Of a stretch of 32,515 nucleotides of DNA, positions 1-32,515 are shown in pieces. The position numbers were made by a program, and so were the translations under genes. The DNA is from Deltaproteobacteria bacterium. GTDB taxonomy: Bacteria; Desulfobacterota; WTBG01; CAIYCZ01; CAIRTM01. Each line of letters starts with the position of its first letter. The stretch's first letter is position 1. The notes under the pieces were generated by a model, which had not been told where the DNA came from, did no database searches, and was given only the letters and a program-made list of their open reading frames with translations. The stretch covers positions 1-32,515 of the forward strand of contig VGSH01000024.1 in the NCBI GenBank assembly GCA_016875025.1, written 5' to 3'.

Positions 1-30
1 CAGTGCCGATTTTCATTGAACACCTGCTGA

Positions 31-50
31 GTGCAAAAAATTTTTTGCAC
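31..50. repeat. Perfect 20-bp palindrome (A6T6 core)
   Basis: Positions 31-50 read GTGCAAAAAATTTTTTGCAC, identical on both strands. It lies about 55 bp upstream of the first gene. It could be a protein-binding site or the remnant of a terminator for a gene left of the window. The sequence does not decide between these. Confidence 0.6.
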
Positions 51-106
51 GACCGGCGTTAAAACGTACCACCCCGGCACACAGCAGCGAAAATGAGCTG
101 AGATGT

Positions 107-1261
107 TTGATTAAAGAGAGTGCCGGGCGACAAATCGAAGATTCAACAGGCGGGAAAAATCAATTTCAGCTGCTTGAAATCTGCAGTTGCGTGCAAAATT
201 CAGGTAATAAAGCAGTAGAAAAACTGGAGGGGCTTGATAAGGAATTGACAAAATTGCAGCCTCTCGTTGTCACTGGCAAAATACAGCAGGCATACTGGGA
301 ATATCAAAAAATAATCAAAAATTTTATCGAGAACCCGGGTTGGTATGAAAACACCTCCCCCGACCATTTCTATGAAATGCTTTCTGGCTTTAACTTAATG
401 TACTACTTTTATTGTGTTTCTTTTGTGAGTTCCTATCTTTCGACAACTGATATAAATAATCCTAGCCAGAATAAGTATTTAGGTTTATCAGACGAAGACA
501 TTAGACGACACAAGAGATCATTTTTGGTCCAATCCGATGATCTCCTGAAAAATAGAAATCAAGAATTCAGTAAATATGGGGAGTATGTTAACAATATTTT
601 CAATGTTGTTTATAAGCATTGTGGAGAAAAATGTAACAAACCCTCTTTATCTGAGCATTTTTTCACAGAGAAAGAATGGCCTGACTTTGATTGGGCTACC
701 ATGTATACAGACTTTTCGAATTTTTTACGCAAGGAGTTTTATAGGCCAGAGAATAATACCTGGTATAATGCTGTAAAAAAATACGACTCACTCAAAAAAG
801 AATTTACAGCTTTCGAGTCACAGCTACAGACTTTTATAGAGTCGGAAAGGATGAAATCAGGGGGCGTAATAAATTCAGAAAACGCATCAGAATATCTCGA
901 AAAAGTTGAAATGCTAAAATCATGGATAAATAATTATGACAATTTAATCAGGTATTATTTGTTTGACGTACCTGTGCTTTTATTCTCTTACATGACGCGG
1001 CAAGCTATTGCAGGATCGTCCGGAATTTTCTGGGGATATAACGCGGAAAAGGCTGAGGCGGTTGCGGTTCCATTTTCTGCATTAACAACACCCTTATTGC
1101 CTTTTACTTATGAAAATATTACAAGAGAGATGTGGTTCGAAACAGGGAAATTAATCAAAAAAGCACTTAATGAAAAAAAATACCAAGAGGTTCAGAATTT
1201 TTCGTCAAAGGTTAATGTTCCCATGCAAGTTCCCAAGGGCTTTGAAGTTAAGTGGCCTTAA
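107..1261 (+). CDS. Hypothetical protein, AT-rich orphan
   Basis: This is an open frame of 384 codons that I do not recognise. The start used is TTG at 107. The frame stays open back to about position 20 without an in-frame ATG, so the start is tentative and the true N-terminus could differ. The product is soluble-looking, rich in Lys, Glu, Asn and aromatic residues, with no signal peptide and no clear membrane helix; a hydrophobic stretch (YYLFDVPVLLFSYM) sits near residues 285-298. The predicted structure is mostly helical, with Lys/Glu-rich segments such as KKYDSLKKEF. The gene is visibly richer in A and T than everything downstream, which suggests recent acquisition. A hairpin with a T-tract about 100 bp downstream probably ends its transcript. 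No function is proposed. Confidence 0.7.
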   Translation: MIKESAGRQIEDSTGGKNQFQLLEICSCVQNSGNKAVEKLEGLDKELTKLQPLVVTGKIQQAYWEYQKIIKNFIENPGWYENTSPDHFYEMLSGFNLMYYFYCVSFVSSYLSTTDINNPSQNKYLGLSDEDIRRHKRSFLVQSDDLLKNRNQEFSKYGEYVNNIFNVVYKHCGEKCNKPSLSEHFFTEKEWPDFDWATMYTDFSNFLRKEFYRPENNTWYNAVKKYDSLKKEFTAFESQLQTFIESERMKSGGVINSENASEYLEKVEMLKSWINNYDNLIRYYLFDVPVLLFSYMTRQAIAGSSGIFWGYNAEKAEAVAVPFSALTTPLLPFTYENITREMWFETGKLIKKALNEKKYQEVQNFSSKVNVPMQVPKGFEVKWP

Positions 1262-1362
1262 AAAATCCCTGTATTTTCTTATTATCGCCCAAAATCGTGT
1301 TCGTCCAGAGATAATGATGCCGACGATCTCCTTTTAGGTTCGCATAAAAATTAAAACTTGGA

Positions 1363-1410
1363 TAGCATTGCAGCAAGACAACCGTTGTCTTGCCGTAATG
1401 CTATTTTTTT
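1363..1410 (+). terminator. Rho-independent terminator
   Basis: A long hairpin (TAGCATT...CAAGACAA, loop CCG, TTGTCTTG...AATGCTA) is followed by seven T residues at 1404-1410. It separates the AT-rich gene at 107-1261 from the next operon. Confidence 0.85.
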
Positions 1411-1475
1411 GTCCAGAAGCCGGGAGGTTTGAGGCGGGGACGGATGTTTAATAACTGATGAAGGTGGAGCTTGTT

Positions 1476-2567
1476 ATGGCGAATATATCTGAGAGCACAC
1501 ATATTGGCGGCGCGGTATTTGTTGCTGAGCAGATTGAGCAGGCTGATGTTGCAGAGAGCAGAAGCAAAGCCCGGCCGCGGGTGCGGCCTGTATTCGGGTT
1601 GCTGTTTTTTGCGACCACTGCTGCGGTGATGCTGCTTATAACTTTTAATGCCGTGCAGGTGCCGGTGGTCGAGGCTCCGGACCGGCCTGAGCCCCGGATT
1701 GACTATGCCGGGCTGGTAAAAACGCAGTCTGAGCTGGCGCATCGCCGCAACGTGCACGCGCTGGAAAGGTTTGAAAGAGAGCTGGGACAGATTGTGCGGA
1801 CGCATGATGCAGAGCTGATTCGCCGGGGGCAGCAGGCCGCGGCTGAGGCATCGACGTATGGCTCGTGCAGCGAGCTTATTTATTATCTGGCATGGGACAG
1901 GGTGAAACGGGACAACAGGTCCGAAACACATTTAAACCAGGTGATCAGCCCGTATATTAATCCGGCTCTGCAAGCCCTTGGCACAGATGTGAATACATCT
2001 GTTGAAAAATTCGACCGGGACCTGCAGCGCAGCACCGTGCGGCTGGCCTATGATCTGGCAGCGCTGGGCTCGCAGCAGAGCAGCGCCGTTAGCGCTGTGG
2101 ATATGGGGGCGATGACCGGGCTGGATTATCAGAATGCTTTGCGCAACCTCGGCTTTAATGCGCTCATGGTCAGCGCTGCAGTTGGATTTGACGCAGTTGC
2201 GCTGTATCACTCGAAGTATGCGGCCATGCTCTGGAAGAAAATCACCGCTGTTGCTGGGCGGATGTTCGGTAAACAGGTTGCCAGACTCGCGGCAAGCGCG
2301 GCTGTGGCTGCTGCCGACGGGCCCCTGCCGATTGGCGATATTCTGGCAGTGATCGGCATTGCCTGGACCGGCTATGATATTCACGCATCGCGTAAAAAGT
2401 TTGAGACCGAGCTCATTATCTCCATCGGCAATACTGTTTCTGAGATGCGCTCCGGTATGCATCAACAGGCGCTTGACCACGCAGAAGCGCTTGAGCGCAG
2501 GTATGAGGATGTTCAACAGGACATCAGCTCACAGACACTTGAAACGCTCTCAAAAGGAGGCAGCTGA
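1476..2567 (+). CDS. Uncharacterised membrane protein, first gene of a pair
   Basis: The product is a 363-residue protein I cannot assign. The ATG at 1476 is chosen over the one at 1458 because AAGGTGGAG (1461-1469) sits at the right distance from 1476. A short polar N-terminus (residues 1-38, with an Arg/Lys-rich stretch just before the helix) leads to one membrane helix at about 39-60. A long helical, charged region follows, and then a small hydrophobic patch near 290 (PLPIGDILAVIGIAWTG). The C-terminus (about 315-363) looks like coiled coil (HAEALERRYEDVQQD). The expected topology is cytoplasmic N-terminus and a large extracytoplasmic domain. The stop is one base before the ATG of the next gene, so the two are almost certainly co-translated and may work together. 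No catalytic motif is visible. Confidence 0.8.
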   Translation: MANISESTHIGGAVFVAEQIEQADVAESRSKARPRVRPVFGLLFFATTAAVMLLITFNAVQVPVVEAPDRPEPRIDYAGLVKTQSELAHRRNVHALERFERELGQIVRTHDAELIRRGQQAAAEASTYGSCSELIYYLAWDRVKRDNRSETHLNQVISPYINPALQALGTDVNTSVEKFDRDLQRSTVRLAYDLAALGSQQSSAVSAVDMGAMTGLDYQNALRNLGFNALMVSAAVGFDAVALYHSKYAAMLWKKITAVAGRMFGKQVARLAASAAVAAADGPLPIGDILAVIGIAWTGYDIHASRKKFETELIISIGNTVSEMRSGMHQQALDHAEALERRYEDVQQDISSQTLETLSKGGS

Positions 2568-2568
2568 T

Positions 2569-3444
2569 ATGAACGTTATCAGAGCTTTTGCAGTAGTGGT
2601 AAGCATTGTGTGTGTGCTGCAGGCCGGGCCTGCTGCAGCGGCGATTGTCGGCAAAGTGGCGGGAGAAATGATTGAGGCAACCATAAAGAAGGCAGCAAGG
2701 CGCAGCGGCGTGGAAATGATAGAGGCGGGCGCGCAGCGCTCAGCGCGTGCGACGCTTGAGCGGCTGGTAAAAACCTATGGCGATGATGTTTTGAGCGTTG
2801 CAGATGATGCAGGTTTTGAACTGCTTGAGGCGGTGCCGCGTTATGGTGATGATGTCATCAGGCTGGCAATGAAAGCCTCGCCGCAGGCCAGGCGTGCATT
2901 TGCGCTGAATGTTTCTGAAATGCTGCCGCTGGCGCGCCGCGTGGGTGTAGAAGCGCTGGAGCTTGAGGCCAAAACCCCGGGCCTTGCAACCCGTGCGTTC
3001 CGGGTGGTGGGAGATGATGCTGGCCGGGCGATTGCCAGAAGCGTTCCAGCAGATGATATCCCTCGCCTGATTAAATACGCGGAAAAGGCCGATAGGCCTG
3101 CCACGAAAAAGCTGCTGCTGGAGGCCTATAAGAAGGAGGGCAAAAGCCTGTTTGAGAGAATTCCGCCCTCGTTGGTAATCGCGACGGGCCTGAGCGCTTC
3201 CATGCTGTACGGCACCCATTCAGCGACTAAACCTCTTCGGGCTGTGGGGGCTGCTATTGAAAAGAATAATGATATTGCCGAGACTGCGGTGCGGCAGTTT
3301 TCCGCCTGGGGCACATCCGCGGCTGTATTCATTGTCGTTTTACTGCTGTGGCGGTTCGGCTTGATGCCGTGGCACAGGAAGGCGAAAGTAAAGGTCAGGG
3401 AAGACGCGCCGGCAGCAGGGGCAGGTTCTGCACCCGCCCGGTAG
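2569..3444 (+). CDS. Uncharacterised exported protein with GDD-type helical repeats and C-terminal membrane anchor
   Basis: The product has 291 residues. The start ATG at 2569 is preceded by AGGAGG (2555-2560) at 8 nt, inside the end of the upstream gene. Residues 1-25 are a Sec signal peptide ending in an Ala-rich stretch. The body consists of repeating amphipathic helices with a recurring YGDDV/VGDDA motif at about residues 70-74, 92-96 and 147-151, suggesting an alpha-helical solenoid. A membrane helix lies at about 250-266, followed by a basic tail (WHRKAKVKVRE) and a low-complexity Ala/Gly/Pro end. The protein is probably anchored in the inner membrane with the repeats in the periplasm, beside the product of the upstream gene. 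I recognise no named family and assign no function. Confidence 0.8.
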   Translation: MNVIRAFAVVVSIVCVLQAGPAAAAIVGKVAGEMIEATIKKAARRSGVEMIEAGAQRSARATLERLVKTYGDDVLSVADDAGFELLEAVPRYGDDVIRLAMKASPQARRAFALNVSEMLPLARRVGVEALELEAKTPGLATRAFRVVGDDAGRAIARSVPADDIPRLIKYAEKADRPATKKLLLEAYKKEGKSLFERIPPSLVIATGLSASMLYGTHSATKPLRAVGAAIEKNNDIAETAVRQFSAWGTSAAVFIVVLLLWRFGLMPWHRKAKVKVREDAPAAGAGSAPAR

Positions 3445-3461
3445 GCGAAGAATTTTTCGCC
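3444..3461 (+). terminator. Weak hairpin after the membrane-protein pair
   Basis: GGCGAA / TTCGCC forms a 6-bp stem with loop GAATTT immediately after the TAG stop of the preceding gene. There is no T-tract, so termination here is uncertain. Confidence 0.35.
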
Positions 3462-3600
3462 CCTATCATTCCTGATGCCGGATCGGAGTCTATGGCAGAC
3501 CTCGCGGACGTGCGAAAGCCCGTCCCTCCAGCAGTTGATTTCAGGTTTACCGGTCTTGACTTCGAGGCTTGAGGTTTTAAAATCCCGTTGCAACGATGCC

Positions 3601-3694
3601 GAGCGAAGCGTGCGCACGCGGATTTCGGTCGGCACGCTGTCTGAGCACCCGAATGTGCGAGTTCGTGCCGACCCCGCGTGCGTGCGTTTCGAGA
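3601..3694. repeat. Long imperfect inverted repeat
   Basis: The left arm (about 3601-3635, containing CGCACGCGG and GGTCGGCACG) pairs with the right arm (about 3664-3694, CGTGCCGACC then CCGCGTGCG). A 5-nt interruption ATTTC is present in the left arm only. The outer parts (GCGAAGCG / CGTTTCGAG) continue the symmetry imperfectly. The loop is about 28 nt. It resembles the dispersed palindromic elements found between genes in many bacteria. Confidence 0.65.
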
Positions 3695-3733
3695 GGGCAG
3701 CCAAAGGCCGAGTTGCAGGGCGCCCTTTCTTTG

Positions 3734-3766
3734 GTTCGTTTCTTTGGAGCGAGCAAAGAAATGAAC
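3734..3766. repeat. Inverted repeat
   Basis: GTTCGTTTCTTTG (3734-3746) and CAAAGAAATGAAC (3754-3766) are reverse complements with one mismatch, around a 7-nt loop. Together with the larger palindrome just upstream it probably forms one composite intergenic element. Confidence 0.65.
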
Positions 3767-3784
3767 AAAAATCTTCCCTCCCGG

Positions 3785-4030
3785 CTACATGCACCAGGGG
3801 CAAAGTTCCACGCGCAGGCCTTCCTGCTCGATCAGGTCTTCGAAACTCAGCGTGCCGGTTACAAGCAACAATGTAAGCATGCCGGCGCACACAATCCCCG
3901 CAATAGTGAACCAGCGCGAGTGCCTGTTTTTCAATAGGCAGACAAGGGGTTTCTTAAATCCCAGGTGCCCGCCGGTCAGGCAGTCCGCACAGATGATTGC
4001 CGCGATAATAAGTGCCGCAACAGTTGCCAT
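3785..4030 (-). CDS. Small two-helix membrane protein
   Basis: The product is an 81-residue protein. Start ATG at 4030 has AGAAGGA about 5 nt upstream on the minus strand, a good ribosome binding site. Two hydrophobic segments are visible, at about residues 3-16 (VAALIIAAIICADC) and 42-60 (FTIAGIVCAGMLTLLLVTG). A short basic linker (KNRHSR) lies between them, and the C-terminus is Cys/Trp-containing (ELCPWCM). The CxxC near the C-terminus could bind metal or take part in a disulfide, but this is speculative. It lies alone, divergent from the toxin-antitoxin genes. I do not recognise a family. Confidence 0.6.
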   Translation of the reverse strand: MATVAALIIAAIICADCLTGGHLGFKKPLVCLLKNRHSRWFTIAGIVCAGMLTLLLVTGTLSFEDLIEQEGLRVELCPWCM

Positions 4031-4179
4031 GGCATTCCTTCTGTACGATTACATGCAAGCCTCTGTTCACCATTTTTTACATAAACAGATAACATAAGAT
4101 CCTGTCAGCCGCTGTCATGCAGGGTGCGTTGCGGAGAAAATGACAGCTTTATTTTTCAACACGAGTCAGGGAAAACGTG

Positions 4180-4208
4180 TTGACAATCGGCACACATCAT
4201 ACCATAGT
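4180..4208 (+). promoter_or_regulatory. Toxin-antitoxin promoter
   Basis: A perfect -35 TTGACA (4180-4185), a 17-bp spacer and -10 CATAGT (4203-4208). The predicted transcription start falls at about 4215, the first base of the toxin ATG. Confidence 0.65.
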
Positions 4209-4211
4209 ATG
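4198..4211. promoter_or_regulatory. Candidate autoregulatory operator
   Basis: The inverted repeat CATAC-CATA-GTATG overlaps the -10 box and the toxin start. Ribbon-helix-helix antitoxins of this kind usually repress their own operon by binding such palindromes. The assignment is by position and symmetry only. Confidence 0.5.
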
Positions 4212-4214
4212 TAT

Positions 4215-4484
4215 ATGAGTGATTTCGACTGGAGTGATGAGAAGAACGAAACGCTGGAACGTACCCGGGGCGTATGTTTTGAAGATGCACTTATCTACAT
4301 TCAAAACAACGGCGTGCTGGATGTGGTGCGCCACCCCAATCGCGAGCGCTACCCTGACCAGAATATTATGGTGCTCAATGCCGACGGATATATCTGGCTG
4401 GTTCCGTACGTAAAGCAAAAAGGTGTGCGGTTCTTGAAAACGATAATTCCAAGCCGCAAGGCGACAAAGGAGTATTTGCAATGA
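4215..4484 (+). CDS. BrnT-like toxin of a type II toxin-antitoxin pair
   Basis: The product is about 89 residues, the size of BrnT-family ribonuclease toxins. It opens with SDFDWSDEKNE, matching the family's typical (F/D)xWDxxKNxxN-type start, and a GVCFEDAL segment follows. The C-terminal half (RYPDQNIMVLNADGYIWLV, then FLKTIIPSRKATKEYL) has the strand-rich core and conserved basic end of these toxins. The family degrades RNA and blocks translation until bound by its antitoxin. The start at 4215 is preferred; ATG 4209 and the far upstream ATG 4140 (with GGAG) are alternatives. The strong promoter lies inside the longer version, which argues against it. The last 4 bp overlap the antitoxin start (ATGA). 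Family identification is by pattern recognition. Confidence 0.8.
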   Translation: MSDFDWSDEKNETLERTRGVCFEDALIYIQNNGVLDVVRHPNRERYPDQNIMVLNADGYIWLVPYVKQKGVRFLKTIIPSRKATKEYLQ

Positions 4485-4765
4485 AGGCCAAAAATGCGCA
4501 TTTCGACCCGGAAGAGCTGCAGCTGCTGAAAGATTTCGAGGACGGAAATCTTCGCAGCATCCGCAACCTTGAAACTGAAAAGAAAGAACTTGAACAGGCG
4601 GCGCGCAGCACCCTGCAAAAAGACCGGCGGATCAACATCCGGATTTCATCGCGTGATCTTGAGCGTATCCAGCTGCGGGCCGCGCGGGAAGGCATTCCCT
4701 ACCAGACCTATATTTCGAGCTCGCTGCACAAACTCGTGGCCGGCCGTTTAACGGAAAAAGGCTGA
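4481..4765 (+). CDS. CopG-family (ribbon-helix-helix) antitoxin
   Basis: The 94-residue product resembles the CopG_antitoxin family. A charged N-terminal region (FDPEELQLLKDFEDG, then NLETEKKELEQAAR) would wrap the toxin. It leads to the DNA-binding ribbon-helix-helix, recognisable from RRINIRISSRDLERIQLRA followed by GIPYQTYISSSLHKL. AAAGGAG (4466-4472) precedes the ATG by 8 nt, and the gene overlaps the toxin stop by 4 bp, so translation is coupled. It should neutralise the toxin and repress the operon through the palindrome at 4198-4211. Toxin-first order is usual for BrnT-type operons. Confidence 0.85.
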   Translation: MKAKNAHFDPEELQLLKDFEDGNLRSIRNLETEKKELEQAARSTLQKDRRINIRISSRDLERIQLRAAREGIPYQTYISSSLHKLVAGRLTEKG

Positions 4766-4853
4766 GCTGAGCCCCCGCCTGTCAGTTCTGTATCTGGATT
4801 GTGGGGTGCAGGGGCCGCCCCCTGTGGCTGCCCATCAGTTTAAGGTCCAAAGT

Positions 4854-4939
4854 TTTGCGTACCCTTTGCCGCCAAACAAGGGTACGCAAAAATCTGTTTG
4901 CGTACCCTTTGCCGCCAAACAAGGGTACGCAAAAATCTG
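4854..4939. repeat. Tandem duplicate of a 43-bp hairpin unit
   Basis: Two directly adjacent, identical 43-bp copies (4854-4896 and 4897-4939). Each contains a perfect 13-bp stem, TTTGCGTACCCTT paired with AAGGGTACGCAAA, and an 11-nt loop. The second copy is followed by TTTTT, so on the plus strand it could terminate the toxin-antitoxin transcript. Exact duplication suggests recent slippage or amplification. Confidence 0.85.
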
Positions 4940-4945
4940 TTTTTG

Positions 4946-4978
4946 TGTCGGGTTACGCCTGCGGCTAACCCAACCTTG
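4946..4978. repeat. REP-like palindrome
   Basis: GGGTTA-C-GCC-TGC-GGC-TAACCC forms a compact hairpin flanked by TGTC and AACC. It resembles the widespread repetitive extragenic palindromes of the GGGTTA...TAACCC type. Only one copy is present in this window. Confidence 0.55.
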
Positions 4979-5025
4979 CCGTATCGGAGTCCGGGCTATC
5001 GGTGGGCGCGCTTGGAGGGTCAGCT

Positions 5026-5580
5026 CTACTGTTTCATCCTATAGGCTGCACGTTTTTCCCTGGCAGTAAAGCCGATTTGTCGCCGGGGTTTTTCGGGTTC
5101 CTGCATAAGCGCCCGGATGGCCTTAAAAAGAAGTTCTATACTTTCATCGTGACCGACGATGCGGGTTTCAAGTTCCTGCAGTTTTCCTGCCAACTCCAGG
5201 CTGGCACTCAGTATGTCACGTAGCCGCAAAAACGCCCGCACCACACATATACTCATCTGTATTGCACGCTCGCTTGTTAAGATATTTGCCGCCATCACCG
5301 CGCCGTGCTCCGTGAAGACATGCGGCAGATAGCGTCGGCCACCGTGTAAACTTGAGGTCGCATTTTGCGACCTCAAATCTTCCCATTCCTGAAGAGTCAA
5401 CCGAAACATAAACTCAGCGGGAAAGCGTTTTTCGTTTCGTCTGACCTGCTCATTCAGGCGTTTTGTGGTCACGCCATACATTTCGGCCAGATCAGAATCA
5501 AGTATCACCTTGTGCCCTCGGACTGTATGAATTTTAGCTCCGATATCCCCGGCTTCGTATGTTGCCAATTCTTCTGCCAT
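5026..5580 (-). CDS. ORF6N-domain protein
   Basis: The product has 184 residues. The ORF6N domain occupies about residues 15-110. Its hallmarks are a beta-rich start (GAKIHTVRGHKVILDSDLAE), MYGVTTKRLNEQVRRN, then RFPAEFMFRLT and FTEHGAVMAANIL. The domain is found in phage antirepressor-like and KilA-N-associated proteins and probably binds nucleic acid. The C-terminal part (110-184) is a coiled-coil-like helix (LELAGKLQELETRIVGHDESIELLF) with a basic end. A purine-rich ribosome binding site (GAGGGGGG) lies upstream of ATG 5580. Such genes are common as single cargo genes in accessory DNA without a complete prophage, as here. The target is unknown. Confidence 0.85.
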   Translation of the reverse strand: MAEELATYEAGDIGAKIHTVRGHKVILDSDLAEMYGVTTKRLNEQVRRNEKRFPAEFMFRLTLQEWEDLRSQNATSSLHGGRRYLPHVFTEHGAVMAANILTSERAIQMSICVVRAFLRLRDILSASLELAGKLQELETRIVGHDESIELLFKAIRALMQEPEKPRRQIGFTAREKRAAYRMKQ

Positions 5581-5602
5581 GGCACGCCCCCCTCGTTTTA
5601 TT

Positions 5603-5638
5603 GTAATGTTAGAGAATGTTGTTTTCAGTGGACATTAC
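5603..5638. promoter_or_regulatory. Spaced inverted repeat upstream of the ORF6N gene
   Basis: GTAATGT (5603-5609) and ACATTAC (5632-5638) are exact reverse complements 22 bp apart, just upstream of the ORF6N start. They could be half-sites of an operator. No convincing -35/-10 pair was found to confirm this. Confidence 0.3.
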
Positions 5639-5860
5639 GTCCGACAATAACAGCTGGAAACGGGCCTGTCAACCGGTATGGAATGCTGAGTTCTTAAATC
5701 CGGGTCAGACCACGCGAAGTGACTGCAGCCGGTGACAGGCAAACTATTTCTTTTGAACAACACACCCTCTGTCACGATGCAGTCTGAAATTAATGAAGGC
5801 TACCGTTGAAGGTTTTTTTTATATCCGCATACTGAACGCCCGTCGAGAGTCCCGGGCATA

Positions 5861-6940
5861 TCAGCGGCGTGGGAGCTGCCGCAGAAAGCAGTCGGCCAGC
5901 ACAAGGGCTGCCATGCTTTCCACTATGGGAACAGCGCGCGGCAGCACGCAGGGATCATGGCGGCCTTTGGCTGCAAGGGTCACGGGGTTCCCGTCAAAAT
6001 CAGCCGTTGCCTGCCCGCGCCCGATGGTTGCAACCGGTTTGAACGCCACGCGGAAGATAACCGGCTCGCCGTTGGAAATGCCGCCCTGCACGCCGCCGCT
6101 GTAATTGGTGCTGGTACCCAGCCGATCGCCCTTTTTAACAAAAAGATCATTGTGCTCAGAGCCGCGCATGCGCGCCCCGGCAAAGCCGGAGCCGATCTCA
6201 AAGCCTTTGGCAGCCGGAATTGACAGCATGGCCTGCGCAAGGAGGGCCTCCAGCTTATCAAATACCGGCTCTCCCAGGCCGATCGGCACGTTGCGGCATA
6301 CGCAGGTCACCGTGCCGCCAAGTGAATCCTGCTCGGATTGCGCCTGCGCGATCAGGGCTTCGATTGCGCGGGCGCTCTCAGCGTGCGGGCAGCGGCAGGG
6401 GTGCATATCGACCTGAGGGCGTGAAATTGTTTCCGGATTGATCTCGGCGCATTCACTGTCGCCGGCCGAGCTGACCCAGGCGACAATATCAATGCCGGCA
6501 CGTTCGCGCAGCATCTTTTCAGCTATCGCTCCGGCGCATACCCGGGCGGCGGTTTCCCGCGCCGAGGCCCGTCCGCCCCCGCTGGCAGCTGCGAGCCCGT
6601 ATTTTTGCGCATACGTGTAATCGGCATGCGACGGGCGGGGAACAGTGCGCATGGCAGCGTAATCGCCGGGCCGCTGGTCGCGGTTGCGAATGATAAATCC
6701 GATGGGTGTGCCCAGAGTTATGCCCTGCTCAAGTCCGGAAAGCAGTTCAACCCGGTCCTCTTCCGCGCGTTGCGTTGCCAGAGCGCTCTGGCCGGGCCGG
6801 CGGCGATCAAGCTGGGTCTGGATATCGGCTTCGCTCAACAGCAGGCCGGGCGGGCATCCGTCAACAACGCCGCCCAGTGCGGTACAATGGGATTCGCCGA
6901 AGGTTGTCACCTTAAAAAGAGTGCCGAAGGTGCTTGACAT
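5861..6940 (-). CDS. aroC: Chorismate synthase
   Basis: The enzyme converts 5-enolpyruvylshikimate 3-phosphate to chorismate, the last step of the shikimate pathway, and needs reduced FMN. The 359-residue length is normal. Signatures run in order: [19 protein letters not shown] at the N-terminus, DRRRPGQS and [25 protein letters not shown] and [15 protein letters not shown] in the FMN-binding region, then [20 protein letters not shown] and [12 protein letters not shown]. The ATG at 6940 is preferred over GTG 6946 because AAGGAGG sits 7 nt before the ATG and would touch the GTG. It is downstream of aroK on the same strand, with a 124-bp palindromic element between them ending about 16 bp before this start. 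Confidence 0.97.
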
Positions 6941-6956
6941 AAACACGCCTCCTTAG

Positions 6957-7080
6957 CAGGCTGTTGAAAAACATCCATCTGCTGCGTTGCGCTCATCATT
7001 CGTCACTGCGGCGTACGAAAAGTACGCCTCATTCCTCATAATCTCGCGCGCCTTGCATCTGAACGTTTTTGAACAGCCTG
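6957..7080. repeat. 124-bp symmetric palindromic element (MITE-like)
   Basis: The ends are inverted repeats, CAGGCTGTTGAAAAAC at 6957 and the complement of CAGGCTGTTCAAAAAC ending at 7080 (15 of 16 match). The exact centre is a hairpin, GGCGTAC-GAAAA-GTACGCC (7010-7028). The arms between are only partly complementary. I recall closely similar sequences as dispersed repeats in other bacterial genomes, but cannot check this here. No open reading frame lies within. No clear target-site duplication is visible. Confidence 0.75.
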
Positions 7081-7115
7081 TATAAATGATTTTTTCAATA
7101 ACTTGTTAGATACTG

Positions 7116-7664
7116 CTATGTTGCAGCTGCTGCAAAAAAACCGCTTGCGCGCAGCGCAGCTATCACGCAGTCAGCTGTTTCAAAAATGCTCAAATGAGTA
7201 TTATCAATACTATAATCGGCCAGCTCCATATAGACCGCATGGCGCTCATTCCACAGGCTCTTCAGGTATTCAGGGCTTGGGTTATCACGCAGAAACAGGG
7301 GCAGTCCCTTGGTCTGCATGCGTTCAAACAGCATTGCGGGATCGGTGCGCAGGTAGACGATTGCGCCCAGAGTTTTGAGCAGCATGCGGTTATTCTCGCG
7401 CATCGAGGCCCCGCCCCCGGGGGCAATTACACAGCCGTCCGCCTGCGCAAGTTCGGCCAGGACCGCGTGTTCCATCTCAAAGAAAAATTCCATGCCTTCC
7501 TGCTGAATAATTTCCCGGTAGTGAACCGGGCAGCCGTGCGTGCGACCGTAGCGCTTCTCGATTTCGCGGTCGATGTCGATAAAGCACAGATTAAGACGGC
7601 GTGAAATCTCAAGCGCGGTCGCGCTTTTACCGCAGGAAGCGAAGCCGATAAAGACGATGTTCAT
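7116..7664 (-). CDS. aroK: Shikimate kinase
   Basis: The product phosphorylates shikimate at the 3-OH with ATP. It is 182 residues, typical for the family. The Walker A loop GFASCGKS is at residues 7-14, the shikimate-binding DID at 30-32, the GGG loop at 83-85 (APGGGASM), and the lid and adenine-binding region follow (PLFLRDNPSPE). ATG 7664 is chosen because the P-loop then lies at the usual distance; the frame is open further upstream, to 7754, but those residues do not resemble the family. The ribosome binding site is weak. A near-consensus promoter lies about 110 bp upstream. It is the first gene of an aroK-aroC unit. Confidence 0.93.
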   Translation of the reverse strand: MNIVFIGFASCGKSATALEISRRLNLCFIDIDREIEKRYGRTHGCPVHYREIIQQEGMEFFFEMEHAVLAELAQADGCVIAPGGGASMRENNRMLLKTLGAIVYLRTDPAMLFERMQTKGLPLFLRDNPSPEYLKSLWNERHAVYMELADYSIDNTHLSIFETADCVIAALRASGFFAAAAT

Positions 7665-7773
7665 AGGTGTCGATTCAGGGGAAAGCCGGTGTTGCAGGTG
7701 CGTCTGCCGGCCGCCGTGCAGGCATGTCCCTGCGGATGAACGTGTATATCCCAAAAAGGATCGAATAGTGTGC

Positions 7774-7803
7774 AGTATAGGAGATGCGCCCGCTGCCTGT
7801 CAA
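7774..7803 (-). promoter_or_regulatory. aroK promoter
   Basis: On the minus strand: -35 TTGACA (7803-7798), 18-bp spacer, -10 TATACT (7779-7774). Both boxes match the sigma-70 consensus except one -10 base. It fires away from the pyrR promoter about 50 bp to the right. Confidence 0.8.
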
Positions 7804-7851
7804 GCGCAAACGCGCCGGAGCCATCCTGCTTGCGCCCGACTGGTTTTTTGC

Positions 7852-7881
7852 TTGACCCGGATCGCATGCCTGTGGTATTAA
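7852..7881 (+). promoter_or_regulatory. pyr operon promoter
   Basis: -35 TTGACC (7852-7857), 18-bp spacer, -10 TATTAA (7876-7881). The predicted start near 7888 gives a leader of about 128 nt before pyrR, which contains the attenuator. Confidence 0.65.
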
Positions 7882-7887
7882 CAGCTG

Positions 7888-8004
7888 AATTCTGGTACAT
7901 GAGAGACGTAAACCGCTCCCGCGTTCTTTTGAAATGACTACCGTGCGAGACACTCACCAGCTGCATACAAAGCCTTCATCCCGTTAGGATGGAGGCTTTT
8001 TTTT
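7888..8004 (+). promoter_or_regulatory. pyr operon leader with transcription attenuator
   Basis: The untranslated leader runs from the predicted start to an intrinsic terminator just ahead of pyrR. CTGG and TGAG (7892-7904 region) are complementary to CTCA-CCAG (around 7953-7960), giving a candidate anti-antiterminator hairpin of the kind PyrR binds. A short frame of 12 codons (7899-7937, MRDVNRSRVLLK) starts in the leader but lacks a good ribosome binding site. PyrR-UMP control is inferred from the downstream gene and the terminator; the exact PyrR-binding consensus is not clearly seen. Confidence 0.6.
7969..8004 (+). terminator. Intrinsic terminator (attenuator) before pyrR
   Basis: AAAGCCTTCATCC pairs with GGATGGAGGCTTT (one G-T pair) around loop CGTTA, followed by an unbroken T-run to 8004. 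It ends 11 bp before the pyrR ATG, so it must be read through for operon expression. Confidence 0.88.
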
Positions 8005-8015
8005 AGGGAAAAATC

Positions 8016-8570
8016 ATGGAACAGATCATCATCATGGACGCGCATGACATTGACCGCACCCTGAAGCGCATGGCGCATGAGATATGGGAGCGCAACCGGG
8101 GCGGCGATAATTTTTATTTGATCGGCATACGCCGCCGCGGGGTCACGATTGCCAACCGCATCGCCCGCAAGCTGCAGGAGTTCGAGGGGGTCACCATTCC
8201 GGTCGGAGCGCTTGACATCAACCTGTACCGCGATGATCTCTCGGAAGTCGCCTCCCAGCCGGTGATCAAAAAAACCGAAATACCCTTTGCGGTTACGGGA
8301 GCGAAAATCCTGCTCTGTGACGATGTGCTCTTTACCGGCCGCACGATCCGCGCCGCCCTTGCCGCTATCATCGACATGGGCCGGCCGCAGGTGATTCGGC
8401 TGCTCGCGCTGCTTGACCGCGGGCACCGCGAACTGCCCATTCAGCCCAATTATGTCGGCAATGTTGTTTCCACATCACGGGATGAGAGCGTTGAGGTCAT
8501 GCTTGCGGAAGATGATGGAATCGATCAGGTAATTATCACCCGAGGCGAAATTAATGGAGCTGAGTCATAA
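8016..8570 (+). CDS. pyrR: PyrR: pyrimidine operon attenuation regulator / uracil phosphoribosyltransferase
   Basis: This 184-residue protein belongs to the PyrR branch of the PRT family. The PRPP-binding motif [13 protein letters not shown] is at residues 98-110, and [14 protein letters not shown] near 37-50 is the PPi-loop region. DINLYRDDL around 67-75 and [14 protein letters not shown] further on are PyrR signatures that separate it from ordinary UPRTs. In known systems it senses UMP and PRPP and binds the leader RNA of pyr operons to force termination; many members also have UPRT activity. It follows its own attenuator, has a weak AGGG ribosome binding site, and overlaps pyrB by 17 bp, so translation is coupled. 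Confidence 0.95.
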
Positions 8571-9471
8571 GGACCTTCTGGGCATTGAGCAGTTAACCGC
8601 GCAGGAAATCAGCCTGATTCTTGACACCGCGGTTTCAATGAAGGAGGTGTCGGCGCGCGAGATAAAAAAAGTCCCCACCCTGCGCGGCAAAACAATCATC
8701 AGCCTGTTCTACGAACCCAGCACACGCACGCGCACGTCATTTGAGATTGCCGGCAAGCGATTGAGCGCGGACGTCGTCAACATTTCAGCCTCGAGCAGCA
8801 GCGTGGTCAAGGGCGAAACTCTTGAGGATACCGGCCGCAACCTGCAGGCCATGAATCCGGATCTGCTGATCGTGCGCCACGGCTGCGCCGGCGCGCCCAA
8901 GCTGCTGGCCGACGCTCTGCCCACAGCGGTTATCAATGCGGGCGACGGTGCGCATGAGCATCCGACCCAGGCGCTGCTGGACGCCTTCACCATCCGGGAG
9001 CGTCTGGAAACGCTTGCGGGCCGCAGCGTTCTGATCGTGGGCGATATCCTGCACAGCCGGGTGGCTCGATCAAATATCCTTCTGCTGAACAAAATGGGCG
9101 CGACGGTGCGCGTGTGCGGGCCCGGCACCATGATGCCGCGCTGTGTTGAGCATCTTGGCGTTGAATATGCGCCCCGGCTTGCCGACGCGGTGCGGGATGT
9201 GGACGTGATCATGATGCTGCGCATTCAAAAGGAGCGCCAGCAGGGAACCCGCTTCCCGAATGAGCGCGAATACGCCCGGTTTTTCGGACTGAACCGCGCG
9301 GTGCTGCGGCATGCCCGGAAGGATGTCTTGATCATGCACCCCGGGCCGGTCAATCGCGGCGTAGAAATCTCTCCGGACGTGATGAGCCTGCCCTACAGCA
9401 TTATTCTCGACCAGGTGACCAACGGGGTGGCCATACGCATGGCCCTGATGTATCTTTTAACCGGAAAGTAA
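8554..9471 (+). CDS. pyrB: Aspartate carbamoyltransferase catalytic chain
   Basis: The enzyme makes N-carbamoyl-L-aspartate from carbamoyl phosphate and aspartate, the first committed step of pyrimidine synthesis. The length, 305 residues, is that of the catalytic chain. Carbamoyl-phosphate-binding [12 protein letters not shown] is at residues 53-64, [10 protein letters not shown] near 134-143, the aspartate-binding [11 protein letters not shown] around 221-231, and HPGPVNRG near 263-270. No PyrI regulatory chain follows, so it probably belongs to the class controlled at the RNA level by PyrR. Its start lies inside the end of pyrR, and pyrC follows after 5 bp. Confidence 0.97.
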
Positions 9472-9476
9472 CCGCT

Positions 9477-10760
9477 ATGGGGCTTTTGATTCGCAACGCA
9501 CGCGCGCTTGATCCGTCCGAAGGTCTTGATGAAACGCTGGATATTTTTATTCAGGATGGCCGTATCAGGGCGCTCGGCCGCGATATCGAAACGGGATCAG
9601 GCGATGCCTGTGAGGTAATCGATGCCACGGGGCTGATTGCAGCACCGGGCCTTATCGACATGCACACCCACCTGCGCGAGCCCGGCCAGGAGTACAAGGA
9701 AACCATTGCAAGCGGCGCGCGCGCAGCCGCTGCCGGCGGCTTTACGGCGGTGGCCTGCATGGCAAATACAAAGCCGGTCAATGACAATGCCTCCACAACC
9801 CGCTATATTATTGAAAGGGCCCGAGAGGCCTGCGTGCGGGTGCTGCCGGTCGCCGCATTGACCGTGGGGCTGCAGGGAACCGCGCTGACGGAAATGGGAG
9901 ACCTGAAGGCGGCCGGCGCTGTGGCGCTCTCAGATGACGGGCGCAGCATTGCCGACGCGCAGGTTATGCGGCTTGCGCTTGAATATGCGCGCAGTTTCGA
10001 GATTCCGGTCCTGTGTCACTGTGAAGACGCGAGCCTGTCCGTCGGCGGCGTCATGCATGAGGGTACGGTTTCGGCCGTTCTGGGCCTGCGTGCCATTGCG
10101 CCCACCGCCGAAGAGCTGATCGTTCAGCGCGATATCGCGCTGGCAGAGTGGACCGGCCACTGCGTTCACATACAGCATGTCAGCACAGCCGGATCCGTGC
10201 GCATTATCCGGGACGCCAAGGCCCGCGGGGTCCGGGTAACGGCTGAAACAGCGCCGCATTATTTCACGCTGACCGATGAGGCCGTGCGCGGGTTCGACAC
10301 CAATACCAAGATGAATCCCCCGCTGAGGGGTGCTCCAGACGTGGCCGCGATTAAACAGGGCCTCTCCGACGGAACCATTGACGTGATCGCAAGCGACCAT
10401 GCGCCCCACTCTTCGCTTGAAAAGGATGTTGAGTTCGATTATGCGGCCTTCGGGATTATAGGGCTTGAGACCATGCTGCCGCTTACGCTGGCGCTGGTGC
10501 GCGAAGGCGTGCTGACGCTGCCGCAGGCAATTGAAAAATTCACCTGCAATCCGGCTGCGGTGCTGGGCTATGAGCGCGCCCGGCTGAAGGCCGGCTCTGC
10601 AGCGGATATCACCCTCATCGACCCGGGTATGCTGTGGACCCTGGACCGCGCCCGTCTGCACTCCCTGAGCAGCAACACCCCGTTTCTCGGCCATACCTTC
10701 ACCGGCCGTGCCCTGTACACCATCGTCGGCGGCTCAGTCGTGCACAAGCATCAGGTCTGA
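9477..10760 (+). CDS. pyrC: Dihydroorotase
   Basis: The zinc amidohydrolase cyclises N-carbamoyl-aspartate to dihydroorotate. It has 427 residues and is of the long type I class. The metal ligands appear as DMHTHLREPGQE (H63 and H65), CHCEDASL, HIQHVSTA and ASDHAPHSSLEKD. The expected catalytic-domain motifs SDDGRSI and MNPPLR are present, so it is probably active rather than a PyrB-associated pseudo-enzyme. It starts 5 bp after pyrB, with GGAAAG across the pyrB stop as ribosome binding site. It is the last gene of the pyrR-pyrB-pyrC operon. A bidirectional hairpin terminator lies before the convergent fbp gene. Confidence 0.96.
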   Translation: MGLLIRNARALDPSEGLDETLDIFIQDGRIRALGRDIETGSGDACEVIDATGLIAAPGLIDMHTHLREPGQEYKETIASGARAAAAGGFTAVACMANTKPVNDNASTTRYIIERAREACVRVLPVAALTVGLQGTALTEMGDLKAAGAVALSDDGRSIADAQVMRLALEYARSFEIPVLCHCEDASLSVGGVMHEGTVSAVLGLRAIAPTAEELIVQRDIALAEWTGHCVHIQHVSTAGSVRIIRDAKARGVRVTAETAPHYFTLTDEAVRGFDTNTKMNPPLRGAPDVAAIKQGLSDGTIDVIASDHAPHSSLEKDVEFDYAAFGIIGLETMLPLTLALVREGVLTLPQAIEKFTCNPAAVLGYERARLKAGSAADITLIDPGMLWTLDRARLHSLSSNTPFLGHTFTGRALYTIVGGSVVHKHQV

Positions 10761-10964
10761 CCAGCTAGAGCATTTCCCGTTTTTCTGTGAAATTCAGACG
10801 CAGCAGGCGTGCGCTTCGTTTGCCTGCGCTATGTTCTCGCAGATGAGCGTTGTGCCGGATACGGGCGCAGAGGCTCGAACCGCGCAGGCGGCACTTTCCG
10901 CACACCTGCTGTGTTGATCTGGCTATGCCTTTATGTAAAATGCACTAAAAAAAATCGCATTAAA

Positions 10965-11002
10965 GCAAAAGACGGCCCCGGGAAACCGGAACCGTCTTTT
11001 GC
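10965..11002. terminator. Bidirectional terminator between pyrC and fbp
   Basis: GCAAAAGACGG and CCGTCTTTTGC pair outside an inner CCGG/CCGG stem with GAAA loop. A/T tracts on both arms let it work in both directions for the convergent genes. The rest of 10761-10964 shows no gene; a GCAGGC/GCCTGC inverted repeat near 10803-10827 is the only structure seen. Confidence 0.85.
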
Positions 11003-11026
11003 TTATGATAATACACTAAGCCCGCT

Positions 11027-12019
11027 TCAGGCCTTCAGGGCTTTCTGCACACTGTCAATCAGCTTCTTCGAGCCGACGTACAGGGCGGTTCGCTGATGAT
11101 GGGTTTTGGGCTTTATGTCCAGAATCGGCGTTCCGCTCTCATCAAGGGCGTCTCCGCCCGCCTCGCGGCACATGAATGCAACCACGTTGGCTTCATACAT
11201 GAGCCGCAGCTTGCCCTGCGGCCGGTTTTTTTTCGGATCCGGATGGTTGACAATGGCCGGATACATAAACATGCCGCCATTTGCCAGCAGGCGGTGGAAA
11301 TCCCCGGCCAGCGCGCCCAGATACCTGAAGGCATATTTTGACTGATTCTCACCGATCCATTTTTTAATATTTCCGCTGAACGTGTCGGTATTGCCGGCGT
11401 TGAAGGAAAGTTCCCATTTTTTCTCATTGGCCGGCAGCTCCATTCTGACGGGCTTCACAAACGTGCTGGTCTCATCCATGTGAAACCGCCAGCAGCCCGC
11501 ATCGCGCAGGGCCAGGGTAAACATGCCGGTTGGAATAACGAACATGCCGGCCGCAATATATTCATTGCCTGCGCGCAAGTGATAATTCTCCGGGCCCTGT
11601 ATACTGGCATCCAGATTTTTTTTTGCAATACCGAACATGAAGCCGACCGGCAGTCCGTGGGCAACATTTGAGGAGCCGTCCAGCGGATCAAAGTATATAA
11701 AATAGCGGCCGCCGTCCTTGTTAACGTCGATAATCTCTTCAACCTCTTCGCTGACAACCTGAATAACACGCTCGGTTGATTTTAAATAGTGCAGCACGAT
11801 TTCATGGGCGATGTCATCCATTTGCATGACTTCTTCACCCTGAACATTGGTGCTGCCCGCGAGGCCGAGATTGCCCTGCAGGGCCCCGGTGCGGTAGTAC
11901 AACTCAATGCGCTTGGCAGCCGCAACAATGGCGTCCATCAAAACCAGAAAGTGAAATGTGCGGTTGTGCTTTTCCTGGTGGCGCATCAGGAAATTAAGCA
12001 GTGTCTGTTCAAACTTCAT
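11027..12019 (-). CDS. fbp: Fructose-1,6-bisphosphatase, class I
   Basis: The product hydrolyses fructose 1,6-bisphosphate to fructose 6-phosphate in gluconeogenesis. It has 330 residues, normal for class I. Metal-binding signatures are the SEEVEE cluster near residues 90-95 and FDPLDGSSN at 110-118. The substrate/active-site signature GKLRLMYEANVVAFMCREAGG is near the C-terminus and is slightly divergent after GKLRLMYEAN. AGGAGG sits 5 nt before ATG 12019. It is transcribed toward pyrC and shares the bidirectional terminator. I see no clear promoter in the 140 bp upstream, so it may be read from the Nif3-like gene. Confidence 0.96.
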   Translation of the reverse strand: MKFEQTLLNFLMRHQEKHNRTFHFLVLMDAIVAAAKRIELYYRTGALQGNLGLAGSTNVQGEEVMQMDDIAHEIVLHYLKSTERVIQVVSEEVEEIIDVNKDGGRYFIYFDPLDGSSNVAHGLPVGFMFGIAKKNLDASIQGPENYHLRAGNEYIAAGMFVIPTGMFTLALRDAGCWRFHMDETSTFVKPVRMELPANEKKWELSFNAGNTDTFSGNIKKWIGENQSKYAFRYLGALAGDFHRLLANGGMFMYPAIVNHPDPKKNRPQGKLRLMYEANVVAFMCREAGGDALDESGTPILDIKPKTHHQRTALYVGSKKLIDSVQKALKA

Positions 12020-12162
12020 TACAGCCTCCTTTTGAATATATGTTCCTCTATCAAGACTCAGATGTCCCTGCGTTCAGTGTCAGGCCATAAATATTGCCTG
12101 CTACACACACCAGCAACGGGTACCGCTGCTGCATAAACACCGTAGAGCCGAAGCCACATGCA

Positions 12163-12921
12163 TCATGGCGTGCAGGGAGTATCGATAAACACTGACTCCA
12201 TATTGAGGGCTTCCCACAGGTGCGCGGCCAGAGCCTTCATCCCGAAGGTTTCGGTCTGATAGTGGCCGCCGTAAAAAATATTCAGGCCCAGCTCACGGGC
12301 CATGTATCGGGCCCCGTGTTTGGGCTCACCAGTAATAAAAAGGTCGATACCCTGGTTTTTAACCTCGCGCAACAGGTCCTGTTCTGTGGCTGAGCCGGCA
12401 ACAATGCCGATTGCTTGAACGGTTTCGGGCCCGAATGTGAAGTACGCCTGACAGCCGCCTATCTTTTCGGTCAGAAACGGCACCAAATCGCTGCGCGGGG
12501 CAGGTTGAGCAAGGGCCCCTTGTATGCCGATTGCCTTTCCGTGCCAGAGCGCAAACGGCTCTGTGCCGAGCAGCCCGAGCGCTTGAGCGATTTGGGCATT
12601 GTGGCCCAGTTGAAGATGCGCGTCAAGGGGCAGGTGGGCGGCATACAGGGCCATGTCGGCCTCAATGAGTGCCCGGATCCGGCTGTAGTGGGGGTCGAGT
12701 GCCAGCTGCTGGCTTCCCCAGAAAAGCCCGTGGTGAACAATGAGCAGATTGCAGTTCTGCGCTGCTGCCTTTTGAATTGTTTCGAGGCAGGCGTCAACCC
12801 CCAGCGCGATCTTTTGCACAGCGCCGCGGTTCTCAACCTGTATGCCATTGGCTGAGGAGTCATGAAATGCTTTGCAGTCAAGCAGCTCGTCAAGATAGGC
12901 TGCAATTGAGGACAATTTCAT
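12163..12921 (-). CDS. Nif3-like dinuclear metal centre protein (YbgI/DUF34 family)
   Basis: The 252-residue product has the Nif3/DUF34 motifs: ANGIQVE near the N-terminus, VHHGLFWG with its metal-binding histidines, AHLPLDAHLQLGHN, and near the C-terminus GEPKHG and GGHYQTETFG. The family forms toroidal hexamers with two metals per subunit and is linked to GTP cyclohydrolase I-type metabolism or metal handling; its exact function is unsettled. ATG 12921 is preferred to 12927 because GGGAG lies 8 nt upstream of it and only 2 nt before the other. A TTGACA-17-TACCAT promoter lies upstream. Confidence 0.9.
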   Translation of the reverse strand: MKLSSIAAYLDELLDCKAFHDSSANGIQVENRGAVQKIALGVDACLETIQKAAAQNCNLLIVHHGLFWGSQQLALDPHYSRIRALIEADMALYAAHLPLDAHLQLGHNAQIAQALGLLGTEPFALWHGKAIGIQGALAQPAPRSDLVPFLTEKIGGCQAYFTFGPETVQAIGIVAGSATEQDLLREVKNQGIDLFITGEPKHGARYMARELGLNIFYGGHYQTETFGMKALAAHLWEALNMESVFIDTPCTP

Positions 12922-12960
12922 GCACATAACTCCCTGAGGTGTAACGCAGCGCCCGTAGAT

Positions 12961-12989
12961 ATGGTAAATAAAAAACAGCTGTCTGTCAA
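12961..12989 (-). promoter_or_regulatory. Promoter of the Nif3-like gene
   Basis: On the minus strand: TTGACA (12989-12984), 17-bp spacer, TACCAT (12966-12961). The predicted start is about 35 bp before the coding start. Confidence 0.6.
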
Positions 12990-13097
12990 TGAGATTAGGC
13001 CAGGATTAGTCGTATACAGCTTTGACGCAAGCTGCTGTTACCGCAATCCGCGTTTTCTTCATGGACAGCAGAAACCGTATCTGGTATATGAAGCTTA

Positions 13098-14147
13098 ATG
13101 GATTCAAAACGGATTTCAAAAATCAGCTTTTTGATGCTGCTGTTGCTGCTGATGGCGGCCTTTGCCGTCATAATCCGGCCGTTTCTCGTGCCGGCCATTG
13201 TGGCGCTGATCATAACGGTTATCTGCTGGCCCGTTAACCGGCTGTGCATGCGGGTGTTCCGGGGCAGGCGCTATGCTGCAGCGGCCCTTGCGACCCTGCT
13301 GGTGTCGCTGTGCATACTCGGGCCCTTGAGCGCGGTTATCACGGTTGCAGCCATGAATGCTGTCGGTGCGGTCAAGGCCGTTGTTTCGCATCTTGAAGCC
13401 GGCGCGATTGCCCAGGTGATCGACCAGGCAAACATCTGGATTCAGGGCAAGATGGTCGCATTTCCGCAGTTTGTTCCCGCTGAACTCAATATACGGGCGA
13501 AACTGCTTGAATTTGTGGCAGCGGCCGGCAAAGTCGCCTACGAGTATTCCCCGAAGGTATTTACGGCAACGGCCGGCTTTTTCACGGGGATTCTGCTGGT
13601 TTTGCTGTTTCTGCTGATGTTTTTCGCCGAGGGCGACCGGCTGCAGCAGGTGCTGCTGAGCCTGGTTCCACTTGACCCCGCGCACAAACAAATATTGACA
13701 AAAGAAATCTCCGGCGTCATAACGGGGACCTTTGCGGGCATGATCGTAACCGCTCTTACCCAGGGACTGCTGATCGGCATCGGCTACTGGATTGCGGGCA
13801 TTGACAATGCCTTTGTCTGGGGCGTTGTTGCTGTCGGGGTAACCCTCATTCCGGTAATAGGGGCCTTGGCCATGTATCTGCCGCCGGCTGCAGCTCTTTT
13901 TCTCGGCGGCAGTATGGGCATGGGCGTATTTCTGCTTGTCTGGGGCCTGGCGCTGGTTTCCATGGCCGACAATGTCATAAAGCCTGTGGTTATGCGCGGC
14001 AAGGTCAACGTGCACCCGGTCCTGCTGGCCATAGCCATCATCGGCGGCAGCCTGTGGCTCGGGGCCATAGGTTTCATCATAGGACCGGTCATCGTTGCCA
14101 TGATGCTTGCCATGCTGCGCATATACCGCAGGGAATTCATTGCATAA
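13098..14147 (+). CDS. AI-2E family (PerM/YdiK-type) membrane transporter
   Basis: The product is a 349-residue integral membrane protein. Paired hydrophobic segments at about residues 10-45 and 60-90 are followed by a soluble helical portion (about 90-150). The C-terminal half has four or five more helices, including VTLIPVIGALAMYLPPAAAL, then the loop DNVIKPVVMRGKVNVHPVLL. These fit the family once called UPF0118, which exports or imports varied small molecules (AI-2 in TqsA, Na+ or H+ in others). The substrate cannot be told from sequence. The start ATG 13098 has only GAAG upstream. It is divergent from the Nif3-like gene. Confidence 0.92.
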   Translation: MDSKRISKISFLMLLLLLMAAFAVIIRPFLVPAIVALIITVICWPVNRLCMRVFRGRRYAAAALATLLVSLCILGPLSAVITVAAMNAVGAVKAVVSHLEAGAIAQVIDQANIWIQGKMVAFPQFVPAELNIRAKLLEFVAAAGKVAYEYSPKVFTATAGFFTGILLVLLFLLMFFAEGDRLQQVLLSLVPLDPAHKQILTKEISGVITGTFAGMIVTALTQGLLIGIGYWIAGIDNAFVWGVVAVGVTLIPVIGALAMYLPPAAALFLGGSMGMGVFLLVWGLALVSMADNVIKPVVMRGKVNVHPVLLAIAIIGGSLWLGAIGFIIGPVIVAMMLAMLRIYRREFIA

Positions 14148-14200
14148 GTCGCCCTGGCTTCTGCAGTGGAACGCCGGATTTTGTTTCTTTAGTTTGAACA

Positions 14201-14241
14201 CGGACGGAGCTCAAAGTTAGTGTTGACTCTGCTGCCGTCCG
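14201..14241. promoter_or_regulatory. Inverted repeat straddling the pilZ-gene promoter
   Basis: CGGACGG-AGC (14201-14210) and GCTG-CCGTCCG (14231-14241) are near-perfect reverse complements flanking the -35 box. They could be a regulator site or a terminator stem for the upstream gene; no T-tract follows. Confidence 0.4.
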
Positions 14242-14251
14242 ACTTTATAAA
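14223..14251 (+). promoter_or_regulatory. Promoter of the PilZ gene
   Basis: TTGACT (14223-14228), 17-bp spacer, TATAAA (14246-14251). It is a strong sigma-70-like match, leaving an untranslated leader of about 110 nt. Confidence 0.75.
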
Positions 14252-14318
14252 AAACAGATAACACTTGATCGGGATTCTTCCTCACACTCAGACTCAAAAA
14301 CAAAACGGTTGAAATACA

Positions 14319-14336
14319 GCATGCCCACGGGCATGC
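14319..14336. repeat. Leader hairpin upstream of the PilZ gene
   Basis: GCATGCC-CACG-GGCATGC forms a perfect 7-bp stem with a 4-nt loop in the predicted 5' untranslated region, ending 30 bp before the preferred start. Its role is unknown. Confidence 0.5.
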
Positions 14337-14366
14337 GTCGAAAGAGTGTACGCGCTGGTACCGGCC

Positions 14367-14726
14367 ATGGATTCCTGCAAGCTTCAGGCCTTTGAAAGAA
14401 ATCCCCGGGAAGAGAACCGCAAGTTTTTGCGTTTTCCCCTGTCGTTGAAGGCCGAATGCCACTATAATGTCCGGGAAGCGGGGCAAAGCTGCAGGGTCGT
14501 TGATATCAGCGGCCAGGGCCTTGGCCTCGAGCTTGACATCCCGGTCAGACTGTTCAATGGCCAGCTTGTTCTCCTGAGCATTGATATCGGCCACCGCCGG
14601 GCGCCGGTAAGCGCCATTGCCAAGCTTGCCTGGGTGCACAGTCAGGAAGACGGGTTTTTTATACAGCGTGCCGGCAGTTCACTGCTGTTTATGGACCCTA
14701 AAGGAAAAGAGCGCCTGCTGGAGTAG
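14367..14726 (+). CDS. PilZ-domain protein (candidate c-di-GMP receptor)
   Basis: The 119-residue product is essentially a single PilZ domain. The c-di-GMP-binding RxxxR is RKFLR at residues 18-22, and the second motif DxSxxG is DISGQG at 46-51. Strands follow through LVLLSIDIGHRR and AKLAWVHSQEDGFFI. With both motifs intact it should bind c-di-GMP. The ATG at 14367 is preferred; GTG 14346 would add seven residues, and neither has a clear ribosome binding site. It stands alone with its own promoter, so the process it controls cannot be read from context. Confidence 0.88.
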   Translation: MDSCKLQAFERNPREENRKFLRFPLSLKAECHYNVREAGQSCRVVDISGQGLGLELDIPVRLFNGQLVLLSIDIGHRRAPVSAIAKLAWVHSQEDGFFIQRAGSSLLFMDPKGKERLLE

Positions 14727-15148
14727 GCCCATGCCGGCATTCTTTGTGGTATTTCACGGGGAGGCCCCGGCGTGCCGACCTGATGTTAGCGGCTATAAGG
14801 AAGGCGCTGCAGATCGTTTGATGCGCCGTGCACTCCATATTGCGCCGATATGCCTGTATTTGATATGGTTGGGGCTTCGTGGACCGCCAGACAAGTCAAT
14901 AATTTTTGTTGATGAATTGTGCAATATATGCATATATACTCAAATAAGCAGAACAAAGCCATACTGAATGTTCCCCGAAAAAACTTTGTATACATGACAC
15001 GAGTTCTTGCATTAGCAAAGCTTTAGGGGTATATATTAATACATTACAAGAAATTGAGGCAGGCGAGTTGATATCTCCTGAAGCCCGCAAAGGCGTATTT
15101 CGTACTATCGGGGTGCAGCAAAAAATTAAAAACCAGGGAGGAAGTACA
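14727..15148. other. Gene-free AT-rich stretch with a 14-bp palindrome
   Basis: No convincing gene is present. ATATATGCATATAT (14924-14937) is a perfect 14-bp palindrome. A weak promoter-like pair (TTGCAT 15007-15012, TATATA 15030-15035, 17-bp spacer) could serve the cysteine-rich protein gene. The frame that runs into that gene from about 14950 has no ATG and is probably leader rather than protein. Confidence 0.5.
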
Positions 15149-15985
15149 ATGAGAAAACTAACAGGCGGATTATTTTTTTGGGTAGTGGTTCTGTGTGCTT
15201 TTACTGCACAGGCAGCGGAGCCGGTGGATGTTTCCGGCGTAAGTTCCGAGCCGATGGCAATGACGATAGTGATTTGTTCGTCCAACAGCGATTGTGCAAC
15301 CGGCGCTGAATGCGTGAGTGCGAAGGTTTGCGTTGATGATATAACGTCTATGCCGACCAGTGCGTCGTGTACGACTGATGATGACTGCGACGTGGGCTCG
15401 TCGTGTCAGGAGACAAGCATTTGCGTGGATGATGGAGGATGCTTCAGCGATGCAGACTGCGCAGGAAATCCCGATGGCGAAATATGCAACCTAAGTACCG
15501 GGCAGTGTGTTGAGTGCCTTACAGACGATAACTGCACCGAAGGGTCTTTCTGTGAGCGCGGCATGTGCGTGCTTTTTGAGGACTGCGATTTGCGCATCAG
15601 GCCTACAAGGGTCAGAATAAGCGGCAGGAAAAATGCGTTTGTCGTAAGCATGCTGCGTATCAACGGCAATGAAAATTTTGCTCCAAGGGGCACACGGAAT
15701 GCCTGTACTATCGACAGTGACTGCGCAGCAGGAGAACGTTGCGCCGGGGGAAAATGCGAAATTGTCATCAATTTTGATATGAGTTTTGTAGGAGATCCCA
15801 ATTTTACACCATCATTTCCTCCTGGTCCTGATGATGCCAAAAAAATGATTAATGTGATAAACCCAGGGGGTACCGAGGTCAGGAGAAGGCTTCTGAAAAT
15901 TAGGATGCGTGCGGGGACTGAACTTGAGCCTGGGCCGGTTCCGCTGCGTATCGGCAAATGCCTCGGCGAGTTTGAGCTGCAGTAG
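15149..15985 (+). CDS. Secreted cysteine-rich repeat protein
   Basis: The 278-residue exported protein has a Sec signal peptide (residues 1-22, cleavage after AQA). At least five short repeats of the type D-x-DC-x2-4-G-x2-C-x4-7-C follow, for example SDCATGAEC, DDCDVGSSC, DADCAGNPDGEIC, DDNCTEGSFC and SDCAAGERC. Regular cysteine pairs imply disulfide-bonded modules like the Dickkopf-like Cys-rich repeats seen in surface proteins of environmental bacteria. Residues from about 150 to 185 and the C-terminal 80 are cysteine-poor, basic and beta-like. GGGAGGAAG lies just before ATG 15149, which decides the start over the longer frame from TTG 15068. The function is unknown; a surface or matrix role is an inference. 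Confidence 0.8.
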   Translation: MRKLTGGLFFWVVVLCAFTAQAAEPVDVSGVSSEPMAMTIVICSSNSDCATGAECVSAKVCVDDITSMPTSASCTTDDDCDVGSSCQETSICVDDGGCFSDADCAGNPDGEICNLSTGQCVECLTDDNCTEGSFCERGMCVLFEDCDLRIRPTRVRISGRKNAFVVSMLRINGNENFAPRGTRNACTIDSDCAAGERCAGGKCEIVINFDMSFVGDPNFTPSFPPGPDDAKKMINVINPGGTEVRRRLLKIRMRAGTELEPGPVPLRIGKCLGEFELQ

Positions 15986-16008
15986 GCTCTTTTTTTCAGT
16001 CCGGCAGA

Positions 16009-16051
16009 AACAACAAAGGCAGGGCCGTAAACCGGCTCTGCCTTTGTTGTT
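16009..16051 (+). terminator. Terminator of the cysteine-rich protein gene
   Basis: AACAACAAAGGCAG...GCCG pairs with CGGC...CTGCCTTTGTTGTT around a short TAAA loop; it is a very stable stem. GGTTTTGG follows, with only a short T-run. Confidence 0.75.
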
Positions 16052-16115
16052 GGTTTTGGGGCGTGAAAAGTTGATTTCCTGCAAAAACAAACCAGGGTTA
16101 ATCGCGCAATGTAAG

Positions 16116-16152
16116 AAAAAGGCACGTATGCTCATGATGCATACGTGCCTTA
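16116..16152 (-). terminator. Terminator of tRNA-Ala
   Basis: On the minus strand, a perfect 11-bp stem (GGCACGTATGC with GCATACGTGCC) and 7-nt loop is followed by TTTTT. It starts about 10 bp after the tRNA 3' end. Confidence 0.9.
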
Positions 16153-16159
16153 TATGTTA

Positions 16160-16235
16160 TGGTGGAGCTGAGGGGGATCGAACCCCTGGCCTCATGACTG
16201 CCAGTCATGCGCTCTCCCAGCTGAGCTACAACCCC
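16160..16235 (-). tRNA. tRNA-Ala (anticodon GGC)
   Basis: The 76-nt cloverleaf is complete, with encoded CCA. The acceptor GGGGTTG/CAGCTCC contains the G3-U70 pair, the alanine identity element. The D arm is GCTC/GAGC, the anticodon stem CATGA/TCATG with loop CTGGCAG (anticodon GGC), and the T arm AGGGG-TTCGATC-CCCCT. It has its own consensus promoter and terminator and is a single-gene transcript. Confidence 0.98.
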
Positions 16236-16263
16236 ACATGTGGATAGCCACTGAGAGTTTGAA

Positions 16264-16291
16264 ATAATACCAGAAAAACCCAATGTGTCAA
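16264..16291 (-). promoter_or_regulatory. tRNA-Ala promoter
   Basis: On the minus strand: TTGACA (16291-16286), 16-bp spacer, TATTAT (16269-16264). It is a strong match placed about 30 bp before the tRNA. Confidence 0.8.
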
Positions 16292-16609
16292 TCTATAAAT
16301 TGTCTATGCGCCATCTTAAAACTCAGGGGCCGTTTTGAGTTGTGTCCTTCGTACTCCATATTTGATTTTTTGAGTTTTTTTTGCTATGCTTCCGCCCGCC
16401 GCATGCAGGCAAGGCAATACTGTACGTTAAGTAAATCAGCTCGCTTGTTCATGGACCGAGCTTAACAGGCCGCCTTGTGAACGCGACTGCGGTACGCAGC
16501 ACGATGCACTGCGATAGATGCGCAGTGCCGACAGAAGCCCGGCCGGGAAGAGTTCTCAAGAACAAACGTCATTGCATCCCGGAGATAACACAAGTATATG
16601 AGGTGATGA
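16292..16609. other. Gene-free stretch upstream of the aminotransferase
   Basis: There is no credible gene. It contains the promoter at 16362-16390 and a hairpin GCACTGCG / CGCAGTGC (16506-16528, 7-nt loop) in the predicted leader. The leader of about 210 nt is unusually long, so regulation by RNA structure is possible but no known riboswitch or T-box element was recognised. Confidence 0.5.
16362..16390 (+). promoter_or_regulatory. Candidate promoter for the branched-chain aminotransferase
   Basis: TTGATT (16362-16367), a 17-bp T-rich spacer and TATGCT (16385-16390), on the strand of the downstream gene. Confidence 0.45.
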
Positions 16610-17683
16610 ATGAAAATAAGCATCGAAGCGATTCCTGCCACCGGGCTTAAGGGCGGGGTAGTGCCCGGTCAGACGTTTGATTTCGGCAAAGCATTTACCG
16701 ACCGCATGCTGACGATGAACTATTCCCCTGAAAAAGGGTGGCATGATGCCTGTATCAAAAAATTCGGCAATTTTTCGCTGTCACCCGCAACCATGTGCCT
16801 GCATTACGGCCAATTGATTTTTGAAGGGCTCAAGGCCTACCGCAGGCAGGACGGCCGTATCGGGCTGTTTCGGGCTCGCGATAATCTTCAGCGCATGAAT
16901 GCTTCGGCCGAGCGTATATGTATGCCGACAATTGATATTGAGGAAACCTGCGATGCCATGGTGCAGCTCATTGCGCTTGAAAAAAACTGGGTTCCTCATG
17001 ATGAAGGGGCCTCGCTCTATCTGCGGCCGACAATGATTGCCATGGATCCGTTGATACGGCTGAAGGCTTCGGCAACGTATCTGTTCTACATAATCTGTTC
17101 GCCCGTCGGGCATTATTACGCAAACGGCATGAAGCCGACCAGCATTATTGTTGAAGAACGCTATGTTCGGGCGGTGCGCGGGGGGGTCGGGTTTGCTAAA
17201 ACCGCCGCCAATTACGCAGCTTCTCTGCTGCCCGGCAAACTGGCTGAGGCGGCCGGCTATGATCAGGTGTTGTGGCTCGACGGTGTCAACCTTGAGTATG
17301 TCGAAGAGGTCGGCTCCATGAACATATTCTTCAAATACAAAGATCGACTGGTTACTTCGCAGCTTAACGGCTCCATACTGCCGGGCATTACCCGCGATTC
17401 CGTTATCACAATCGCGCGTTCCTGGGGCCTGCAGGTGGATGAGGAAAAAATCAGCATCCATCAGCTATGCGCCGATATTGAGGCCGGTAAAGTTGAAGAA
17501 ATTTTTGGTTCAGGTACTGCGGCGGTTATCGCATCGGTCGGCACACTGCGCTATAAAAATCGCGATTATATCGTGGGTGGCAGCGAACCCGGGGCCTTCA
17601 GCCTGAAGATGTATGACGAACTGACCGGCATTCAGTATGGCAGAATCGACGATCCCTTCGGCTGGACAAGTATCGTGGCATAG
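16610..17683 (+). CDS. ilvE: Branched-chain amino acid aminotransferase
   Basis: The PLP enzyme interconverts leucine, isoleucine and valine with their 2-oxo acids using glutamate/2-oxoglutarate. The 357 residues and motifs fit the BCAT group of fold type IV enzymes: LHYGQLIFEGLKAYR near 64-78, the PLP lysine in GVGFAKTAANYAASL (K197), DGVNLEYVEEVGSMNIFF and SILPGITRDSV. AGGTGATGA precedes ATG 16610. It is a single gene with a hairpin terminator just after the stop. No ilv or leu neighbours are present, so a general transaminase role cannot be refined. Confidence 0.95.
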   Translation: MKISIEAIPATGLKGGVVPGQTFDFGKAFTDRMLTMNYSPEKGWHDACIKKFGNFSLSPATMCLHYGQLIFEGLKAYRRQDGRIGLFRARDNLQRMNASAERICMPTIDIEETCDAMVQLIALEKNWVPHDEGASLYLRPTMIAMDPLIRLKASATYLFYIICSPVGHYYANGMKPTSIIVEERYVRAVRGGVGFAKTAANYAASLLPGKLAEAAGYDQVLWLDGVNLEYVEEVGSMNIFFKYKDRLVTSQLNGSILPGITRDSVITIARSWGLQVDEEKISIHQLCADIEAGKVEEIFGSGTAAVIASVGTLRYKNRDYIVGGSEPGAFSLKMYDELTGIQYGRIDDPFGWTSIVA

Positions 17684-17685
17684 CC

Positions 17686-17724
17686 GTCCTGCGGGGAAAG
17701 CCCCGACAGCCCGCAGGACTCTTT
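17686..17724 (+). terminator. Hairpin terminator after ilvE
   Basis: GTCCTGCGGG and CCCGCAGGAC make a perfect 10-bp stem enclosing GGGG/CCCC-type inner pairing. TCTTTA follows, so the U-tract is short. Confidence 0.65.
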
Positions 17725-17847
17725 ACACCATTTGCCAGCCACATTCCGATCAGACCGCCCTGCATCGCACGCAGCGTAATAAGTGACGAGAATACAGTTC
17801 AACACGGCTATAGCTGCCCGGGCAGTCCGACACATCGGAGATGCACC

Positions 17848-18450
17848 ATGCTAATGCGTATTTATGAGACTCACCCGCATCCCCGTATCATACAGAGGGC
17901 CGCAGAAGTTCTGCGCACAGGGGGACTTGTGGTCTATCCCACCGACACCATTTACGGTCTTGGCTGCGATCTGCATAATAAAAAAGCCCTTGAAAGGCTC
18001 TATCGCATGAAGGGCCTTGATGAGAAGAGCCCGCTGAGCTTTATTTCGCATGACCTGAGTCACGTTTCAGAATATGCCCAGGTTTCAAACCGTGCCTACC
18101 GATTGATTAACCGTTACCTGCCGGGGCCTTATACGTTTATTCTGCCTGCGACGCGCGAAGTCAATCGCTATATGCTCTACAAAAGAAAAAATATAGGATT
18201 TCGGGTGCCTGCCAGCAACGTGTGCCGCATGCTGAGCGAACAGCTCGGCAACCCCCTGATTTCCACCAGTGTTCCCCTGTGGCGCGAGCATTTTTTGAAT
18301 TCCGGCGAAGTCATTGACGAGTATTTCGGCCGGCAGATCGATCTGGTGCTTGACATCGGCGTGCTGATTTCAGAGCCGTCTACGATTGTAGATCTTTCCG
18401 GCGATGAGTACGCAATCACCCGCCAGGGCAAAGGGGAGATTCAGCTGTAG
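17848..18450 (+). CDS. YciO/YrdC/Sua5 family protein (threonylcarbamoyl-AMP synthase-like)
   Basis: The 200-residue product is one YrdC-type domain without the C-terminal Sua5 domain. The nucleotide/tRNA-related motif PTDTIYGLGCD is at 31-41, RMKGLDEKSPLSF near 52-64, GPYTFILPAT, IGFRVPAS, LISTSVP and EPSTIVDLSG follow. The wording of these motifs is closer to E. coli YciO than to TsaC/YrdC. TsaC makes threonylcarbamoyl-AMP for the t6A37 tRNA modification; the YciO branch is less well understood. GGAG lies 7 nt before ATG 17848. A second paralogue elsewhere would be expected if this is YciO. Confidence 0.9.
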   Translation: MLMRIYETHPHPRIIQRAAEVLRTGGLVVYPTDTIYGLGCDLHNKKALERLYRMKGLDEKSPLSFISHDLSHVSEYAQVSNRAYRLINRYLPGPYTFILPATREVNRYMLYKRKNIGFRVPASNVCRMLSEQLGNPLISTSVPLWREHFLNSGEVIDEYFGRQIDLVLDIGVLISEPSTIVDLSGDEYAITRQGKGEIQL

Positions 18451-18513
18451 TGCCTTTTAGCTGTGCGTTCTTGATTCGCAGGTGTGTGTTCGCAGCCGTC
18501 GTGCTGCGCCCTG

Positions 18514-20439
18514 TCATCTGTGTGGGCCAACGGAGGTTTCAAAACAGCCCTTCTGCCGGTTGTTGCCCGCTTTTTCGAGTCGGTGCCACTTGCGGCTGAT
18601 TATGTCTTTATTTGCGGATCCCGGTGCAAACTGGTTAAACAGTTGCATTTCACGAACGCTGACATAGAGCTGCTGACGGATGGCGCTCGTTCCACGCCCT
18701 TCCCATGCAGTTTTCGGAACCGTGCCGGTAAAGGCATATGCCTCAAAACAGGGCACACCCTCGATGGGATTTCCATCCGCTGCATTGGAGTTGAAATCCG
18801 GAGCGGGCTGCAGATCGCTCCAGAGGGCCAGACGCGCTTCATGCTCAAGCCCCTGCGCCTCACAATGAATTGAAAACTTTTGTCCAGCTGAATCCTGAAT
18901 CGGAGGGAAGCCGAAATAATGCCAATGGCTATCCCTGATATCGCTTAACGGCAGGGATATTCTGCAGACTTCTTTCTCTGCCGGGTCATGCTGCACAAGC
19001 CGGAATATCAAGGCGCCGGTTTGAGTTGCACAGGTTTTTGAAAAAAGAATACGTATTCCGCAGAGGTTGTTCTCAGCAACCTTAAATACATACGTAAACG
19101 GTTGTTCCTCGGTAATGTGCTTGCTTATGCAGTTGAAATCGGACTGTGAAGCAATACGGCGCAGGCGCGGTTCTTGAACCGCAGGTAAAAACACCGAAAA
19201 GAGTGCCAGCACACACAACGTGACCATCAAGGAAATCAACGCCACGGCAGCAGTTTTTTTTTGCCTGTTACCGAATAAGCTCAAGCATCCGCCAGCGACC
19301 AGAGCAGCAACCGCTATAATTACTGTGTAGAGATATTTCCCCTGTGGCGCGTAGTAGGTATAGTTGAGCAGTGCAAAAACGGCAGTTGCGCCCATGAATG
19401 CCGTGATGAGTACAAGTGCGGGAACAAGGGAATGCCGGGAGTATTCCTTTCGAATGACTGCGTTTATTAAGCCGCACATCCCGAAAACAATGATGAGTGC
19501 ATACAGCAGGAGATATGGCAAGGGAAGTGCAATCTGGTGAGCGCCGAAATAGCCGAAAAAAGAAATAAAAGTTGTAGAGGCGATTTCCGAGAGATACTCG
19601 AGCGAAATCGGAGTTGTGCGGTTAAACCAGGGTTGTGATGTCTGAAGTGCGCTTAATGTTTTCCAATTTAGAGCATACCACCATCCGGATATCCCCGCAG
19701 CAGCACCAAAGACCAAGGTCAGGTCGCGTATAATGCGCAGGAAGGTTCGTTTGTGAGCAAACACAATAACAAGCATGCCCAAAGGCACAAGAAAAACAGT
19801 TGATGTTTTTGTGAGCAGGCTCAATCCCAGTATGCAGCCAATCAGCACTGCACCTCCGGGACCTGAAGCGCGACGGCAATAAAGCAGCAGCATGAGCAGA
19901 CAAAGTGACGTCAGGGCCGCTGCAGGAATTTCATTTGATATACCTGTAGCAACATGCAGCAACTGGGGATTGGCTGCTATGAAAAAAGCACCCACGGCAG
20001 CGGGAAGCACTGTTTGTGGGAACAGCATACGCAGGGCGGCATATGCTGAGACAATAATTATTACGCCCGACAGCAGGGTGAAAAAACGGAGCCGGTAAAC
20101 AGCGGATAAAAAATACCTGTCTTCTGTTCCGCCGCTGACTAAGGCATAGCCGGGTCCGTCATGAATGCGAACGATGTTTTTAACGCACCCGGATGCATGG
20201 TTAAAGAAAAGAGATCCCACACTATAGTAGAGCGGAGGATGAAAGGCCATGATGACCGGTTCTTTTGTGGTGCTGATGGCAGGCCGGGGGATTGCGTTGT
20301 TGCGTGCTATGTACTGGCAATAGGCAACATGCAGCTCTTCGTCGGGTGGAATCCACAGCGGTGTCTGTATGCACAGCAGGGACCCAAATACGAGATACGT
20401 TACAACCGCCGTGGCAACCGGCGCGTATCTGGCAAACAT
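18514..20439 (-). CDS. GT-C type membrane glycosyltransferase (GT39/DUF2142-like)
   Basis: The 641-residue polytopic protein starts with a membrane helix followed by IPPDEELHVAYCQYIA. This is the acidic first-loop motif typical of lipid-phosphate-sugar-dependent GT-C transferases, where the Asp/Glu act in catalysis. FHPPLYYSVGSLFF, another family feature, comes soon after. About ten more helices run to residue 430. The last 200 residues are a soluble, beta-rich domain (HWHYFGFPPIQDS, FSIHCEAQG), probably periplasmic and carbohydrate-binding. ATG 20439 is preferred to TTG 20448. It is the last gene of the glycan operon and probably adds a sugar from an undecaprenyl-phosphate donor, perhaps one made by the neighbouring GT2. 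Confidence 0.83.
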   Translation of the reverse strand: MFARYAPVATAVVTYLVFGSLLCIQTPLWIPPDEELHVAYCQYIARNNAIPRPAISTTKEPVIMAFHPPLYYSVGSLFFNHASGCVKNIVRIHDGPGYALVSGGTEDRYFLSAVYRLRFFTLLSGVIIIVSAYAALRMLFPQTVLPAAVGAFFIAANPQLLHVATGISNEIPAAALTSLCLLMLLLYCRRASGPGGAVLIGCILGLSLLTKTSTVFLVPLGMLVIVFAHKRTFLRIIRDLTLVFGAAAGISGWWYALNWKTLSALQTSQPWFNRTTPISLEYLSEIASTTFISFFGYFGAHQIALPLPYLLLYALIIVFGMCGLINAVIRKEYSRHSLVPALVLITAFMGATAVFALLNYTYYAPQGKYLYTVIIAVAALVAGGCLSLFGNRQKKTAAVALISLMVTLCVLALFSVFLPAVQEPRLRRIASQSDFNCISKHITEEQPFTYVFKVAENNLCGIRILFSKTCATQTGALIFRLVQHDPAEKEVCRISLPLSDIRDSHWHYFGFPPIQDSAGQKFSIHCEAQGLEHEARLALWSDLQPAPDFNSNAADGNPIEGVPCFEAYAFTGTVPKTAWEGRGTSAIRQQLYVSVREMQLFNQFAPGSANKDIISRKWHRLEKAGNNRQKGCFETSVGPHR

Positions 20440-20496
20440 CAGGTGCAACCCCGTAAACAGTCAGGCGTGATACAGGTTTGAGAGCAGCGCGCCTGT

Positions 20497-21252
20497 TCAG
20501 GAATTATAGGCTTTTTGGAAAAGTTTTTTTGCGTAGTTCGTTCGGATGCCATTTTTATAGAGTCCGTAAGCGCACGCTGCCTTCAGGGTTTGATACCCGT
20601 AGAGAACCGATTTTGAAAACGTTACCGAGCTTGCTTCGGCAAAATATTTCGTCGGCACCTCGACATTCATCACCCGGAAGCCGTGCATGAGCACCTGCAC
20701 GTTAAACTGCGGGTCGAACTCGAAATTATTCTTGTTCTCACGGTAGTTAATGGTCTGCAAAACTTCACGGGTAAAGGCTTTATATCCGGTGGCATAGTCG
20801 GAAAGTTTTTGCCCAAAAAGAATATTCTGTATTCCCGTTAAAAGAGTATTTCCCAGCTGCTTGTAGCGCGGCATGCGTCCCTGATGCCAGTTGACTCTGC
20901 TGCCCAACACCATGTCGCAGCGTCCTTCGGCAATTGGGGCGATAACCTGCGGCAGCCTGGACGGATCGTACTGGTTATCGCCATGCAGAAGCACGGCGAT
21001 GTCGATGTCGCCTTTTTGGAGCATTATATCAAATCCGCGGGCTGTGTTGGCGCCGGCACCCTTGTTTTTTTCATGCGAGAACGTGTCTATGCCCAGGAAG
21101 AGACCTATTTCGCGGGTGCGGTCCGTGCTGCCGTCATCGCAGATAATTACGTAATCAACAATGTCCCTGGGCACCAGTTTGACGGTATCCTCAAGAGTAC
21201 GCTCAGCATTGTAGGCTATAATAATTGCACCGATGCGTTTACCGAGCAGCAT
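20497..21252 (-). CDS. Family 2 glycosyltransferase (dolichol/polyprenyl-phosphate sugar synthase-like)
   Basis: The 251-residue GT-A enzyme has IIIAYNAERTLEDTV at the N-terminus, nucleotide-binding CDDGSTD at 38-44, the metal motif region HGDNQYDP at 90-97, and GSRVNWHQGRMPRYKQLGN. Its short length and motif set resemble the DPM1/GtrB group that transfers a sugar from a nucleotide to polyprenyl phosphate. No C-terminal membrane helices are present, so it is the DPM1-like soluble form. AGGGAGAAAAAC precedes ATG 21252. Pairing with the GT-C enzyme immediately downstream supports a donor-plus-transferase scheme; the sugar is unknown. Confidence 0.9.
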   Translation of the reverse strand: MLLGKRIGAIIIAYNAERTLEDTVKLVPRDIVDYVIICDDGSTDRTREIGLFLGIDTFSHEKNKGAGANTARGFDIMLQKGDIDIAVLLHGDNQYDPSRLPQVIAPIAEGRCDMVLGSRVNWHQGRMPRYKQLGNTLLTGIQNILFGQKLSDYATGYKAFTREVLQTINYRENKNNFEFDPQFNVQVLMHGFRVMNVEVPTKYFAEASSVTFSKSVLYGYQTLKAACAYGLYKNGIRTNYAKKLFQKAYNS

Positions 21253-21335
21253 GTTTTTCTCCCTGCGGGTTCCCGCGCGCAATCGGTAGACCTAAGGTGC
21301 CATGGCGGGTCCCACAATTTGGGTAGGGAACCTGT

Positions 21336-22004
21336 TCAGGGCTTGCGCCAGTCAATATAGGCTGCGCAACCGATCATGCCGATTTGTGCGCCGGGAAACA
21401 GCCGCGTATAAAAATTCTTAAAGTCCTCAAAGTGGTATCTTTTTTCGCTCTTAATCCGGGCAATATCGCTTTTTACGTGCTGAAAACGTTTCGGTGTGAA
21501 AAAAAACAGCAGCCGGGGAATCAGGGTGATCATGCGCACAACGCCAATACGCCTGGTCGCGTCAAGCAGGATAAAGAAACTGCCGGAAAGCTTCCAGTAA
21601 TCTTCAAGGCAGTCGACTGCGATCAGCCGGCCGCCGGGCTTCAGGCGTGCATGGATGCCTTCAGCGGCTTTGTCCATATTCAGGTGATGAAAACAAAAGC
21701 GCGAGTAAACAGCATCATAGGAACCTTCGAATTCAGATAGTTTTTCGGCGTCATGCACGAAAAAACGTATATTAGCATCGCTGCATAACGTCAGAGCAGC
21801 TTCAATTTCAGATGGTGTTATGTCGATACCGGTTACCGAGCGGACCCGCTGAGCGGCTTTTGCATCAAACACTCCCCGGCCGCAGCCTATATCCAGTACA
21901 TCACCGTCTGCGGGCAGCCGATCCAGAACAAAGTCATCGGCAAAAATAACGGTTTGCTCTGTTACGCCCCAGTCGGCTATTCTGATCAGGTGTTTTTCTG
22001 CCAT
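21336..22004 (-). CDS. Class I SAM-dependent methyltransferase
   Basis: The 222-residue product carries the SAM-binding motif I VLDIGCGRG at 36-44 and acidic motif II VTGIDITPSEI. The post-I strand FFVHDAEKL, motif IV SYDAVYSRFCFHHL and motif V RLKPGGRLIAVD follow. The C-terminal half carries a hydrophobic basic region (LIPRLLFFFTPKRF) that may touch the membrane or a lipid substrate. The substrate is unknown; in this operon it probably methylates a sugar or lipid-linked intermediate. The ribosome binding site is weak. Confidence 0.88.
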   Translation of the reverse strand: MAEKHLIRIADWGVTEQTVIFADDFVLDRLPADGDVLDIGCGRGVFDAKAAQRVRSVTGIDITPSEIEAALTLCSDANIRFFVHDAEKLSEFEGSYDAVYSRFCFHHLNMDKAAEGIHARLKPGGRLIAVDCLEDYWKLSGSFFILLDATRRIGVVRMITLIPRLLFFFTPKRFQHVKSDIARIKSEKRYHFEDFKNFYTRLFPGAQIGMIGCAAYIDWRKP

Positions 22005-22020
22005 TGCGCCCGCCGGGTTC

Positions 22021-23139
22021 TTATGCGAAAAATTTTTTAATCAATGCTGCAATGATGCGCGCCTGTGAAGCGCGCATCCCGTGATACAGCGGTATACTTA
22101 ACATTTCCTGCGCCATCCGTTCGGTTACCGGCAGCGACGCGCCGGAGTGCTCAAAAAATGGCTGCAGGTGGCAGGGGAAATAGCGCAGGCCGGCATGCAC
22201 GCCGTTGGCGACAAGAAAATGTATCAGGTTGTCGCGATCCTGCGGCGCAACACGGATGATATACATAAACGGCACGATGGCCCCGTAGTCGCGCTTGAAC
22301 AGTTTGATATCCGGTTGTGCCTGCAGCAAATCATCATACAACAGCGCCAGTTTTTTCCTTTTTTCAGCAAAGGCTGCAAACTGCTGCAGCTGCGCAAGCC
22401 CGATCGCTGCATTAATATTGCTCATGTGGTAGCGAAATCCGTGCTGGACGACGCGGCGGTCTTCCACCTTTTTTTTGGAAAAGCTTTGCCATGTGCTTCG
22501 GACAATGCCCAGCATTTTTTGCGAGCGCATGCTCTCAGCGATTGAAGCGTTTTTGACGAGAATCGCGCCGCCTTCTCCGCAGGTCAGGTTTTTGATGGGA
22601 TCAAAGCTGAAGCAGGTGGCATCCTCACCGGTGCATACGCCGATTATTTTGCCGTTAATCCGTGAGCCGAAGGAATGAGATGCATCCCGGATAATTTTGA
22701 TATCGGAGCGGCCGATAGCCCGCCGGATGGCTCGCACATCGCAGGGAAGCCCGGCAAAATCAGTCGGCATGACAGAGCGGGTTTTTGACGTCAGATGTTT
22801 CCTGATTTTTTCAGGGGCAACATTCAGCGTGTTTTCATCTATATCGCAAAACACCGGGCGTGCCCCGCACATCAAAACCGCCTGCGGATCACTGACAAAA
22901 GTCATGGACGGCAGAATCACTTCGTCTCCCGGCCCTACACCCAGGGCGTGCAGGGCCAGGTGCAGCGCGGATGTGCCGGTGTTGACGGCAACAACATGCC
23001 GTGCACCGGTGAATTCGCTCAGCGCTTTTTCGAATGATTCTGTAACGTGCCCTTCGCCGAGCCATCCGCTTTTAAAAACCGCTTTAATCTGCTTGATCTC
23101 TGCAGACCCCGTAGAAGGCCGCGCCATCGGTATCGTCAT
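22021..23139 (-). CDS. DegT/DnrJ/EryC1/StrS family aminotransferase
   Basis: The 372-residue PLP enzyme is typical of nucleotide-sugar aminotransferases. Motifs are the GWLGEGHVTESFE start, NTGTSALHLALHALG, GDEVILPSMTFVSDPQAV, the cofactor-contacting RDASHSFGS, and the PLP lysine K183 in SFDPIKNLTCGEGG. The C-terminus has RYFPCHLQPFFEHSGASLPVTER and a Met/Tyr-rich end (SIPLYHGM). It transfers an amino group to a keto-sugar nucleotide to make an amino sugar for surface glycans. The operon context with glycosyltransferases supports this. Confidence 0.93.
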   Translation of the reverse strand: MTIPMARPSTGSAEIKQIKAVFKSGWLGEGHVTESFEKALSEFTGARHVVAVNTGTSALHLALHALGVGPGDEVILPSMTFVSDPQAVLMCGARPVFCDIDENTLNVAPEKIRKHLTSKTRSVMPTDFAGLPCDVRAIRRAIGRSDIKIIRDASHSFGSRINGKIIGVCTGEDATCFSFDPIKNLTCGEGGAILVKNASIAESMRSQKMLGIVRSTWQSFSKKKVEDRRVVQHGFRYHMSNINAAIGLAQLQQFAAFAEKRKKLALLYDDLLQAQPDIKLFKRDYGAIVPFMYIIRVAPQDRDNLIHFLVANGVHAGLRYFPCHLQPFFEHSGASLPVTERMAQEMLSIPLYHGMRASQARIIAALIKKFFA

Positions 23140-23160
23140 GATGTGAATCCCCGGGTTAAA

Positions 23161-24573
23161 TCAACGTTTTACAAAACAGCATTTTCCGTTCTGCTCAAGT
23201 CGGATACTTCGCACAGGATCCAGGCGGAGCGGTATTTCCGGGCCAAGCAGTTTCTCAAAGCGGTGCCTGATGCGTGTATTGGTATCCTCAATCGCTGCAT
23301 TGCTACAATAAACAATATCAACCGCTACATTAAGATTATCCCCCTGCACAGCCTGAAAAACAACCACCCCGGGTTCATCCTGCAGGATAGCGGCAACCTG
23401 CGAAGGTGCGACCCGCAAGCCGGCGGCTGTTTGAAAGCAGTCTCGGGTGCGGCCGTCTAAATCGCCCATCAGGGGCATGCCGCGGCCGCAGGTGCATGGC
23501 TCTTCATAATAATGGCCCACATCGCCTACACGGTAGCGGATTAGGGGCATCAGATAATTTTCCATATCGGTCACGACGATTTCTCCGATTTCTCCGGCGC
23601 TTACAGGCTGGTTTCGCCGGTCCAGGAATTCCGTGTGGTAGCAGTCCGTGGCCATGTGCATGCCGCGGTGAACATTGCATGAGAACGCGACCCCCTCGAT
23701 TTCATGGGGTGAATAGCGGTTAAACATTTCGGTTGCAAAAAAACGCTGCAGTTCGCTGCGCAGCGACCGGCTGTATGTACCCAGCACGAAAGTTTTCGGG
23801 ATATGCAGGCGCGGCAGACTGTGGCGCTCAATGAAATCCTTCAGTATCGGCAGATTGAAATCAAGCGTTTCAAACATATAGGGCCTGCGCGCTGCCAGTG
23901 TATCGTACCAGCTGCGGATCTGTTCATCGTCGCCGGTCTCCTGGCTGTGATAGGGTACAAGCACACGGCGCCTGTGGGCGACAGCCAGGGCGGCTTCGCG
24001 CATATTCATGAACGGTTCGCGATCATCGGCCCTTCCGGTATATTTCCCCCTGAACTGGGAGTGACCGGAGTAGTGCAGGGTTGCCGAAGCGACCCCCAGG
24101 CGCCAGCCGCAGGCATACATCTGCCGTAGATGGTTTGCATATTTTTTTTGAAACGTGTCAAAGGTAAACGGGATTTGAAACCGTATGCCCGTCGTACCCG
24201 AGGTATGCGCGACATCATAGCCTTTCTGTGCGCTGAGGCCGAAGCCGTCTTCCTGCTGGGCCCGGCTTAATAGCTGCTTGTCGACAACAGGCAGATCAAG
24301 CATATTGTGGAGAGCGTCGAATTTGCGGGGATCAACATTGCTGCTTTTCCACAGATTGCGGTAAAAGGGGATCGTTTCATAGGTGGTATCTAATAACTGC
24401 TTCAGACGAAGCCATCTGAGAACTTCGAGCTCCTGCCGGGTAAGCCACTGGTTTCTCTGAAGTTCCAGAAAGTGCGACCAGGCCCGGCAGGAGGTCATGG
24501 CCGCCAGAACCTGATAGCCGGATTCCACACAGCATGTGTAGGGTGTGCGAGCTGTTTTTGACAGGTAGCTCAT
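23161..24573 (-). CDS. CapK/phenylacetate-CoA ligase-like adenylate-forming enzyme
   Basis: The 470-residue product belongs to the PaaK/CapK branch of the ANL superfamily. The N-terminal TTYETIPFYRNLW (63-75) is a strong family mark. The ATP-binding loop AHTSGTTG is at about 122-129, followed by NRYSPHEIEGVAF and the hinge-region RYRVGDVGHYYEEPCTCGRGMP. CapK homologues sit in capsule and O-antigen clusters, where they are thought to activate a small acid for attachment to a sugar or lipid. It is the first gene of the glycan operon. AGGAGAG is just before ATG 24573. An early Cys pair and Met-rich start may be atypical. Confidence 0.87.
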   Translation of the reverse strand: MSYLSKTARTPYTCCVESGYQVLAAMTSCRAWSHFLELQRNQWLTRQELEVLRWLRLKQLLDTTYETIPFYRNLWKSSNVDPRKFDALHNMLDLPVVDKQLLSRAQQEDGFGLSAQKGYDVAHTSGTTGIRFQIPFTFDTFQKKYANHLRQMYACGWRLGVASATLHYSGHSQFRGKYTGRADDREPFMNMREAALAVAHRRRVLVPYHSQETGDDEQIRSWYDTLAARRPYMFETLDFNLPILKDFIERHSLPRLHIPKTFVLGTYSRSLRSELQRFFATEMFNRYSPHEIEGVAFSCNVHRGMHMATDCYHTEFLDRRNQPVSAGEIGEIVVTDMENYLMPLIRYRVGDVGHYYEEPCTCGRGMPLMGDLDGRTRDCFQTAAGLRVAPSQVAAILQDEPGVVVFQAVQGDNLNVAVDIVYCSNAAIEDTNTRIRHRFEKLLGPEIPLRLDPVRSIRLEQNGKCCFVKR

Positions 24574-24648
24574 TGACTCTCCTGTTACAGACTGTCGTTA
24601 AAAAGCCTTACACCGTATCGTACGTCATGCGCGTCTAACGGCACAAGT

Positions 24649-24678
24649 CTTATAAAATAAATTATTATATTTTGTAAA
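24649..24678 (-). promoter_or_regulatory. Candidate glycan operon promoter
   Basis: On the minus strand: TTTACA (24678-24673), 18-bp AT-only spacer, TTATAA (24654-24649). It lies in the only strongly AT-rich block near the operon start, leaving a leader of about 70 nt. Confidence 0.45.
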
Positions 24679-24697
24679 GTAAATATAATCTGGGTCA

Positions 24698-24739
24698 GAA
24701 CCGACGCCCTTGCACGCCGAAAGGAACGGGCTGCGGTTC
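24698..24739 (-). terminator. Possible hairpin downstream of rho
   Basis: GAACCG and GCCC pair with GGGC and CGGTTC, with two mismatches between. There is no U-tract, so it may only be a stabilising 3' hairpin. Confidence 0.35.
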
Positions 24740-24782
24740 TCCTCACGTAATAAACGGAGGCGGGAACGGTTACGAGGCTTTT

Positions 24783-25886
<1,104 letters not shown>

Positions 25887-26056
25887 ACTCTCCTCATGGT
25901 TTGCAATGTGGTTGATGGCAGCGGGCGGAAAGCGCGCACGCAACGCTTTGAACGTGAGCGCCTGCGCCCACCGGCGCAGCCTTGATTGAGCGGTGCTTCT
26001 GTGTAAGCAGGTTACCGGCAGGAACCCGTAGCGGTATTCCCCTTGTTCTGAGGGTG

Positions 26057-26085
26057 AGTATAGCACGAATGAAGCGCACCACCAA
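26057..26085 (-). promoter_or_regulatory. rho promoter
   Basis: On the minus strand: TTGGTG (26085-26080), 17-bp spacer, TATACT (26062-26057). The predicted start near 26050 gives a leader of about 165 nt, long enough for Rho autoregulation. Confidence 0.65.
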
Positions 26086-26121
26086 GGTATTTGCAGGCTC
26101 AGGCCGGTGCCATCAGCGCGT

Positions 26122-27375
26122 TCAGCGGATTACTTCCTGCTCTCGCAGCTCCGCAAGGTCATCCTCTCCGTACCCGAGGCCCAGCAGAATCTCGCGGCTG
26201 TGCTCACCGGGGGCGGGCGCGGCCGCGCGCATACCGGCCTGTGCGGCGCTGAAACGGGCCGGATAGCCGGGCAGCTTGACGCGGCCGTGCGCGGGGTGGT
26301 CGAACTCAACCACGTAGGCGTTTTCCAGGGCTTGAGGATCGTCGAGCACTTCACCGATATGCTGAACCGGGGTAAACATCAGCCCGTTTCGCTGAAACAC
26401 GCCGATCCATTCGTCGCAGGTGCGCGTGGCCAGAACCCGGTCGAATATCGCAACCAGTTCGGCGACATTGCTGCGACGGGACTGCGCATCGCCGAAGCGG
26501 GAATCAGACAGCAGTTCCTGTTGGCCGGTAATTTCGCAAAACTTCTCCCAGTACTTTCCTTCAGGATGATGTACGCCGATGATCCACTGGCCGTCGGCGC
26601 ATTGAAAGCTGTTGCGCAGGGGCGAGTTTTCATAGCGCTTCCAGGCAAAGGCGGTGTCGCGGTTCAACACGCTCTTGGCGTACAGGTTGCAGTACATCAG
26701 CCACAGCCCGGAGCTGTAAAGCGATGTATGCACGGACTGGGCGATGCCGTGGCGCTCGCGCGCGAACAGTGCGGCTAGGATGGCATGGCTCGTGGTAATG
26801 GCAGCAGCCTGATCAAGTACCGCCATGTGAATCAGGGCCGGATTTTGATCGTCGTACAGGTACATCATGCCGGAGCGGGCCTGTCCCATGGGATCAAATG
26901 CGCCCAGATCAGCTGCCGGGCCCTTTTCTCCGTAGCCGGAAACCCCGGCGTGAATAATGGCGGGATTGATGCGCCGCACGGATTCATAGTCAATGCCCAG
27001 CGCGGCCGTGGTGCTCAGGCGCAGATTGGTCAGAAACACGTCGGCTGTGGCGACCAGGCGTCTAAAGACTTCACGGCCCTTTTCTTTTTGTATGTCAAGG
27101 TGCAGCCCCTTCTTATTGCGGTTGGAGATTTCAAACATGATGCTCTCGCCGCCGGGAACGGTAATATCAACCCCGCCCAGCACGTTCCAGAAGCGCTCCG
27201 GGTCACCGTGGCCGGTTTCAATCTTGATGACCTCAGCACCCAGATCGCCCAGAATCGCGCTCGCGCCGGGCCCGGCATGAAACACGCCGTACTCAACAAC
27301 GCGTATGCCGCTGAGCGGCCCCTGTGCAAGGACAGCGGACGCTGAAGTTTCCGGGTTTGTGAGGTTTTCCTGCAT
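26122..27375 (-). CDS. CaiB/BaiF family (class III) CoA-transferase
   Basis: The enzyme moves CoA between an acyl-CoA and a carboxylic acid. The 417-residue product begins the family fold with GPLSGIRVVEYG and GDLGAEVIKIE. NRNKKGLHLDIQKEKGREVF and SGYGEKGPAADLGAFD follow, the latter region carrying the catalytic Asp. WIGVHHPEGKYWEKF and FTPVQHIGEVLDDPQA appear in the C-terminal part. ATG 27375 is preferred to TTG 27423 or ATG 27390 because GGAG lies 5 nt before it and the promoter's predicted start is at about 27423. The substrate is unknown. Its divergent partner operon makes prenyl-FMN, which hints at aromatic or unsaturated acid metabolism. Confidence 0.93.
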   Translation of the reverse strand: MQENLTNPETSASAVLAQGPLSGIRVVEYGVFHAGPGASAILGDLGAEVIKIETGHGDPERFWNVLGGVDITVPGGESIMFEISNRNKKGLHLDIQKEKGREVFRRLVATADVFLTNLRLSTTAALGIDYESVRRINPAIIHAGVSGYGEKGPAADLGAFDPMGQARSGMMYLYDDQNPALIHMAVLDQAAAITTSHAILAALFARERHGIAQSVHTSLYSSGLWLMYCNLYAKSVLNRDTAFAWKRYENSPLRNSFQCADGQWIIGVHHPEGKYWEKFCEITGQQELLSDSRFGDAQSRRSNVAELVAIFDRVLATRTCDEWIGVFQRNGLMFTPVQHIGEVLDDPQALENAYVVEFDHPAHGRVKLPGYPARFSAAQAGMRAAAPAPGEHSREILLGLGYGEDDLAELREQEVIR

Positions 27376-27429
27376 TGGTGCTCCGGACATTGGTGCGGGA
27401 AAAAAGTATTTTAAATCCGACAATCAATG

Positions 27430-27459
27430 TGTATAGTGCATCAATGAAGCTGATGTCAA
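27430..27459 (-). promoter_or_regulatory. CoA-transferase promoter
   Basis: On the minus strand: TTGACA (27459-27454), 18-bp spacer, TATACA (27435-27430). Confidence 0.7.
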
Positions 27460-27505
27460 GACAAACGCAGCCGGCATTCCCATCAAACAGCAGGAAAGAC
27501 TGCAC

Positions 27506-27772
27506 ATGATACATGTTACGATAAAACGGCTCGGCCCCTTTCGCTCCCTGGCCGGCGTCTCAGGCGCGGACGGCGCGCGCACAGTTGAGCTTGCCCCGGG
27601 CGCCTGCCTCGGCGATGCGCTGCTGTGTGCGGAGCTGCCTGCCGATGTACCGCGAATTGTGCTGCTGAACGGGACCCAGCGCAGCGATGACCCGCAGCTG
27701 AATGACGGTGATATCATAACGGTATTCCCGCCGATTGCGGGCGGCTCTGCGGGGAAAGCATGGATACAGTAA
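27506..27772 (+). CDS. MoaD/ThiS-like ubiquitin-fold protein with C-terminal tail
   Basis: The 88-residue beta-grasp protein fits the MoaD/ThiS size and pattern: MIHVTIKRLGPFRSLAG, then the hydrophobic IVLLNG and LNDGDIITVFPPIAGG core. Family members end in GlyGly, which is adenylated by an E1-like enzyme and thiocarboxylated to donate sulfur. Here the GG is at residues 79-80 but eight residues (SAGKAWIQ) follow. It might be processed, or act without thiocarboxylate chemistry. Its last 13 bp overlap the start of the LpdD-like gene. GGAAAG is upstream of ATG 27506. No MoaE, MoeB/ThiF or JAMM protease is in the window. It is the first gene of the prenyl-FMN operon, which is unusual company. Confidence 0.8.
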   Translation: MIHVTIKRLGPFRSLAGVSGADGARTVELAPGACLGDALLCAELPADVPRIVLLNGTQRSDDPQLNDGDIITVFPPIAGGSAGKAWIQ

Positions 27773-28143
27773 GCGCGGGAACAGGGCTGTTTGCCGTGAG
27801 CGCCTCGCTGCAGACAATCGGTGAGGATGTGCTCATAGCGGTGTGGGGCGGCACGCTGCCGCATATCGGCGCGCTTGCGGTTGCAATCCCGCACCCGGAG
27901 AGCACCCCTGAGCGTGAGCGCAGCTCAACTGTGCTGCAGTTCAGCTTTCCGGGACATCGCGACGAGGTAGTCGCGCGCCGGGTTGCCGAGCGGGTCGCCT
28001 CAGCCCTGCAGCGCACGGTCGCAGTCAGCGCCGGCATTCATATCCCTGACATAACCCCGGATGGAATTGAAGCGGTGCTTGCCAACACGGACGCCCTCAT
28101 TGAGAATAGTATCATCGTGCTGCGGGGGAAGTATCATGACTAA
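27760..28143 (+). CDS. LpdD-like prenylated-flavin chaperone
   Basis: The 127-residue product resembles the LpdD/PAC family. VSASLQTIGEDVLIAVWGG is the typical opening, with TLPHIGALAVAIPHP following and TVAVSAGIHIPDITPDGIE further on. Members help pass prenyl-FMN from UbiX to UbiD-type decarboxylases, as in the gallate decarboxylase system LpdB/LpdC/LpdD. The gene overlaps the MoaD-like gene by 13 bp at its start and ubiX by 8 bp at its end, so all three are co-translated. No UbiD-type decarboxylase is in the window. Confidence 0.85.
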   Translation: MDTVSAGTGLFAVSASLQTIGEDVLIAVWGGTLPHIGALAVAIPHPESTPERERSSTVLQFSFPGHRDEVVARRVAERVASALQRTVAVSAGIHIPDITPDGIEAVLANTDALIENSIIVLRGKYHD

Positions 28144-28711
28144 GATTGTCGTAGCCCTGAGCGGGGCAAGCGGCCAGGTGTACGGCAGGCGCCTGATGGA
28201 AGTGCTTGCGCAGACCCCGGGCGTTGAAACGCACCTGATTATCAGCCCGTCGGCCCGCGCTATTATCGCGCATGAACTCGGAGCCGACGCGCCGGCCGAG
28301 ATTGAAAAACTGGCCGCGCATGTATATGAAAACTCAAATGTGGGCGCTGCGCCGGCCAGCGGCTCGTTTCTGCTTGACGCGATGGTTGTGGCGCCGTGCA
28401 GCATCAAAACCATGTCGGCCATCGCGCACAGCTACGCCGACAACCTGATTACGCGGGCTGCGGACGTGATGCTCAAAGAGCGCCGCAGCCTGTTGCTCAT
28501 GGTGCGCGAAACGCCCCTGCATCTCGGGCATTTGAAAAACATGGCCCGCATTGCCGAAATGGGCGGCATCATCGTTCCGCCGGTGCCCGCGTTCTATCAC
28601 CACCCCCGCACCATCGGCGACATCGTCGATCACAGCGTGGGCAGGGTGCTCGACCTGCTGAAGATTCCGCATCATCTGTTCAGGCGCTGGAACGGGTCAA
28701 TCGCGGATTGA
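28136..28711 (+). CDS. ubiX: Flavin prenyltransferase UbiX
   Basis: The enzyme joins dimethylallyl (mono)phosphate to reduced FMN to make prenyl-FMN, the cofactor of UbiD decarboxylases. It has 191 residues. The Rossmann-like start GASGQVYG is at 10-17. Family motifs VAPCSIKTMSAIAHSYADNL, RAADVMLKERRSLLLMVRETPLHLGHL and PPVPAFYHHPRTIGDIVDHSVGRVLDLL are all intact. GGGGAAG sits just before ATG 28136, which therefore is the start. It is the last gene of the operon and converges on, and overlaps, the small lipoprotein gene. Confidence 0.96.
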   Translation: MTKIVVALSGASGQVYGRRLMEVLAQTPGVETHLIISPSARAIIAHELGADAPAEIEKLAAHVYENSNVGAAPASGSFLLDAMVVAPCSIKTMSAIAHSYADNLITRAADVMLKERRSLLLMVRETPLHLGHLKNMARIAEMGGIIVPPVPAFYHHPRTIGDIVDHSVGRVLDLLKIPHHLFRRWNGSIAD

Positions 28712-28930
28712 GTCCTGCTCCAGATCCTCGGTGTGCTGCCGGGACATTTCGCCCACGCGGCGGGCCTTGTCAAGCGGGCGATTGATTGCATCGGTTGCGT
28801 CCCGGGCAACGTCATCGGTAAACTGTTCGATACGACCCTGTTCCTCCTGGTCCGGCTCCTGTTGTGCCGAGCATGCAGCAAGGCTGATGGTCGCGCACAG
28901 GCACAGAAAAGGCAGCAATAGTTTTTTCAT
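28697..28930 (-). CDS. Small lipoprotein
   Basis: The 77-residue product has a lipoprotein signal peptide with lipobox LAAC, lipidated Cys at residue 20. The mature part (about 57 residues) is charged and helical (RIEQFTDDVARDATDAINRPLDKARRVGEM), like small coiled-coil lipoproteins of unknown function. AAAGGAT lies before ATG 28930. Its end overlaps the ubiX end by 15 bp tail to tail. Confidence 0.7.
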   Translation of the reverse strand: MKKLLLPFLCLCATISLAACSAQQEPDQEEQGRIEQFTDDVARDATDAINRPLDKARRVGEMSRQHTEDLEQDSIRD

Positions 28931-29008
28931 GCGGGATCCTTTCGGCAATAATGAGCACATATGCCTGCCACAGTATCACAACCAGGATGTGTGCGCAAAA
29001 ATGTTTTC

Positions 29009-29036
29009 TTGACAGCCGGCGCACTCCTTTTATATC
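29009..29036 (+). promoter_or_regulatory. Promoter of the NSS symporter
   Basis: TTGACA (29009-29014), 16-bp spacer, TATATC (29031-29036). The predicted leader is about 60 nt. Confidence 0.7.
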
Positions 29037-29105
29037 GTTGGTACCCCTGCGCTGTAAAGATTTTGGCCGGATGACCATGGAACATATATCCTGAACAGGT
29101 ATACG

Positions 29106-30464
29106 ATGGCACCACAGCGTGAACACTGGGCCAGCCGCTTCGGATTTGTGCTGGCGGCCGCAGGCTCGGCAATCGGGCTGGGCAATCTCTGGCGCTTTCC
29201 CTACAAGTGCGGTGAATACGGGGGCGGGGCCTTTCTGGCAGCCTACCTTGTCTCCGTGGCGATTCTCGGCCTGCCGGTGTTGATAGCAGAAATTATCATC
29301 GGCCGCAGCGCCCAGAAAAATCCTGTGGGCGCCTTCCGCGAACTGCGCGCAAGCCGGTTCTGGCCGCTGGTCGGCTGGCTGGGCATTCTGGCGGGTTTTA
29401 TTATCCTGTCCTACTACAGCGTGGTCGGAGGCTGGATTCTGCACTATATTGCGTCCACGGTTCTGTCCGGATTTCAGGCCGGGCTTGCAGCCGGGCAGTT
29501 CCATGAGCTTATGTCCAGCCCGGCGCGGCAGATTGGATGCCACGGACTGTTCATGCTGCTGACCATTTTTATCGTGCGCGGCGGCATCAGCTCCGGCATC
29601 GAGCGCTGGAACAAGCTGCTGATGCCCGCCTTGTTCCTCATCCTCATCGGTCTGACGATACGCTCTCTCATCAGCCCCGGCGCAGGACATGCCCTGCGCT
29701 TTCTGCTGCAGCCTGATTTTTCACAGCTGACCCGCACAGGTATCCTTGAAGCGCTGGGCAGCGCGTTTTTCTCCCTGAGCCTGGGCATGGGCGCCATGCT
29801 TACCTACGGCAGCTATCTTGACAAAAACACCAACATATCCAGCGCAGCCCTTGAAATAAGCGCGCTGGACACGTGTTTTTCCGTGATGGCCGGGCTGATG
29901 ATTTTCCCGATCGTATTTTCCTGCGGTCTTGATCCGGGTGCCGGACCCGGCCTGCTGTTTGTGACTCTGCCGGAGGTCTTCGCGCAGATGCCGGGAGGGC
30001 GCATGTGCGGATTTTTCTTTTTCGTGCTGGTAGCCTTTGCAGCGATTACCTCGGCCATATCTCTTTTGGAAGTGGTGGTGTCTTTTTTTATCGATGAGCT
30101 GTGCTGGACCCGCAGGCGGGCAGACTACACGCTTGGAGCGGTCATCTTCGTATGCGGCATCCCTTCGGCACTGTCGTTTAACCTGTGGAGCGGGCTCACC
30201 CTTATGGGCGGAAAAAATATCTTCGATCTGCTCGACGGGTTCGCCAGCAATATCCTGCTGCCGCTGGGAGGTCTGGGCATCGCGATATTCGCCGGCTGGG
30301 TGCTGACCCACGGTGAGAAGGAAGCCGAGATCAAACGGGTTGAAAATGCCTTTCACTTCTACGATATCTGGCATATTCTAATTAAATACATCACCCCGGT
30401 TGCGCTTGTTATCGTGCTGCTGTACACGACCGGCATAATCGGACTATTATCAAAGTATTTCTGA
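29106..30464 (+). CDS. Neurotransmitter:sodium symporter (NSS/SLC6 family)
   Basis: The 452-residue, 11 to 12-helix transporter belongs to the LeuT/MhsT fold family. The first helix carries the hallmark [17 protein letters not shown], which binds sodium and the amino acid. NGGGAF in relatives is YGGGAF here. [20 protein letters not shown] in the second repeat is also diagnostic. Members import amino acids, often tryptophan, tyrosine, leucine or similar, with sodium. The substrate cannot be predicted. It lies 20 bp upstream of the Msr gene and may share its transcript. Confidence 0.95.
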
Positions 30465-30496
30465 ACGGCTGTTTCAAAACACCCATGAGGTATATG

Positions 30497-31588
30497 ATGA
30501 AGTATGTTCAAACCATGAGTGCATTGCTTCTGGCAGCAACACTTCTTGCCTGTTCGCCGCAGTCCGATGAGCAGACACGTCTATCCGGCAGAGCTGATAT
30601 TCAGGTGAAAGTACCCGCAGAAAGGAGTACTGTTATGAAACCGACCGATGCTGAATTAAAGCAGCGCCTGACACCCGAGCAGTACCGGGTAACGCAGCAG
30701 GCCGGAACCGAACCAGCCTACAGCGGAGAGTATGACAGGCATTTCGAGCCCGGCATCTATGTTGATGTCGTTTCCGGTCAAGTGCTTTTTACCAGCCTTG
30801 AAAAGTATGATTCGGGCTGCGGCTGGCCGGCATTCACCCGCCCGGTCGAAAGCACGGCGCTGGTTGAGCGGGCAGATACCTCCTATGGCATGCGCAGAAC
30901 CGAGGTGCGCAGCGCCGGGGCTGATTCGCATCTGGGCCATGTGTTTGAGGATGGCCCGGCTGATAAAGGAGGCCTGCGCTACTGCATTAATTCTGCGGCT
31001 CTGCGTTTCGTTCCGCTTAAGGATATGGAAGCACAGGGTTATGGCGCGTACCTTGAGCGCTTCCGGGAAGCCGGCATTGCCGTGCCCGCGCCGCAGACAG
31101 AAACCGCCATTCTGGCGGGCGGCTGCTTCTGGGGCATGCAGGAACTGCTGCGCGATATCGACGGCGTGCTTGAAACCCGCGTGGGTTACTGCGGCGGAAA
31201 CCTTCCAAACGCTACCTACGAAGATGTCGGTCGCGGTGAAACCGGTCATGCCGAAGCGGTTGAAATTGTGTTCGACCCTGGACGCATCAGCTTCACACGC
31301 CTGCTGACGGACTGGTTTTTTCGCATGCACGACCCCACTACCCTGAACCGCCAGGGCAATGATCTGGGCAGCAGCTACCGCAGCACGATTTTTTATTTTA
31401 ACGAGACCCAGAAACAACAGGCCCTGGAAGCGATCAAGGAGGTCGAGGCAGCCCGCCGCTGGAGCGCCCCGATTGTGACAACGGTTGAGCCGGTGCGCAA
31501 CTGGTCGGTGGCCGAAGGTTATCATCAGGACTATCTGAAAAAAAACCCCGGCGGCTACACCTGCCATTTCCTGCGCGAGTGGGATTGA
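30497..31588 (+). CDS. msrBA: Lipoprotein MsrB-MsrA fusion (peptide-methionine sulfoxide reductase)
   Basis: The protein has 363 residues from ATG 30497. That start is chosen because GAGGT lies 5 nt upstream; ATG 30485 or 30494 are alternatives. Residues 1-19 are a lipoprotein signal (lipobox LLAC), so the enzyme is attached to a membrane outside the cytoplasm. The MsrB domain (about 45-180) reduces R-sulfoxides: [19 protein letters not shown] and catalytic [11 protein letters not shown]. Its zinc cysteines are absent (YVDVVSG and [10 protein letters not shown] where zinc forms have CxxC). The MsrA domain (about 190-350) reduces S-sulfoxides: catalytic [24 protein letters not shown] and AEGYHQDYL. 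The order B then A matches the PilB-type fusions. It probably repairs oxidised envelope proteins. Confidence 0.94.
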
Positions 31589-31593
31589 ACCCT

Positions 31594-31632
31594 GCACAGC
31601 GGCCATCCTTATGAAATGGCCTGTGCTTCGTT
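31594..31632 (+). terminator. Terminator after msrBA
   Basis: GCACAG and GGCCAT pair with ATGGCC and TGTGC around CCTTATGAA. TTCGTTT follows, a weak U-tract. Confidence 0.55.
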
Positions 31633-31659
31633 TAATATGGACAAATCGCTCAAAAAACG

Positions 31660-31683
31660 GCACAATAACTGAACATTTTGTGC
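31660..31683. promoter_or_regulatory. Inverted repeat upstream of resB
   Basis: GCACAA and TTGTGC are exact reverse complements 12 bp apart, about 40 bp before the resB start. It may be a regulator site. Confidence 0.3.
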
Positions 31684-31722
31684 GTATTCTCACTGGTTCA
31701 CAGTAACAGGATAAACTGACTA

Positions 31723-32515
31723 ATGCCCGCCCGCAAAGCTTTCACCCCGATCTGGCGTTTTTTAATTTCCCTGCGGCTAACCCTTGTTCTGCTCTTTATT
31801 CTTGCGGGCGCCTGCATCATCGGTACCGTTGTTCCCCAGAAAGCAGTTCAGGCCGACTATGTCAGGCTGTTCGGGGAGACCGGCTTTCGTCTGATTACGG
31901 CATGCCGTTTTGACGATCTGTTCGGCTCCTGGTGGTTTCAGGCAGCAATGGGTTTTTTCAGCCTGAACCTGATCTGCTGCACGCTGCACCGTATCCCGCG
32001 CATCTGGCGTGCACTGCGCAGCAACCGGGAATTGCCCGATTCCGCCGCACTCGAGGCCCTGAGCTGCTGCCGCACGGCCCGTCTTGAGAGTTTTGACGCC
32101 GGCCGCGAGGAGCAGTTCGCGCGCGCGCTGAGCGCGAAATTCAGCCGCCCTGTACTCCATCGGCAGGGCGATAGCGTTACGCTGTATACTGAAAAGGGAC
32201 GCTGGTCGAGGCTGGGGTTTTTGTTCACCCATACGGCCATTCTTCTGATCATGGGTGGTGCGCTTCTGGGCAATCTGGGCTTTAAGGGTTTCATGCAGCT
32301 CTATGAAGGTGAGCAGTCGGATATCGTGTTTTTACGCGACGCTCAGGGTACCGAGCGGCTCGATTTTGTCCTGCGCTGCAATGCATTCGAGGTTTCGTTT
32401 TATGAAAACACCGGCCGGCCCAAATCCTACGTCAGCAGCCTGACCGTCATTGAAAATGGCCATGAGGTACTAACGAAGCAGATCAGGGTTAATGATCCGC
32501 TGATTTATAAGGGTA
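31723..32515 (+). CDS. resB: ResB-type cytochrome c biogenesis protein (Ccs1), partial at window end
   Basis: The frame is open from ATG 31723 to the last base, 264 codons. The N-terminus has membrane helices at about residues 14-36 (LRLTLVLLFILAGACIIGT), about 67-85 and 168-185 (TAILLIMGGALLG). Between them lies a charged cytoplasmic loop, and a soluble periplasmic region follows. The region LQRCNAFEV-like (VLRCNAFEVSFYENTGRPKS), then LTVIENG and KQIRVNDPLIYKG, is the classic ResB signature. Together with a CcsA/ResC partner it delivers and attaches haem to cytochromes c (system II). AGGA lies about 11 nt before the ATG. The stop and partner lie beyond the window. Confidence 0.95.
   Translation, partial: MPARKAFTPIWRFLISLRLTLVLLFILAGACIIGTVVPQKAVQADYVRLFGETGFRLITACRFDDLFGSWWFQAAMGFFSLNLICCTLHRIPRIWRALRSNRELPDSAALEALSCCRTARLESFDAGREEQFARALSAKFSRPVLHRQGDSVTLYTEKGRWSRLGFLFTHTAILLIMGGALLGNLGFKGFMQLYEGEQSDIVFLRDAQGTERLDFVLRCNAFEVSFYENTGRPKSYVSSLTVIENGHEVLTKQIRVNDPLIYKG

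Follow-up and report, generated by a model that had tools for sequence, protein, structure and literature searches.

Why should a predicted ubiquitin-fold sulfur carrier of the MoaD type be encoded together with the proteins that make and carry prenyl-FMN? The question is raised by a 32,515-nucleotide stretch of a Deltaproteobacteria bacterium genome (contig VGSH01000024.1, hereafter the window), in which a moaD-like gene, an lpdD-like gene and ubiX follow one another (Table 1). The first-pass annotation of this DNA had described overlaps of 13 and 8 bp between the three genes, and both were found again when the sequence was re-read and are identical in the sister species of the same genus (G104; the source genome is G000). 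The GG at residues 79-80 of the moaD-like product and the eight-residue tail that follows it are likewise present, and the window indeed holds no UbiD, MoaE, MoeB or JAMM gene; all four are encoded elsewhere in the same genome.

Table 1. Features of the moaD-lpdD-ubiX region, in window positions
Feature	Position	Strand	Description
CaiB/class III CoA-transferase gene, divergent from operon	26122..27423	-	PF02515, E 1.2e-102
moaD-like gene	27506..27772	+	88 aa, beta-grasp, FPPIAGG motif at residues 74-80
Codons of the post-GG tail SAGKAWIQ	27746..27769	+	Last codons overlap the lpdD start
lpdD-like gene	27760..28143	+	127 aa, prFMNH2-binding chaperone family PF21758, fold of proteasome assembly chaperones
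ubiX, flavin prenyltransferase	28136..28711	+	191 aa; TIGR00421

Identity of the genes and their clients

Judged from its sequence, the moaD-like open reading frame is a real gene. Protein identity between the two species of the genus is 76% for moaD, 80% for lpdD and 92% for ubiX, and the corresponding dN/dS values are 0.25, 0.19 and 0.12; thus, all three genes are under purifying selection, which is weakest on moaD. The CaiB gene was left out of the operon because its adjacency was found only in this genus, as synteny with the sister species.

The lpdD product matches the LpdD family PF21758 (111.8 bits, E 1.9e-32) and the solved LpdD structures 8p4w, 8pzh and 8po5 (E about 6e-11), and the metal ligands of LpdD, His35, His61 and Asp63 (PMC10865409), are kept as PHIG and GHRD in the alignment to 8p4w. 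UbiX exceeds the cut-offs of TIGR00421 (245.9 bits, cut-off 108.9) and NF004685 (263.5, cut-off 188), and it is the only UbiX found in the genome. Apart from LpdD, no chaperone with its fold is known to bind prenyl-FMN. Three UbiD genes lie on other contigs (C101, C54 and C10). Against the menaquinone decarboxylase equivalog model (cut-off 495.9), the C101 UbiD reaches 604.5 bits, and its gene adjoins one for an MqnP-like prenyltransferase; it is probably the futalosine-route menaquinone decarboxylase and a client of the prenyl-FMN made here. The sole ubiX and the three ubiD genes outside the window support the earlier suggestion that the operon supplies prenyl-FMN to a UbiD encoded elsewhere. 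The lpdB/lpdD pair of L. plantarum (UbiX and LpdD) resembles this arrangement in that lpdD is cotranscribed with ubiX, the UbiD gene lies elsewhere and the LpdD ligand positions are kept (PMC10865409); unlike the operon described here, that pair comes without a ubiquitin-fold gene.

The assignment of the moaD-like product draws on several lines of evidence. Its score is barely above the cut-off of the Pfam ThiS/MoaD family PF02597 (22.6 bits, cut-off 22.5) and below those of the NCBIfam models TIGR01682 (17.1 vs 66.15) and TIGR01687 (24 vs 49.5). The AlphaFold2 model is a beta-grasp fold (pLDDT 80) with residues 79-84 and 86-88, in the GG and the tail, disordered, and its nearest PDB matches are SAMP1, P. 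furiosus MoaD and mycobacterial MoaD, the best by Foldseek being SAMP1 (3po0) and MoaD (1vjk) at E about 4e-5. By profile, the nearest relatives in the phylum are stand-alone MoaD proteins of other families (L094-L096, L115-L134; E 1e-27 to 1e-31), whose genes, unlike the window copy, lie beside selD-like, TPR or other genes and not beside lpdD. The FPPIAGG motif is invariant or nearly so across all MoaD relatives, AOR-linked ones included. Together with the MoaE and MoeB encoded in the genome, the motif, the fold and the relatives lead us to infer a genuine MoaD-branch sulfur carrier.

A joint cofactor-supply operon

MoaE is encoded on C37, a MoeB/ThiF-type E1 on C30, where a cysteine-desulfurase-like gene adjoins it, and a JAMM protease on C3, outside the operon; thus, nothing that a working MoaD needs is missing from the genome. 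ThiS-type carriers are encoded on C155 and C58, and the end of C58 and the start of C155 (L002 and L001) carry nearly identical thiF-like/thiS sequence, as a repeat or an assembly duplication. A same-genome search for tungsten or molybdenum enzymes, which the first-pass annotation had proposed, uncovered a tungsten-type AOR with a MoaD of its own: this second MoaD, with FPPIAGG and ending at GG, lies directly after the AOR gene on C34 (L060). It is of the MoaD type known from AOR clusters, which ends in FPPxxGG (Iyer, Burroughs and Aravind 2006, PMC1779556). The window copy is of the same type but, unlike the AOR-linked ones, has no AOR, MoeB or MoaE neighbor and carries a tail. Downstream of the AOR and MoaD genes on C34 follow a 4Fe-4S ferredoxin-like gene and electron-transfer genes, apparently heterodisulfide-reductase-like, and the cluster resembles those of the tungsten acyl-CoA or benzoyl-CoA reductase type.

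Readings of what MoaD does in the operon draw on position, sequence and fold, and the most economical of them, which we hold tentatively, is a joint cofactor operon in which a MoaD sulfur carrier is co-transcribed with prenyl-FMN supply and has its tail trimmed by JAMM. The three genes are laid out as one operon, which would be translationally coupled and would supply cofactor parts. UbiX would make prenyl-FMNH2, and LpdD, by analogy with the L. plantarum protein, would carry it to apo-UbiD encoded elsewhere, at least to the futalosine menaquinone decarboxylase. The MoeB-type E1 of the genome would adenylate the second Gly of FPPIAGG in the MoaD-like protein and turn it into a thiocarboxylate, whose sulfur would go into molybdopterin or tungstopterin synthesis. 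Co-transcription would then reflect the need for both cofactors together in the anaerobic metabolism of the lineage, and not contact of MoaD with prenyl-FMN. In this genus the stop after GG was lost and an eight-residue tail gained, and the carrier would become functional only once this tail is cut off, for which the JAMM protease encoded in the genome is the likeliest candidate.

The joint operon is favored by the conserved motif, by the closest relatives in the phylum, which stand alone or beside selD-like or AOR genes as expected of Moco/Wco carriers, by the MoaE, E1 and JAMM genes, and by the single ubiX with a UbiD that passes the menaquinone decarboxylase model. Against it count the second MoaD that ends at GG and the lack of any Moco/Wco or FMN riboswitch or other Rfam regulator near the operon at 11 loci searched at the Rfam gathering threshold. 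In addition, MoaE was not found in three genomes that have the triad (G200, G201 and G205; 91-98% complete). This is a slight argument against a role in molybdopterin synthesis alone, but a MoaE too diverged to recognize, or gaps in the assemblies, could account for it.

Distribution of the moaD-lpdD-ubiX arrangement

The PF21758 search covered 198 genomes of the phylum, 45 of them with a match, and the class sample comprised 17 genomes. In 11 of these 17, from three families and about 10 genera, moaD lies directly upstream of lpdD (family f1: G000, G104, G034, G185, G198, G199, G200 and G201; family f2: G160 and G202; family f78: G205). Every class genome with lpdD (11/11) has moaD next to it, and ubiX follows in 10 of the 11; the arrangement was not found in the other six sampled class genomes. 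The adjacency, for which the first-pass annotation had called for a survey, is therefore not confined to one genome. A contig scan found the triad in at least three uncultured deltaproteobacterial MAGs of the same class (L091, L092 and L093) among the matches listed. At 42 lpdD loci fetched outside the class, within the phylum, no MoaD of this type adjoined lpdD. The main finding of this work is that a ubiquitin-fold carrier gene is conserved beside prenyl-FMN genes; the tail is a peculiarity of the genus. A limited literature search found no paper on MoaD with UbiX, nor on a flavin prenyltransferase with a sulfur carrier.

Part of this pattern could be inherited adjacency and nothing else: an ancestor of the class would have gained moaD beside lpdD-ubiX, and frame overlap would have held the genes together with no process in common. 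Within the sample the triad occurs in a single class, as this account expects, and S41 peptidase, EnvC, FtsX and FtsE-like genes downstream are common to several triad members, which makes some of the conservation ordinary synteny. G071, the only f1 genome without the triad, lacks lpdD, ubiX and this moaD at 93% completeness, which also accords with joint inheritance; since ubiX is missing too, the absence may be an assembly gap or a real loss, and it was not counted as an independent co-loss. However, the triad is intact in this genus and in G199 although all flanks differ, between-genus protein identity falls to 36-40%, and other ubiquitin-fold genes associate with lpdD or ubiX elsewhere, as described below. 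We regard inheritance by itself as a somewhat unlikely explanation. The persistence of the three genes amid differing flanks, and the presence of moaD beside lpdD in every class genome that has lpdD, argue for the joint cofactor operon.

The post-GG tail

The first-pass annotation had proposed aligning C-termini to see whether the tail is conserved; it is not a feature of the module. In 8 of the 11 MoaD homologues from triads or moaD-lpdD pairs, the C-terminus lies exactly at GG (FPPIAGG or FPPISGG). The window gene product departs from this C-terminal GlyGly end by eight residues, and three products in all run past it: SAGKAWIQ in the source genome, SAEKAWIH in its sister species and CKQRKRT in G202. 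Most relatives have a stop codon directly after GG, with the lpdD start only a few nt and at most about 25 nt away, and in several of them GGAGG of the Gly codons is placed where the lpdD ribosome-binding site could be. This layout also fits the joint operon. In this genus the stop after GG is gone and the moaD frame runs into the lpdD start. Tail length and the intact FPPIAGG are kept in both species. Most of the conservation of the tail's DNA can be put down to the start region of lpdD and need not point to a function. A sequencing error was ruled out as the source of the tail in the source genome, as the sister species has the tail and the same overlaps. In G202, a TGC stands where most relatives have TGA or TAA, which fits a one-base stop loss and a sequencing error alike. 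On this reading of the sequences, the tail is a recent stop-codon loss at the level of the genus, plus one independent tail in G202. Of the observations that the annotation had named as refuting its proposal, homologues mostly ending at GG is what we found, whereas adjacency in a single genome and a sequencing error are both excluded.

Ubiquitin-like carriers of the QbsE/QbsD and PdtH/PdtG types have extra C-terminal residues that are cleaved off by a JAMM protease. The protein described here is like them in having residues after GG and in the JAMM and E1 genes of its genome; unlike them, its JAMM and E1 are encoded outside the operon, and no thiocarboxylic siderophore genes were seen. The pdt set contains PdtH, PdtG and PdtI (PMC1779556), and in the pdt siderophore clusters ThiS/MoaD-like, JAB and CaiB genes go together, much as a CaiB-like gene adjoins moaD here; the adjacency in this case is, however, genus-level synteny only. 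The AMP-ligase and CaiB genes of the window were considered as a pdt-like pathway, and this was unsupported, as they are common only to the sister species in plain synteny. Nor is the presence of JAMM diagnostic of the tail: the protease does not track it, because it occurs also in most tail-less relatives, and this weighs against JAMM trimming as a part of the joint operon.

The tail also bears on whether the protein is still a carrier. It may have ceased to be one, with the AOR-linked MoaD taking over and the triad copy drifting toward another role or decay. The tail itself, the second MoaD and the very long branch leading to the MoaD of this genus (3.6 changes per column in a poorly resolved tree) are what such a loss could produce, and the branch length, which looks as if the role had changed, counts against the joint operon as well. 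Nevertheless, the dN/dS of 0.25, the intact FPPIAGG and the equal tail length in both species argue against a loss of carrier function, which we consider unlikely. The tree of 52 MoaD rows, with few columns and many open forks, is compatible with a single or a multiple origin of the triad MoaD.

Ubiquitin-fold neighbors of lpdD and ubiX in other lineages

ThiS-like or SAMP-like proteins are encoded beside lpdD or ubiX in three other settings. In G047 (family f12; C329, L300:1407-12204), ubiD, a CoA ligase gene, a Tm-1-like gene, lpdD, ubiX and a ThiS-like gene are followed by the FAD, 2Fe-2S and molybdopterin subunit genes of a Mo hydroxylase, which places prenyl-FMN, a sulfur carrier and a Mo enzyme in one locus. 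In G053 (family f18; C4, L310:406-2481), a ThiS-like gene whose product ends in AFGG and an E1 gene after it run divergently from lpdD-ubiX, and ubiX is followed by a gene resembling that for the FAD subunit of a Mo hydroxylase; the same ThiS-like gene occupies the same place in G196, of the same genus (L014:1991-2230). In G204, which belongs to the class of the source genome, ubiX lies with genes for an E1-like ThiF/MoeB and a SAMP1/MoaD-like carrier ending in FFLAGG (C175, L200:3551-5177), and no lpdD match was found in that genome. These carriers belong to different branches of the ThiS/MoaD superfamily and stand in different gene orders, and they are therefore not one same insertion. By our rough estimate, which assumes that a genome of about 3000 genes encodes two to four of these carriers, chance would give well under one such neighbor in about 40 loci. 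The recurrence of these neighbors suggests that the link to lpdD and ubiX recurs, and their occurrence in other lineages, in one case followed by a Mo hydroxylase, favors some real link. Mo/W enzymes near ubiX agree with the joint operon as well: Mo-hydroxylase genes follow lpdD-ubiX in G047 and G113, and in G185, which has the moaD-lpdD pair without ubiX, the sole ubiX lies on another contig (C126, L202), where ubiD, an SDR gene and an AOR gene are its neighbors.

The same observations raise an interesting alternative, a direct role of the MoaD-like protein in prenyl-FMN delivery, in which it would bind LpdD or UbiX/UbiD and act in cofactor maturation as a scaffold, as a modifier attached reversibly or as a source of sulfur. 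The gene adjoins lpdD and not ubiX, and the persistence of the moaD-lpdD pair in G185 is in line with such contact, as are the neighbors in the three other settings, the retention of moaD in the triad genomes without a detected MoaE and the tolerance of extra C-terminal residues, with which a non-covalent role would be compatible. On the contrary, lpdD-ubiX pairs across the phylum mostly lack a ubiquitin-fold neighbor, LpdD in vitro needs no third protein (PMC10865409), and FPPIAGG is kept unchanged, as for a client of E1 and MoaE. A direct role is accordingly on the doubtful side. Its widest form, in which the ubiquitin-fold protein would be a third delivery component that binds or modifies LpdD or UbiD, and ubiX or lpdD-ubiX modules would have acquired ubiquitin-fold/E1 pairs several times in anaerobic bacteria, appears quite unlikely.

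Implications

A conserved ubiquitin-fold partner, together with the repeated association of such genes with lpdD and ubiX, offers a concrete candidate for UbiD reconstitution assays. The candidate bears on how UbiD is loaded and oxidatively matured without oxygen in obligate anaerobes. If the link proves to be one of shared regulation only, the supply of prenyl-FMN would still be tied to that of the Mo/W cofactor in these lineages.
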